64,000 nt of DNA from Candidatus Blochmanniella camponoti (GTDB lineage Bacteria > Pseudomonadota > Gammaproteobacteria > Enterobacterales > Enterobacteriaceae), in assembly GCF_023585825.1 (NCBI RefSeq), contig NZ_CP097751.1, positions 124,001 through 188,000 of the forward strand, written 5' to 3'. The translations under genes and the position numbers were made by a program. Below are positions 1 to 64,000 of this stretch, piece by piece. The notes beneath the pieces are model-generated. The model did no database searches. It was not told the DNA's origin and saw only the letters and a list, made by a program, of their open reading frames with translations. Position 1 is the first letter of the stretch. Each line of letters starts with the position of its first letter.

Positions 1-1034
1 ATGCGCTCAAAAATAAATGGATCGATGAAATCGCATCCCATTTTGTTATAGAAAATACGATGAAAGAAATATTTGGATCTAATAAACAAGGCACTTCATT
101 TAATGCAATTAGCATGTATGATTATAATCTTATAGCTCCTACAAAACAAGATAACCAAATAGCAATAATATGTATTAATGGCCCTATCGTGGATGGACCT
201 GATATACCAGGTTCAATTGGTGGTGATACTATAGCGCATAAAATCCGCAGCGCTCGGTTTGATCCTAAAATCAAAGCAATAGTACTTCGCGTCAATAGCC
301 CGGGGGGAAGCGTGAATGCTTCTGAATTAATTAGATTAGAATTAATAGCTGTCAGAGATTCTGGTAAACCAGTAGTGGTTTCTATGGGTGGCATAGCAGC
401 ATCTGGCGGATATTGGATATCAACGCCAGCCAATGTTATTATTGCAAGTAACAGTACTATTACAGGTTCGATCGGTATATTTGGTATTATTAATACATTT
501 GAAAAATCTCTTGACACCATCGGTATTCATAGTGATGGAGTAAATACATCCCCTATATCAAATATTTCAATAACTACCCCGCTACCTACTGAATATATAA
601 ACATGATGCAACTTTATGTAAATACCAGCTATCATTATTTTATTAACACTGTGGCTGAATCTCGCTGTAAAACTGCAGAAGATATCCATAAAATTGCTCA
701 AGGACATGTATGGCTTGGTTATGATGCAATAAAAAATGGATTAATTGACAATATAGGAGATTTAGATGACGCAATAAATAAAGCTATTGAACTAGCTCAC
801 TTAAAAGAATATCAACTGAATTGGTACGAAAATAAAATAAATTGGATAGATGTTTTAATGCAACAAGCTAATAAAGTTATTCATAATATAATTATGAATT
901 TATTAAATCATTACGTTTCATTAATTAATGTTAATAATAATATAAAAATAAATAACTCTAACATTCTGCAATTTTCGTGGAATGATCCAAAACATTGTTA
1001 TGCTCTTGATTTAGATTATTCGGAACAATTATAA
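1..1034 (+). CDS. sppA: Protease IV (signal peptide peptidase SppA), C-terminal part, 5' end outside window
   Basis: Inner-membrane serine protease that degrades cleaved signal peptides. The frame is open to the window edge (first whole codon at position 3), so the ATG at 60 is internal and only about 343 residues of a protein of about 618 in E. coli are present. The fragment carries the C-terminal peptidase_S49 domain: RVNSPGGSV, then MGGIAASGGYW, whose Ser (codon 402-404) is the nucleophile in the family, then TGSIGIFG. The catalytic Lys of E. coli SppA lies in the N-terminal repeat, which is not visible here, so activity cannot be judged. The last 70 residues are Asn/Ile-rich and diverged but keep a recognisable end (NDPKHCYAL). 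Confidence 0.93.
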   Translation, partial: ALKNKWIDEIASHFVIENTMKEIFGSNKQGTSFNAISMYDYNLIAPTKQDNQIAIICINGPIVDGPDIPGSIGGDTIAHKIRSARFDPKIKAIVLRVNSPGGSVNASELIRLELIAVRDSGKPVVVSMGGIAASGGYWISTPANVIIASNSTITGSIGIFGIINTFEKSLDTIGIHSDGVNTSPISNISITTPLPTEYINMMQLYVNTSYHYFINTVAESRCKTAEDIHKIAQGHVWLGYDAIKNGLIDNIGDLDDAINKAIELAHLKEYQLNWYENKINWIDVLMQQANKVIHNIIMNLLNHYVSLINVNNNIKINNSNILQFSWNDPKHCYALDLDYSEQL

Positions 1035-2415
<1,381 letters not shown>

Positions 2416-2919
2416 TATTATCCGATAAACATTTCAACTATTGCATTAGGTAGTCTCATTAATGATTAAAATCAAATAAAAACAGTTTAATAACTGTCAA
2501 ATAAGAGATGTTATCTCTGCAGCATTCTCAAATAACATCTCTTATTAATTGGATATTTGACATATAAATAAGAATTAATAAAATATAAGAATTATAAAAA
2601 TTTTATTAATTTACATTATATACAATATTATCATGTACAACGTCTATAAATCTAAACTATCCATTAACCTTCATTGGAAAGATTATAAATATTAATATTT
2701 CAATGCTATCGGCCGCAAATAAATGTAAATTAAATTGTTATACTTGTCTCATTGTTTCTAATTTGATAATCTTAGTAAGATTTAAACGTATACGTAATTA
2801 CACATATATCATGTACAATAATTTGAATACACAACAGATTTGATGATATCAAATTTTTTATTTTTTAAAAAATATCAAAATACATCAATCTGAATTGTTT
2901 TAATTTTAGGTAATTATTT
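2416..2919. other. gapA-dsbB intergenic region
   Basis: 504 AT-rich bases with the gapA terminator hairpin (2500-2546) and otherwise no gene, repeat or promoter that I can defend. It probably contains the dsbB promoter. Confidence 0.5.
2500..2546 (+). terminator. Stem-loop after gapA
   Basis: Perfect 15-bp stem (2500-2514 with 2532-2546) and a 17-base loop, 85 bases after the gapA stop. An outer pair TGTCAAAT (2495-2502) / ATTTGACA (2554-2561) could extend or compete with it. No strong T-run follows, so its terminator role is inferred from position. Confidence 0.55.
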
Positions 2920-3444
2920 ATGTTGAATTTTTTAAATATTTGCTCTAAAACTAGAAAAAGCTGGGTTTTGTTAATATTTACCGTTGTTATTTTAGAGTTA
3001 ATAGCCTTATATTTACAACACATTGTTTTAATAAAACCTTGCGTGTTATGTGTTTACCAAAGATGCGCTTTATGTGGCATAGGAATTGCTGGATTGGTTG
3101 GAACAATTGCTCCATTTACTCCTTTAAGATTTTTTTCTATCCCAATTTGGATATACAGCGCTTGGAAAGGATTGTTGCTAGCTAAAGAATATACTGATAT
3201 TCAATTACATCCATCCCCATTTTTCATGTGTGATTTATTTGTCCGATTTCCTCATTGGTTACCTTTAAATAAGTGGTGGCCTAGTATGTTTGATGCTGAT
3301 GGTGATTGCGCTGAATACAAATGGTACTTTTTATCGCTAGAAATATCTCAATGGATGCTTATAATTTTTGCTAACTACTTAATAATAGCGATACTCGTAT
3401 CGCTATCACAAATTATTGATCTCCAAAAATATAATAATAAATAG
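2920..3444 (+). CDS. dsbB: Disulfide bond formation protein B (quinone reductase of DsbA)
   Basis: Inner-membrane protein that reoxidises periplasmic DsbA and passes electrons to quinone. The four essential cysteines sit at the same numbers as in E. coli: Cys41/Cys44 in the first periplasmic loop (CVLC) and Cys104/Cys130 in the second (CDLFVRF, DGDCAE). Arg48, linked to quinone binding in E. coli, is present (YQRC). Four hydrophobic segments are visible at roughly residues 14-33, 49-66, 70-88 and 143-163. Length is 174 against 176 in E. coli. It stands alone, with more than 500 bases on either side. Its presence implies an active periplasmic disulfide pathway; the partner dsbA is not in this window. 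Confidence 0.97.
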
Positions 3445-4149
3445 AATATAAATAAAATTTATACCAATTTTTGCATGTAAGCACATGTATTACTTATTGA
3501 TACATAAAACAAAAAATTATATATTATCATCGATCTTTATTGCGATCAGCTACTACCTTAATTTCGTGCGTACTGAAAAAATCAATATAAAATATACTGA
3601 TCGATTCTAGTATATATTTATATTCAAAAAATATTGTTTAATAAAACCAATGCAAATGTATATTGCTCTACATAATATATACCTTCTGAAATAATATTTA
3701 TTATCAGTATTTCTTATTGTTTTAAAACTTTTATAAAGTATATATATTCCATTAATATCTAAAATTTTAAAAAATAAAAATTATATTACCAATATACTAT
3801 TACAATATAGTAGCCTTAATCTCATGTTAACAAAGAATATAGTTGTTCTGATAATTTATAAAAATAAACAATCATTAATATCGTACAATTTTAAATATGT
3901 CATATTTACTACGCCGATAAAATACATTATACTACAATGGTTATTGCACCACTGTATGGTCATTGATTAATTTTTATTGATAAATCATCATTTCGCCTAT
4001 TCTACTATAGACGTAATAGTATTCTGTAATTTAAAAAATAAAAATTTATATATATAAATCATAAAAAATAATAAATAAACATACGTTCGCATAAATAATC
4101 ATGTTGCATATAAGTATATATATGTGTATCTAAATTGTGAAAAATCAAT
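3445..4149. other. dsbB-minC intergenic region, gene-free
   Basis: 705 bases of very AT-rich sequence with stops in all frames. No tRNA, long palindrome or recognisable gene relic found. In a reduced genome this length suggests an erased gene, but no residue of one is readable. Confidence 0.5.
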
Positions 4150-4830
4150 GTGTCTATTAGCATAAAAGGGAGTAATTTTACATTATTGGTGATGCATGTC
4201 TATAGTACGTGTGTAGGGGTAATTCGTCGATCATTAGAAGAAAAAATAGAAAAAGCTCCCTTTTTTTTATTAAAAAACACCCCAGTTGTTATAAACGTTG
4301 GTAATCTTAATTATTGTAATAATTGGGATGCTCTGTGTCGAACAATATCTGATGCTGGATTATTTATAGTTGGAGTATGTTGTTGTCATGATAACAAATT
4401 AAAAGAAATAATCATTCGTAGTGGAATACCTATTCTTACTCAAGGAACCTCTGTACAATATAAATATTTTTCAGAATGCTTACAAAAAAACATTCCAATA
4501 ATCTCTAAAACACAATTAATCAATACACCAATACGTTCTGGACAAAAAATATACGCTCGCAACAGAGATTTAATTGTTATTGCAAATGTTAGCGCTGGCG
4601 CTGAAATTATTGCCGACGGAAATATCCATATTTATGGTACGATGAGGGGAAGGGTATTAGCCGGTGCATCTGGTAGTAAAGAATCCCAAATTTTTTGTAC
4701 TCATTTATCTCCTGAACTAGTATCCATTGGAGGGCGTTATTGGCTAAGCGATCAAATTCCAAAAGAATTTTCAGGTAAATCGGTAAGACTTAGTTTAAAA
4801 GACGATATGCTTATCATTCAAAATTTATAA
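4150..4830 (+). CDS. minC: Septum site-determining protein MinC
   Basis: Inhibitor of FtsZ polymerisation that, with MinD, blocks division near the cell poles. The start is a GTG at 4150 (the overlapping ATG at 4148 is in another frame), giving S-I-S-I-K-G-S-N-F-T-L as in E. coli (I-E-L-K-G-S-S-F-T-L). The N-terminal FtsZ-inhibitory domain spans about residues 1-100. The C-terminal beta-helix domain (about 117-226) contains DTPIR-like NTPIRSGQ, NVSAGAEIIADGNIHIYG and RGRVLAGASG, which dimerises and binds MinD. 226 residues against 231, with a shortened linker. It is the first gene of minCDE, with 25 bases to minD. No clear ribosome binding site precedes it. Confidence 0.96.
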   Translation: MSISIKGSNFTLLVMHVYSTCVGVIRRSLEEKIEKAPFFLLKNTPVVINVGNLNYCNNWDALCRTISDAGLFIVGVCCCHDNKLKEIIIRSGIPILTQGTSVQYKYFSECLQKNIPIISKTQLINTPIRSGQKIYARNRDLIVIANVSAGAEIIADGNIHIYGTMRGRVLAGASGSKESQIFCTHLSPELVSIGGRYWLSDQIPKEFSGKSVRLSLKDDMLIIQNL

Positions 4831-4855
4831 TGTATCCTGCAATAAGGATTTGTTT

Positions 4856-5668
4856 ATGACACGAATAATAGTTATTACTTCAGGAAAAGGAGGAGTAGGT
4901 AAAACAACATCAAGCGCAGCTCTTGCTACTGGACTAGCACGTAAAGGTAAAAAAACCGCTGTCATTGATTTCGATATTGGATTGCGTAATCTTGATTTAG
5001 TTATGGGATGCGAACGTAGAGTAGTGTATGATTTTATTAATGTCATTCAAGGTGAAGCCACTTTACATCAAGCATTAATTAAAGATAAACACACTGATTA
5101 TTTATATATTTTACCTGCTTCACAAACACGAGATAAAAATTCTTTAACTCGGGTTGGAGTAGAAGAAATATTAAATAATCTTAATAAAATGAACTTTGAA
5201 TTTATAATATGTGATTCTCCTGCAGGTATTGATAGCGGAGCTTTAACAGCTCTATATTTTGCAGACGAAGCCATTGTTACCACCAATCCAGAAATTTCAT
5301 CAGTACATGACTCAGATCGCATACTGGGTATTTTAGCATCTAAGTCTAAACGTTCTGAAAATGGTATAGACACAATCAAAGAACACCTATTACTAACTCG
5401 ATATAATCCTATCCGCGTTCGACGAGGAGATATGCTTAGTTTAGAAGATGTAATAGAGATATTAAGAATTCCTGTATTAGGTGTTATACCAGAAGATAAA
5501 TCAGTATTAAAAGCATCTAATCAAGGTGAACCAATTATTTTGGATTCAAAATCTCACGCAGGACAAGCCTATGCAGATACAGTAGATCGTTTGTTAGGCA
5601 ACCCATGTCCTTTGCGCTTTATTGAAGAAAAAAAACTCAATTTTTTTAAACGATTTTTCAAGAGATAA
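4856..5668 (+). CDS. minD: Septum site-determining ATPase MinD
   Basis: Membrane-associated ParA/MinD-type ATPase that recruits MinC and oscillates with MinE. I choose the ATG at 4856 rather than the in-frame TTG at 4850: it gives MTRIIVITSGKGGVGKTT, as in E. coli, with AAGGA (4844-4848) seven bases upstream. The deviant Walker A KGGVGKTT has both lysines (Lys11, Lys16). The C-terminal tail LNFFKRFFKR is the amphipathic membrane-targeting helix. Length is 270, the same as in E. coli. Seven bases separate it from minE, so the three genes are one operon. Confidence 0.97.
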   Translation: MTRIIVITSGKGGVGKTTSSAALATGLARKGKKTAVIDFDIGLRNLDLVMGCERRVVYDFINVIQGEATLHQALIKDKHTDYLYILPASQTRDKNSLTRVGVEEILNNLNKMNFEFIICDSPAGIDSGALTALYFADEAIVTTNPEISSVHDSDRILGILASKSKRSENGIDTIKEHLLLTRYNPIRVRRGDMLSLEDVIEILRIPVLGVIPEDKSVLKASNQGEPIILDSKSHAGQAYADTVDRLLGNPCPLRFIEEKKLNFFKRFFKR

Positions 5669-5675
5669 TACTATT

Positions 5676-5939
5676 ATGGTATTAGTAAATTTCTTTTTTT
5701 TTAGAAAAAAAACACCAGCCGACATCGCTAAAAAAAGACTACAAGAAATTATTTCTGAACATAACATTAGAAATAATTTTACCCCGTATTTTTTACCTCA
5801 ATTAAAAAAAGATTTAGTCCAAACAATCAGCAAATACATACATAATCCACGCATACTTTCAATCCAGTTAGAAAAAAAAGACAACAATACATCTATTTTA
5901 AAATGTAAGATAATTTTTTTTAATGAAGAAACACAATAA
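5676..5939 (+). CDS. minE: Cell division topological specificity factor MinE
   Basis: Stimulates the MinD ATPase and drives the pole-to-pole oscillation. The frame is open upstream into minD, but the start at 5676 (MVLVNFFFFRKK) matches E. coli MALLDFFLSRKK and gives 87 residues against 88. The N-terminal amphipathic segment and anti-MinCD helix (ADIAKKRLQEIISE, about residues 16-29) and the C-terminal topological domain (YFLPQLKKDLVQTI and after) are present. Codons 6-13 are encoded by a run of nine T followed almost at once by eight A (5693-5711), a tract prone to slippage. Confidence 0.95.
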   Translation: MVLVNFFFFRKKTPADIAKKRLQEIISEHNIRNNFTPYFLPQLKKDLVQTISKYIHNPRILSIQLEKKDNNTSILKCKIIFFNEETQ

Positions 5940-6290
5940 ATGGTACAATTAATGCTAATTTTCAATTAAAAAACATCAATATTATTAAACAACATTATTC
6001 TCTCGGTAATAATGAAGATTACATTGACATATAAAAACAAAATAAAATTACAACAACTTTGTTGTATTTCCTTATTTTATTAATCAACATCCAATAAAAA
6101 AATTTTTATTGCAAAAATCCAAATTACAGTAAAAAATACAAGATACAATTATACCTTAATATTACAAAACAATTCTATACATAATCATGCTACAATTCCA
6201 AAATATAGTAAATATATGTACACTTACGTAAAAACGTTACAATATGCGGCGTCTAATATTATTAGATCATTGACAGCCATTATTAAAAAA
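5940..6290. other. minE-tsaB convergent intergenic region
   Basis: 351 bases between convergent genes. Only the small hairpin at 6049-6066 stands out. No gene. Confidence 0.5.
6049..6066. terminator. Small symmetrical hairpin between convergent minE and tsaB
   Basis: TACAACA / TGTTGTA with a 4-base loop, followed on the + strand by a T-rich stretch. It is placed to serve both genes. Short and AT-rich, so low confidence. Confidence 0.4.
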
Positions 6291-7010
6291 CTAGATATCA
6301 TTTGTCTTTACAACTACTACATTATGTAAATAAACAGGTTGAACCTGATTTGGATTAATAAATATTTTATTTCTCCAACTACATATGCCTAAAGGCAACA
6401 TATCCTGTGCTTCAGGCGACATAACACTCTTTTTTAAACCAATCACGCCAGGCACTCTTATGCATTTCAAGATTGGATAGTTATTCCAACCTGTTCCTAC
6501 AAGCGCCCAGTTACCCTGTAGCTTCTGAGAACCAGAATATATTATTTTTTTTACAATTATTTCCGGCTTTGTAATAGACTCATTGTCACTACATATCCAA
6601 CAACTATCGTCGCTCATTCGATGATAACGAGCCCAATATAATTCACCCATACGCGCATCAATAGTGGATATAACTTGTTTAACGGAAAAAATCCTCCAAG
6701 CCCCTTGCGCTAGTACTTCCAAAGAAGATACCTCTACTAACGGTAAATCTGCTCCTAACGCTAAGCCTTGTGCAACGCTTACCCCAATACGTATTCCCGC
6801 AAAACTACCCGGTCCTCTACTAAATACAATACAATCCAAGGATTGTAAGGCAACACCTACTTCTATTAATAATTGATTAATCATAGGCAATATATTTTCT
6901 GAATGACTCCTTGGGGCTATAATTTTATTATCATATATGCTATGATTGATCATTACAGCAACAGAACACAATTCAGTGGTAGTATCAAAAGCCAAAATTC
7001 GAGTAGACAT
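6291..7010 (-). CDS. tsaB: tRNA threonylcarbamoyladenosine biosynthesis protein TsaB
   Basis: Partner of TsaD and TsaE in making the t6A37 modification of ANN-decoding tRNAs; TsaB is the inactive paralogue that scaffolds TsaD. The ASKHA-fold N-terminus is clear: ILAFDTTTELCSVAV (residues 5-19), then the conserved GPGSFAGIRIG (about 67-77) and LVEVSSLEVLAQGA. 239 residues against 231 in E. coli. The ATG at 7010 gives the family N-terminus. It is divergent from pabB, which in E. coli is also close to tsaB. Essential in E. coli, so retention is expected; tsaD and tsaE are not in this window. Confidence 0.95.
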   Translation of the reverse strand: MSTRILAFDTTTELCSVAVMINHSIYDNKIIAPRSHSENILPMINQLLIEVGVALQSLDCIVFSRGPGSFAGIRIGVSVAQGLALGADLPLVEVSSLEVLAQGAWRIFSVKQVISTIDARMGELYWARYHRMSDDSCWICSDNESITKPEIIVKKIIYSGSQKLQGNWALVGTGWNNYPILKCIRVPGVIGLKKSVMSPEAQDMLPLGICSWRNKIFINPNQVQPVYLHNVVVVKTNDI

Positions 7011-7375
7011 ATCACGTAAATAAAAAAATGAAATTATATAAAAATAAAATTATAACTGTATTACATACATATAATACTTATAATAAAATGTAAAATTTTA
7101 ATCAACCAACTAAAATGATTAAAACTAAAAATTATATTAATATACTTAATCATATCAAGGATATGATGATCAAGTATTTCGAAACAACAGTATAGATATA
7201 CTAATCATGTAATTTTTAAAGTATCCTAAAATAAAATACATATACAATAATTCAATCTGATACATGCAACGACATAAATTTTAAATATTCTTCATTTTCT
7301 AAAAATAATAACAATCAAATGTTATATACATAATCAATATATATTCTTAAAATCATAAAGGAAACATTTTTTTAA
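7011..7375. other. tsaB-pabB divergent promoter region
   Basis: 365 bases between divergent genes, so it must hold two promoters. A small hairpin with 8-bp arms (7149-7156 / 7160-7167, 3-base loop) is the only structure. The pabB ribosome binding site AAAGGAAA lies just before 7376. Confidence 0.45.
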
Positions 7376-8764
7376 ATGGGAATGCATCTTATAGAATTAC
7401 CCTATCATCCTTATACTATACTGAACCTTTTTGATCCTTTATCTAATACACCATGGTCTATGTTATTGTATTCTGGTCATAATAATAAACACCCAGATAG
7501 TCGTTTTGATATATTAGTTACTGATCCAACGCTGACATTAATAACGCACAACAATATCACTACAATTTCTTATGGTAAAAATCATCAAATTGATAATACA
7601 GACCCATTTATCTTATTAAACAAATATATTCATATTATGAATATGAAACCAGAAAATAATTGTCAATTACCATTTCAAGGTGGATTTTTAGGTGTATTTG
7701 GATATGATCTCGCAAGATATATTGAATCACTCCCAAAATTAGCAGAACAAGACCTCTCGTTCCCAGATATGGCAATAGGTTTATATCGCTGGGCGATCAT
7801 TGCAGATCATAAACTTTGCAAAAATTATCTTGTTACTCACGATGATCCCAATCAAATATTAAATTGGGTATATAAACAACAACATATATATAACAATCAT
7901 GTTTCTAATACATCATTTAATCTCATACAACCATGGCAAAGTAATATTAGTCGAGCTGAATATGCACAAAAATTCCATACTATCCAAAAACATATAATTT
8001 CAGGAAACTGCTATCAAGTATGTCTTTCACAACGTTTCTCTGCTCCATATACAGGAGATGAATGGATAGCATTTCGTTATTTGTTACATTATAATCACGC
8101 ACCTTTTTCAGCTTTTATTCGACTACCAAACAAATTAAGTATACTCAGTTTATCTCCAGAACGTTTTCTGAAGTTACATAATACAAAAATTAAAACTCAA
8201 CCTATTAAAGGTACATTGCCTAGATTAAAAAACGCGCAAGATGATTATCACCAAATTATTAAATTATCTAAATCTACAAAAAATCAATCAGAAAATTTAA
8301 TGATTGTTGATTTATTAAGAAATGATATTGGAAAAGTAGCTGTTCCTGGCAGTATTCATGTGTCTAAATTATTTGATATCCAATCATTTCCAGGGGTACA
8401 TCATATGATCAGTACCATTACAGGAGAACTTTCTAATAATTTTTCTGCTTGTGATTTATTACGTGCATGTTTTCCAGGAGGATCTATAATTGGAGCCCCA
8501 AAAGTTCAAGTTATGCAATTAATTGAACAACTTGAACCACAACGCCGGAACATTTGGTCTGGAAGTATTGGATACTTAAGTTGTTGTGGTAATATGGATA
8601 CCAACATTGCTATCAGAACAATGTTAGCTGAAAGACAATATCTATTTTGTTCAGTAGGGAGCGGTATTATTTTTGACAGCGATGAAGAGCTAGAATATCA
8701 AGAAATGCAAGACAAAATCTCTACTTTATTGCTACCGCTACTAAAAAAATTTTATTTAAAATAA
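7376..8764 (+). CDS. pabB: Aminodeoxychorismate synthase component I
   Basis: Converts chorismate plus ammonia (from PabA) to 4-amino-4-deoxychorismate, the p-aminobenzoate branch of folate synthesis. It aligns along its length with E. coli PabB (462 against 453): N-terminal domain with PFQGGFLGVFGYDLARYIESLP, then the chorismate-binding domain with LSLSPERFL, PIKGTLPR (the Lys that marks PabB rather than TrpE), ENLMIVDLLRNDIG, FPGGSIIGAPK and GSIGYLS. ATG 7376 and ATG 7382 are both possible starts; AAAGGAAA favours 7376. With FolE this argues for a working folate pathway. It sits beside yoaE-manXYZ as in E. coli. Confidence 0.96.
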   Translation: MGMHLIELPYHPYTILNLFDPLSNTPWSMLLYSGHNNKHPDSRFDILVTDPTLTLITHNNITTISYGKNHQIDNTDPFILLNKYIHIMNMKPENNCQLPFQGGFLGVFGYDLARYIESLPKLAEQDLSFPDMAIGLYRWAIIADHKLCKNYLVTHDDPNQILNWVYKQQHIYNNHVSNTSFNLIQPWQSNISRAEYAQKFHTIQKHIISGNCYQVCLSQRFSAPYTGDEWIAFRYLLHYNHAPFSAFIRLPNKLSILSLSPERFLKLHNTKIKTQPIKGTLPRLKNAQDDYHQIIKLSKSTKNQSENLMIVDLLRNDIGKVAVPGSIHVSKLFDIQSFPGVHHMISTITGELSNNFSACDLLRACFPGGSIIGAPKVQVMQLIEQLEPQRRNIWSGSIGYLSCCGNMDTNIAIRTMLAERQYLFCSVGSGIIFDSDEELEYQEMQDKISTLLLPLLKKFYLK

Positions 8765-8827
8765 TTACTTTAAATCAACAATTTATAGTATTGCGCGTAT
8801 ATATGTGTACATTAACAATTCTATTTA

Positions 8828-10381
8828 TTAATGTGTATCATTAAAAAATAAAAGACATTCTATTTCTACTAATTCAATACGATACTCTATCATTTTTCGA
8901 ATTATAAAACGCCATCTATTAATTGTTAACACATCACCCTCTTTTGGTATACGGTCACAACGGGATAATAACAGACCAGCTAAAGAAGCTACATGATCAC
9001 AAACATGCACCAAATCATGAGCCTGTAATGCCTGTTGTAATGCATGTAAATCCATACTACCTTTTGCTAACCAACCTGTCCCATTATTAATTATTTCAAT
9101 TTCTGGTGTTTCATCTTCATCAGGAAATTCACCAGCTATAGCTTCTAATACATCCAAAGGGGTTATTAATCCTTGAATAATACCAAATTCATTAGACACA
9201 ACAACCATACTTCCTTTTGCACGCCGCAATTCTTTTAATAAATTTAAGACATCCAAAGTTTCTGGAACTACAATGGGCAAATTTTCTGAAGCATGTGTTT
9301 CTAACTGCTCGCCATTAGCAATAGCTGCCATTAAATCTTTAGCGCGAACAATTCCTATTAATTGATCCAATTCACCATTACATACTGGAAACATATTATG
9401 AGGAGTATTCATTAACGTAGAATATAATTCTTGCACTGGTTTTTGAGAATCTAACCACGAAATTTCATTTCGAGGAGTCATTATACTTCGTAAAGTACGT
9501 GAAGCTAACGATAATACTCCAGTAATCATATGGCGTTCCTCTTCAGCAAAATGTGTTTTTGATAAAAGAACTGAAGAATTTTTCTCTGTATCAAAGTTCC
9601 ATTGAGCTGTATTACCCATTAACCTCATAATCGCTTCTGCTGTGCGTTCACGCATTGATTTAGTTGATTGACCCTTCATGGAATTACAGTGAGCAATTTG
9701 ATTAAATAATTCAATTAATACCGAAAATCCAATAGCAACATATAAATAACCTTTTGGTATATAAAATCCAATTCCCTCTGCAATTAAACTCAAACCAATA
9801 ATTAATAAAAAACTTAAACATAAAACTACTACAGTCTGATGACTATTAATAAAACTAGTTAATAAACGAGATGACAGCGACATTATTACTACTGCTATAA
9901 CAACTGCTATTATCATTATTGTCAAATTCTCTACTGTACCAACAGCCGTTATTACTGCATCAAGAGAAAAAATAGCATCAAAAACTACAATTTGTATTAC
10001 TACTACCCAAAAACTAGCATATCCACGACTAGCGTGATTATGTACTTTATGTTCTAGTTGTTGATGTAATTCAGTAGTTGCTTTAAATAAAAGAAATATG
10101 CCACCAAATAATAAAATTAAATCTCTACCAGAAAATGAAAAAGTAGCAATTTTGCACAATGGTTTTGTAAGAGTAACAAACCATGAAATCAAAGATAATA
10201 ATGCGATACGCATTATTAATGCTAATGTTAACCCAATAATACATGCACGTTCACGTTGTTTTTTTGGAAGTTTGTCTGTTAAAATAGCAATAAAAACCAA
10301 ATTATCGACGCCAAGTACAATTTCTAAAATTACTAAAGTTAAGAATCCTATCCACATTGATATGTCTGTTAAAAATTCCAT
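8828..10381 (-). CDS. yoaE: TerC-family membrane protein with CBS pair and CorC/HlyC domain
   Basis: Matches E. coli YoaE almost end to end (517 against 518 residues). Domain order: TerC-type integral membrane domain (about 1-240, with [16 protein letters not shown] and [16 protein letters not shown], acidic residues inside helices suggesting metal or ion handling), a CBS pair (about 300-420, [10 protein letters not shown]... [20 protein letters not shown]), then a CorC_HlyC transporter-associated domain (about 430-510). I start at 10381 because GGAG lies six bases upstream and E. coli begins MEFLMDPS. The exact function is not established; membrane metal homeostasis is a family-level guess. 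Divergent from manX across 535 bases. Confidence 0.93.
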
Positions 10382-10916
10382 GATAATCTCCATTGAACAT
10401 TAGATAACAAATCTTCTCATGGCATATTTATATTAAACATATTAAAATATCTGATTACATAATGAAGTTGTCAGCAATAAATTAAACACGATCAAAATAC
10501 AAGTTTGTGTAGAGGAGGGTGTTGATAAAAATTAAAAATATGTTATGTATTACCATAAATTATGTGGATATCACTTACATAATAAGACCATTATTATCAG
10601 ATGACACAAAATATCTCTTCAAATTATTGAAAATAAATACTTTAACATTAAAGATAATGTATCATTATGACAAAAAAGACAGTATAATATATTCGTTTAT
10701 TTTTTTTGCAGTACATTAAGTTTCTTTTAATTCTATATTGTCTACTGACTGAAACAAAAATCAGAAAATAATCGAACTATTATAGTGATACAATTTTTAC
10801 TTTTACATATCAAAGCAATGTTAACCTATATACCATAACATTAAAAACAATTCCTTATTATTTTAAAGATTAAAATAATAAGGAATGTTAAAAACACACA
10901 AAAAGAGGAAAGAGTA
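10382..10916. other. yoaE-manX divergent region
   Basis: 535 bases with a strong stem-loop just before manX (10850-10886, listed) and a purine-rich AGAGGAGGGTG at 10511-10521 in front of an open frame of 66 codons (10519-10719) that matches nothing I know. I do not call that frame a gene. Confidence 0.45.
10850..10886 (+). promoter_or_regulatory. Strong stem-loop in the manX leader
   Basis: Perfect 16-bp stem (10850-10865 with 10871-10886) and a 5-base loop (AAGAT); three more pairs (AAC/GTT) can add below a single bulged A. It ends 18 bases before the manX ribosome binding site GAGGAA (10905-10910). There is no T-run, so it is unlikely to be a simple terminator. An mRNA-stabilising or translation-modulating leader structure is an inference. 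Confidence 0.5.
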
Positions 10917-11879
10917 GTGACTATTGCTATTATATTAGGAGCCCATGGTTCTGTATCTAAAAAATTGATTGAAACCACTGAAATGATCATAGGCAAACAA
11001 CAAAATGTTGCGTGGGTTGATCTATTACCCGAAGAAAATACTAAAATATTAATTGAAAAATATCATGCACATCTATCAAATCTTAATAAAAGCGCTGGGG
11101 TATTATTTTTGGTGGACACTTGGGGAGGAAGCCCATTTAATGCCGCTCACAGTATCGTGTCAAATAAAGAAAAATACGATATTGTTACAGGCGTGAACAT
11201 CCCTATGTTAATAGAAGTTTTTATGGCACGCGACAATATCCATTCCTTTCAGGAACTAATACAAATAGCATTAAAATCTGGTACTGAAAGCATAAAATCA
11301 GTAAAACACTCCTTAACTCACAACCATTCATACGATGAAAAAGATATTGCTGAACACACCGCCACACCTAAATTATCAGATAAAAATAACAAAAACCATA
11401 TGATCATTTGCTTAGCACGTATTGACGATAGATTAATTCATGGACAGGTAGTAACTCGTTGGGCTAAAGAATACAATATTAAACGCATCATAGTAGTAAA
11501 CGACGAAGTATCTCAAGATATGATCCGAAAAACTTTACTTACTCAAGTAACTCCCCCTGGAATAACTGCTCATGTTCTAAATATCAATAAAACTATACGT
11601 GTATACAATAATCCTAAATATGCCGGAGATAAAGTTATAATGTTATTCACTAATCCTACAGATGTTTTACGTCTTTTTGAAGGTGGCGTTCCTATCAATT
11701 CAGTAAATATTGGGGGAATGGCTTTTTATAAAGATAAAAAACAAATAAATAATGCTATATCAGTAAATAACACAGATATTGAAGCTTTTAAAAAATTAGA
11801 TCAATATGGCATTGAATTAGAAGTACGTAAAGTGCCATCAGATCCATCATTAAAAATGATGCAATTAATAAAAAAATAA
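10917..11879 (+). CDS. manX: PTS mannose-specific enzyme IIAB
   Basis: Cytoplasmic phosphocarrier of the mannose/glucose/glucosamine PTS: HPr to His10 (IIA, GAHG) to His175 (IIB, DDRLIHGQV) to sugar. Both phosphorylation histidines are at E. coli numbering. The IIA domain spans about 1-130 and IIB about 160-320. The Ala/Pro-rich linker of E. coli is replaced by a polar, His/Asp/Lys-rich one (about 133-160). The start is GTG at 10917 with GAGGAA six bases upstream, giving MTIAIILGAHG. 320 residues against 323. First gene of manXYZ, preceded by the leader stem-loop. Confidence 0.97.
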   Translation: MTIAIILGAHGSVSKKLIETTEMIIGKQQNVAWVDLLPEENTKILIEKYHAHLSNLNKSAGVLFLVDTWGGSPFNAAHSIVSNKEKYDIVTGVNIPMLIEVFMARDNIHSFQELIQIALKSGTESIKSVKHSLTHNHSYDEKDIAEHTATPKLSDKNNKNHMIICLARIDDRLIHGQVVTRWAKEYNIKRIIVVNDEVSQDMIRKTLLTQVTPPGITAHVLNINKTIRVYNNPKYAGDKVIMLFTNPTDVLRLFEGGVPINSVNIGGMAFYKDKKQINNAISVNNTDIEAFKKLDQYGIELEVRKVPSDPSLKMMQLIKK

Positions 11880-11958
11880 ATAATTAATTAGATATACAAT
11901 TTTATTTAATAAATTCATGTAAACACTATATTTTATTTTCATATATTCAGGAAATGAA

Positions 11959-12768
11959 ATGGAAATTAACACACTTCAAATTATTTTATTGTTTATTACA
12001 TCTTGTGTTATCGGAATGGGCTCAATACTTGACGAATTTCAGTGCCACAGACCGTTGATAGCATGTACACTAACTGGATTAATTTTAGGAGATATAAAAA
12101 CTGGAATCATTATTGGAGGCACACTAGAAATGATAGCACTGGGATGGATGAATATAGGAGCTGCTGTAGCACCCGATACTGCTTTAGCTTCAATTATCTC
12201 CACTATTTTAGTCATTATAGGGCAACAATCTATTGGAGCAGGAATCGCTTTAGCAATTCCATTAGCTGCTACCGGACAAGTATTAACCATTATTGTGCGC
12301 ACTATTACTGTAGCATTTCAACACGCCGCTGATAAAGCAGCTGAACGCTGTAACATAAGAATTTTAAGTTGGATTCATATTACAGCTCTCATGTTACAAG
12401 CTATGCGAGTTTCAATTCCAGCGACTATTGTTGGAGTTTCCGTTGGAACTGAAACAGTGCATTCTATGCTCCATGCTATTCCAGAAGTGATAACTAACGG
12501 TTTAAATGTTGCTGGAGGTATTATTGTTGTAGTTGGTTATGCTATGGTTATAAATATGATGCGCACCGGATATTTAATGCCGTTTTTTTATTTAGGATTT
12601 GTTATTACAGCCTTTACCGATTTCAATTTAGTCGCATTGGGTATCATTGGTATAATTATGGCCATCCTGTACATTCAATTGTCTCCACGTTATAATCAAA
12701 TTAAAGATCAAAATCTTTCTAACTCAACTGTTCAATCCGCAAGTAAACTTGATGATGAACTAGATTAA
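11959..12768 (+). CDS. manY: PTS mannose-specific enzyme IIC
   Basis: Membrane channel subunit of the mannose-type permease, acting with ManZ. It begins MEINTLQIILLFITSCVIGM like E. coli ManY and has the IIC signature GDIKTGIIIGGTLEMIALGWMNIGAA (about residues 34-59). Multiple hydrophobic helices follow. 269 residues against 266, with a polar C-terminal tail (LSNSTVQSASKLDDELD). AGGA precedes the ATG by six bases. It is 79 bases after manX and 26 before manZ, so co-transcribed. Confidence 0.96.
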   Translation: MEINTLQIILLFITSCVIGMGSILDEFQCHRPLIACTLTGLILGDIKTGIIIGGTLEMIALGWMNIGAAVAPDTALASIISTILVIIGQQSIGAGIALAIPLAATGQVLTIIVRTITVAFQHAADKAAERCNIRILSWIHITALMLQAMRVSIPATIVGVSVGTETVHSMLHAIPEVITNGLNVAGGIIVVVGYAMVINMMRTGYLMPFFYLGFVITAFTDFNLVALGIIGIIMAILYIQLSPRYNQIKDQNLSNSTVQSASKLDDELD

Positions 12769-12794
12769 TAAGACTAGATTAATAGGTAATCATA

Positions 12795-13661
12795 ATGATT
12801 AATAATCCTCACAAAATCTACACTAAAACAAAAACAATAAAATTAAAGAAAAATGATATACGTGCAGTTTTTATTCGTTCTAATATTTTTCAAGGATCTT
12901 GGAATTTTGAACGTATGCAAGCATTAGGATTTTGTTTTTCTATGATTCCAGTAATCCGACGTTTATACCCAAAAAATAGCAAAGATCAAAAAGAAGCAAT
13001 TAAACGCCATTTAGAATTTTTTAACACACACCCATATGTCGCTGCACCTATATTAGGAGTTACTATGGCCATGGAGGAACAAAAAGCTAATGGTGCTACT
13101 ACTATAGATAATGCTTCTATCAATGGTTTAAAAGTAGGACTAATGGGCCCTTTGGCTGGAGTAGGTGATCCGATATTTTGGGGAACTGCTAGACCAGTAT
13201 TTGCTGCCTTAGGAGCAGGAATCGCGATAGGGGGGAATTTACTAGGTCCGTGTCTATTTTTTATTTTGTTCAACACAACTAGACTAGCTACTCGTTATTA
13301 TGGCATTACGTATGGTTATAAAAAAGGAATCAGCATTGTTAATGATATGGAAGGAGGGGTTTTACAAAAATTGACAGAAGGTTCTTCAATTTTAGGTTTA
13401 TTTGTTATGGGAGCATTAGTTAACAAATGGACACATGTAAACATACCATGTGTGCTTTCTAAAATTACTGATAATGACGGAAATACAGTAATCACAACTG
13501 TACAAAATATTTTAGATCAGCTCATGCCTGGATTCGTTCCTTTATTATTAACATTTGCTTGCATGTGGTTACTAAATAAAAAAGTAAATGCACTATGGAT
13601 TATTATAGGATTTTTTGGGATCGGAATTGTTGGATATTGGACAGGATTTTTAGGTCTGTAA
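12795..13661 (+). CDS. manZ: PTS mannose-specific enzyme IID
   Basis: Second membrane subunit of the mannose permease. The N-terminal cytoplasmic part has NIFQGSWNFERMQALGF, a hallmark of the family, and the core has NGLKVGLMGPLAGVGDPIFWGT. The C-terminus PLWII-like ALWIIIGFFGIGIVGYWTG ends exactly as in E. coli. 288 residues against 283-286. Last gene of the operon, followed within 10 bases by a very large inverted repeat. With ManX and ManY it is the only sugar transporter in this window and plausibly the main carbon entry route. Confidence 0.96.
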   Translation: MINNPHKIYTKTKTIKLKKNDIRAVFIRSNIFQGSWNFERMQALGFCFSMIPVIRRLYPKNSKDQKEAIKRHLEFFNTHPYVAAPILGVTMAMEEQKANGATTIDNASINGLKVGLMGPLAGVGDPIFWGTARPVFAALGAGIAIGGNLLGPCLFFILFNTTRLATRYYGITYGYKKGISIVNDMEGGVLQKLTEGSSILGLFVMGALVNKWTHVNIPCVLSKITDNDGNTVITTVQNILDQLMPGFVPLLLTFACMWLLNKKVNALWIIIGFFGIGIVGYWTGFLGL

Positions 13662-13986
13662 AACAAGAAAGTTAGAGCTACAAAAAAATAAGAGAACCTT
13701 TTATTAATATTAAGTAATACTTTTACTTCTTAGGTTCTCTTATTTTTTTGTAGCTCTAACACACTATCACAGCAGTAACCATCATCCATTATTTTAAGAT
13801 CTTTACCAAAATTACTAAATTAACACATTAGTACTACATCTTATCTTATATACCTGTACACATTTTTAAACTTTAAAAAAGTACTATGTATTTCACATCA
13901 ACAGTAAATTTGTACTATGATACTCGCTGTTTGTTCTCAAAATACCCTTATTTTATATAAATACACATATATTTAATCATCATATA
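13662..13986. other. manZ-cspC convergent region
   Basis: 325 bases between convergent genes. The first third is the long inverted repeat 13671-13760; the rest is AT-rich with nothing recognisable. Confidence 0.5.
13671..13760. terminator. Perfect 29-bp inverted repeat between manZ and cspC
   Basis: Arms 13671-13699 and 13732-13760 are exact complements. The arms include AAAAAAATAAGAGAACCT and its partner AGGTTCTCTTATTTTTTT, so each strand carries an internal T-run. The 32-base loop has its own small stem (AAGTAA 13712-13717 / TTACTT 13723-13728). It starts 10 bases after manZ. The placement fits a bidirectional terminator, but the stem is far longer than termination needs. Confidence 0.65.
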
Positions 13987-14196
13987 TCATAAAGCCGTCA
14001 CGTTTACAGCAGATGGACCTTTGTGTCCATCTTGAATTTCAAATTCTACGCTTTGACCTTCAGACAAAGTCTTAAATCCATTTCCTTGAATGGCAGAAAA
14101 ATGTACAAATACATCTTTACTACCATCTGACGGTGTAATAAAACCAAAACCTTTAGATTCATTAAACCATTTTACTTGACCTTTAATTTTTGCCAT
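13987..14196 (-). CDS. cspC: Cold shock-like protein CspC
   Basis: Small single-stranded nucleic-acid-binding protein (RNA chaperone or antiterminator). 69 residues, nearly identical to E. coli CspC, including the RNA-binding motifs KGFGFI (residues 15-20, RNP1) and VFVHF (29-33, RNP2). AAGGA lies about 10 bases before the ATG. CspC in E. coli is constitutive rather than cold-induced. Its high conservation in this AT-rich genome suggests strong selection. Downstream of htpX on the same strand but 599 bases away, so probably its own unit. Confidence 0.97.
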
Positions 14197-14795
14197 CTTA
14201 CGTATTTCCTTTAGAGTGTTTACATTTGCCGTAACAGCGATTAAAAGACAAACCAGAGTTATTATTCTCGTGAAACATTCAAATAAGAGGAAATTATATT
14301 ATTCATACATAACACTTCTTTACTGAAGTTATCAAAATATTACTCATATACGGAAGCATATCTCGGTTTACCTGACATTTGATCGCTTAATCATAGGATT
14401 AGCGATCCTACTAATAATATATAAAAATCTTTCATTCATATTTTCACTATCATCACTTACAAAAATAATGCAAAAAACATACTGAAATAATGAGCAATTC
14501 AACGCACTCACTATGTAAACCAATTTATTCAATTAATAATAATGTCTAAAAGATTTTACATATAAATAAAGAACTACTCTACATTACTATTTCTATCATA
14601 TAAAACCTAAAAACAAAACAAATTTTTTCGTTATTTTAGAACATAATTAAATTAAAATAAAAATTTCTATAAAAACGTTACACTCACACTAAATGCTACG
14701 GGTAAGATAGCATTTATTTTTTACTTTGTAAATCACACGACACATAACCCTTTGCATAAACCCATAAAAACAATCATTTTCATCTTTAATCAAAG
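14197..14795. other. htpX-cspC intergenic region
   Basis: 599 bases upstream of cspC. It holds a small hairpin at 14690-14716 and a bulged stem (GATCGC...GCGATC, 14381-14407). No gene is visible; it presumably contains the cspC promoter and a long leader. Confidence 0.45.
14690..14716. terminator. Hairpin after htpX
   Basis: TAAATGCTA (14690-14698) / TAGCATTTA (14708-14716), 9-base loop, 80 bases past the htpX stop. The T6 run lies on the + strand side, which is the wrong orientation for htpX, so function is doubtful. Confidence 0.35.
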
Positions 14796-15734
14796 TTACT
14801 TATTTAAAAAAAAAGACGACTTATTCAAATAAGTACCATGTTGTAATGCTTCTATCCGCTTATCTAAAGATGGATGGGATGCGAATAAATTACTTAATAT
14901 ACTTTTTTTTACACTATTAATATAAAAAGTAGTAATACTATTAGACGTGTTAAGTACATGACTATGTTTTAATTCTTGTAGAGCAGCAATAACATTTCTG
15001 CATCCTACTAATTTAGCGGCACCAGCATCCGCATAAAATTCCCGATGACGAGAAAACCAAAACACGATGATACTAGCAAACATACCGAACACAACTTCTA
15101 AAATCGTTGATACAATAATATACACTATAGAATTATTTATATCACAATGATTAGTACTATGGATATCAAGCTGCTCATCATTTTGGTCACTTATAAACGA
15201 AGTCCAATAAAAGATCATCGCGGCAAGACTACGCGATACAAAGATCACAAAAGTATTAATTATACCTTGAATAAGAGTCATAGTAACCATATCGCCAGAA
15301 GCGATATGGTTCATTTCATGAGCAACAACAGCCTCAATTGATTCTTGATTCATATTTTTCAAGAGACCAGTACTAACAGCTATTAATGCCGCATTCCTTC
15401 TTGCTCCCGTAGCAAAAGCATTCATATCTATAGAATCGTAAATAGCCAACTGTGGCGCAACAATATCTAATTTCTTAGCCTGAACATGTATTATTTTCAA
15501 CAATAAATGTTCTACATTATTAGATGCTTGACTAATAATTAAGCCATTAACTGCAGATAACGCTATAGATTTAGATAATAATAGCGAAATAAACGCTCCT
15601 CCGAAACCAAATATTCCAGCCATTCTCATTAATTCAAATGTAGTAGAGGACCAACATCCCAGTAAGCTCAATATACTACCAAATAATATCATTACTGATA
15701 AATTAGTAATTAAAAACAATATAATACGCATCAT
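14796..15734 (-). CDS. htpX: Membrane zinc metalloprotease HtpX
   Basis: Inner-membrane M48 protease in quality control of membrane proteins, working alongside FtsH in E. coli. Zinc motif HEMNH (His139, Glu140, His143), with the third ligand expected in REFYADAGAAK. Two N-terminal hydrophobic segments (about 4-25 and 37-57) and two more around 150-170 and 185-210. I start at 15734 (MMRIILF, like E. coli MMRIALF); an in-frame ATG three codons earlier has a GGGG-type site only three bases away. About 312 residues against 293: the loop before the fourth helix is longer (SDQNDEQLDIHSTNHCD). The 3' end contains an A9/T9 homopolymer. Confidence 0.95.
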   Translation of the reverse strand: MMRIILFLITNLSVMILFGSILSLLGCWSSTTFELMRMAGIFGFGGAFISLLLSKSIALSAVNGLIISQASNNVEHLLLKIIHVQAKKLDIVAPQLAIYDSIDMNAFATGARRNAALIAVSTGLLKNMNQESIEAVVAHEMNHIASGDMVTMTLIQGIINTFVIFVSRSLAAMIFYWTSFISDQNDEQLDIHSTNHCDINNSIVYIIVSTILEVVFGMFASIIVFWFSRHREFYADAGAAKLVGCRNVIAALQELKHSHVLNTSNSITTFYINSVKKSILSNLFASHPSLDKRIEALQHGTYLNKSSFFLNK

Positions 15735-15968
15735 AAAAACCATCTTCCCCTTTACTAAAGATACCTAAATATTTAAACAATATCTAATGATATAAATAAT
15801 TTCAATTTTTAAAGAATCTTTTATATACAACAAAACACTTCTATATTAATGTTTTTAAACAATTAAGAACATCCAATTGTTACAAATGTCTTTTTTAAAA
15901 ATAAAAAAATTTTAAACTTCTATTAATTAGAATAAACACATTAATGATCACTATAATAGATAAAATCA

Positions 15969-17453
15969 TTACGTATAAAATTTATATTCATTCCAAAAAC
16001 GACCATCTTTAGCTATCATAGTCACAGAATCTGTAGGGCCCCAAGTACCTGCTTTATAAAGCTTAGGAGCGTTATTTTCCAATTCCCAAGCTTGCACAAT
16101 AGAATCAACCCATTTCCAAGCACCTTCTATTTCATCACAACGAACAAATAATGCTTGGATACCGCGCATGGTCTCTAACAATAATCGTTCATGTGCATCA
16201 ACTACGTGTTCTGGACAAAAATCTTTATAAAAACTTAAATTTAATTTGGTAGTATGTAATCGATGTTTATGGCCTAATCCGGGTACTTTATTCAAAATTT
16301 GAACATCTATCCCTTCATCTGGCTGTAGTCGAATAGTCAACTTATTGTTAGGCAAGTCTTTATATGAATCAGAAAATAAATTAATCATTGGTTTTTTAAA
16401 AAAAATTACAATTTCAGAACATTTGATTGGCAACCTTTTCCCAGTACGTAGATAAAATGGAACACCAGTCCAACGCCAATCATCTATGTTGACACAAATA
16501 GATACAAATGTTTCAGTATTGCTGCTTTTATTAGCCCCTTCTTCTTCTAAATAACCAGGCACTGGTTTCCCTTGAATAAAACCAGACGTATATTGTCCAC
16601 GCACCGTAACATCATGTACATTATTACAATTAATTTTCCTCAACGAATGAAGCACTTTAACTTTTTCATCTCGAATACAGTCAGCACTTAAATTAGTTGG
16701 GGGCGACATAGCTATAATAGTCAAAATTTGTAATAAATGACTTTGTATCATATCACGCATTTGCCCTACCGAATCAAAATATTTCCAACGACCTTCAATA
16801 CCTACTTCTTCCGCCACAGTGATCTGCACGTGATCAATAGTATTATTATCCCAATTTGAAGAAAATAAATAATTTGCAAAACGCAATGCCAATAAGTTCA
16901 AAACTGTTTCTTTTCCTAAATAATGATCAATGCGATAAATTTGCTTTTCCTCAAAATATTCTGATATCTGCGCATTAATAATACGAGCAGAAGCTAAATT
17001 AGTACCCAACGGTTTTTCTATAACTACACGATTTGATTTTTTATTTAACCCAATAGTGCTTAACCCTTTACATATAGCACCAAACGTATCAGGAGGCATA
17101 GCAAGATAATTTACTGTCTCTATATCTATACTCTTTAACTTATCTAACAACAAAACGAATCGTTCAGTTTGATATACATCTAAATTACAAAAATCAAGTC
17201 GCGCTCTAAATACATGCCATAGCGATTCATCAATGGGATCTGGCATAAATGTTTTTAAAGCAACATATACGACTTCGATATACATAACAAGACTCCATTC
17301 TGCACGGCCTACTCCTATAATACGTGTGTCAGGATGAATAGCACCTATTTTTTCTAATTGATATAATGATGGAAACAGTTTTCTGCGTGCCAAATCACCT
17401 TTCGCTCCAAAAATAATTAAATTACATGCTTGAGTGATAGATGTTGATCTCAT
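15969..17453 (-). CDS. zwf: Glucose-6-phosphate 1-dehydrogenase
   Basis: First enzyme of the oxidative pentose phosphate pathway: glucose 6-phosphate + NADP+ to 6-phosphogluconolactone. The N-terminal nucleotide-binding motif GAKGDLA (16-22) and the substrate-binding/catalytic RIDHYLGK (174-181) are intact, with EKPLG and LRTGKRLP also conserved. 494 residues against 491. It pairs functionally with gnd at 41.5 kb. Divergent from pykA. In E. coli the regulator gene hexR lies between zwf and pykA; here the 666-base gap contains no readable hexR, so that control seems lost. Confidence 0.97.
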   Translation of the reverse strand: MRSTSITQACNLIIFGAKGDLARRKLFPSLYQLEKIGAIHPDTRIIGVGRAEWSLVMYIEVVYVALKTFMPDPIDESLWHVFRARLDFCNLDVYQTERFVLLLDKLKSIDIETVNYLAMPPDTFGAICKGLSTIGLNKKSNRVVIEKPLGTNLASARIINAQISEYFEEKQIYRIDHYLGKETVLNLLALRFANYLFSSNWDNNTIDHVQITVAEEVGIEGRWKYFDSVGQMRDMIQSHLLQILTIIAMSPPTNLSADCIRDEKVKVLHSLRKINCNNVHDVTVRGQYTSGFIQGKPVPGYLEEEGANKSSNTETFVSICVNIDDWRWTGVPFYLRTGKRLPIKCSEIVIFFKKPMINLFSDSYKDLPNNKLTIRLQPDEGIDVQILNKVPGLGHKHRLHTTKLNLSFYKDFCPEHVVDAHERLLLETMRGIQALFVRCDEIEGAWKWVDSIVQAWELENNAPKLYKAGTWGPTDSVTMIAKDGRFWNEYKFYT

Positions 17454-18119
17454 ATTTATTCTCTGATATGTTAAATGAATATAAGTTTTTAATATTCATC
17501 ATATATAGGTAGGTTATATAACAAGTACAAACTTGTTATATTTAATCAAAATACAATGATAAGTAGCTTAATTAAATTTGGGTTTATAAAAGTAATAACC
17601 CGTAAAAAATTAGGCATCATTTATAATATTGATATTAATTGTCTTTATATTTTAACAATGTTTTTAACACAGTTTTATACTTTTAAAGATATATCATCAA
17701 ACTACATATCCAAAAAAAAATTTATATGCCTAAATATTATAAAATATACAATAATACATATTTTATAATAACTGAATTAACGTATCATAAGTTTATTCAT
17801 AATTGAATAGTTTATTTTATATTAAAAATTCTATCCACTACAATTGTAATTATCTATGTGTTTATTTAATCGATAGATTATCATTAAGATTTATAATCTT
17901 AGATGCTATTACATTAATGTAACTAAATATTTCCAAAAAATTTAATAATTATTTTATAAATATCGAGAACAAATATTATATATAGAATATATATACTATC
18001 ATATAGTATATTAAAATTTAATATAAAATATACATAAATTATAATACATTAATAACATAATTAATGATCACCATTCTTTAATATTGGTTATTTAAATTTA
18101 AGTTGTATAAGGAACTATT
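17454..18119. other. zwf-pykA divergent region, hexR absent
   Basis: 666 bases. Contains an 11-bp inverted repeat (17516-17541, listed), a 7-bp stem at 17885-17901 and an 8-bp stem at 17991-18011. An open frame at 17556-17768 is low-complexity (Ile/Lys/Tyr) and unlike HexR. The E. coli HexR palindrome (TGTAATTNAATTACA type) was not seen. Confidence 0.5.
17516..17541. repeat. 11-bp inverted repeat upstream of zwf
   Basis: ATATAACAAGT (17516-17526), 4-base spacer, ACTTGTTATAT (17531-17541), 62 bases upstream of the zwf start. It could be an operator or a leader hairpin; no evidence decides. Confidence 0.4.
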
Positions 18120-19568
18120 ATGTCTCAACAATTGAGAAGAACTAAAATTATCGCTACTTTAGGTCCTGCTACAGATAAAGGTAACAATCTTGAAAAAATA
18201 ATTATCTCAGGAGCAAATATCGTACGACTAAATTTTTCTCATGGTAAAACACAAGAACACTTTGTCCGAGCAGAAAAAGTACGCAAAATCGCTTCCAAAC
18301 TAAGTACATATATTGCTATTCTTGGAGATTTACAAGGCCCTAAAATCCGTATCTCTACTTTTCAAGGAAACAAAATATATTTAAAATCTGGAGATAACTT
18401 TTTAATTGATGCCATGATGACGAACAATAATAAAGGTAATCACAAATGCGTAGGTGTTGATTATGAAGAACTCGCACAAGACGTACACCCAGAAGATTTA
18501 CTTCTATTAGATGATGGGAGAATTCAATTAAAAGTTATAACAATCCATAATACTAAAATATATACTAAAGTAATTATTGGAGGTATGTTATACAACAATA
18601 AAGGCTTAAACAAATTAGGAGGAGGGCTTTCAGCGAAAGTCTTAACAAACAAGGACAAAATTGATATTATCACCGCGGCTCAAATTGGAGTTGACTATCT
18701 AGCAATATCATTTCCCCGTAGCAGTATAGATTTAAATTGTGCACGAAAATTAATTGTCGATGCTGGTAGTCATGCAAAAATTATTTCTAAAATAGAACGC
18801 GCAGAAGTAGTTGCATCTGACGAAACAATAGATGATATCATTCACGCATCAGACGCAGTCATGGTAGCCCGAGGAGATTTAGGAGTAGAAATTGGAGAAC
18901 CAGAACTAGTGGGTGTGCAAAAAAAAATAATACAAAGAGCACGCGCTCTTAATCGTGCAGTCATTACCGCAACTCAAATGATGGAATCTATGGTTCATAA
19001 TTCTATGCCTACTCGTGCAGAAGTAATGGACGTAGCTAATGCAGTATTGGATGGTACTGACGCAGTTATGTTATCCGCTGAAACTGCTACAGGTCAGTAT
19101 CCATCTGAAACTGTAGCAGCTATGGCTAATGTATGCTTAGGTGCCGAAAAAATTTCAAACATCAATTTTTTATCAGACATCAACCAAAAAAAAAAATTTG
19201 ATGATATAGAAGAAGCTATCGCTATATCGGCAATGTACACTGCCAATCACCTAACAGGAGTAAGTGCTGTTATTGTTTTGACTGAATTTGAAAGTACTAC
19301 GTTATTAATGTCGCGTATCAATTCAAAATTGCCTATTTTTGCGCTATCCCAACACAAACATATCTTAAATATAGTTACTCTTTACAAAGGAGTTATCCCT
19401 ATTTATTTTAATAAAACAGGGAATAACGTGATAGATGCCAAATATGCTAGTAATTTACTACGTGACAAAGGACTTCTTCTATCTGGTGAATTAGTAGTTG
19501 TGATACAAAATGATATATACAATAAATGTGATGTGATTAATATTAGTCACATTTTACAAGTAAAATAA
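18120..19568 (+). CDS. pykA: Pyruvate kinase II
   Basis: Phosphoenolpyruvate + ADP to pyruvate + ATP. The N-terminus [14 protein letters not shown] and residues such as [16 protein letters not shown] spacing and [25 protein letters not shown] identify the PykA rather than the PykF type. The active-site region is [12 protein letters not shown] and TQMMESM. 482 residues against 480. AAGGA precedes the ATG. An in-frame run of eleven A (19186-19196) encodes Q-K-K-K, the same length as the tract that breaks hisH. Convergent with mepM. Confidence 0.97.
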
Positions 19569-19569
19569 T

Positions 19570-19616
19570 TATCATTAATTGAAATATTTTTGCAATTAAA
19601 TGAAAAATTAATGATA
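19570..19616. terminator. Stem-loop between convergent pykA and mepM
   Basis: TATCATTAATT (19570-19580) / AATTAATGATA (19606-19616) with a 25-base loop, starting two bases after the pykA stop. Pure A/T apart from one C/G pair, so weak; position supports termination. Confidence 0.4.
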
Positions 19617-19735
19617 TCGATACACATATAATATGTAATATTACTTAAAAACAAAACCCGCATGCGTGCGCATAAGCTATCTTAAAAAAACTAAATAAAA
19701 ACTATATTGCTAAAAAATTATAAAATTAAATACAT

Positions 19736-21094
19736 CTAATCAAAACGTAGTTGAGGAAGAATTTCTTTTACTTGATTTAAATATATCGTACGTTCATGTC
19801 CCAATAACTTCTCAACATTTAATAATGTAGTAGTCAATGGGTTTACGGGGCGATGATTGATCCATATTTCAAAATGTAAATGAGGCCCTGTCGATCGACC
19901 TGTATTTCCAGATAGCGCTATGTTGTCACCTAATTTAACTCTTTGTCCAGGTTTAACTAATAACTTTTTTAAATGCATATATCGAGTTGTACAATGACAA
20001 TTGTGCCTAATTGCCACATAATTACCAGCAATTTTACTATATGCACTGACGATAACTTCTCCATCTCCTACAGATACAACAGGAGTACCTATTGGAACGG
20101 CAAAATCAACTCCAGAATGGGGAGATACTTGACCAGTCACAGGATTTAATCTATTTAAATTAAAATTAGAAGACACACGAAATGGTTTTAATGTAGGAAA
20201 TCGTATAAAATTACCCCCTAATCTCATAGCTTCACAATCATACAATTTACCGTTATTTGCACGAAATACATAGTAGTCTTTACCAGCAGTACACAATCTC
20301 GCTCCAAGTAATTTACTTTTAATACTATGATCATCATTCATCATTATTGATATTAACGCAGAAAATCTATCTCCCTGATGTAGTTTGTGAAAATCTAATT
20401 GATATTGTAATGCATTAGTTATATCCATAATACAATTTTCCTCTATACCTAAAGAACGAGCGCTATCAATAAATGTTCCACTTAATTTACCTATAAATAA
20501 AATTGAAGAAGACAACCCATCATTTAATTGATTTAAAAATCTAATAATTCCTTCTGTAAAACTAGTATCCATACGATTGTAGACACGAATTTCCTGCGGA
20601 AAAATATCCCAAACTAAACATTGTAATTTTTTTTTTGTAATTATTATCCAAGAAAGTATTTGCCCCATTTTTATCTGTCTTAATACTGGATACTGTTGTA
20701 GTAAAAGAGTAATTTCAGAAGCATCGATACCATTGTTACTATATTTTATTAAAATCTCACTCAGTGTCTCATTCTGAGATACTGTATAGTTATACATGTT
20801 TATTTCTCTTGATGATTTATTAAAATACCAATGTTTCTTCAAAACATTAGAACGAACCATCACACTATTGAAAAATTTTCCATTTTTCATAATTTCAAAT
20901 TGATGAAACTCATGGTTCCTAATAAGAGGTGCTTTGCTAGAATTTTTTTTATTTTTATTCAACGTGCATGAAATAAAAACTTCGCAAACCATTATAATCA
21001 CAATCATTAACAAAAACACAAATACCATTACAAAATAATGCTTATACATATAACGATATAATAACTTAATAGAACTAACAATAATACTACGCAC
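19736..21094 (-). CDS. mepM: Murein DD-endopeptidase MepM (LysM/OapA-like and M23)
   Basis: Periplasmic peptidase that cuts D-Ala-mDAP cross-links so the sacculus can expand. One N-terminal membrane anchor (about 20-42), an OapA/LysM-like peptidoglycan-binding part (about 103-148, YTVSQNETLSEIL), then the M23 domain with zinc ligands in HSGVDF (His326, Asp330) and GPHLHFE (His407). It ends PQLRFD like E. coli. 452 residues against 440. The start is GTG at 21094; an in-frame ATG at 21049 is an alternative, since the anchor begins just after it. An A10 tract (T10 on the + strand, 20627-20636) lies in frame. In E. coli lpxM lies beside it and is missing here. Confidence 0.94.
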   Translation of the reverse strand: MRSIIVSSIKLLYRYMYKHYFVMVFVFLLMIVIIMVCEVFISCTLNKNKKNSSKAPLIRNHEFHQFEIMKNGKFFNSVMVRSNVLKKHWYFNKSSREINMYNYTVSQNETLSEILIKYSNNGIDASEITLLLQQYPVLRQIKMGQILSWIIITKKKLQCLVWDIFPQEIRVYNRMDTSFTEGIIRFLNQLNDGLSSSILFIGKLSGTFIDSARSLGIEENCIMDITNALQYQLDFHKLHQGDRFSALISIMMNDDHSIKSKLLGARLCTAGKDYYVFRANNGKLYDCEAMRLGGNFIRFPTLKPFRVSSNFNLNRLNPVTGQVSPHSGVDFAVPIGTPVVSVGDGEVIVSAYSKIAGNYVAIRHNCHCTTRYMHLKKLLVKPGQRVKLGDNIALSGNTGRSTGPHLHFEIWINHRPVNPLTTTLLNVEKLLGHERTIYLNQVKEILPQLRFD

Positions 21095-21388
21095 TAATTA
21101 ATAGCCTATATTACGATCTCTCAACAAAAAGAGAATCATTCTGACCAAAATTAAAAGAAATTATTACAGAATAATAATACAAATGACTTTAATTTTAACG
21201 CTGTCTCTCAATAAAACAATCACATTACTTATGTACCTTGTGATATATAATTATATATAGTAATTTATATAAATTACTTTTATGTTTTAAAATATCTACA
21301 ATAACCTCCTTAAATATTTTTTCTAATACAAAACAAATCTACCCATATAAATACTACAATATTAAACGCTTCTACTTGATGATATAAA

Positions 21389-23116
21389 TTAATCAGGCGC
21401 ATCAGCCATTATATCCACTAATGCCGTAGTTTTAGGAAACGCAATCACCTCCCGAATACTCTTAGAACCAGTTAGTAACATAGCTATCCGATCCAATCCA
21501 AATGCTAAACCAGCATGTGGAGGCGCTCCATATTTTAATGCATCCATGAAATACCCAAATTTTTTTTTCTGATCATTTTTAGTAATACCTAAAATGTTAA
21601 ATACCGCTTGTTGTATATCAAATGAATGGATACGCGCTGATCCACTACCAATCTCGCAACCATTAATCACCATATCATAAGCTTCTGAAGTTACTAATAA
21701 CGGATCTTTCTTTAACATTTGAACATCACAATTTTTTGGAGAAGTAAACATATGATGCATAGATACATATTCTCCATGACTATTCTTTTTAAACATCGGA
21801 AAATCTATTATCCATAGCGGAGCCCAAGAATCTTTCTTAATTAAACAAAGATCATTACCTAATTTTAATCTTAAAGAACTTAACATTTTTGTGATAGATT
21901 GGTTTTTATTATCATTAAACCCAACAAACAAAATATCATTACTTTTAATATTGGTTTTATTTAAAATAATATCTAAAGTTAAATTATCTATAAAATTAGT
22001 GACTGATCCTTGAACCTCTTTTTTAGTAATATCATTATCACTAAATTGAACCTTACCCCACATTAATTCCTTCAAACCGCATTGTTTAGTAGCACAATAA
22101 ATATACTCATCGATCTTTCTTTGTGTCAGTTGCCTACCATTAGGTACCTTCATAGCTATTGCCTGCACATCAGTATTATTTTCTCTAATAAATGACAACC
22201 TATTCTGTGTTGACTTAAATAAATATGATACATCAAGCATTTCTATTGGATTTCTCAAATCTGGAGCATCAGACCCAAAACGTTGCATTACTTCAGAATA
22301 TGTAAACTGCGAAAATACTCCCAGTTCTACGTTTAAAATTTCACGCCAAATAATACGAATAAAAATTTCCATAAGTTCTCGTATTTTTTGGGTTGTCATA
22401 AAAGAAGTTTCAATATCTATTTGAGTAAACTCTGGCTGACGATCTGCACGTGAATCTTCGTCCCGAAAACATTTAGTAATTTGATAATATCTGTCAAAAC
22501 CAGAAATCATTAACAATTGTTTAAATATTTGAGGTGATTGAGGTAAAGCATAATTTTTACCCGTGTGTAATCTACTAGGAACAATATAATCACGAGAACC
22601 TTCTGGAGTCACTTTTGTTAACATCGGTGTTTCAATATTCAAAAATCCCTCTAATTCCATAAAACGATGAACAATTGACATAATACGCGATCGAGTTTTT
22701 ATTCGATAAAACATAATAGAACGTCTTAAGTCAAGATAACGATATTTTAATCTATTTTCTTCAATATTATTTTTACTGATATCCAATGGTAATGGATCAG
22801 AAATATTAAGAATAGAAAATTTTTTCGCTACTACTTCAATAGCACCGGTAGATATATTGCTATTAATTTGATTTTTAGGGCGTGCACGCACCATACCTAT
22901 TAACTGTATACAAAATTCTTGTTTCAGTTTAGTAGCAGATATACACACTTCTTTGTTTTGATCCACATCAAAACAAACCTGTATACATCCTTCTCTATCA
23001 CGCAAATCAATAAAAATTAACCCACCAAAATTACGATATTTATTAATCCAACCGCATAATGTAACTTCTAAACCTACATGGGATAAATTCAATTGACCGC
23101 AATATGCAGTACGCAT
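21389..23116 (-). CDS. aspS: Aspartyl-tRNA synthetase
   Basis: Charges tRNA-Asp. Anticodon-binding OB fold at the N-terminus (about 1-105, [21 protein letters not shown]), class II catalytic core with motif 2 [18 protein letters not shown] and motif 3 [13 protein letters not shown], and a bacterial insertion (GAD) domain between. I start at 23116 because AGAGG lies seven bases upstream and the protein then begins MRTAYCGQ as in E. coli. 575 residues against 590: the last 15 or so residues after MADAP are missing. A9 tract at 21560-21568. Confidence 0.96.
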
Positions 23117-23407
23117 ACGAATACCTCTAATCATGAATATCGAATTGGATAATATCTATTTTATAGAAAATTATATATCAATTAAACACATGTATATCAT
23201 AACTTAAAAAATACATACGCTTTTGTTTTCAACAATTCATAAAAATAAAACTATTTCCACCATGATGTAATAATCTGACAAAAACATTATAGAACCTTTT
23301 TCTACACTACACTAAAATTTGTTTAAATTAACCGTAACTTAAATTTAACTTATATTTATTTAAATAAAATTACAACACTTAATCATTTAAAATAAATAAT
23401 GCATAAC

Positions 23408-23451
23408 AAAACCATATACAAGGATACATATGTATCCTTGTATATGGTTTT
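23408..23451. repeat. 44-base perfect palindrome
   Basis: Every base from 23408 to 23451 pairs with its mirror (22-bp arms, no spacer; centre GGATACAT/ATGTATCC). As RNA it would be a hairpin of about 20 bp with a 4-base loop. It lies between divergent genes, where a terminator for either is not expected. Confidence 0.75.
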
Positions 23452-23488
23452 TATTTATGATATTTTTATTACAAATAGAATTAAATCT

Positions 23489-23534
23489 TCAATTATATGT
23501 GAAATAAAATATATTTTATTTCACATATAATTGA
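23489..23534. repeat. 46-base perfect palindrome
   Basis: Bases 23489-23534 form a perfect palindrome with 23-bp arms and no spacer (centre AAATAAAATA/TATTTTATTT, flanks CACATATAATTG). It is unrelated in sequence to its neighbour at 23408. Both could be cruciforms in DNA or hairpins in RNA. Confidence 0.75.
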
Positions 23535-23751
23535 TACTATTTATTTTGCAAAAAAAATCACATAAGAACATTACATAATTATCAATAATAATTCAACAAT
23601 CTAAGTGTTATAAACATAACACGAATATATCGGAAAAATGAAAAATAACTTTAAAATATTTATACAATTACAAAATATAGTTTTGCTATATATCAAAAAA
23701 ATCAATTATATTGCTAATATAGAAATATATATATATGTTTAAACCACTTAT

Positions 23752-25497
23752 ATGAATATTCAAAAATTTTTACTAAAAAAAATTCATCGAGCTTTACTTG
23801 CAATTACAAATGAATCATTTTTTCATCTGATACAAGTACAACAATCAACAAAAAGAAAATTTGGAAACTATCAAATTAATGGATTAATAGCTATCTCTAA
23901 GAAATTAAATATACCTGTGGAAGAATTCGCTAAAAAATTCATAAAGTTTATTAATTTAAATGATGTTGCTCATACAATAAAAATTGAAAAACCAGGATTT
24001 ATTAATATATTTTTAAATCCAACATGGATATCCAATCAAATTAATAATATTTTTTCCGCATCTCATTTAGGTATTACTCCAGCTACGCCAAAAACTATTG
24101 TTGTTGACTATTCTGGCCCAAATGTTGCAAAAGAAATGCATGTTGGGCATTTACGTTCAACTGTTATCGGAGATAGTATCGCTCGTGTCTTATCTTTTTT
24201 AGGACATAATGTTATTCGAGTCAACCACATAGGAGATTGGGGCACTCAATTCGGTATGCTTATCGCCTATATAGAGAAAAATACACAAACTGGGTTTTTA
24301 TTAAACAAAACTATACAATTATCTACGCTAGAACATTTTTACCGAGAAGCTAAAAAAAAATATGATATTGATCCTGATTTTGCTAAATTGGCCCGAAGTT
24401 ATGTTCTAAAATTACAAAAAGGCGATAGACATTATCGTCAAATATGGAAACATCTAGTAGATATTTCCATATTAAACAATCAGAACATATACGTACGATT
24501 GAATATCAACTTAAAAAAAAGCAACATTATAGGAGAAAGTTTTTACAATGATATGCTGCCTGATATTGTGTCAGATTTAAAAAATAAAGGCTTAGCCGTC
24601 ACAAGTAACGGAGCTACTGTCGTATTTCTCGAAAATTATCATAACAAACACGGTACTCCTTTTGGAGTCATTATTCAAAAAAAAGACGGAGCTTATTTAT
24701 ACAGCACTACTGATATTGCTTGTATAAAATATCGTTGCAAGGTACTACATGCCGATAGAATTATTTACTATATCGATTCTCGACAAAAACAACATCTAAT
24801 ACAAGCATGGGAAATTGCTAATAAAGCAGGTTATATAGGAAAATCAGTGTTATTAGAACACCATATGTGTGGCATGCTGCTTGGGAAAGACAGTAAACCA
24901 TTTAAAACACGAGCTGGCAATACATTGAAATTAAAAACATTATTAGATGAAGCTTTAGAACGCGCTCGTTGTTTAATATTAAGCAAAAACCCTAATTTAA
25001 AATATACTGAAATTAATAAACTAGCGCATATTATTAGTATCGGAGCTATTAAATATTCTGAGCTATCAAAAAATCGTATTACGGATTACATATTTGATTG
25101 GAATAACATGTTAAACTTCGAAGGAAATACAGCACCTTATGTACAGTATGCATGTACTAGAATTTTTGCTATTTTTAAGAGATCTAAACAACCTAATTTT
25201 CAATTAAAAAAAAACAATATTCAATTAGAAACTGAAGAAGAAATATTGCTAGCAATTTGTTTGCTTCAATTTGAAGAAATAATTGTTACGGTATCAAATC
25301 AAGGAGCTCCTCATATACTATGTTCTTATTTATATAAATTATCCGTATTATTTTCCTCCTTTTATGAAAACTGTCCCATTATCAAAGCGCATAATGCACA
25401 TATAAAATATAGTAGATTAAAATTAGCATTAATTACTGTTCGTATTTTGAAAACGGGATTAAATTTATTGGGAATTAAAACGGTAAGATATATGTAA
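23752..25497 (+). CDS. argS: Arginyl-tRNA synthetase
   Basis: Class I synthetase charging tRNA-Arg. N-terminal additional domain (about 1-110), Rossmann core with HVGHLRST (HIGH motif, about 131-138) after SGPNVAKEM, the divergent KMSKS region GKDSKPFKTRAGN typical of ArgRS, and the C-terminal DALR anticodon-binding domain. 581 residues against 577. The start at 23752 has no good ribosome binding site. Several A8-A9 tracts lie in frame (for example 24352-24360 and 25206-25214). Convergent with murJ, only 23 bases apart. Confidence 0.96.
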   Translation: MNIQKFLLKKIHRALLAITNESFFHLIQVQQSTKRKFGNYQINGLIAISKKLNIPVEEFAKKFIKFINLNDVAHTIKIEKPGFINIFLNPTWISNQINNIFSASHLGITPATPKTIVVDYSGPNVAKEMHVGHLRSTVIGDSIARVLSFLGHNVIRVNHIGDWGTQFGMLIAYIEKNTQTGFLLNKTIQLSTLEHFYREAKKKYDIDPDFAKLARSYVLKLQKGDRHYRQIWKHLVDISILNNQNIYVRLNINLKKSNIIGESFYNDMLPDIVSDLKNKGLAVTSNGATVVFLENYHNKHGTPFGVIIQKKDGAYLYSTTDIACIKYRCKVLHADRIIYYIDSRQKQHLIQAWEIANKAGYIGKSVLLEHHMCGMLLGKDSKPFKTRAGNTLKLKTLLDEALERARCLILSKNPNLKYTEINKLAHIISIGAIKYSELSKNRITDYIFDWNNMLNFEGNTAPYVQYACTRIFAIFKRSKQPNFQLKKNNIQLETEEEILLAICLLQFEEIIVTVSNQGAPHILCSYLYKLSVLFSSFYENCPIIKAHNAHIKYSRLKLALITVRILKTGLNLLGIKTVRYM

Positions 25498-25512
25498 AAA
25501 TTAATATATCTT
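25485..25512. terminator. Stem-loop spanning the argS stop codon
   Basis: AAGATATAT (25485-25493) / ATATATCTT (25504-25512), with the argS TAA in the loop, followed by TTATT. AT-only apart from one pair; it is placed to serve convergent argS and murJ. Confidence 0.4.
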
Positions 25513-25520
25513 TTATTACA

Positions 25521-27068
25521 TCAATATAAATCTTTACTTAAAAAAATAAAATCTTTTAAACGAACACCTACACACCATAACATTATGCCATAACTACTGC
25601 TAACCAATATTAAAGCTCCTATCATTCTAATTAATCTATACAAGATATTTCCTTGATCCCAACTAGATACATACGTTAATAATCCCAAACATACTATACA
25701 CATTACAAAAAGAGCAATCATTAATTGGCAACAAAAACATAACCATCCAGATTGCAATTGAAATAAATATTTTTTTTTAAATTTCCAATATAACAACCCC
25801 GCATTTAGCCATGCACCCAAACTGATAGAAAAAGAAAAAACAACATGCTTTAATGTGTTAATGCATACTAAATTTATAAATTGAGTAAAAAAAAGTACAA
25901 TAACAACTATATACGCTGGAGTTTTAATATCACGGAGAGCATAAAAACCAGATGTTAATACTTTGGTAAAAATTAACCCAGGCAAACCTATTGCATACGC
26001 AATTACAGAATACTGTGTCATTAACACATCAAATTCTAAAAATTTACCATACTTAAACAATGTTATTACTAACGGTTCAGACAAAACACCCAAAATAAGA
26101 GCACTAGGTAAACTTAATATAAAACATAATCTCATACCCCAATTCATTAAATAAAAATAATCTCCATAATTTTTCCTAGAAATAAAACGAGATAAATATG
26201 GCACTAAAACAGTGCTTAATGTCACACCAAAAATTCCAATAGGTAATTCCATTAACCTATCAGCATAATACATCCAAGAAACAGAACCGTCTCTTAAAAA
26301 AGACGCAAAAACAGTATTAATAATTAATGATACTTGACTACTTGAGACCGCAATTACAGCAGGCACCATAGATCGGCATATTCTATGTACCCTATTATCA
26401 TAAAGTTGCATTTTTGGGATAACTAACATATTGATTTTCTTTAAAAATAGCAAACAATAAACACACTGTAATACTCCCCCTACAATAACTGACCAAGCCA
26501 ATCCCATAATAGAAATATGAAAATATGAATATCCTATAAATAACATGTAACTTATCATGCTAATATTTAAAAAAATAGGAGTAAACGCTGGAACTAAAAA
26601 AAAATTACAAGCATTCAAAATCGCCCCCATTAATGATGTCAATGATACTAATAAAATATAAGGAAGCATCACTCGAAACATCTCAATAGTCATAATAAAT
26701 TTTTCTGAAGAACTATTAAAACCTGGAGCAATAACCATAATAATCCAAGGTGCTATCAGTAAACCAATGAATACTACAACAGTTACGGTAACTATTAATA
26801 AGGCAGATACTCTAGAAATAAACACTCGTATTTCTTCTTTACTTTCCCGAGATTGATATTCTGATAATATAGGAAGAAAAACTTGATAAAACGCTCCTTC
26901 GGCAAAAATACGTCTTAATAAATTAGGTAATTTAAAAGCAATAAAGAATGCATCTGTCATAATACTGACTCCAAACATTCGAGCCATGATAGTATCTCTA
27001 ATAAAACCCAAAATACGAGATAAAATAGTTATAAAACTTATCGCGGTCAAAGACTTTAACAGATTCAT
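25521..27068 (-). CDS. murJ: Lipid II flippase MurJ
   Basis: MOP-superfamily membrane protein that flips lipid II to the periplasm for peptidoglycan synthesis. It reads MNLLKSLTAISFITILSRILG like E. coli, so I take the second of two adjacent ATGs. Functionally important arginines are visible in SRILGFIRD (17 and 23 region), NLLRRIFAEGAF and YYADRLMELP. About 14 hydrophobic segments cover the protein. 515 residues against 511. With DdlA and MepM it shows that the symbiont still builds murein. Confidence 0.96.
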   Translation of the reverse strand: MNLLKSLTAISFITILSRILGFIRDTIMARMFGVSIMTDAFFIAFKLPNLLRRIFAEGAFYQVFLPILSEYQSRESKEEIRVFISRVSALLIVTVTVVVFIGLLIAPWIIMVIAPGFNSSSEKFIMTIEMFRVMLPYILLVSLTSLMGAILNACNFFLVPAFTPIFLNISMISYMLFIGYSYFHISIMGLAWSVIVGGVLQCVYCLLFLKKINMLVIPKMQLYDNRVHRICRSMVPAVIAVSSSQVSLIINTVFASFLRDGSVSWMYYADRLMELPIGIFGVTLSTVLVPYLSRFISRKNYGDYFYLMNWGMRLCFILSLPSALILGVLSEPLVITLFKYGKFLEFDVLMTQYSVIAYAIGLPGLIFTKVLTSGFYALRDIKTPAYIVVIVLFFTQFINLVCINTLKHVVFSFSISLGAWLNAGLLYWKFKKKYLFQLQSGWLCFCCQLMIALFVMCIVCLGLLTYVSSWDQGNILYRLIRMIGALILVSSSYGIMLWCVGVRLKDFIFLSKDLY

Positions 27069-27071
27069 CAT

Positions 27072-27675
27072 ATTAAAAATTTTCAGTATTTAGTATTAAC
27101 ACAACAACACAAAAACACTATTTTCTTGTAACTTATAACAATTGCTCCAGTTTTATGTACAATTTTAAAATTATTTCCACAAAAGAACATTTAAAAATTT
27201 TTTAAAAATCATATATTTAAAATACTAATACAGTTCACATATAATTACAATTATTACATATCTCTGATATAGTATATGCATGCCAATACATATAAAACAC
27301 AGTACTCATGAAAAAAAATAATCAATGACAAAAATCATATTTCTTATTTCACATATTTGAAAAGATGATCACTTAAAATGCTTCTTTAATTTTTCTAAAA
27401 AAAATTGGTTATACATAAATATGTCATATATATGCATAATTTTTTGATCTTCAATAAATATAGTTACACCTATTTTTTAAAATTTTATGCCTAAAATAAC
27501 ATATACAAAAAATAAACTATAAACAATATCAATATTATTGGTATGTAAATACCTCATAGAAAATAGAAGATACATATTAATTTTCACTACACTTAAAAAA
27601 ATTATAATTATTTTAAAATAATTTTCGTGCATACAGTAAATAATAATGTATATGAAAATACATAAACGGTGACTC
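27072..27675. other. murJ-mdtH divergent region
   Basis: About 600 bases upstream of both genes, AT-rich. An antisense open frame (27477-27734) runs into mdtH and looks like chance. No palindrome or RNA gene seen. Confidence 0.45.
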
Positions 27676-28899
27676 ATGTATACAATATCTAAAGCTAGAA
27701 GATTGGGTAAATGTTTTTTAATTATAGATAACATGTTTGTAGTTATAGGGTTTTATGTTGTTTTTCCACTGATTTCAATATATTTTGTCGAACAACTAGG
27801 ATGGGGCGCTTTCTTAGTAGGATTTGCTTTAGGATTAAGGCAATTTATTCAACAAGGACTAGGCATTTTTAGTGGTTCTTTTGCTGACAAATTAGGAGCT
27901 AAACCTATGATTGTATCTGGGTTATTCATTCGTACTTTGGGATTTATTATAATGAGTGTTGCAAACACCCCCATGCTACTATGCCTGTCATGTGTGTTAT
28001 CGGCATTAGGTGGCACGTTATTTGATCCGCCACGTACTGCACTAGTAATTAAATTAGTTCGTCCATGGGAATTAGGGAGGTTTTATTCTGTATTAATGCT
28101 AGAAGACAGCATGTGTGCCATCATCGGGATCGTGCTAGGTACATGGTTATTGCAATATAACTTCAAATTAGTATGTTTTACCGGAGCAATATTATTTTTT
28201 ATTGCCGGAGTATTTAATGCCTGGCTGTTACCTGCATATAAAATTTCTAGTTCCCATGCTTCATTATTAGAAGGAATAAAAAAAGTACTTAATAATCAAC
28301 GATTTGTAATTTATGTCTTCACTCTAACTGGTTATTATATTTTATCAGCTCAAGTAATGTTAATGTTACCCATTCGCATTCATGAAGTATCCGGTCAATT
28401 ATCATATATCAAATGGATGTATATCATAGAAGCAATTTTATCTTTATTATTAATCATGCCTATAACTTGGTGGAGTGAAAAATATTTCAAACTAGAAACA
28501 CGCTTGATGGTAGGATTAATAACTATGATAATTAGTTTATTTCCTATTGGATTAGTCAAAAACTTACATACTTTATTAATTTTAATTAGCTTATTCTACA
28601 TAGGATCTATTATTGCTGAACCTGCAAGAGAAACTTTGGGAGCTCTACTAACGGACTATAAAGCACGTAGTAGTTACATAGGTTTTAGTAAATTAAGTCT
28701 AGCTTTAGGAGGTACTGTAGGATATAGTGGTAGTGGGTGGTTGTATGATATTGGGAAGGAACAAAATTTTATGCAATTACCTTGGATCATTTTAAGTATA
28801 ATAGGCCTGATTACGTTATTAGGGCTATATTGTCAATTCAAATATTATTCTTTTCAATCTTTACTTAATAATGATCATGATAGGAAACGTAAACTGTGA
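27676..28899 (+). CDS. mdtH: Major facilitator superfamily efflux protein MdtH
   Basis: Inner-membrane MFS drug/proton antiporter family member. It aligns throughout with E. coli MdtH (407 against 402): [23 protein letters not shown] at the start, the MFS loop 2-3 motif [24 protein letters not shown], and [19 protein letters not shown]. About 12 hydrophobic segments. GGTGA precedes the ATG. Why a symbiont in a stable host should keep an efflux pump is not obvious; the natural substrate is unknown and may be a metabolite. Confidence 0.93.
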
Positions 28900-29090
28900 T
28901 TCATAATAAAACAACAATATGAATTCACTACTACCCACTAATTACTGGAAACTTGCGATAGATACAAATATTTTTTATACCTAAACGAAAACACGTACAC
29001 ACAATTAACATCATTCAATTAATAATTAATTTAATTAATTACATTTGACTTCAATCAAACACAGCAGATTTTATAATTATTTTTTAATAT

Positions 29091-29182
29091 GGTGAGGTGT
29101 CCGAGTGGCTTAAGGAGCATGCCTGGAAAGCATGTATACATACAATTTTGTATCAAGGGTTCGAATCCCTTCCTCACCGCCA
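29091..29182 (+). tRNA. tRNA-Ser (anticodon GGA)
   Basis: Acceptor GGTGAGG pairs with CCTCACC; discriminator G and CCA encoded. Anticodon loop CTGGAAA, long class II variable arm (TACATACAATTTTGTA), T arm with GGTTCGAATCC. Reads UCC/UCU codons. Confidence 0.96.
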
Positions 29183-29203
29183 TAATCATATACACTCACA
29201 TCC

Positions 29204-29252
29204 ACAGTATGGTCTCATCTTCAGTATTTTTAAAATGCCATTACTATACTGT
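29204..29252 (+). terminator. Stem-loop after tRNA-Ser(GGA)
   Basis: ACAGTAT (29204-29210) / ATACTGT (29246-29252), extendable by TGG/CCA across a bulge, followed by CATATTTTTA. 22 bases after the tRNA. Candidate terminator. Confidence 0.4.
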
Positions 29253-29476
29253 CATATTTTTAAAATAAAAAATTGATTATTAAATTATACTTATCAGTGC
29301 ATCATCTTAAAAAACATCACAATATAAACCACTTTACATGTATTAAAATACAATGACAACAATCACATATACACATTAACACCAACAATCATTTGATACT
29401 TATAAAACATCATCATTAATTATTCAATAATCCCAATAATACAAAAATCATACTCAAAAACACAAAACCCTTAACA

Positions 29477-29496
29477 AATACGATTTTGTTCGTATT
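29477..29496 (-). terminator. Hairpin downstream of tRNA-Ser(CGA)
   Basis: AATACGA / TCGTATT with a 6-base loop, extendable by AAC/GTT below a bulged A. It lies 60 bases beyond the 3' end of the minus-strand tRNA. Candidate terminator. Confidence 0.4.
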
Positions 29497-29557
29497 GTTG
29501 CTATAATTACGACATTTAAATATCATACAATACAACATTTTATATTCTCAAAAATGA

Positions 29558-29647
29558 CGGAGAGAAAGGGATTCGAACCCTTGAAAGATATTATTTCTTT
29601 AAAACGGTTTTCGAAACCGCTCCGTTCAACCACTCCGGCATCTCTCC
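29558..29647 (-). tRNA. tRNA-Ser (anticodon CGA)
   Basis: On the minus strand the acceptor GGAGAGA pairs with TCTCTCC; D arm GCCGGAGTGGTTGAACGG closely resembles E. coli serU; anticodon loop TTTCGAAA with CGA, long variable arm, T arm GGGTTCGAATCCC. The discriminator G is followed by TCA, so CCA is not encoded and must be added. Confidence 0.95.
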
Positions 29648-29929
29648 CTATTTAAAAAAATTCTCTAAAATATCACATATTCTTTCATATAAGATAACAA
29701 TCTTTAAAATACTATTATATATAGATTATATTCATATAAATCCATTGTTGTGTCCATATGGAAAAAAGGAATCAACACACAATCTGCGTATCATCAGATA
29801 AATTACATATATTTTTATATAAAAACACTATTATTCATATATAATAATGCCTTATTAACTACATTGATCATCATTAAGTACTTGTATTGTTTTTCATATT
29901 TCTATAAAATAATACGATTATGTGTTGGT

Positions 29930-30005
29930 TCCTCTGTAGTTCAGTTGGTAGAACAGCGGACTGTTAATCCGTATGTCACTGGTTCGAGCCCAGTCAGAGG
30001 AGCCA
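29930..30005 (+). tRNA. tRNA-Asn (anticodon GTT)
   Basis: Acceptor TCCTCTG pairs with CAGAGGA; anticodon loop CTGTTAA; T arm GGTTCGAGCC; discriminator G and CCA encoded. 76 bases. An open reading frame covering it is spurious. Confidence 0.97.
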
Positions 30006-30041
30006 AATAATAAAATTAAGGAAATATTTTGACTTATTTTT

Positions 30042-30088
30042 GTAATTATTTAACTGTATCCGCATTACGGATACAGTTAAATAATTAC
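30042..30088. terminator. 21-bp perfect stem-loop between tRNA-Asn and gutQ
   Basis: Arms 30042-30062 and 30068-30088 pair perfectly around a 5-base loop (CATTA). The right arm includes the gutQ stop codon (30085-30087), so the gene ends inside the hairpin. The two flanking genes converge here, consistent with a shared bidirectional terminator. Confidence 0.65.
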
Positions 30089-31062
30089 TCTATCCCAGCT
30101 TGATGTAAATCATACATGTTAATTGATCCAACTAATCTTCCTAATTTATCCACTACTGGCGCTGCGGTAATTTTCCTCTGATGCAAAGCTTGTAATGCTA
30201 TACTTGCGCGCCATTCTTTCGGAATACAATATCCAGGCTTAGTCATAGCAATATCAACAGGATCATTAAGTGATTTACCTTGTACTATCCAACGCCTTAA
30301 ATCTCCATCAGTAAATACGCCTGTAACACAATTGTAGTTATCACATACAGCAGTTAACCCAAGACCAGTACGACTTAATTCAAACATAGCATCCATTACT
30401 GTAACTTTCCAAAAAACTTTCGAAATTTGATCTCCAGTACGCATCAAATGATGTACACAATTTAGCAATTGAGCTCCTAATCTACCTCCTGGATGAGATC
30501 GAGCAAATTGTTCTAAACTAAAACCCCTATGTCTCATAAGCGCCATTGTTAATGCATCACCCATCATTAAAGTATTAACTGCGCTTGAAGTGGGAGAAAG
30601 CTCCATAGGGCAGGCTTCTCTTTGTATTTTTATATTAAGAACACATGTAGCTCCTTTAGCTAAAGGAGAGCTAATATCTCCAGTAAATGCGATCACAGGA
30701 ATACCGCTATCCGCTAACAACGGCATCAAAGTTATTATTTCACAAGCACGACCCGAATAAGAAATAAACATTACTACATCTTGTGTTCCAATCATACCCA
30801 AATCACCGTGCAAAGCTTCTGCAGGATGAACAAAAAAAGCCGGAGTACCCGTGCTAGCTAAAGAAGCAGCAATTTTTTTTCCAATATGACCGGATTTACC
30901 TATACCAGAAACAGCAACCTTTCCCGTGCAATCTAACAACATACGACAAGCAAACACAATGCTTTCGTCCAATCTATCTAACATTCTTTGAGCTTCGTTA
31001 ATTTCGATCTCTAAAGTTTCTTTAGCATATTCCAATAACAATGCATCATTAATTATTACCAT
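30085..31062 (-). CDS. gutQ: Arabinose-5-phosphate isomerase, GutQ-type
   Basis: Interconverts ribulose 5-phosphate and arabinose 5-phosphate, the first step to KDO of lipopolysaccharide. SIS domain (about 30-180: VSGIGKSGHIGKKIAASLAS, AEALHGDLGMI, FISYSG, APTSS-like SPTSS) followed by two CBS motifs (about 205-320). The sequence follows E. coli GutQ (VSGIGKSGHIGKKIAATLAS, SRTGLGL, GDLRRWLV) rather than KdsD (VMGMGKSGHIGRKMAATFAS). The ATG at 31062 is preferred over the in-frame TTG at 31071. 325 residues against 321. Either isozyme can supply KDO precursor in E. coli; here GutQ probably does the job. The kdsD label is the alternative. Confidence 0.9.
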   Translation of the reverse strand: MVIINDALLLEYAKETLEIEINEAQRMLDRLDESIVFACRMLLDCTGKVAVSGIGKSGHIGKKIAASLASTGTPAFFVHPAEALHGDLGMIGTQDVVMFISYSGRACEIITLMPLLADSGIPVIAFTGDISSPLAKGATCVLNIKIQREACPMELSPTSSAVNTLMMGDALTMALMRHRGFSLEQFARSHPGGRLGAQLLNCVHHLMRTGDQISKVFWKVTVMDAMFELSRTGLGLTAVCDNYNCVTGVFTDGDLRRWIVQGKSLNDPVDIAMTKPGYCIPKEWRASIALQALHQRKITAAPVVDKLGRLVGSINMYDLHQAGIE

Positions 31063-31551
31063 AATTATCAAAATGATAAATATAAGATCTATAATACCAT
31101 AAACAACTCATATTGAATATAAGTTACATCCTTCTTATAACATTGAAATATGTATATCTGCGGGATATAATACAAATAACAAACATTCTAAAATATACTC
31201 TATCTTAGAGTAACACAAACCCAACAAAAAACACAAAATAACATTCCGTATCAAAATAATTAATATTTACAAATACTGTAATCAACGTTAAATACATCAC
31301 AAAAATATAATTTGAAATTAACGATCACCATATTATATTAATTTTATTAAATTACAATAATATTATAAATATGATATTTCATATTCCATTTTTATAAATA
31401 AGAAGTAATAATGCTTTTGTTTTTATAAACTCATTACCTCTGATACTTTATTTAGAAAATGAAGTATCTTACTTATTTATGTATTTAAATATTACACGCG
31501 TTTTCTATGTAATGAAAAATAAATATTTTTAAAAACCAACAATCATCAAAT
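31063..31551. other. tmaR-gutQ intergenic region
   Basis: 489 AT-rich bases between two minus-strand genes. No gene, tRNA or long palindrome seen; presumably holds the gutQ promoter. Confidence 0.45.
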
Positions 31552-31875
31552 CTAATCAATTGTAGATTCTTTAAAATTTTTTAATTTTTTTGACAACTCA
31601 CGACGCTCTTTTGATAACTCTGCATTTTTTATAATATATTCATCTACTCGATCTTCATAATCATTACGCATATTAGCAATAATAACTTGTATCCCTTCTA
31701 TAGAAGTTTCAGACTTAATATAATCACTTAAATCACCCAGCAATAACACTCTTTTTTGATTATCACGAATTTTTTTTTCATTATCAACAATTTCTCGTTG
31801 CAGTTTATTTTTACGACGGAATATACGCACAAATTCTAATACATCATAAAATGATTGATTAACATCATCTCTCAT
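31552..31875 (-). CDS. tmaR: PTS system regulator TmaR (YeeX, DUF496)
   Basis: Small coiled-coil protein that in E. coli clusters at a cell pole and sequesters PTS enzyme I. It is very close to E. coli Yee[33 protein letters not shown], then [20 protein letters not shown]. The tyrosine of DYEDR corresponds to E. coli Tyr72, reported as the phosphorylated residue controlling localisation. About 107 residues against 109. I start at 31875, since AGGA is seven bases upstream; an ATG two codons earlier is too close to it. Nearly all charged and predicted helical. Beside sbcB as in E. coli, and in the same window as manXYZ. Confidence 0.94.
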
Positions 31876-32145
31876 AATCATATCCTATTTATATTTATTG
31901 CAAACATCCTGATATTAAAACTTCACATCCCTAATTAAATCAAACTAAAGATTAATATAACAAACATTATCAGTATCATGTAATGTCATTATATATTGTA
32001 AATATTTATGATTAGACTATTAATAACAATAATAAATTAAAACACCCATATATAATACATACATATATACAATCAAATCTAATTAAATTATTATAATTTT
32101 AATAAATAATTTGATGATTATTCAATCAAAACAGATCACATCATT

Positions 32146-33648
32146 ATGCTAATACGTGTTAATGTTACACAACCTAGTTTTTTTATTTATGATTATGAAA
32201 CTTTTGGCATCAATCCAGCGCTAGATAGACCAGCGCAATTTGCCGGAATTCGTACGAATAACGCATTAAAACCTATAGAAAAAGAAGAAGTCTTCTTCTG
32301 TCGCTTATCAAATGATTATCTCCCCGATCCACAATCTGTCCTCATTACAGGAATCGTTCCTCAAGATACTTTACGTCATGGATTGATTGAATCTGAGTTC
32401 GCTCGTCGTATTCATCAATTATTTTGTATCCCTAAAACTTGTATTCTTGGATACAATAATATTCATTTTGACGATGAATTCAGTAGAAACATTTTTTATA
32501 GAAATTTTCATGACCCTTACTTATGGGCTTATCAGCGAGGAAATTCCCGATGGGACTTATTACATGTACTACGCGCCTGTTATTCACTATGTCCAAATGG
32601 TATTACATGGCCATTGAACACTCAAAATAAACCCAGCTTTCGTCTAAAAGATTTAACACAAGCAAATGCTATAAAACATCTCAGCGCACACGACGCTATG
32701 TCGGATGTATACGCTACTTTAGAATTAACAAAATTAATAAAAAAGGCTCAGCCACAATTATTTCAATTTCTATTTGATCATCGTACCAAATATCAATTGC
32801 AAAAAATAATCGATCTAGATACCATGAACCCTCTGATATTTATAATGAATAAAATAAATAATAAATACAAAAATTTTATAACTTATATAGCTCCAATCGC
32901 TCGACATCCCATAAATCCTAACATTTTAATAGCATGTGATCTAAATGGTAATATAGATACTTTAGTTAATTTAAATATCAATACGATATATCAAGAATTA
33001 TACTCTAATCACGTAACGATATATGATATTTTTAAAAAAATACCACTACGATTGATTCGATTAAATGCGTGCCCCATATTAATACCGATAGACTTTTTTA
33101 AAAAAAACAATATTAACACTACTTATACCATGCAACTCTTCACAAACTATCAATACTGTTTAAAAAGCTTGAATTTTATTAGAATTCATGAAAATAGCGT
33201 CTGTCTACGTAATAAAATAAACACACTATATACCATTATAGAATCTTACATAAATCAACAAAATCTATATAACAATCTTCATGTAGACAGTCAACTATAT
33301 CACAAATTCTTCAATAATTCTGATCGCAAAATAATTGAAAGTATCCGTAGAACTCATTCAAAAGACTTGAAAAATTTATGCACTGACCACGTTGATACTC
33401 GTTTAAAACCACTCTTATTTTACTATAGAGCCCGAAATTTTCCTAATACTTTAAATTACCAAGAACAAAAAAAATGGTTGAACTATAAAAAAAACAAATT
33501 ATTTAATAAAAATCAATCAAAATCTTATAGCGACAAACTGAATCAACTTCTGTCAATCTATAAATATAATGACCAAAAAATTACACTTTTACATTCATTA
33601 CAAAAATATTATCAATATCTTTATGAAGCTTATTTTAATTTTCATTAA
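32146..33648 (+). CDS. sbcB: Exodeoxyribonuclease I
   Basis: 3'-5' single-strand DNA exonuclease used in recombination and mismatch repair. DnaQ-fold catalytic motifs are visible: DYETFG (Asp16, Glu18), LGYNNIHFDDEF, and HDAMSDVYAT (Exo III motif). RARNFP and the C-terminal helical domain follow. 500 residues against 475; the C-terminal half is Asn/Lys/Ile-rich and less conserved than the exonuclease domain. Divergent from tmaR. Retention is notable in a genome that also holds long palindromes. Confidence 0.95.
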   Translation: MLIRVNVTQPSFFIYDYETFGINPALDRPAQFAGIRTNNALKPIEKEEVFFCRLSNDYLPDPQSVLITGIVPQDTLRHGLIESEFARRIHQLFCIPKTCILGYNNIHFDDEFSRNIFYRNFHDPYLWAYQRGNSRWDLLHVLRACYSLCPNGITWPLNTQNKPSFRLKDLTQANAIKHLSAHDAMSDVYATLELTKLIKKAQPQLFQFLFDHRTKYQLQKIIDLDTMNPLIFIMNKINNKYKNFITYIAPIARHPINPNILIACDLNGNIDTLVNLNINTIYQELYSNHVTIYDIFKKIPLRLIRLNACPILIPIDFFKKNNINTTYTMQLFTNYQYCLKSLNFIRIHENSVCLRNKINTLYTIIESYINQQNLYNNLHVDSQLYHKFFNNSDRKIIESIRRTHSKDLKNLCTDHVDTRLKPLLFYYRARNFPNTLNYQEQKKWLNYKKNKLFNKNQSKSYSDKLNQLLSIYKYNDQKITLLHSLQKYYQYLYEAYFNFH

Positions 33649-33663
33649 AAATTAGTTTTTAAT
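33644..33663 (+). terminator. AT-only hairpin with T-run at the sbcB stop
   Basis: ATTAAAAA (33644-33651) / TTTTTAAT (33656-33663), 4-base loop, then TTTTT. It overlaps the sbcB stop codon. Intrinsic-terminator shape but without G-C pairs. Confidence 0.45.
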
Positions 33664-33933
33664 TTTTTCATATATACATAATGCGGTATACTTTAATCTA
33701 AACTAGAATATATGAAAAAATTTGCAAAAAAAAATCACATAATATATGCTAAAAATATACACTATAATACATATATGTCATACAAACATACGCAATATAT
33801 ATAACTACATATTTAAATTGTTGCATAATTACTTCTCAACTATGCACGCTAATATTTTAAAATAATTTTTAATTTAATTAAAACATTAATTATATACGTA
33901 CATAAATAAAGTAACTTTTATAACATTCAACCC

Positions 33934-33962
33934 TATACAAATTTAATTATATCCGTTATAAT
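33934..33962 (+). promoter_or_regulatory. Predicted sigma-70 promoter of the his operon
   Basis: -10 TATAAT (33957-33962, consensus), 17-base spacer, -35 TATACA (33934-33939, 4 of 6). The predicted start near 33969 would give a leader of about 37 bases before the relic leader peptide, similar to the enterobacterial arrangement. Confidence 0.6.
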
Positions 33963-34005
33963 ACTAAAGCAATAAAAAATTTTCAATAGGAAGACTGTAC
34001 TTCAT

Positions 34006-34035
34006 ATGTTAATTTATCATCATTACCCTGACTAA
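34006..34035 (+). CDS. hisL: Relic his operon leader peptide
   Basis: A 9-codon frame M-L-I-Y-H-H-Y-P-D-stop, 133 bases before hisG. The E. coli leader ends in seven His followed by P-D-stop. Here two His remain (CAT CAT), flanked by TAT and TAC, which are one C-to-T change from His codons CAT and CAC; P-D-stop is kept exactly. An AGGA (33988-33991) lies 14 bases upstream, rather far. I read it as a decayed attenuation leader. It may or may not still be translated. Confidence 0.7.
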   Translation: MLIYHHYPD

Positions 34036-34167
34036 ATCCTTCAAACACATTTAACAATAGAAACCATTTTCATATTTTATTTATTAAAAATATCAAAGGT
34101 ACTTCTGTTGCAAGAATTTTAAAAAAGTATTTAGTAATGGAAAATTGTTGACATAAGGTAAAATATC

Positions 34168-35067
34168 ATGCTGGATAGATCGCGATTACGAATAGCAATG
34201 CAAAAATCAGGAAGATTGAGCAAAGAATCCCAACAGCTTCTTGAACAATGTGGGATTAAAATTAATTTACAACAACAACGTTTATTAGCGTTTGCGGAAA
34301 ACATGGCTATCGATATAATGCGAGTGCGCGATGATGATATTCCTGGTTTAGTTATGGACGGTATAGTAGATTTAGGTATTATCGGAGAAAATGTATTAGA
34401 AGAAGCATTATTAACGAGACGATCGCAAGGAGATAATCCTTGTTACATTATGTTACTCCGATTAGATTTTGGAGATTGTCGATTATCTATGGCCTTACCT
34501 ATAGATGAACCATGGAACGGTCCAAAATCCTTACAAGGAAAACGAATTGCCACTTCATACCCACATCTTCTGAAACAATATTTAGATAAATTAGGTATTC
34601 ATTTTAAATCTTGTTTACTAAATGGCTCAGTAGAAGTAGCACCACGCGCTGGATTAGCAGATGCAATTTGTGATCTAGTGTCTACCGGAGCTACGTTAGA
34701 AGCTAATGGATTACATGAAGTAGAAGTAATCTATCGATCTAGAGCATGTCTTATTCAACGATCTGGAGAATTATCCAACATAAAACAATCACTAATAAAC
34801 AAATTAATAATTCGTATTCAAGGAGTAATCCAAGCCCGGGGATCTAAATACATCATGCTGCATGCCCCTGCTGAACAACTAGAGGAAATTATTAATTTAC
34901 TACCCGGAGCAGAAAGCCCAACAGTATTGCCATTAGCAGGCAATCAACATCGTGTAGCAATATACATGGTAAGTAATGAAACATTATTTTGGGAAACAAT
35001 GGAAAATTTAAAAAATCTTGGAGCTAGTTCTATTTTAGTATTACCAATAGAAAAAATGATGGAATAA
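34168..35067 (+). CDS. hisG: ATP phosphoribosyltransferase
   Basis: First and feedback-inhibited step of histidine synthesis: ATP + PRPP to phosphoribosyl-ATP. Long form with the C-terminal regulatory domain (about 225-299, with [15 protein letters not shown]), as in enterobacteria; 299 residues, same as E. coli. Key signatures include [16 protein letters not shown] and the PRPP loop [14 protein letters not shown] (about 171-184). AAGGT precedes the ATG. First gene of hisGDCBHAFI. With the attenuator gone, allosteric inhibition through this domain may be the remaining control point. Confidence 0.97.
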
Positions 35068-35071
35068 TATT

Positions 35072-36403
35072 ATGATTTCTCATGAGCATCCTATATCTAT
35101 TTATTGGAATGATTGTTCCAAATCTGAACAAAAAACACTACTTACCCGTCCAATAAATAACAAATTAAACGATATTTATATGAATGTTAAAAATATACTT
35201 ACAAAAGTTTATAACGAAGGCGATCGTGCTTTATTTAAGTTTAATTTTGATTTTGACAACGTACAAACTACACAATTACAAATCCCAACTGAAATTATCA
35301 TGAATTCCGGGCATAACTTGTCTTATGAAATAAAACAAGCAATACATACCGCCATGACCAATATAACACGATTTCATCAAGCACAATGTTATTCAGAAGT
35401 AATCGTGGAAACCCTTCCAGGCGTATATTGCCAACAAATTATTCGCCCATTAAATATTGTTGGACTATATGTACCAGGAGGAACTGCGCCGCTGTTGTCA
35501 ACAGTAATGATGTTAGGTATCCCAGCTCGTATTGCGAAATGTAAACGTGTAATATTATGTTCCCCCCCCCCAATTCCGGACGTAATTATGTATACCGCAC
35601 AACTTTGCGGTATTGATGAAATTTATCAAGTAGGAGGTAGTCAAGCTATAGCCGCTATGGGATTTGGCACTGAGTCTATTCCGAAAGTAGATAAGATATT
35701 TGGACCAGGTAATATGTGGGTTACAGAAGCAAAACGACAAATTAACCTTGCTCCGAATGGAGCTGCTATTGATATGCTAGCTGGACCTTCCGAAATATTA
35801 ATTATTGCAGATAATACGGCTAATCCTATTTTTATCGCAGCCGATCTTTTATCACAGTCAGAGCACGGACCTGATTCACATGTAATACTTATAACACCCC
35901 ACTCGTACATTGCAGAACAAACAAAACAAGAGCTACATAAACAAGTAAAAATACTACCACGAAATGATATAATTCATAATGTATTATTGAATAGTCGCAT
36001 GATTATTACTAACAATTTAATGGAATGTTTTTCTATCAGTAATAGTTATGCTCCAGAACATTTGATTATTCAAATTGAAAATGCATCAGATTATTTACAT
36101 TACATCACGAATGCCGGATCAATATTCCTTGGAAATTGGTCTCCGGAAACTGCTGGAGATTATGCAAGCGGGCCTAATCACGTCTTACCTACATACGGGC
36201 GCGCAGTTACCACATCTGGTCTAGGAGTTATAGATTTTCAAAAAAGAATGTCGGTACAACAATTAACCCAAAATGGATTATTGCAACTATCATCAACCAT
36301 TACGACATTAACACAAATCGAACAATTAAAAGCTCATGAATACGCCATAACACATCGTATAAACTATATAAAGGAACAAAATGAACGTTCGTTACTTGGC
36401 TAG
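35072..36403 (+). CDS. hisD: Histidinol dehydrogenase
   Basis: Last two oxidations, histidinol to histidine, zinc-dependent. Conserved PGGTAPLLSTVMM, KIFGPGNMWVTEAKR, IDMLAGPSEI, SQSEHGPDS (zinc/active-site region) and SYAPEHL. 443 residues against 434. Four bases after hisG; overlaps hisC by 23. It contains a run of ten C (35562-35571) coding for S-P-P-P, remarkable in such AT-rich DNA; the frame is intact through it. Confidence 0.97.
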   Translation: MISHEHPISIYWNDCSKSEQKTLLTRPINNKLNDIYMNVKNILTKVYNEGDRALFKFNFDFDNVQTTQLQIPTEIIMNSGHNLSYEIKQAIHTAMTNITRFHQAQCYSEVIVETLPGVYCQQIIRPLNIVGLYVPGGTAPLLSTVMMLGIPARIAKCKRVILCSPPPIPDVIMYTAQLCGIDEIYQVGGSQAIAAMGFGTESIPKVDKIFGPGNMWVTEAKRQINLAPNGAAIDMLAGPSEILIIADNTANPIFIAADLLSQSEHGPDSHVILITPHSYIAEQTKQELHKQVKILPRNDIIHNVLLNSRMIITNNLMECFSISNSYAPEHLIIQIENASDYLHYITNAGSIFLGNWSPETAGDYASGPNHVLPTYGRAVTTSGLGVIDFQKRMSVQQLTQNGLLQLSSTITTLTQIEQLKAHEYAITHRINYIKEQNERSLLG

Positions 36404-37457
36404 GAATAATATATTAACTCTTAAACCTTATCAATCTGCTAGAAAATGTACACATTCAGGTAACATATGGCTGAACGCTAATGAATTTCCAATTGCTCCC
36501 GACTATCATTTTCGTTATGAAAAAATTCATAGATATCCTACTTGTCAACCACAAGAAGTAATCAACAATTATGCTTATTATGCCGGGGTTCGATCTGATC
36601 AAATTTTAGTGTCAAGAGGAGCCGATGAAAGTATTGAATTATTAATGAAAGTTTTTTGTAATCCTGGAAAAGACGTTATTATATTTTGCCCGCCGACATA
36701 CGGTATGTATAAAACCACTGCAGAAATTTTAGGAATTAATTATCGGATTATACCTAAAAAGAAAAACTGGCAACTTGATTTAGCATCCATTGAATCACAA
36801 CTAAATAATGTTAAATTAATTTATATTTGTAACCCAAACAACCCTACTGGTAACATTATTCATTTAAATAGTTTAAAAAAGTTATTAAACATTATTCAAA
36901 ACCGAGCGTTATTAGTAACCGATGAAGCATATATTGATTTTTGCCCGGACGCAAGCCTAGTACGTTGGCTATCAATGTATCCTCATCTAGTTATCTTAAG
37001 AACTTTATCTAAAGCTTTCGCGTTAGCAGGATTGCGCTGTGGTTTCACTTTAGCTAATCCAGAAATTATTAAATTATTAGAAAAAGTGATCGCACCATAC
37101 CCATTGTCTACTCCGGTAATTGATATCGCAGAACAAGCTCTAACCCCTGCAAGCATACAATACACCCAGAATAGAATAGCTACAGTCAATACAAATCGAA
37201 ACATTTTAATTACGGGCTTAAAACAATGTTCTTGTGTTCAACAAGTATTTAATAGTAACGCTAATTATGTATTGGTTAAATTCAATCCAAAATATCAGGT
37301 TTTTAAGACATTGTTGCATCAAGGTATAGTTTTAAGAGATCAAAGCAATCAACCAGGATTAGTTAATTGCTTGCGTATCACTGTCGGCACATATAATGAA
37401 TGCAAACACGTAGTTTCTGTTTTAAAAAAATTACATGTTACATCATTATCTATATAG
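36381..37457 (+). CDS. hisC: Histidinol-phosphate aminotransferase
   Basis: PLP enzyme converting imidazole acetol phosphate to histidinol phosphate. Class I/II aminotransferase fold with NPNNPTGN (substrate region), DEAYIDF, and the PLP lysine in LRTLSKAFALAGLRCG. 358 residues against 356. ATG 36381 lies inside the end of hisD, with AAGGAA about six bases upstream, implying coupled translation. Confidence 0.97.
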   Translation: MNVRYLARNNILTLKPYQSARKCTHSGNIWLNANEFPIAPDYHFRYEKIHRYPTCQPQEVINNYAYYAGVRSDQILVSRGADESIELLMKVFCNPGKDVIIFCPPTYGMYKTTAEILGINYRIIPKKKNWQLDLASIESQLNNVKLIYICNPNNPTGNIIHLNSLKKLLNIIQNRALLVTDEAYIDFCPDASLVRWLSMYPHLVILRTLSKAFALAGLRCGFTLANPEIIKLLEKVIAPYPLSTPVIDIAEQALTPASIQYTQNRIATVNTNRNILITGLKQCSCVQQVFNSNANYVLVKFNPKYQVFKTLLHQGIVLRDQSNQPGLVNCLRITVGTYNECKHVVSVLKKLHVTSLSI

Positions 37458-37473
37458 ATAAATAGGAGCGCTC

Positions 37474-38544
37474 ATGAATCATAAAGTTTTATTTATAGAT
37501 CGTGATGGAACCTTAATTAATGAACCAAAAGACAATTTTCAAATTGATTCTTTAGACAAATTCTCATTGGAACCATATGTGATTCCTGCTCTTATAGCGT
37601 TGAAAAATATAGGTTTTGAATTTGTTATAGTTACTAATCAAAATGGATTAGGAAGTGCTTCATTTCCTAGAGAAAAATTTGATAAACCACATCATCTAAT
37701 GATTCAAATATTTCAATCTCAGGGTATTAAATTCAATCAAATACTAATTTGCCCTCATCTTCCTGAAGAACAATGTAGTTGCCGTAAACCAAAAACTGCA
37801 TTAGTAAATTCTTGGCTAATCGATAACAAATTAAATAAATTTAATAGTTATGTTATCGGGGATCGAAATACTGATATGATTTTAGCAACTAATATGGATA
37901 TTCAAGGAATACAATATAATCGTACTAATTTTGGTTGGAAAAAAATTAAAAACTATTTAACGCAACGTCACAGATCAGCACATGTTCATCGCATCACTGA
38001 AGAAACTAATATAGATGTCACGATATGGTTAGATCAAAATAATAAAAGTTACATTAATACTGGAATTAATTTTTTTAATCATATGTTACAACAAATAGCT
38101 GTGCATGCTGGATTATGCATGAATATTACGGCAAAAGGCGATTTACATGTAGATGATCATCATACTGTAGAAGATACAGCTTTAACATTAGGAAAAGCTT
38201 TAAACACTGCGTTGGGCAACAAATGTGGCATTGGAAGATTTGGATTTACCTTGCCTATGGATGAAAGTATTGCGCAATGTGTATTAGATCTTTCTGGACG
38301 GACATACTTTTACTATGAAGCTAACTATACTTTTCAAAAAATAGGAGATCTCAGCACTGAAATGATAGAACATTTTTTTCGTTCATTATCTTCAAAAATG
38401 GGTTGCACTTTACATTTACAAGCAACTGGCAAAAATGATCATCATAAAGCAGAAAGTTTATTTAAATCTTTCGGACGATCATTACGTCAAGCCATTTACA
38501 TAGACAATAATAACATACCAAGCTCTAAAGGAACATTGCTATGA
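37474..38544 (+). CDS. hisB: Bifunctional histidinol-phosphatase / imidazoleglycerol-phosphate dehydratase
   Basis: Fusion as in enterobacteria. N-terminal HAD phosphatase (about 1-165) with DRDGTL (Asp9, Asp11), TNQNGLG and a CxH/CxC zinc-type loop ([15 protein letters not shown]). C-terminal dehydratase (about 166-356) with [14 protein letters not shown] and HFFRSL...[12 protein letters not shown] metal-binding histidines. 356 residues against 355. AGGAG precedes the ATG. Its stop overlaps the hisH start (ATGA). Confidence 0.97.
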
Positions 38545-39130
38545 ATATAGTTATTATAGACACCAACTGCTCTAATTTATTATCTGTAAAAACCATGCTG
38601 CATAGATTAGGACATAACCCAATAATAAGTGACAGAGCTGATGTTATATCTCAGGCGGACAAACTGTTTTTACCAGGAGTAGGCGCTGCTTCATCCGCAA
38701 TGAAACAATTAAAAAAAAAAATCTAATTACATTGATACAAAATTGTACTAAACCAATATTAGGTATTTGTTTAGGAATGCAATTATTTGGATCCATAAGT
38801 TCTGAAAATAATGGTGTAAATACTTTAAACATTATTCATACACCTGTTAAACGTATGCAATACCACGATTTGCCCCTGCCACATATGGGGTGGAACACTA
38901 TTACTATTCCGAAAAAACATTTTTTATTTTATGGTATAAAAGAGAATGATTATTTTTATTTTGCACATAGTTATTTCATGGAAATATGTTCTGCAACAAT
39001 TTCTCAAACAAATTACGGACAATTATTTAGTTCAGTTATAAACTACAAAAATTTTTTTGGTGTACAATTTCATCCAGAAAAATCAGGAATGCCTGGGCAA
39101 CAATTAATAAAAAATTTTTTGGAGATATAA
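38541..39130 (+). CDS. hisH: Imidazole glycerol phosphate synthase glutaminase subunit, split by a frameshift at an A11 tract
   Basis: Class I glutamine amidotransferase that feeds ammonia to HisF. The frame from 38541 runs 61 codons and stops at 38724-38726, just after eleven A (38711-38721). The rest (to 39130) is in another frame. With one extra A the reading becomes [15 protein letters not shown], which aligns without a gap to E. coli V-R-E-R-E-L-F-D-L-I-K-A-C-T-Q, and the total is 196 residues, the E. coli length. The catalytic Cys (GICLGMQ), His and Glu (QFHPEKSG) are all in the second part. Neighbours and the second half look fully selected. Rescue by polymerase slippage is likely; a true pseudogene is the alternative. 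Confidence 0.9.
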
Positions 39131-39133
39131 TTT

Positions 39134-39874
39134 GTGATTATTCCTGCGTTAGATATTATTAACGGAAATATAGTTAGACTGTATCAAGGATCTTATCATA
39201 TGCAAACTAATTACGGAGAACCTATATCATTATTGAGAAAATACATACAACAAGGAGCAAAAATGATACATCTAGTTGATCTAGATGGAGCAAAAAATCC
39301 ATCAAAAAAACAAAGTTTATTAATTAGTCAATTAATAAAAGAAGTTACTCCTCTATCTAAGATACAAATAGGAGGGGGTATACGTAACGCTGCAGATGTA
39401 GAAATTCTGTTAGAATCAGGAGCAACACGTATAGTATTAGGTTCTATAGCAGTTACACAACCAAAAATAGTAAAAAAATGGTTTGAATATTTTGATCCAA
39501 ATACTTTAGTGCTAGCGGTAGATATACACGTTTATTCTGAAGAAAATCGAAAAATTGCTATTTACGGTTGGCAAAAAGAAACTAATTTTCAATTAGAACA
39601 AATAATAGAAGAATATTATACTGTAGGTTTAAAACATGTTATTTGCACAGATATCTCCAAAGATGGAACTTTGTTAGGTAGCAATATATCTTTATATCAA
39701 TCAATATGTCATTCTTGGCCGCAAATAGCATTTCAATCGTCTGGAGGTGTTAATAAATTAGCAGAAATATCTAAATTACGTTCTTCTGGAGTAGCAGGAA
39801 TCATTATTGGTCGTGCTTTTTTAGAAAATACATTTACTATCGATGAGGCTATATCATGTTGGCAAAACGGATAA
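39134..39874 (+). CDS. hisA: ProFAR isomerase
   Basis: Isomerises 5'ProFAR to PRFAR. TIM barrel with the phosphate-binding signatures QIGGGIR and QSSGG / GIIIGRAF; catalytic Asp in IPALDI (about residue 7) and in CTDISKDGT. 246 residues against 245. Starts with GTG at 39134, with GGAG nine bases upstream inside the end of hisH; overlaps hisF by 19 bases. Confidence 0.97.
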
Positions 39875-40632
39875 TTCCTTGTCTTGATGTAGCTAATAAC
39901 AAAGTAATCAAAGGAATACAATTTAAAGATCACAAAATTGTAGGAGATATCTTAGAATTAGCAAATAGATATGCAAAATCAGGAGCTGATGAATTAGTAT
40001 TTTATGACATCACGGCATCACCTAATGATCAAGTAGTGAATAAGAGATGGATTTCTCAGATTGCTAAGGTAATAAATATACCATTCTGTGTTGCTGGAGG
40101 CATAAGTACATTAAAACAAGCTAAACAAATTCTTGCATCTGGAGCAGACAAAATTTCAATTAATTCTCCTGCTTTAATTAACCCAATGCTAATCCAAGAA
40201 CTAGCTGATCATCTCGGCACACAATGCGTTGTAGTTAGCATCGATACCTGGCATAATCCTAAAAAAAAGATTTACCAAGTAAAATGCTATACTGGGGACA
40301 GTGCTCGTGCAAAAATCACAACATGGCAAACATTGGATTGGGTTAAAAAAGTACAAGAATATGGAGCTGGGGAAATAGTATTAAATATGATGAATCAAGA
40401 TGGAATGAAAAACGGTTACGATTTAGATCAACTACGGAATATTAGAAAACATTGTAAAGTACCACTTATAGCTTCTGGCGGAGCTGGTACCTATCAACAT
40501 TTCTTAGAAGCCTTTCGTGATGCCGATGTAGATGGGACGTTAGCGGCTTCAGTGTTTCATAATCAAATTATTGATATTCATAAATTGAAACAATTTTTAG
40601 ATAAAGAAGGGATAAAAGTTAGATTATGCTAA
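39856..40632 (+). CDS. hisF: Imidazole glycerol phosphate synthase cyclase subunit
   Basis: TIM-barrel partner of HisH; makes imidazole glycerol phosphate and AICAR from PRFAR and ammonia. CLDVANNKV (catalytic Asp near residue 11), [15 protein letters not shown] (second catalytic Asp), [13 protein letters not shown] and LIASGGAGT are conserved. 258 residues, same as E. coli. HisF can use free ammonia poorly, which is relevant if HisH is low. Overlaps hisI by seven bases. Confidence 0.97.
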
Positions 40633-41267
40633 TTAAAAATCAGCATCAGCAATTAAATTGGACTAAAAATCATGGTCTAATACCCGCTATCATACAACAT
40701 GCTGAATCAGGAGAAGTATTAATGCTAGGACATATGAATAAAGAATCAATGATAAAAACCGAGCAAACTAAGCATATTACTTTTTTTTCACGCAGCAAAA
40801 ACAGATTATGGACTAAAGGAGAAAAATCTGGAAATATATTAAAATTAATCAATTGGTATTCAGATTGTGATCAAGATGCATTATTAATTTTCGCTTTGCC
40901 TCATGGACCTACTTGTCATAATAATACTAGCAGCTGCTTCCATCCTGGAATAGCAGAATTAAGTTTTCTTCATCAATTAGAAAACATTATATCCTCAAAA
41001 AAAAACATACCATCCCATCTCATTAATACATCCTACACATCTCGTTTATATGATAGTGGTGTCAAACGCATTGCTCAAAAAGTTGGTGAAGAAGGCCTAG
41101 AAACGGCCCTTGCAGCAATTTCCTGTTGTAATACAAAAGAACTCATTAATGAAGCATCAGATCTAATTTATCATTTATTAGTCCTATTACAACATAAATC
41201 ATTAAGTTTTAATGCAATCATCCAGGAATTAAAAATTCGAAATAACGATAACAAATTAAATCAATAA
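40626..41267 (+). CDS. hisI: Bifunctional PR-AMP cyclohydrolase / PR-ATP pyrophosphatase
   Basis: Catalyses steps 2 and 3 of histidine synthesis. N-terminal cyclohydrolase (about 1-115) with [28 protein letters not shown] and CHNNTSSCF cysteines for zinc. C-terminal MazG-like pyrophosphatase (about 120-213) with [10 protein letters not shown] and [14 protein letters not shown]. 213 residues against 203. Last gene of the operon, with an intergenic hairpin after it facing gnd. Confidence 0.97.
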
Positions 41268-41431
41268 ACAGTAATATTATACACATAAAATAATATTATA
41301 ATAAAACCAAACAAACACTAATTTTATTAGTGATGATATATAATATCATATTATATAGGAATACCAATTAATTTATTAAACATACAATAAAAACAGTCCT
41401 AATGAATAAAAACTAATAAATTTTGATATCT

Positions 41432-41460
41432 CCAATATCCCATTATATGTGGGATATTGG
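41432..41460. terminator. Stem-loop between convergent hisI and gnd
   Basis: CCAATATCCCA (41432-41442) / TGGGATATTGG (41450-41460), 7-base loop, then TTGTT; on the other strand it is followed by AGATATCAAAATTT. G-C pairs make it a good bidirectional terminator candidate. Confidence 0.6.
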
Positions 41461-41509
41461 TTGTTACTTAAATTATTTAATTAATATTGAAACAATATTC
41501 TTCTTATAT

Positions 41510-42919
41510 TTATTTTAACCAATCAGTGTGAAACGCACCTTTTTTATCAAAACACGTATAAGTATGTGCTCCGAAACAATCTCTTTGAGCTTGAATAAGA
41601 TTTGCAGGTAACACATTACTGCGATAACTATCATAATACGCTATAGCAGCAGATAACGTAGGCATTGGAATACCGTGTTTAATGCCGCACACTACCACCT
41701 CTCTCAACATTTGGTGGTAATCATTCGCGATATTAACACAATACGGAGACAATAACAAATTAGTAACATCTGGAGTTTGGGAATAAATATCAATAATTTT
41801 TTGTAAAAATTTTGATCTAATTATACATCCCGCACGAAAAATTTGAGCAATTTGTTTGTAATTTAAATCCCAATGATACTTATCAGACGCAATTTTCAAT
41901 TGATAAAAACCTTGCGCATATAAAATAATCTTGCTAAGATACAATGCTTTTCGCGCCTTTTCTAAATATAAACATTTGCTCTCAAAACAATTTTTTCTAT
42001 TAGGTCCTAACAATATTTTTGATGCTTTAAGACGTTGTTTTTTAAGTACAGACATATAACGAGCAAACACTGATTCAGTAATCATACCTAATGGTGTTCC
42101 TAAATCGATTGCATCTTGACTAGCCCATGCTCCAGTACCCTTATTTCCAGCCACATCTAATATAGAATCAAGAATATAATCATGATTAGCATCTTTTCTA
42201 ACGAATATGCGACTTGTTATTTCAATAAGATAACTATTTAATTCGCCTTGATTCCATTTATTAAAAATTTCTCCTAATGCCTCGTGAGTTAAATGAAATA
42301 TATTTTTTATAAAAAAATATATTTCAGCAATTATTTGCATATCTCCGTACTCTATGCCGTTATGTATCATCTTGACATAATGACCAGATCCATTTGGTCC
42401 TATATATGCAACACAAGTTTCATCATTAACACGAGCAGCAATTTTTTTAAAAACCGACTCAACCATTTTATATGCATCAATTTGCCCTCCAGGCATAATC
42501 GATGGCCCTTTTAAAGCCCCTTCTTCTCCCCCAGAAATACCAGTTCCAATAAAGTTTATCCCTTGTTTTGATAACTCAAGATTACGACGCATAGTATCTT
42601 TATAAAATGAATTACCTCCATCAATTAAAATATCTCCCGGATTCATATAAGGGGACAATATTTTTATAACATTATCGATATGCGTTCCTGATGTAATCAT
42701 TAAAAATATAAAACGAGGTTTATTTAAGGATAGTACAAACTCCTCTATTGAATAACATGGGATGATATTTTTTTTTGGATTAGTAGTAACAACTGCATCG
42801 GTTTTATCCTTAGAACGATTGTAAATGGCAACACAATAACCTTTACTTTCGATGTTTAATGCTAAATTTCGACCCATAACACCCATACCGATAATACCAA
42901 TCTTTTGTTGTTTGAACAT
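41510..42919 (-). CDS. gnd: 6-phosphogluconate dehydrogenase, decarboxylating
   Basis: NADP-dependent step of the pentose phosphate pathway giving ribulose 5-phosphate, which is also the substrate for GutQ. N-terminal Rossmann motif [15 protein letters not shown], then [18 protein letters not shown] and [13 protein letters not shown] (catalytic Lys and substrate binding), and the all-alpha C-terminal domain. 469 residues against 468. AGAGGAG precedes the ATG by five bases. It adjoins the his operon as in E. coli. Confidence 0.98.
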
Positions 42920-43472
42920 ATCTGCTCCTCTGTGGTATAAGTATGTTATATATTTTAATAATAGTTAAATGATGACTAATTTGTATCTAGTTCATAATAT
43001 GAGAATATTATACATAAATACTTCGATATAAAAATAAAAAGTTTAAACAATATTTAAATATAAATAAAAAACGCAAAGCAATAATCAGCTTTAACAATGT
43101 TATTCAACCGTAATTGACAGAATCAATTGTGAATATTTATTTAAAAAATATCCTTAAAGTGGACCGTGTACATATATTTATTTTATACGTCATAATAAAA
43201 ACTATTATTACACCGTGTTAAATTAAATTTAAAAATGTGTAATAAATTGTAAAACAGAATTTTTATTGAATATAAAACTACCATTACAACAATATTAAAA
43301 CATTAATAAAAACTATTAAACATAACCAAATACAATTTTAAATTATCATAATATATATATATAATAAATATTGTACATTCATGATATGAATTATAAAAAA
43401 CAATTATATTTTAACAATCTATAGTATATGTCGTTATACAATATATTTAAATTTTAAATCCGAAAAATTATT
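42920..43472. other. gnd-metG divergent region
   Basis: 553 AT-rich bases with only a small stem (AATTGA/TCAATT near 43112). Two promoters must be here; none convincingly read. No gene. Confidence 0.45.
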
Positions 43473-45140
43473 ATGACTACAAAAAAAATGCTAGTTACTT
43501 GTGCCCTGCCTTACGCTAATGGTTCACTTCATGTTGGACACATGTTAGAGCATATACAAGCAGATATCTGGGTTCGTTATCAACGCATGCAAGGCAATTG
43601 CGTATACTTTATTTGTGCAGATGATGCGCATGGAACTGCTATTATGCTAAAATCACAACAACTTAATATAGCGCCAGAACAAATGATTGCCCAAATACGA
43701 CAAGAACATCAACGAGATTGCCATAAATTTGGAATTAGCTATGACAACTACTATTCTACTCACAGCGAAGAAACTCGTGAATTACTACATGACATTTACT
43801 TTCGATTAAAAACACGTGGATTCATCAAATCTAAATTTATTTCTCAATTATATGATTCTAAAAAAAATATGTTTTTGCCAGATCGATTTGTTAAAGGAAT
43901 ATGTCCAAAATGCAAAACAGATGATCAATATGGAGATAATTGTGAAACATGTGGTACTATTTATACTTCTTTAGAGCTTATAAATCCCAAATCAGTTATT
44001 TCTGGAACATCTCCGATAATACGCAAGTCCGAACATCTCTTTTTTGATTTACCAGCTTTTACTGATACATTGCGTACATGGATCCGATCAGGAAGCATAC
44101 AAAAAGAAGTAGCCAACAAAGTAGAAGAATGGTTTAAATTAGGTTTAAAACAATGGGATATTTCTAGAGATGCTCCTTATTTTGGATTTAAGATTCCTAA
44201 TTCTTCAGAAAAATATTTTTATGTATGGATGGATGCTCCTATTGGATATATGGGTACCTTTAAAAACTTATGCAAAAAAAACAAAAACATATCTTTTAAC
44301 GACTTTTGGAACTCGAATTCCAAAACAGACTTATATCATTTCATAGGTAAGGATATTATTTACTTTCACTGTTTATTTTGGCCAGCTGTTTTGTCAGGCA
44401 GTCAATTTCGCAAACCAACTAATATATTTGTTCATGGGCATGTTACTTTAAATGGATCTAAAATATCAAAATCTAAAGGAACTTGCATCAACGTAAGTAC
44501 TTATTTATCATGTTTAAACCCAGATTATTTAAGATATTATTATGCCACAAAACTTTCATCTCATACTAACGACATAGATTTGAATTTATCAGATTTTATT
44601 ACTAGAGTAAATTCAGATATTATTAATAAAGTATTAAATTTAGCATCTAGAAACTCTGGATTTATACATCAATATTATAATGGCTACTTGTCGAATACAT
44701 TAACGCATCCAGTTATATATAATATGTTTATTGAATCCAGACATTATATAGGGAAATTATTTCAAAAAAGAGAGTTTAACTACGCAATGCGTGAAATTAT
44801 GAAATTAGCAGATGAAGCTAATCGTTACATAGATAAACATGCTCCGTGGCATATCGCAAAAAAAATAGACCGTAGACAAGAAGCATTATCTATTTATTCT
44901 ATGGGTATTCAGTTGTTTCGTGTACTGATGATCTATTTGAAACCTGTTTTGCCTAAATTAGCTAATTACAGTGAATGCTTTCTCAACACTCGTCTTACAT
45001 GGGACAGTCTTTCTGCGCCTTTATCAAATCATCGAATTAATAAATTCAAAATAATTTTTTCTCGAATCCATCCTGACCACATTGTATCTATAAAAAATAA
45101 ATCTCAATTACATGAACGCCTTCCGGATAATAATACATGA
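43473..45140 (+). CDS. metG: Methionyl-tRNA synthetase, C-terminally shortened
   Basis: Class I synthetase. HVGH (residues 20-23), the zinc knuckle with CPKC and CETC, and KISKS (a variant of KMSKS) identify it. Core and anticodon-binding domain align with E. coli to about residue 548, ending [15 protein letters not shown]. It then stops at 555, whereas E. coli has 677: the C-terminal EMAPII-like tRNA-binding and dimerisation domain is absent, with no relic downstream. Truncated E. coli MetRS of about 550 residues is an active monomer, so this one should work. No clear ribosome binding site. Confidence 0.96.
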
Positions 45141-46082
45141 AGACACACAGCACAAATCACCATTTAACATAAACACAATAACGTTAAAAAACTAATTGTA
45201 TTATTGCATACACTATACAAATGAGAACTATACGTGAATTTATTATTAAAAATTTGAAGATATATATATATGGTATAGACTCTTGTTTAAAAAAACATAA
45301 CTTGAAAAAATTTTACATATACATAAATTTAATAATTACATTCAGTACCTTAATGCAGATAAATAAAAATATTTCCTAATCTCATTAAGATGCAACAACA
45401 AATAATATCATTAATTCTGTTAAAATATTTTGAAATGAAACAACACTATATTAACATATGCCGTCTACAACAAAATAATTATAATAAAATTAATTACAAT
45501 AAACAAAATTAAATATTAAACAATTTTAATAAACAATCATTCCTTTCATTTACAAGACTACTACTTGATAGAATTTATTTTATCTACATACGCCATTTAT
45601 ATCAATATTCTTATATAATTTAAAAAATTTTGGTTTCTAACTATACTCATTCATGTTTCCGTTTAAAATATAACTTCTAAAGACAACACTCCTCAACTAC
45701 ATTGTAATAAATTAAAAAAGTCCAAAGTATAAAATGGATATAGATATTAAATCCATATTATTAATTAACACAAATACACTCAATTACACTGAAATTTCAA
45801 TTTTCATGATCTCTTTTTTGAGACACTTAATCATAAAAAATAAATTCTTAGATCAATTTATTTAATAAAAAGCTATGTAAATGATTTTCTACTTAAATTT
45901 ATATTCTGATATACAGTTACAGTTCTATATCAATAAAAAATAAATCTTGAAAACGATTCTAATATATAAGCATACAACATTCCATTTCCATTACACATAC
46001 TTAAACAGATATTATAAAAATTACTATGTCTTTAGAATTCATATTCTATGATATATATAATATTTTAAATAAAAAATATAAA
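45141..46082. other. metG-folE convergent region, gene-free
   Basis: 942 bases, the longest gap in the window. No frame, tRNA, long palindrome or relic of the lost MetG domain is readable. Probably the remains of erased genes. Confidence 0.5.
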
Positions 46083-46748
46083 TTAATGGTTGCAATACAT
46101 AATTGCGTGCAGAAATTCTTTTCTAGTATTCGTATTAGATTCAAATAACCCCCCTAGCGCAGTAGTAGTTGTAGTGCTGCTAACATCATGAATACCCCTA
46201 GCTTTGACACAATAATGTACTGCATCAATAAATATTGCCACATTATCTGTATTAAGTAAGGTTTGCAACGCTAAAAAAATTTGTTTTGTTAATCGTTCTT
46301 GTAACTGCGGTCTTTTAGAAAAAAATTGAACTATTCTATTTATTTTTGACAAACCAATCACATTTTTTTCTGGAATATAAGAAATAGTCACTTTACCATT
46401 AAAAACAATGAAATGATGTTCACAAGTGCTAGTGATATTAATACCCCTCACTGTAATCATTTCATTTATTTGCATTGTATTTTGAATAATTGCAATTTTA
46501 GGAAAATTTGAATAATCTAAACCTGAGAAAATTTCTTCTATATACATCTTAGCTATACGTTTAGGAGTATTTAATAAACTATCATGTTCTAAATCGAGAT
46601 TAAGAAGATGCACAATAGCTCTCATATGATCTTCGATACGACGTTTACGTGTTTGATGATTAATATTCAACTCAATTAATGGATTTTCTAATCCTCGAAC
46701 TGATAAAGCATCACGCACTAATAGCGCTTCTTGTGTCAATATAGACAT
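46083..46748 (-). CDS. folE: GTP cyclohydrolase I
   Basis: GTP to 7,8-dihydroneopterin triphosphate, first step of folate synthesis. Zinc ligands in TSTCEHHF (Cys, His) and HYCVKARG (second Cys), plus the GTP-binding [13 protein letters not shown] [17 protein letters not shown] start at 46748 ([15 protein letters not shown]), which matches E. coli MPSLSKEAALVHEAL; the frame is open 21 codons further upstream but that part has no counterpart. 221 residues against 222. Confidence 0.96.
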
Positions 46749-47647
46749 ATAACTTTCTCTAAAAATACATTCACGAAAAACCTTTCGCATAATATATTGT
46801 ATAATCACCAACTTCGAAACATTTTAATTAAATCAAGTATACATTGATTAATACTAAAAATGCATATTTTATTATTACAAACCCACAACCAAGTATATTA
46901 ATTTTTAAAATTACTTAGATCTTACTTATATAATTACATTTGTTATAAACAACACCTGAACATTACCAACACTTTCATATTTTACAAAATAAATATTATA
47001 ATTTATACAAGAGCATCAATAATGTATTCCTCATTTTTATACATAAATATCTCTGTGAATCACATTTATAATTTTGTAATCTATAAATAAATTATATATC
47101 TATTATATATATTAAAAATATGGAAATTAAATTGTATTTATTCGTTTATTTGTAACATATTTTTTCTATTGAAAATATATTACAAATAATCAAAATTATT
47201 AAAAATTGATCAAATCATTGAAAATATTTATTGTATTACATTTTTATAAATTTTATGATACCATAAATACTTTAAAAAAATAAGATATCGAATTCAATGA
47301 ATATCACGAGTATAGGACCATAAAGCCATCAGGATTTTATGATTTTCACATATTGATATATTTAGTACAAATAAAATATATCGGATTAATATCATCAGAT
47401 GAACCTCATCAGGTATGAATGTTAAATTTTCATTACTTTCATTGTTTAATATATTAAACGGTTGAAATGATTTACTTGAAAATTCATTACGACAGACAAG
47501 TTACTAAATAACATTTATTAGCATATAGTATTTCATTATATAAATGGTTATTCATATTGTATCATGTGATAGGAGAAATCATCGTTTCAAATTTATAGAT
47601 ATTATAATCAAATTATTAATAAAAATATTTAATTAGGTACTACAATA
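46749..47647. other. folE-rplY divergent region
   Basis: About 900 bases. It contains a long imperfect hairpin (47146-47189, listed) and, at 47281-47420, a slightly more G-C-rich patch with small CATAAA/TTTATG and CATCAG repeats that codes for nothing I recognise. It may carry the rplY leader. Confidence 0.45.
47146..47189. repeat. 18-bp inverted repeat with one mismatch
   Basis: Arms 47146-47163 and 47172-47189 pair except at one position (C56 against A), with an 8-base loop. It lies between divergent folE and rplY, so it is not an obvious terminator for either. Confidence 0.5.
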
Positions 47648-47941
47648 ATGTTAACAATTAAAGCTAATTTACGTATTTATCACAAAAAAGGCGCAACAAG
47701 ACGGTTACGTAAACAAAACAAATGTCCAGCTATTATCTACAATAGAGGCCAGGAACCAAGCGTATCCATTATATTGAATCAAAATGATATCTTACATCCT
47801 GAAGCTGTAATACAATTATACAAAAATAATGTTATTCTATTGTTTATTGAAAATCAACAACCTATTACAGTTAAAGTGCAAGAACTACAATATCATCCTT
47901 TTAAGCCCAAATTAATGCATATTGATTTTGCACGTGTTTAA
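47648..47941 (+). CDS. rplY: 50S ribosomal protein L25
   Basis: Binds 5S rRNA in the large subunit. 97 residues against 94: MLTIKANLRIYHKKGATRRLRKQNKCPAIIY matches the start of E. coli L25 and KVQELQYHPFKPKLMHIDFARV the end. In E. coli L25 represses its own translation through its mRNA leader; whether that control exists here cannot be read. There is only a weak ribosome binding site (AGG), in line with the unusual initiation of rplY in enterobacteria. Confidence 0.96.
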   Translation: MLTIKANLRIYHKKGATRRLRKQNKCPAIIYNRGQEPSVSIILNQNDILHPEAVIQLYKNNVILLFIENQQPITVKVQELQYHPFKPKLMHIDFARV

Positions 47942-48258
47942 TAACATTATTTATTTTATAAATAACACCTAATTAAAAAATATATCTTTAGTTATAAATT
48001 AAGATCTGTTTTCTTTGTATAATAAAATATAAATACATATTAATCATGCAACAAAATGTTTATTAATAACTAATGAAATTGAATTTAATAAATATTGCAC
48101 ATAAAATGATAAAATACCAATACACATTACATCAATATATATATAAATATCTGAGTAATCACAAACAAAAACTAACGATCATATTCACGATGAAAATCTA
48201 CAGTTGTGTATTCACAAAAAATAATATTTTTTTACAAATTTTTTAAATAAACCTAAAA
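47942..48258. other. rplY to tRNA-Pro spacer
   Basis: 317 AT-rich bases. A short A/T hairpin directly follows rplY (47949-47967). No gene. Confidence 0.45.
47949..47967 (+). terminator. AT hairpin after rplY
   Basis: TTATTTA / TAAATAA with a 5-base loop, 8 bases after the stop codon. No G-C pairs; weak. Confidence 0.3.
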
Positions 48259-48332
48259 CGGCATGTAGCGTAGTTTGGTAGCGCACCGTCATGGGGTGTC
48301 GGGGGTCAGAGGTTCAAATCCTCTCATGCCGA
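48259..48332 (+). tRNA. tRNA-Pro (anticodon GGG)
   Basis: Acceptor CGGCATG pairs with CATGCCG, discriminator A. The anticodon arm CCGTCATGGGGTGTCGG is the same as in E. coli proL (GGG, with a T-T mismatch in the stem). T arm GAGGTTCAAATCCTC. AAA follows the discriminator, so CCA is not encoded. Its 3' 19 bases overlap the end of ddlA on the other strand. Confidence 0.95.
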
Positions 48333-49420
48333 AAATATTTAAATACAGCACCGTCTACATGATAAAAATAATTATTTTTATCATGTAGATCTAGCGCTAA
48401 TTCTACCAATTTCGTAATTAGCGCTTGAAAATTTAATCCACTTACCTCCCACAATTTAGGATACATACTATCGCAAGTAAAGCCAGGTAACGTATTAATT
48501 TCATTAATAAAAATTTTATTATCCAAATTTAAAAAAACATCTACCCGCGCCATTCCAGAACAATTTAACACTTGAAATGCACGTAAAGCAATATGACGAA
48601 TATCATCACTTATTGCATCATTAATCAAAGCAGGTATCATGATCTGTGCTTTACGTTCCACATATTTATCATAATAAGTATAAAAATTATTATCTGATAA
48701 TATAACTTCGCCACACACACTAATTTTTGGATTATCATTACCCAATACCGCGCATTCCAATTCTCTTCCAATAATAGCTGGTTCTATTAATATTTTATTA
48801 CTAAAAGAGAAAGCCTTGATTAAAGCTAAGTTAAAATCTTCGCATTTAGTAACTTTCGATACTCCTATCGATGATCCTTGATTTGATGGCTTCACAAACA
48901 AAGGTAATCCAAAGATAGAAACAAAATAATCAAAATCTATATTATGCTGGTCCTGAGCTAAAACAGTTCTAAATGGTACCACGGATAAACCCGCGTCACG
49001 CAACAAACATTTAGACACATCTTTATCCATCCCTACAGATGAACTTAAAATATTAGACCCAACAAATGGCAAATTCATCATACACAATAAACCTTGCAAA
49101 GCACCATCTTCTCCTAGTGTTCCATGGACTAAAGGGAAAATAACATCAAATTTTAATAAAATATTTATATTTTTAGTATGCAATTTAAATGGATGAGGAC
49201 AGTTTTGTAACAAAATAGAAATGTTATCATTTTTATGATACGATAAATCATTAAAATTGATATCTTTCAAATGCCAACATCCTTTTTTATCTATCCATAA
49301 AATCATGGCCTCAAAACGAAATTTATCAATAACCTGTGCAATACACATAGCTGATTTCAATGAAATCTCGTGTTCTAAAGAACGACCCCCGCAAATAATA
49401 CCAATGCATAATTTAGACAT
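48314..49420 (-). CDS. ddlA: D-alanine--D-alanine ligase A
   Basis: ATP-dependent joining of two D-Ala for peptidoglycan precursors. DdlA-type: [55 protein letters not shown] (ATP-grasp) and [10 protein letters not shown]. 368 residues against 364. AAGGA lies seven bases before the ATG. After the conserved LALDLHDK the C-terminus is new, and its last five codons and stop (R-H-E-R-I) are the reverse complement of the tRNA-Pro 3' arm. In E. coli ddlA is far from this locus, so a rearrangement is likely. Confidence 0.95.
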
Positions 49421-49434
49421 ATTCTATTCCTTGA

Positions 49435-49506
49435 AACCATTAAATATACTAAAACAGGCGAATTAATGTCTTAATTAATTCGCCTGTTTTAGTATATTTA
49501 ATGGTT
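49435..49506 (-). terminator. Perfect 32-bp inverted repeat between porin gene and ddlA
   Basis: Arms 49435-49466 and 49475-49506 are exact complements around an 8-base loop (TGTCTTAA); the centre of each arm is ACAGGCGAATT / AATTCGCCTGT. It lies 10 bases after the porin stop and 15 before the ddlA start, both on the minus strand. Likely porin terminator, and also a barrier right at the ddlA ribosome binding site. Confidence 0.65.
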
Positions 49507-49515
49507 GACCTATTT

Positions 49516-50637
49516 TTAAAATGCGTAAGCTACGCCCAATGCAATAACATTATCGGTACAAATCTGAGATGCACTGGTAAAACTATCTTTATGTAATAAA
49601 TTGATTCTATAATCCACAGTAGTACAAATATTTTTATTAAAAACATAACTTGTTCCAACTGTAACACATTTTTTTAAGAAATTGCTGTAACCATCATTTT
49701 CCGCATCATTAGCTTTTGAATACAAATAAGATACAGAAGGACGTAAACCAAAATTAAATTGATATTGAGCCACTAATTCAATATTTTTAGCTTTATTAAC
49801 AAACCCATAAATATATTCTGGATTAAGATTATCACAAAAACTACCAAATGGAGTCATATTATAAGTCTCTCCATAAGTAGCTGCTACATACATACCGTTT
49901 CCATCATATTTTATGCCCAAAGAATACGCTTCAGCATTATCATTGCAACACAGATTACTATCTAAACCAGTTTGTTCAAGGATACGTTTATTATTAGTGT
50001 AAGCCACGGACGCAGCAAACCCATTATCCAATGAGTAAGATGCGGACACCCCGTATCCTTCTCCGTTAGCCGTTTTTAAAGTACGACCCGTTGCTTTGTT
50101 CACATCATTTTTACCTTGATATTGTAAGGCAAAATCCAATCCATTCATGAAACCAAAAAAATTTTTATTACGATATGTAATCACATTCGAACTACGATTA
50201 GATAAAAAATTATCTACAAACAATATATCTCCTCCAAATCCTGGCGTTACATCTGTCCATGCTCCCACATCATACAATACTCCATAATTTCTTCCATAAT
50301 CAATGCTTCCTAAATTTCCAAATTTTATTCCTGCATAGCCAAGCAACACCTTATCATTATTATTTATGATGGTTCCTTCAGTATTTTTTAGGGAAATTTC
50401 ATGCTCCCACATACCAAAACCAACAATTTTGTCATTAATATATGTTGTTCCAGAAAAACCATATCTTACAAACGAATTATCCCCATTTTTAGTATTATCT
50501 TTAGAAAAATAATGACCTCCAACAAGACTACCAAACATATCTAATATATTTCCATCTTTATTGTAAATTTCAGAAGCCCCGGCAGTGCTTGCCATAACCA
50601 TAGTTGCGACCAGGCTAGTAAAACACCGTAATTTCAT
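49516..50637 (-). CDS. ompC: General outer-membrane porin, OmpC/OmpF family
   Basis: 16-strand trimeric porin. Signal peptide residues 1-22 (MKLRC...TAGAS, cleavage before EIYNKDGN). Pore-wall arginines are kept (FVRYGF, YGRNYG, TYRNKNFFG), and the end is VIALGVAYAF with the terminal aromatic needed for assembly. In constriction loop L3 the usual P-E-F-G-G reads P-G-F-G-G, so the Glu equivalent to OmpF Glu117 is lost while the preceding Asp (WTD) stays. A Cys pair (NLCCND) lies in an external loop. 373 residues against 367. Beside gyrA as ompC is in E. coli. GAGG precedes the ATG. Confidence 0.93.
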   Translation of the reverse strand: MKLRCFTSLVATMVMASTAGASEIYNKDGNILDMFGSLVGGHYFSKDNTKNGDNSFVRYGFSGTTYINDKIVGFGMWEHEISLKNTEGTIINNNDKVLLGYAGIKFGNLGSIDYGRNYGVLYDVGAWTDVTPGFGGDILFVDNFLSNRSSNVITYRNKNFFGFMNGLDFALQYQGKNDVNKATGRTLKTANGEGYGVSASYSLDNGFAASVAYTNNKRILEQTGLDSNLCCNDNAEAYSLGIKYDGNGMYVAATYGETYNMTPFGSFCDNLNPEYIYGFVNKAKNIELVAQYQFNFGLRPSVSYLYSKANDAENDGYSNFLKKCVTVGTSYVFNKNICTTVDYRINLLHKDSFTSASQICTDNVIALGVAYAF

Positions 50638-51326
50638 ATTAATACCTCACCATATAGTAAGTAAAAAATACTATTTAACAAAAATGACACCCATTAACTT
50701 TCTTCAAAATAAATTAACACTTTTTATGCACCAATCCACTCTAAGTTATTAGTTATTACATAATAAACCACCTACTTTGCTCACATTGCATCAACTATAT
50801 CGGCATATTAATAAAATACAATTCTCCAACAATTCAACTCATATTTGAACAACACACGCAAAAAACCAAATCCTACGCATAAAACATAAAAAATCCAATG
50901 TTTCTCTCATATCTATATCATTTACTATCTAATACACAACGATTTCTCATTCAATATACATATCTAACAATTCCTGTCATTGAATATCGTATTATTTATG
51001 ATCATAATGTCCAATATCAATAATAAAATAATCATATTATAATATAATATTGCATGTTTGTTACATTACCTCAACTTAAATAATCTCTACTCCAATTAAC
51101 TATTTCACAAATCATAGTAATCATTTCTTATCATTATATTAGAAATAATTCCTGTATACCATATATATTAACATAATAAATATTAAAAAATACATGAGTA
51201 AACAACACAAAATGCAATATTAATTTCACAGACACAAAAATCCCATATTATTGAATAAAATTTCATTATTAAAACCAACAATTAATAACAATAAATTCTC
51301 TTCGATACTGAATTAAATAAAACATT
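50638..51326. other. gyrA to porin intergenic region
   Basis: 689 bases upstream of the porin gene. E. coli has micF and the rcs genes here; none can be read. Only short A/T palindromes. It presumably contains the porin promoter. Confidence 0.5.
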
Positions 51327-53864
51327 TTAATTCTCTACTGATTCCACAACACACTGTAGCCCAACTACACATTCATCACATGCTGTACGAATTAACATAA
51401 CTCCTTGAGTATTACGTCTAATAATATTAACTTCAGAAACACGAGTGCGCACTAATCGGCCTGAGTCAGTGATCATTACTATTTGATCAGATTGATTTAC
51501 TTGCACAGCACCAATTACATTACCATTTCGCTCAGTAACCTTAATAGAAATCACACCTTGAGTCGCGCGAGACTTAATTGGATATTCTGATTGATTAGTA
51601 CGTTTTCCGAAACCATTTCGAGTAACAGTAAGAATAGAACTCTTATCTTTTGGTATAATTAAAGATACTACGCGATCACCTTGTAACAAATGAATACCCT
51701 TCACACCGATCGCCGAGCGACCTACACTTCGCACCTGCGTTTCTTTAAATCGCACAACTTTTCCGTAAGCAGTAAACAACATTACCTCATTACTGCCATC
51801 GGTTACATCAGCTCCAATTAATTCATCCCCATCATTAAGATTCAATGCAATAATACCAACATTACGTGGCCGACTAAACTCAGTAAGTGGTGTTTTTTTT
51901 ACAACTCCACTACTAGTCGCCATAAATACTTGATGTCCTGTTGTATAATTTTGAATTGGTAAAATAGCAGTAATTCGTTCATTCACATCTAATGGCAAAA
52001 GGTTAATAATTGGTTTACCTCGTGATCCACGACTAGCTGCAGGTAATCGATAGACTTTCATCCAATATATACGCCCATAATTAGAAAATAACAAAACCGT
52101 ATCATGAGTATTAGCTATTAGTAATCGCGTAATAAAATCTTCTTCCTTAATTCGCGTTGCTAACTTTCCTTTTCCTCCTCGTTTTTGCGCCTCATAATCT
52201 GTTAATGGTTGATACTTAACATAACCTTGATATGATAAAGTTACTACTACATCTTTTTGATTAATTAAATTTTCAACATTAATATTTTCAATATTGCTAC
52301 TAATTTCAGTACGACGAGAATCGTTATACTCTTCTTGTATCATCAATAGTTCTTGACGAATTACCTTCATAAGGCATTTAGAATCTTTTAAAATAGAGAT
52401 TAAATTTTCTATTTTTTCTAATAAACTGCTATATTCTTTTAATATTTTTTCATACTCCAAAGTAGTAAGTTTATGTAATTTTAAATCTAAAATAGCTTGT
52501 ACTTGATTCTTGGTAAGATAACATTGATTATTGTAAACAGCATTCTTTAAATCTGACCCTTCAGATTTCATCAAATTAATAGAAGTTCTCTGTTTCATAT
52601 CAAAAACATTGCCTATATTCCACGATGAAGATATTAAAACAGAACTAGCTTCCTCAGAACTATTAGATTGACGGATAAGTTTAATAACTGAATCAATGTT
52701 AAATAATGCAATCGCTAACCCCTCTAAAATATGAATACGACTACGAGCTTTCTTTAATTCAAAAGTAACACGACGTATTACCACTGCACGACGATGACAT
52801 ACAAAAGCAGATAAAATGTCTTTTAATGACATAACTTTTGGTTGTCCTTGATGTAACGCCACCATATTAATGCCGAATGAAGTTTGTAACGAAGTTAAAG
52901 AATATAAATTATTTAAAATTACTTCACTAATAGCATCACGTTTAATTTCAACAACTATTCGCATGCCATCCTTATCAGATTCATCACGCAAATTATATAT
53001 TCCTTCAATGCGTTTTAATTTTGCTAATTCCGCGATCTTTTCTAACAATCGAGCCTTATTAACTTGATAAGGAATTTCATATATTACGATAGATTCGCGA
53101 CCACTTTTAACATCAGTTTCAATTTCCGATCGGGCGCGAATATAAATTTTACCTCGTCCAGTGCTATATGCTTCTTTCAGACCACCACTATCATTAATAA
53201 TAGCAGCAGTAGGAAAATCTGGGCCCGGAATATATTTCATTAATCCTTCAATAGTAATATCCTCATTATCTATAAACGCCAAACATCCATTAATTACCTC
53301 AGAAAGATTGTGAGGAGGGATATTAGTAGCCATTCCCACAGCAATACCAGAAGAACCATTAACCAAAAGATTTGGAATTCTAGCAGGTAATATTCCTGGA
53401 ATACTTTCAGTGCCATCATAATTAAGTTCATAATCAACTGTTTCTTTGTCTAAATCTAACAATAATTCATTTGCTATTTTAGACATACGTACTTCAGTAT
53501 AACGCATAGCCGCCGCTGGATCACCATCTACTGAGCCAAAATTACCCTGTCCATCTACTAAAGCATAGCGCATTAAAAAAGGTTGTGCCATGCGCACTAT
53601 AGTTTCATATACTGCAGTATCCCCATGAGGATGATATTTTCCAATAACATCACCTACTACTCTAGCTGATTTTTTATAATTTCTATTCCAACAATTCCCA
53701 AGTACTTGCATGGCAAACAATATACGACGATGCACAGGTTTTAACCCATCTCGAACATCTGGCAATGCACGCCCAACGATCACTGACATAGCATAATCTA
53801 AATAAGAATGCGTTAATTCTTCTTCTATGTTAATTTGTGTGATTTCTTTAGCAAAATCATTCAT
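51327..53864 (-). CDS. gyrA: DNA gyrase subunit A
   Basis: Breakage-reunion subunit that introduces negative supercoils with GyrB. Same numbering as E. coli through the N-terminus; the active Tyr is in AAMRYTEVR (Tyr122). Quinolone region [13 protein letters not shown] has Thr at 83 and Glu at 87 instead of E. coli Ser83 and Asp87. GyrA box QKRGGKGK starts the C-terminal beta-pinwheel. 845 residues against 875: the acidic C-terminal tail is missing. GAGGA precedes the ATG. Divergent from ubiG. Confidence 0.97.
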
Positions 53865-54109
53865 GCATTTATATCCTCTATTTATTTTTAATTTATATAT
53901 ATTAAAAATTTATTTAAATAATCTATTTAAACTATAATATAAACTGTTTTAGTAATATTTAAATTACTCTACAAAGATAAATACATTTATCATATTATAT
54001 ATAAATCAGTTCATAACCATATTTCAACGAACTAATAGTTGTAAACAATTTACATACTAATATTCAAATCTATAACATTCCCATCTTCTTATTTTAGGAA
54101 GATCTTAAC

Positions 54110-54859
54110 ATGAAAGACATAATTGTTGATGAACTTACAAAAAATCAAAAGAATATGAATAAAAAAGAAATCAGTAAATTCAAAACATCCACATCTCAAT
54201 GGTGGGGTCCTTTTAATACATTTAAACCATTGCATCACATTAATTCAACACGCTTTAATTATATTATTGAGCACAGTAATGGACTATTTGGCAAAAAAAT
54301 ATTAGATATTGGCTGCGGTGGAGGTATTTTGTCAGAAAGTATGGCGCAAGCAGGCGCAAAAGTTGTTGGGTTAGATATCAATGCTTCTGCTTTAGAAGTT
54401 GCAAAATCACATGCCTTACATCAAGGTTTAAATATTCATTACATACAAGAAACAATAGAAAACCATGCCTTAAACCATGCTAATCACTACGACGTAGTAA
54501 CCTGTATGGAAGTTTTAGAACATGTACCGTGTCCTTCATCAATCGTTCATGCTTGCTCTACCATGATTAAGATAGACGGATCAGTATTTTTTTCCACATT
54601 AAATCGTACATTTAAATCATGGCTGTTCGTTGTAATAGGCGCTGAATATATTTTTCGCATTATTCCAAAAGGCACTCATAATTTTAATAAATTTATTACC
54701 CCATCTGAATTACTAGAATGGATTGACTCTACCATTTTAGAAGAACAAAACATCACCGGATTATGCTATAATCCCTGCACGAATAAATGCGCCTTAATAC
54801 GTAACCTTAACACAAACTATATCTTACATGCTAAACTAAAAAATAATCGCACTATATAA
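54110..54859 (+). CDS. ubiG: Ubiquinone biosynthesis O-methyltransferase
   Basis: SAM-dependent, performs both O-methylations of ubiquinone synthesis. SAM motif I LDIGCGGGILSE, acidic strand VVGLDIN, and CMEVLEHVPCPSSIV are conserved; WWGPFNTFKPLHHINSTRFNYI is the typical N-terminal part. 249 residues against 240. AGGAAG precedes the ATG. Supplies quinone to Nuo and DsbB. Confidence 0.96.
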   Translation: MKDIIVDELTKNQKNMNKKEISKFKTSTSQWWGPFNTFKPLHHINSTRFNYIIEHSNGLFGKKILDIGCGGGILSESMAQAGAKVVGLDINASALEVAKSHALHQGLNIHYIQETIENHALNHANHYDVVTCMEVLEHVPCPSSIVHACSTMIKIDGSVFFSTLNRTFKSWLFVVIGAEYIFRIIPKGTHNFNKFITPSELLEWIDSTILEEQNITGLCYNPCTNKCALIRNLNTNYILHAKLKNNRTI

Positions 54860-54872
54860 TACAGAGCGATTA
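54844..54872 (+). terminator. Small stem-loop at the ubiG stop
   Basis: TAATCGC (54844-54850) / GCGATTA (54866-54872), with the stop codon in the loop. No T-run. Weak candidate. Confidence 0.35.
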
Positions 54873-55231
54873 CAAATTAACAAATAATAAACGTTTACTA
54901 TTGCAAGAATAATTTTTTTAATATGATCAATATAATATTAAAGACATAATCCAATTGTTCAATTATATATAAAATATATAATACGGTACAGCATGATCAC
55001 ATATATTTATAGACACAATCAGTTATTATTGATATTTAGAATATTTATACCAAATAAGAACCATGCAATATTTTCCACCTGTATTACTATTTAATCAATT
55101 ACTATTTTATACATAAAAATTATGATGTCATTATTAATTCACCGAACTATCACGAGTCTAAGCTATAATTTATTCATCACAAATTACTGTGGCCTAATAT
55201 TATTAGTACTTCACAACAGGTATACATTTAT
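54860..55231. other. ubiG-nrdA intergenic region
   Basis: 372 bases upstream of nrdA. I looked for DnaA boxes (TTATNCACA) like those of E. coli nrdA and saw no clear one. No gene. Confidence 0.45.
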
Positions 55232-57514
55232 ATGAACCAAACTCTACTAGTTACTAAACGAAACGGTCATCACGAACCTATTAATCTTGAAAAAATTCAC
55301 CGAGTTATTAATTGGGCCGCCAAAGGCTTAGAGCAAGTCTCTGTTTCACAAGTAGAATTGCGTTCCCACATACAATTTTATAATGGAATAAAAACTTCCG
55401 ATATTCAAGAAACAATCATAAAAGCAGCAGCAGACTTGATTTCTGAAGAAGAACCAGACTATCAATATTTAGCAGCACGTTTAGCGGTATTTCATTTACG
55501 TAAAAAAGCTTATGGTCAATTTAAACCACCAAAACTGTATAATCATGTGTTACGATTAATAAAAATTGGGAAATACGATCAACATTTGCTAGATGATTAC
55601 AATGCGGAAGAGTTTAATCAAATGGATTCATTTATTGATCATTGGCGGGACATGAATTTTTCATATGCTGCTGTAAAACAATTAGAAGGTAAATACTTAG
55701 TACAAAATAGAGTAACCGGAGAGATTTATGAAAGTGCTCAGTTTTTATATATACTAACTGCGGCCTGTTTATTTTCTAAATATCCCAAAAAAACTCGAAT
55801 GCATTACATTCAACAATTTTACAATGCGATATCAACTTTTAAAATTTCTTTAGCAACACCTATTATGTCTGGAGTACGTACACCAACACGCCAATTTAGT
55901 TCCTGTGTATTAATCGAATGTGATGATAGTCTTGATTCTATCAATGCAACATCCAGTTCTATTGTAAAATACGTCGCGCAACGCGCTGGAATAGGTATTA
56001 ACGCTGGACGCATTAGAGCATTAGGTAGTCCAATACGTAACGGAGAAGCATTCCACACCGGATGTATCCCATTCTATAAACATTTTCAAACAGCAGTAAA
56101 ATCATGCTCTCAGGGAGGCGTACGTGGAGGAGCGGCCACACTATTTTATCCTATTTGGCATTTAGAAATAGAAAATCTACTTGTTTTAAAAAATAATCGT
56201 GGCATCGATTCTAATCGAATACGTCATTTAGATTATGGGGTACAAATCAATAAATTAATGTACCAACGTCTTATTGAAGGAAAATATATTACACTATTTA
56301 GTCCATCTGATGTGCCAGGATTATATGAAGCTTTTTTTAATAATCAAAATGAATTCGAACACTTATATAACACATATGAAAATGATCGTAATATTAGACA
56401 TCGAAAAATTAAAGCAATAGAATTGTTTTCTTTGATGATGCAAGAGCGAGCTTCTACCGGAAGAATCTATATTCAACATACAGATCACTGTAATACTCAT
56501 AGTGCTTTTGATAGTATTGCCGCTCCAGTTCGTCAATCCAATTTATGCTTGGAAATCACTTTACCAACCAAACCTTTAAATAACATTAATGACCATAATG
56601 GTGAAATTGCTTTATGTACACTATCTGCTTTCAATCTTGGTAACATTGAAAATCTTGATGACTTATCTGAACTTTCTACTTTAATAGTACGAGCTCTTGA
56701 CGCTCTATTAGATTATCAACATTATCCTATTCCTGCTGCGCAACGTAGTGCTGTAAGAAGACGCTCTTTAGGAATTGGAGTAATTAATTATGCTTATTAT
56801 CTTGCTAAACACGGGGTACGCTATTCAGATGGTAGTGCTAATAAACTAACACATCGTACTTTCGAAGCTATTCAATACTATTTATTAAGAGCTTCTAACA
56901 ATTTGGCTCAAGAAAAAGGATCTTGCGAGTGGTTCGATGATACTTCATATTCAAAAGGAATCTTGCCTATTGATACATACAAAACAGACCTGAATTCATT
57001 TATTAATGAACCATTACATTATAACTGGGAAGATTTACGTGTTAAGATTAAAAAATATGGATTACGAAATTCTACATTATCTGCATTAATGCCATCAGAA
57101 ACTTCGTCACAAATTTCTAATGCTACTAATGGCATAGAACCTCCCAGAGGTTACATTAGCATAAAAGCTTCAAAAGACGGAATCTTGCGTCAAGTAGTAC
57201 CTGAATTTATTAAACTAAAATCTGATTATGAATTATTATGGCAAATACCGGACAATCGGGGATATCTACAATTAGTAGGAATTATGCAAAAATTCATTGA
57301 CCAATCCATTTCAACTAATACTAATTACGATCCCTCTCGATTTCCAGAACACAAAGTGCCTATGAAACAGCTACTTTCAGATTTGTTATACGCATATAGA
57401 CTTGGTATTAAAACATTATACTATCATAACACCCGTGATGGAGCTCAGGATGTACAAAAAACACTACCACATAACCAATCAAATATTTGTACAAGTGATG
57501 CTTGTACAATTTAA
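55232..57514 (+). CDS. nrdA: Ribonucleoside-diphosphate reductase 1 alpha subunit
   Basis: Class Ia, aerobic reduction of NDPs to dNDPs. ATP-cone at the N-terminus ([20 protein letters not shown]). Active-site cysteines in FSSCVLIE and NLCLEI, radical-transfer tyrosines in the C-terminal part, and the redox pair in CTSDACTI at the very end with the same spacing as E. coli CESGACKI. The finger [10 protein letters not shown] is typical. 760 residues against 761. It overlaps an upstream extension of the nrdB frame but not nrdB itself. Confidence 0.97.
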
Positions 57515-57576
57515 AAAAGCAACTACTGTTTACTAAAACCCACATATTTATATTTGCTTGTAACAAAGGAATAAAA

Positions 57577-58707
57577 ATGATTTATACAACTTTTTCTCAA
57601 AATAAAAATAATCAACTGCTCGAACCGATGTTTTTAGGACAACCAGTAAATATCGCCCGATTTGATCAACAAAAACATTCCATTTTTGAAAAATTAATTG
57701 AAAAACAACTTTCGTTCTTTTGGCGTCCAGAAGAAATAGATATTTCTAAAGACCGTATAGATTTTCAATCATTACCAGACCATGAAAAACACATTTTTAT
57801 TAGTAATTTAAAATACCAAACTTTATTAGATTCTATTCAAGGACGCAGTCCCAATATTGCATTACTACCATTAATTTCTATACCAGAACTGGAAATTTGG
57901 GTAGAAACTTGGTCATTTTTTGAAACCATCCACTCCCGTTCCTACACCCATATTATTCGCAATATTGTTAATCATCCATCTTTGATATTTGATGATATTA
58001 TCAGCAACAAAGAAATTTTAAAACGTGCTAAAGATATTTCAACATACTATGATAATTTAATTGAATTAACCAGTTATTATCATATCTTAGGCCCCGGTAT
58101 TCATCAAATCAATAATAACACTGTCGCAGTAAACTTACATGAACTTAAAAAGAAATTATACTTATGTTTGATTAGCGTTAACGTGCTAGAAGCTATTCGT
58201 TTTTATGTCAGCTTCGCCTGTTCTTTTGCATTTGCTGAAAGAGAACTCATGGAAGGTAATGCAAAAATTATACGACTTATAGCACGTGACGAAGCTTTGC
58301 ATTTAAACGCTACCCAACATATTTTAAACTTAATGCGCTCTGGGTCAGATGATCCAGAAATGGCCGATATCAGTACAGAATGCCAACAAGAAAGTTATGC
58401 GCTATTTTTAATGGCTGCAGAACAAGAAAAAAATTGGGCTAATTATTTATTTAAAGATGGCTCTATGATAGGTTTAAACAAAGATATACTTTGTCAATAC
58501 ATTGAATATATTACCAACATACGTATGCAAGCAATCGGACTAGGAACACCCTTCAACACTAAATCTAACGTGATACCCTGGATTAATTCTTGGTTATCAT
58601 CAGATAATGTTCAAGTAGCACCACAAGAAGTAGAAGCCAGTTCTTATTTAGTAGGTCAAATAGACCCCAATATTGACGAAAATGAATTTCATGACTTTCA
58701 ATTGTAA
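57577..58707 (+). CDS. nrdB: Ribonucleoside-diphosphate reductase 1 beta subunit
   Basis: Holds the diiron-tyrosyl radical for NrdA. The start at 57577 is chosen because AAAGGA precedes it and it gives exactly 376 residues, as in E. coli; the frame is open upstream without homology. Ligands Asp85, Glu116, His119, the later Glu and DEALH (Glu, His), and the radical Tyr123 (numbered with Met1) are present. The residue before Glu116 is Phe, where E. coli has Ser. The C-terminus NEFHDFQL binds NrdA. Overlaps yfaE. Confidence 0.97.
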
Positions 58708-58972
58708 AATATTTTTTTTTCAAAAAAAATATTTAAATATACAATTTGCGCATAATAACAGAACATATCGTTCCTTATTGGAAGCATTGGAAATGCATCA
58801 TATACCATCATTAAATTATCAATGTCGATCAGGTTACTGTGGAAGTTGCCGTGCCTTATTAATAAAAGGAAAAGTGCAATATTGCATAGAACCTTTAGGT
58901 TATATTCATTCTAATGAAATTTTGATATGCTGCTGTGTTCCTATAGAACATATTATATTAAAACTACTGTAA
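58682..58972 (+). CDS. yfaE: 2Fe-2S ferredoxin-like protein YfaE
   Basis: Ferredoxin that in E. coli maintains the NrdB diferric-tyrosyl cofactor. Ligand cysteines in CRSGYCGSC and the later ICCC match E. coli CREGYCGSC and PCCC. The start is uncertain: ATGs at 58682 and 58691 both lie within the end of nrdB, and either leaves an N-terminus longer than E. coli (84 residues). Just after, nine T (58712-58720) then C and eight A (58722-58729) make a slippage-prone tract. The overlap with nrdB implies translational coupling. Confidence 0.9.
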
Positions 58973-59064
58973 CATGTGTTTTAAACGACATTATTATAAA
59001 TTCAGAAAATCTATTCATTAAATAATTTAAAATATAAAATCCTCCAATTAAATTTTTATTTCAA

Positions 59065-60555
59065 TTAAACTACCGGTGAGTATATTAAATGCATAAAATA
59101 AATCAAAGGCTTTGGGTATAATCCTAAAAATAATATAGAAAAAGATACTATAATCACTATTATCCCATCAGGAGTAACACTCCAACTAGATAAAGAATCA
59201 GAGTTGATATTTAAACGATTTATAGGACTAAGATATAAATTTATTATAATTCTTAAATAATAAAATATACTAATAACACTACTCATTGCTATAAAAATAG
59301 TAAGCCACCATAATTTACTGTCTATTCCCAAAACAAACAAATAAAATTTCCCAATGAAACCTAATGTCATAGGTATGCCCGCTAAAGACAATATAATAAT
59401 CGTAAATAATACCGATAACGTTGGATGATGCCAAAAAAGACCACGATATACAAACAAAGAATCTACATCTATGTCCTCATTGCCATAAAAAAACGACATT
59501 ACACTGATAATACCAAATGCGCCAATACTAGTCAGCACGTAACTTATAAGATAAATACCAATCGTTTCCAAAGCAATGGGGTTGGCCCGTAATATCGCAA
59601 TTACACCAATCAAAACATAACCTGTATGTGCAATTGAAGAATAAGCTAAAACCCGCTTAATATTATCTTGTTTAATAGCCATTAAATTACCAAATAACGC
59701 TGAGCAACATGCAATACCTGATAAAAATATACAAAATACCTTACTACACTGATTAGGAAACACCATAAATAATCGTATCAATACAGCTATTATAGCTATT
59801 TTACTGCTAGTTGTCAGATACAATGATACCGAAGATGGCGCTCCTTGATATACATCAGGAGTCCATAAATGAAAAGGAACTAATGACAATTTAAACCCGA
59901 TCCCAACCATCATCATACCTAGTCCTATGGTTGACATAAGTATAGATTGATTCGACGCAATAACATGCAAACGTAACAATTGACTAATGCTGGTAAAAGA
60001 CAAAAAACCAGTTGCAGCATATATCAATGCTATACCAAATAATATAAATGATGAAGATACTCCAGATAATATAATATATTTAATACTTGCTTCTAAAGAA
60101 AATTTTTTAAAAAAAGAATAACCTATCAACCCAAATAACGGCAATGAAATAAGTTCCATTCCTAAAAATAATATTACTAAATGATTCGTAGTTGCTAGTA
60201 AAATACCGCCAATACTAGAAATAAGTAATAATAAATAAAACTCGTCACGATTATTACTCGGATAAATTAACAACCATTTATAAGCCAATACGGAGCTTGA
60301 TAAACCAGAAACTAACACCAATATTATATATAATATAGAAAAATCATCAACACACATTAATTGTAAAACGTTTCGAGCTCTTTGATCCCATACCAATCCA
60401 ATCGATATAATTGCCAAACTAAATCCGAATATTGTTAATGAAGTATGTAAAAATAAATTGCGACGATATGCAATAGATAACATAATAATGACTACTGTCA
60501 TTCCAATAATTAGTACGGGCAACAATAGAATTATTTGTGTCCAAGTTATTAACAT
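59065..60555 (-). CDS. nuoN: NADH-quinone oxidoreductase subunit N
   Basis: Antiporter-like membrane subunit of complex I. Conserved [47 protein letters not shown] and [18 protein letters not shown], with the Lys/Glu of the proton path. About 14 helices. 496 residues against 485. Last nuo gene, 34 bases after nuoM, convergent with yfaE. Confidence 0.97.
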
Positions 60556-60589
60556 AATAAATTAAGATCCTATTATCGTTATAATGTAA

Positions 60590-62131
60590 TCACATTGAAC
60601 AGTTATATTCTTTTAAGAAAATATAAAGATCGTGCATTGTCGTATATGAAACATTTAAAATATATTGCGGAAAAAAACCAATTAAAAAAATACATGACAA
60701 CAACGTTATAATAATATTCTTTTCCCGTAGTGTCATATTTCTTAATAACCTGCTTTTATTAACTCTGGGAACCAATATTGGACCATAATATACGCGTTGC
60801 ATTAAAATAAGAGAATAAATTGATGATAATATTATCCCAAAACAAGCTATTATTGTAGTTATAGGTGCTGATTGAAAATTACCAAACAAAATCGTCACTT
60901 CTCCTACAAAATTTCCAGTACCAGGTAATCCAAGTGTTGCTGCTGCGAAACATAAAGAAAAAGCAGGAATTAAATGCATGCGACTCCATAATCCTCCCAT
61001 CACACGCATATCTCGAGTATGTGTCCGCTCATATAATTGACCACAAATTATAAACATTCCAGAAACAGACAAGCTATGAGAAATCATTTGTATCACAGCA
61101 CCCTGATATGATAAGTGAGTACCACTATAAATTGCGATCAATACAAATCCCATATGAGATATACTAGTATATGCAATTAAACGTTTAACATCAGTTTGTG
61201 CGAATGCCATAAAAGCTCCATAAAAAATATTTACCAGACCCAAACCCATAGCAATTGGGGCAAAAGATTTTGAAGCACAAGGAAATAACGGTAAAACAAA
61301 TCGGAAAAATCCATAAGCCGCTGTTTTTAATAAAATTCCTGCTAAATCGACTGACCCAGCAGTAGGAGCTTGACTATGAACATCAGGCAACCAAACATGA
61401 AAAGGAACGATTGGCATTTTTACTGCAAAAGCAAAAAAAAACCCCAACATAATTAAATATTCTGTATTCACTGGCAGCAACATATTCAATAAATCTTGAT
61501 AATTAAACGACCACACACCATGTATATCATGATGTATAGAAACAAGAGTAATAATAGAAATTAACATAAATAATCCGCTAAATTGAGTATAAACAAAAAA
61601 TTTAATAGCAGTATTAATACGACCGCTTCTATTAACCTCTTTGTGTCCCCACAAAGATATCAAAAAATACATCGGAATAAGCATTATTTCCCAGAAAAAA
61701 AAGAACAAAAACATATCAATTGATAAAAAAACACCAATAACTCCACCTAAAATCCATAATAGATTAAGATAAAAAAGACCGTGATAACGCTGAATCTCAC
61801 ACCAAGAACATAACACTGCCATGCATCCTAAAAATCCAGTTAATGTCACCATCAACAAAGAAAATCCATCCAACGCTAAATGAACGCTAATTCCAAATCT
61901 TGGGATCCAAGGATATACGTATTCTAATTGCCATTTAGGAAATACATGTTCTGTTGGATGCGCATTTAATAGATCATGGCACTCATACTGCCATAAAAAA
62001 AAAGTAGTAATGAATGTTATGCTCATTCCAGATAAAGCAACCCAACGCGGTACCCAACATCCAATACGTTCTGACTGCCAACATAACAGTCCAAAAATAA
62101 AAGGAATAAATATTAAGATAATTAATAACAT
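60590..62131 (-). CDS. nuoM: NADH-quinone oxidoreductase subunit M
   Basis: Antiporter-like proton-pumping subunit of complex I. FFFFWEIMLIPMYFLI (with the conserved Glu), KMPIVPFHVWLPDVHSQAPTAGS (with Lys) and KRLIAYTSISHMGFVL are intact. 513 residues against 509; about 14 helices. Between nuoL (82 bases) and nuoN (34 bases) in one operon. Confidence 0.97.
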   Translation of the reverse strand: MLLIILIFIPFIFGLLCWQSERIGCWVPRWVALSGMSITFITTFFLWQYECHDLLNAHPTEHVFPKWQLEYVYPWIPRFGISVHLALDGFSLLMVTLTGFLGCMAVLCSWCEIQRYHGLFYLNLLWILGGVIGVFLSIDMFLFFFFWEIMLIPMYFLISLWGHKEVNRSGRINTAIKFFVYTQFSGLFMLISIITLVSIHHDIHGVWSFNYQDLLNMLLPVNTEYLIMLGFFFAFAVKMPIVPFHVWLPDVHSQAPTAGSVDLAGILLKTAAYGFFRFVLPLFPCASKSFAPIAMGLGLVNIFYGAFMAFAQTDVKRLIAYTSISHMGFVLIAIYSGTHLSYQGAVIQMISHSLSVSGMFIICGQLYERTHTRDMRVMGGLWSRMHLIPAFSLCFAAATLGLPGTGNFVGEVTILFGNFQSAPITTIIACFGIILSSIYSLILMQRVYYGPILVPRVNKSRLLRNMTLREKNIIITLLSCIFLIGFFPQYILNVSYTTMHDLYIFLKEYNCSM

Positions 62132-62213
62132 ATTATTTTTGTTTTTCTCGATAAAACATATACATTAAATATTTGTATTTCCTCATATTATAAACCAATA
62201 ATGCTACACTGAT

Positions 62214-64000
62214 TTACAGACGATCATAAATTAATATCATGATTAGTATCATAACTGCCCCTATGTTCATCGATATTATGTACCAACTGAGTTTACCATT
62301 TTCACTACATATCAAACCATTCTTAAGCCAACATAATAACGATACGATAACATTCACGATTACATCAATTGGATCAGAATAAGATAATTTTTTTGTTATA
62401 AATAAATATGGCTTTATAAATATCAATTTATAAAGCCAATCAAATCCCCATCCATAATAACATAACAATACTATATATCGTTCTACTACTTCTGTTACAC
62501 GAGGCCTAATAATCTGTCTTGTAATTATACGCAAAGAATCCATCCAAAAAATTGATGCCAACCAAATACCAAGCATTACTAAAATCCCCGATATTATTTC
62601 AAGATATATTTGACTATAATTATACACCTCGCCAACGTTAGTAATTATAGTATCTGTTAACAACGGTAATTTTATCCATCCACCAATAAACGTCGATAAC
62701 AATAACAATAAGATTAAGGGTAAATTTTGAGCAATTTTATTACATACACGTGGCTCTATTTTTTTTTCACCATGAAACACAACAAAAATCATTCGGAACG
62801 TATAAATAGGTGTTAAAAACATTCCTATTAATCCAGATAACAAGAAAAAATAATCATGATTAGTTAGTGTTTTTAACATGATCATTTCTTTTGAATAAAC
62901 TCCAGCAGTAATGATAGGCACTCCAGATAAAGATGCTCCACCTATTAAAAAACAAACATAAATTAAAGGTATAAATTTATATAACCCTCCCATCTTAAAA
63001 ATATTTTGTTCATATCTGCAAGCGTAAATTAATGAACCCGCAGATAAAAACAACAACGCTTTAAAAAAAGCATGTGTTACTAAATGAAACATAGCTGCAT
63101 CCCAATGTTGACCTCCGAGCGCTAAAAACATGTATCCTATTTGACTTATAGTAGAATATGCTAAAATTTTTTTAATATTGCTTTGAAATAACGCTGAACA
63201 ACTAAATAAAATCACAGTTAATGAACCAATAATACCGGTCAAATACAAAATACTTGGAGTCATTAAAAAAAATTTATTCATACGAATTATTAAATACACA
63301 CCAGAAGTGACCATAGTAGCTGCGTGAATCAATGCCGACACTGGGGTTGGACCAGCCATAGCGCTGGTTAACCAAGTTTGTAAGGGTAACTGAGCTGATT
63401 TACCTATTGCTCCAATAAGTAACATAACAGATATCCATGTGATATCATTAAAAATATGACACGATAAATATTTTAGTTCCAACGTTAGTAATTTACTAAA
63501 ACTCAAGGTATGATATTGATCATAAATCATGAATAACGCACATACCAAACATATGTCTCCAAAACGAGTAATAATAAATGCTTTCAAAGCTGCTATTCCA
63601 TTCTTAGAATCAGAATAGTAAAATCCAATTAATAAATAACTACACAGTCCTACGCCTTCCCATCCAAAATACATCAATAACAAATTATCTGAAAGCACCA
63701 AAAGCACCATATTTGCCATAAATAAATTAGTGTAAGCAAAAAAACGAGAATATCCTTCACATTCACTCATATACCAAGCGGCATATAAATGAATGATAAA
63801 TCCAACACCAATAATTACTGATAACATGATTAAGGACAACCCATCTAATCTAAGTGCTACAGTAATACATAAGGTATTAATAATAAACCAGGTCCAAAGT
63901 TCCTGTACAAACATAAAATTAACGTCATTACTGGAATTGCAATAAAAATTAAATATGACGTATATAGCAACCAACGCTGATACACCTACCGTGCCTACTC
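62214..64000 (-). CDS. nuoL: NADH-quinone oxidoreductase subunit L, 5' end outside window
   Basis: Distal proton-pumping subunit of complex I with the long lateral helix. The frame is open to the window end (VGTVGVSALVAIY aligns with E. coli VGSVGLAALVTAF), so the TTG at 63974 is internal and the start lies beyond 64000. Conserved GWEGVGLCSYLLIGFYY, KSAQLPLQTWLTSAMAGPTPVSALIHAATMV and KKILAYSTISQIGYM. The C-terminus SENGKLSWYIISMNIGAVM is complete. About 595 of about 613 residues are visible. Confidence 0.97.
   Translation of the reverse strand, partial: VGTVGVSALVAIYVIFNFYCNSSNDVNFMFVQELWTWFIINTLCITVALRLDGLSLIMLSVIIGVGFIIHLYAAWYMSECEGYSRFFAYTNLFMANMVLLVLSDNLLLMYFGWEGVGLCSYLLIGFYYSDSKNGIAALKAFIITRFGDICLVCALFMIYDQYHTLSFSKLLTLELKYLSCHIFNDITWISVMLLIGAIGKSAQLPLQTWLTSAMAGPTPVSALIHAATMVTSGVYLIIRMNKFFLMTPSILYLTGIIGSLTVILFSCSALFQSNIKKILAYSTISQIGYMFLALGGQHWDAAMFHLVTHAFFKALLFLSAGSLIYACRYEQNIFKMGGLYKFIPLIYVCFLIGGASLSGVPIITAGVYSKEMIMLKTLTNHDYFFLLSGLIGMFLTPIYTFRMIFVVFHGEKKIEPRVCNKIAQNLPLILLLLLSTFIGGWIKLPLLTDTIITNVGEVYNYSQIYLEIISGILVMLGIWLASIFWMDSLRIITRQIIRPRVTEVVERYIVLLCYYGWGFDWLYKLIFIKPYLFITKKLSYSDPIDVIVNVIVSLLCWLKNGLICSENGKLSWYIISMNIGAVMILIMILIYDRL

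What the first reader, a model, noticed from the sequence alone, without database searches (positions are those of the whole stretch)
38541..39130. hisH broken by a frameshift exactly at an 11-A tract, with every sign of continued selection
Seen: the first frame ends two codons after A11 (38711-38721); one more A restores a 196-residue protein aligning without gaps to E. coli HisH, with the catalytic Cys, His and Glu intact. All seven other his genes are whole. Known: RNA polymerase slippage on poly(A) tracts has been reported to rescue frameshifted genes in Buchnera and Blochmannia. Inferred: a fraction of transcripts with 12 A (or 9) make functional HisH, so histidine output may depend on slippage rate. 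Unassisted HisF using ammonia is a fallback.
Basis: partly seen in the sequence, partly recalled or inferred. Interest (0 to 1): 0.85.

Follow-up and report, generated by a model that had tools for sequence, protein, structure and literature searches.

The report
Slippage-rescued hisH in ant symbiont
A histidine-making gene of an ant's bacterial partner has its reading frame broken at a run of eleven A's, yet ten related species keep the same break and still select for the whole protein, so the cell probably reads past the break by a copying slip already reported for this genus.

Summary
In a 790,946-base Blochmannia genome, hisH is split at an uninterrupted A11 (38711-38721). The first frame stops at 38724-38726; the second carries the rest. 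Read across the tract, the 196-residue product scores 214 bits as HisH (cut-off 105) with Cys77, His178 and Glu180; the seven other his genes are whole.

Ten of 14 Blochmannia genomes carry the identical A11 break and form one clade (bootstrap 98-100), so it arose once. In those ten, dN/dS is 0.102 both before and after the break; 1.0 is strongly rejected. One result against: on this genome's own branch the second half shows 6 replacements to 3 silent changes, although 5 of 6 are residues seen in intact orthologues.

Transcriptional slippage is the best explanation. It is not new: a 2016 review reports 12-50% frame-corrected transcripts for frameshifted genes including a histidine gene of an ant endosymbiont, and hisH is the only broken his gene in B. 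pennsylvanicus. A 2025 paper calls hisH a pseudogene in several lineages; the selection data speak against that. Still open: why none of the ten has returned to the in-frame length although non-coding runs nearby change length readily.

The parts
38541..38726 (+). hisH zero frame: start ATG 38541, 61 codons, stop TAA 38724-38726 just after the A tract
   Evidence: matches HisH model TIGR01855 positions 1-57, 56.1 bits, below the 105.4 cut-off on its own
38711..38721 (+). uninterrupted A11 tract, proposed slippage site; identical in 10 of 14 Blochmannia species genomes
38720..39130 (+). second hisH frame: 136 codons from AAT 38720-38722 plus stop, with catalytic Cys77, His178, Glu180
   Evidence: TIGR01855 positions 66-197, 149.4 bits; dN/dS 0.102 in the ten frameshifted species; residue numbers
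37474..38544 (+). hisB, whole; overlaps the hisH start by 4 bases
39134..39874 (+). hisA, whole
39856..40632 (+). hisF, whole; partner of HisH
   Evidence: PF00977 His_biosynth
34168..37457 (+). hisG (34168-35067), hisD (35072-36403), hisC (36381-37457), all whole
   Evidence: hisG; hisD, hisC
40626..41267 (+). hisIE, whole

Best explanation
hisH carries an old fixed frameshift at A11. RNA polymerase slips on the A-rich stretch and makes a mixed pool of messages; the fraction whose tract is one A longer (or two shorter) encodes full-length HisH, which serves HisF as its glutaminase subunit. Shown here: the break, its single origin among the genomes held, the unchanged tract, and low dN/dS on the second half across the clade. 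Inferred from published work on B. pennsylvanicus and on RNA polymerase: that the correction happens in the RNA, and how often.
For: Same A11 break in 10 of 14 genomes; the ten are one clade on seven other his genes (bootstrap 100 protein, 98 nucleotide). dN/dS within the ten: first half 0.102, second half 0.102, other his genes 0.025-0.140; a value of 1 rejected for the second half with 2dlnL 241. Subgroups: 0.080 in the four closest species, 0.078 and 0.080 in two other sets of four. Of 13 A/T runs of 9 or more that could be aligned in all nine other frameshifted species, two are identical in all nine: hisH A11 and a T9 in tmaR. In 13 of 18 Blochmannia HisH proteins taken as in frame a non-lysine residue breaks the corresponding lysine run, against 0 of 10 frameshifted genomes (for 3 of the 18, P0019, P0020 and P0022, no contig was listed). 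Single-base insertions at A/T runs rise exponentially with run length, up to 11 in Buchnera (PMC5574713, passages). 12-50% corrected transcripts for frameshifted genes including a histidine gene of an ant endosymbiont (PMC5009743, passages); in G003, whose length is that of B. pennsylvanicus, hisH is the only broken his gene.
Against: No transcript or peptide of this genome was read. On its own terminal branch the second half has 6 replacement and 3 silent changes against 17 and 70 in the other his genes (Fisher p 0.005, uncorrected for the four tips tested), a ratio that neutrality could give. In the four in-frame genomes the second half has a lower dN/dS (0.061), but their trees are saturated and hisA, hisB, hisC and hisD are lower there too. 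Silent sites alone do not prove that the tract is held: the chance that a Leu and three Lys codons all keep their third A in this clade is about 0.46 x 0.76^3 = 0.2 counts. The Buchnera/E. coli transcript survey found no case in which a transcription error restored a frame (PMC5574713).
Confidence: 0.85

Rival explanations
1. The ribosome, not RNA polymerase, corrects the frame: tRNA-Lys slips back one base on A AAA AAA within the tract, giving the same protein.
For: The tract contains A AAA AAA in the right frame. The product would be identical, so selection data cannot tell the two apart.
Against: No conserved stimulators: Shine-Dalgarno-like pairing in the 24 bases upstream is weak in 9 of 10 species (-5.6 kcal/mol in G006, -1.1 to 0.4 in the others), and the 86 bases from the end of the tract onward fold no better than shuffles (z from -1.36 to 1.16 in the ten). 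Ribosomal slipping needs about seven A (recalled), whereas all eleven are kept. Corrected transcripts are reported for this genus (PMC5009743). Some unstimulated ribosomal slipping could add to the yield.
Confidence: 0.1
2. hisH is a pseudogene and HisF works with free ammonia, as a 2025 paper on related lineages proposes.
For: [quoted passage not shown] This genome has urease and glutamine synthetase. On its own branch hisH has 6 replacement to 3 silent changes.
Against: dN/dS 0.102 after the break in ten species, equal to that before it; no stop and no frame-breaking indel in the second half in 10 of 10 (G002 is one codon longer). On this branch 5 of 6 replacements go to residues seen in 24 orthologues taken as in frame, 28% expected, P 0.008.
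Confidence: 0.04
3. Split protein: the second half is translated on its own from an internal start and joins the first half.
For: In G000 a TTG in the second frame begins six bases past the stop of the first frame, five bases lying between (38732).
Against: The second frame has no ATG, GTG or TTG in its open stretch upstream of the tract in 10 of 10 species, and none between the tract and the catalytic Cys in G006, G011, G009 and G002; a TTG at the place of 38732 exists in 4 of 10.
Confidence: 0.01

Closest known systems
Frameshifted genes of Buchnera and Blochmannia rescued by transcriptional slippage (Tamas et al. 2008; Wernegreen, Kauppinen and Degnan 2010)
   Same: Same genus, and by deduction the same gene: the review names a histidine gene of an ant endosymbiont and Blochmannia pennsylvanicus, with 12-50% corrected transcripts (PMC5009743, passages); hisH is the only broken his gene in the genome with B. 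pennsylvanicus length. The 2010 title speaks of ancient frameshifts kept by selection in homopolymers (reference lists).
   Different: This genome is another species representative. The two papers themselves are not held, so their gene and species lists could not be compared; the ten-species single origin and the comparison with in-frame sister lineages were computed here.
Transcriptional slippage in dnaX and in Citrobacter tssM
   Same: Slippage on a homopolymer gives two message pools (dnaX in passages; tssM title in a listing).
   Different: Those have described products of two lengths; here no role is known for the short product (61 residues).
In-frame hisH of B. floridanus (G001)
   Same: It too has an uninterrupted A11 at this place, preceded by G.
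   Different: There the genome frame is intact, so slippage would lose product instead of making it (inference).

Membership tests
HisH, glutaminase subunit of imidazole glycerol phosphate synthase | score above the curated cut-off of TIGR01855 | tested here: met
   read-through 214.4 bits, cut-off 105.4; the second frame alone also passes with 149.4
HisH, glutaminase subunit of imidazole glycerol phosphate synthase | Cys-His-Glu triad | tested here: met
   Cys77, His178, Glu180; that these are the E. coli catalytic positions is recalled
HisH, glutaminase subunit of imidazole glycerol phosphate synthase | encoded in a his operon near hisF | tested here: met
   order hisG D C B H A F IE in the window
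Slippage-rescued frameshifted gene | single frame break inside a homopolymer of about 9 or more A or T, otherwise whole | tested here: met
   A11, no other break
Slippage-rescued frameshifted gene | purifying selection on the part behind the break | tested here: met
   dN/dS 0.102, 2dlnL 241 against 1; own-branch exception noted
Slippage-rescued frameshifted gene | break and tract persist across species | tested here: met
   10 of 14 genomes, one clade
Slippage-rescued frameshifted gene | mixed transcript lengths at the tract | not testable with these tools
   no RNA data held; reported for an ant endosymbiont in PMC5009743
Programmed -1 ribosomal frameshift (dnaX-like) | slippery A AAA AAA in frame | tested here: met
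Programmed -1 ribosomal frameshift (dnaX-like) | upstream Shine-Dalgarno-like and downstream structural stimulators | tested here: not met
Pseudogene | relaxed selection behind the break | tested here: not met
   for the clade; own-branch ratio equivocal

The most novel reading that the evidence does not exclude
The frameshifted state itself is selected: A11 works as a fixed attenuator that sets HisH dose (or the HisH to HisF ratio) through the slippage rate. One observation asks for such a cause. A one-base length change would return the gene to its in-frame length, and A/T runs of 7 or more in non-coding DNA of this window differ by an indel in 45 of 58 tract-by-species comparisons with three close species; yet none of ten species has made that change over a clade with up to 36% third-position divergence in the his genes. 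As I recall it, the 2010 paper already raised lower expression as a possible benefit, so even this would be a test of a standing idea.
Probability: 0.25. Interest if true: 0.65.

Novelty: already known. Interest (0 to 1): 0.4.

Why it matters
It is a clean natural case in which a genome sequence read literally gives the wrong answer: a gene for an essential amino acid that looks dead is under strong selection across its clade. A 2025 paper on this genus reads hisH as lost (PMC12779916, section 14), so the matter affects current metabolic inference. The ten-species clade with in-frame sister lineages makes the open question directly testable: why a frame break that one length change could undo has stayed in place, crudely for 12-17 million years (hand-scaled branch lengths and the 16-20 million years in PMC4389277).

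Tried and rejected
Assembly error: rejected, the same tract is in ten species genomes. Pseudogene: rejected for the clade by dN/dS. Several origins or reversions: not needed on the genomes held, since the ten are one clade and the 11 unnamed full-length HisH proteins with a listed contig (P0005-P0009, P0011-P0015, P0021) fall outside it. Five protein clusters inside the clade (P0001-P0004, P0010; 20 member sequences) are full length in UniProt/nr; whether their DNA is in frame or the annotation was corrected could not be told. Programmed ribosomal shift signals: none conserved. RNA families at gathering score in 34000-42000: none. Frameshift elsewhere in the family: among listed matches from 198 genomes (158 with a match) only this one had a second-frame opening under 195 residues, but the list of matches was cut and the sample held one other Blochmannia. 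The pyruvate kinase A11 run looked like a second broken gene in G003 (A12) but the gene is open throughout. The four in-frame genomes were tried as a dN/dS control but their trees are saturated (length 20 for the first half of hisH, 6.8 for the second), so I do not lean on them. Scripts with faults: file name; report file missing; checked in 34, redone in 35; five loci not yet reverse-complemented; redone in 26; alignment columns taken as residue numbers for the six replacements; replaced by 66.

Full report
What is there. The window lies in a single-contig genome of 790,946 bases. hisH opens at 38541, runs into A11 at 38711-38721 and stops at 38724-38726; the rest of the gene lies in the frame that starts at AAT 38720-38722 and ends at 39130. 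Each part alone matches HisH (56.1 and 149.4 bits), the read-through 214.4 bits over a cut-off of 105.4; its best solved relative is a HisH (4gud, E 3.5e-61). It aligns with 0 gaps over 196 residues to Erwinia tasmaniensis HisH and has Cys77, His178, Glu180. The other seven his genes are whole.

How widespread. The genus search covered the 14 Blochmannia genomes held. Ten have exactly A11 and the same break; four are in frame: B. vafer with an interrupted run, B. floridanus with TTG and then A11, B. obliquus and B. turneri with interrupted runs. A tree from the seven other his genes puts the ten in one clade, sister to B. floridanus plus B. vafer (bootstrap 100 on protein, 98 on DNA). A HisH protein tree with database relatives gives the same split (95). 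The 11 unnamed full-length proteins with a listed contig (P0005-P0009, P0011-P0015, P0021; Blochmannia by their place in that tree) all lie outside the clade. So the break most simply arose once. The four Camponotus species sequenced first span the origin of that genus, some 16-20 million years (PMC4389277, passages); scaling branch lengths by hand, the crown of the ten is about 0.75-0.84 of the split from the in-frame sisters, hence a crude 12-17 million years (inference).

Selection. Codon models on the ten only, tract codons left out: first half 0.102, second half 0.102; hisG 0.025, hisF 0.064, hisB 0.088, hisI 0.091, hisC 0.093, hisD 0.112, hisA 0.140; dN/dS of 1 is rejected for the second half with 2dlnL 241.0. 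Without G002 the second half gives 0.101. Sets of four: 0.080 (G000, G008, G003, G010), 0.078 (G008, G003, G010, G007), 0.080 (G011, G013, G009, G006). In the four in-frame genomes the second half gives 0.061, but there hisA, hisB, hisC and hisD are lower as well (0.050, 0.044, 0.048, 0.071) and the trees are saturated.

Result against. On the terminal branch of this genome the second half shows 6 replacement and 3 silent changes, the other his genes 17 and 70 (Fisher p 0.005, one of four tips tested; the other three tips p 0.74 to 1). A neutral branch would give about 2.5 to 1, so 6 to 3 is compatible with neutrality (the part that does not use the faulty numbering). But 5 of the 6 replacements lead to residues found in 24 orthologues taken as in frame, where 28% would be expected (P 0.008). 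I read this as a few tolerated changes, three of them to the residue most common in those orthologues, not as loss of function; a recent relaxation in this one species cannot be excluded.

The tract. Of 20 A/T runs of 9 or more in the window, 13 could be aligned in all nine other frameshifted species (7 dropped: not aligned in at least one species, three of them beyond the stretches fetched). Two of the 13 are identical in all nine, hisH A11 and a T9 in the tmaR gene. Fourteen-base windows in codon phase are fully invariant in the ten species in 10 of 2396 cases over the his genes, tract excluded, and in 0 of the 186 that lie in hisH. Among 18 Blochmannia proteins taken as in frame 13 have a non-lysine residue among the first three positions after the leucine; 0 of 10 frameshifted genomes do (Fisher p 0.00025, ignoring that the ten share one origin; for P0019, P0020 and P0022 the DNA state is not known). 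Silent sites alone are weak evidence (about 0.2). Runs of 7 or more outside the listed reading frames differ by an indel in 45 of 58 tract-by-species comparisons with G008, G003 and G010, inside them in 6 of 237 (the three species are not independent, AT-rich spacers align poorly, and any gap in the aligned run was counted). So length changes are frequent where they are tolerated, and neither loss of A's nor return to the in-frame length is seen in hisH.

Mechanism. Transcriptional slippage explains the long unbroken run, the absence of ribosomal-shift stimulators, and the published transcripts: PMC5009743 says that in cell wall genes of an aphid endosymbiont and a histidine gene of an ant endosymbiont slippage gives 12-50% corrected messages, and names Blochmannia pennsylvanicus for the same reference (passages). 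In G003 hisH is the only broken his gene, so that gene should be hisH; this step is mine, since Tamas et al. 2008 is not held and PMC3017870 does not contain the word hisH. PMC3017870 gives 30% full-length transcripts for such genes (passages). Single-base insertion at A/T runs is the main transcription insertion and grows exponentially with run length (PMC5574713, passages), which favours the message one A longer over the one two A shorter. The same paper saw no frame-restoring case in Buchnera or E. coli. An unstimulated ribosomal slip would give the same protein and may contribute. An internal restart is excluded as a general answer: no start codon in the second frame before the catalytic Cys in G006, G011, G009 and G002.

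Against the pseudogene reading. [quoted passage not shown] G011 differs by one base from the BSEQ length and belongs to the frameshifted clade; its set of four gives dN/dS 0.080 for the second half. This genome holds urease and glutamine synthetase, so both ammonia and glutamine are plausible; that does not separate the readings, selection does.

What is known and what is added. Slippage rescue in this genus, very likely of this gene, is published; long persistence is in the title of the 2010 paper (seen in reference lists only). Searches of the open library showed the 2025 pseudogene claim; I saw no ten-species analysis of hisH in their listings, but subscription papers are not covered and most listed papers were not opened. 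Of PMC12779916 I read the abstract, sections 13, 14 and 16 and passages; of PMC3017870, PMC4389277, PMC5009743, PMC5574713 and PMC3812077 passages only. Added here: a single origin across ten species, equal constraint before and after the break, the contrast with in-frame sister lineages, and the puzzle that none of the ten has returned to the in-frame length.

Noticed in passing
window 19186-19196: In-frame A11 in the pyruvate kinase gene; A12 in G003, by a substitution as I read the aligned letters, and a shorter run in G011; the gene matches as one frame in all nine other species.
   Followed up: yes
window 31770-31778: T9 in the tmaR (PTS regulator) gene is identical in all nine other frameshifted species, the only other run so conserved among 13 of length 9 or more.
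   Followed up: no
L099 (G001, B. floridanus length): hisH is in frame but also holds an uninterrupted A11, so slippage there should lose full-length messages.
   Followed up: no
L096 (G002): hisH of this species holds a further A10 in frame about 200 bases after the broken A11.
   Followed up: no
   Followed up: no
window 38723-39127: This genome's own branch shows 6 replacement to 3 silent changes in the second half of hisH, unlike its three closest relatives.
   Followed up: partly
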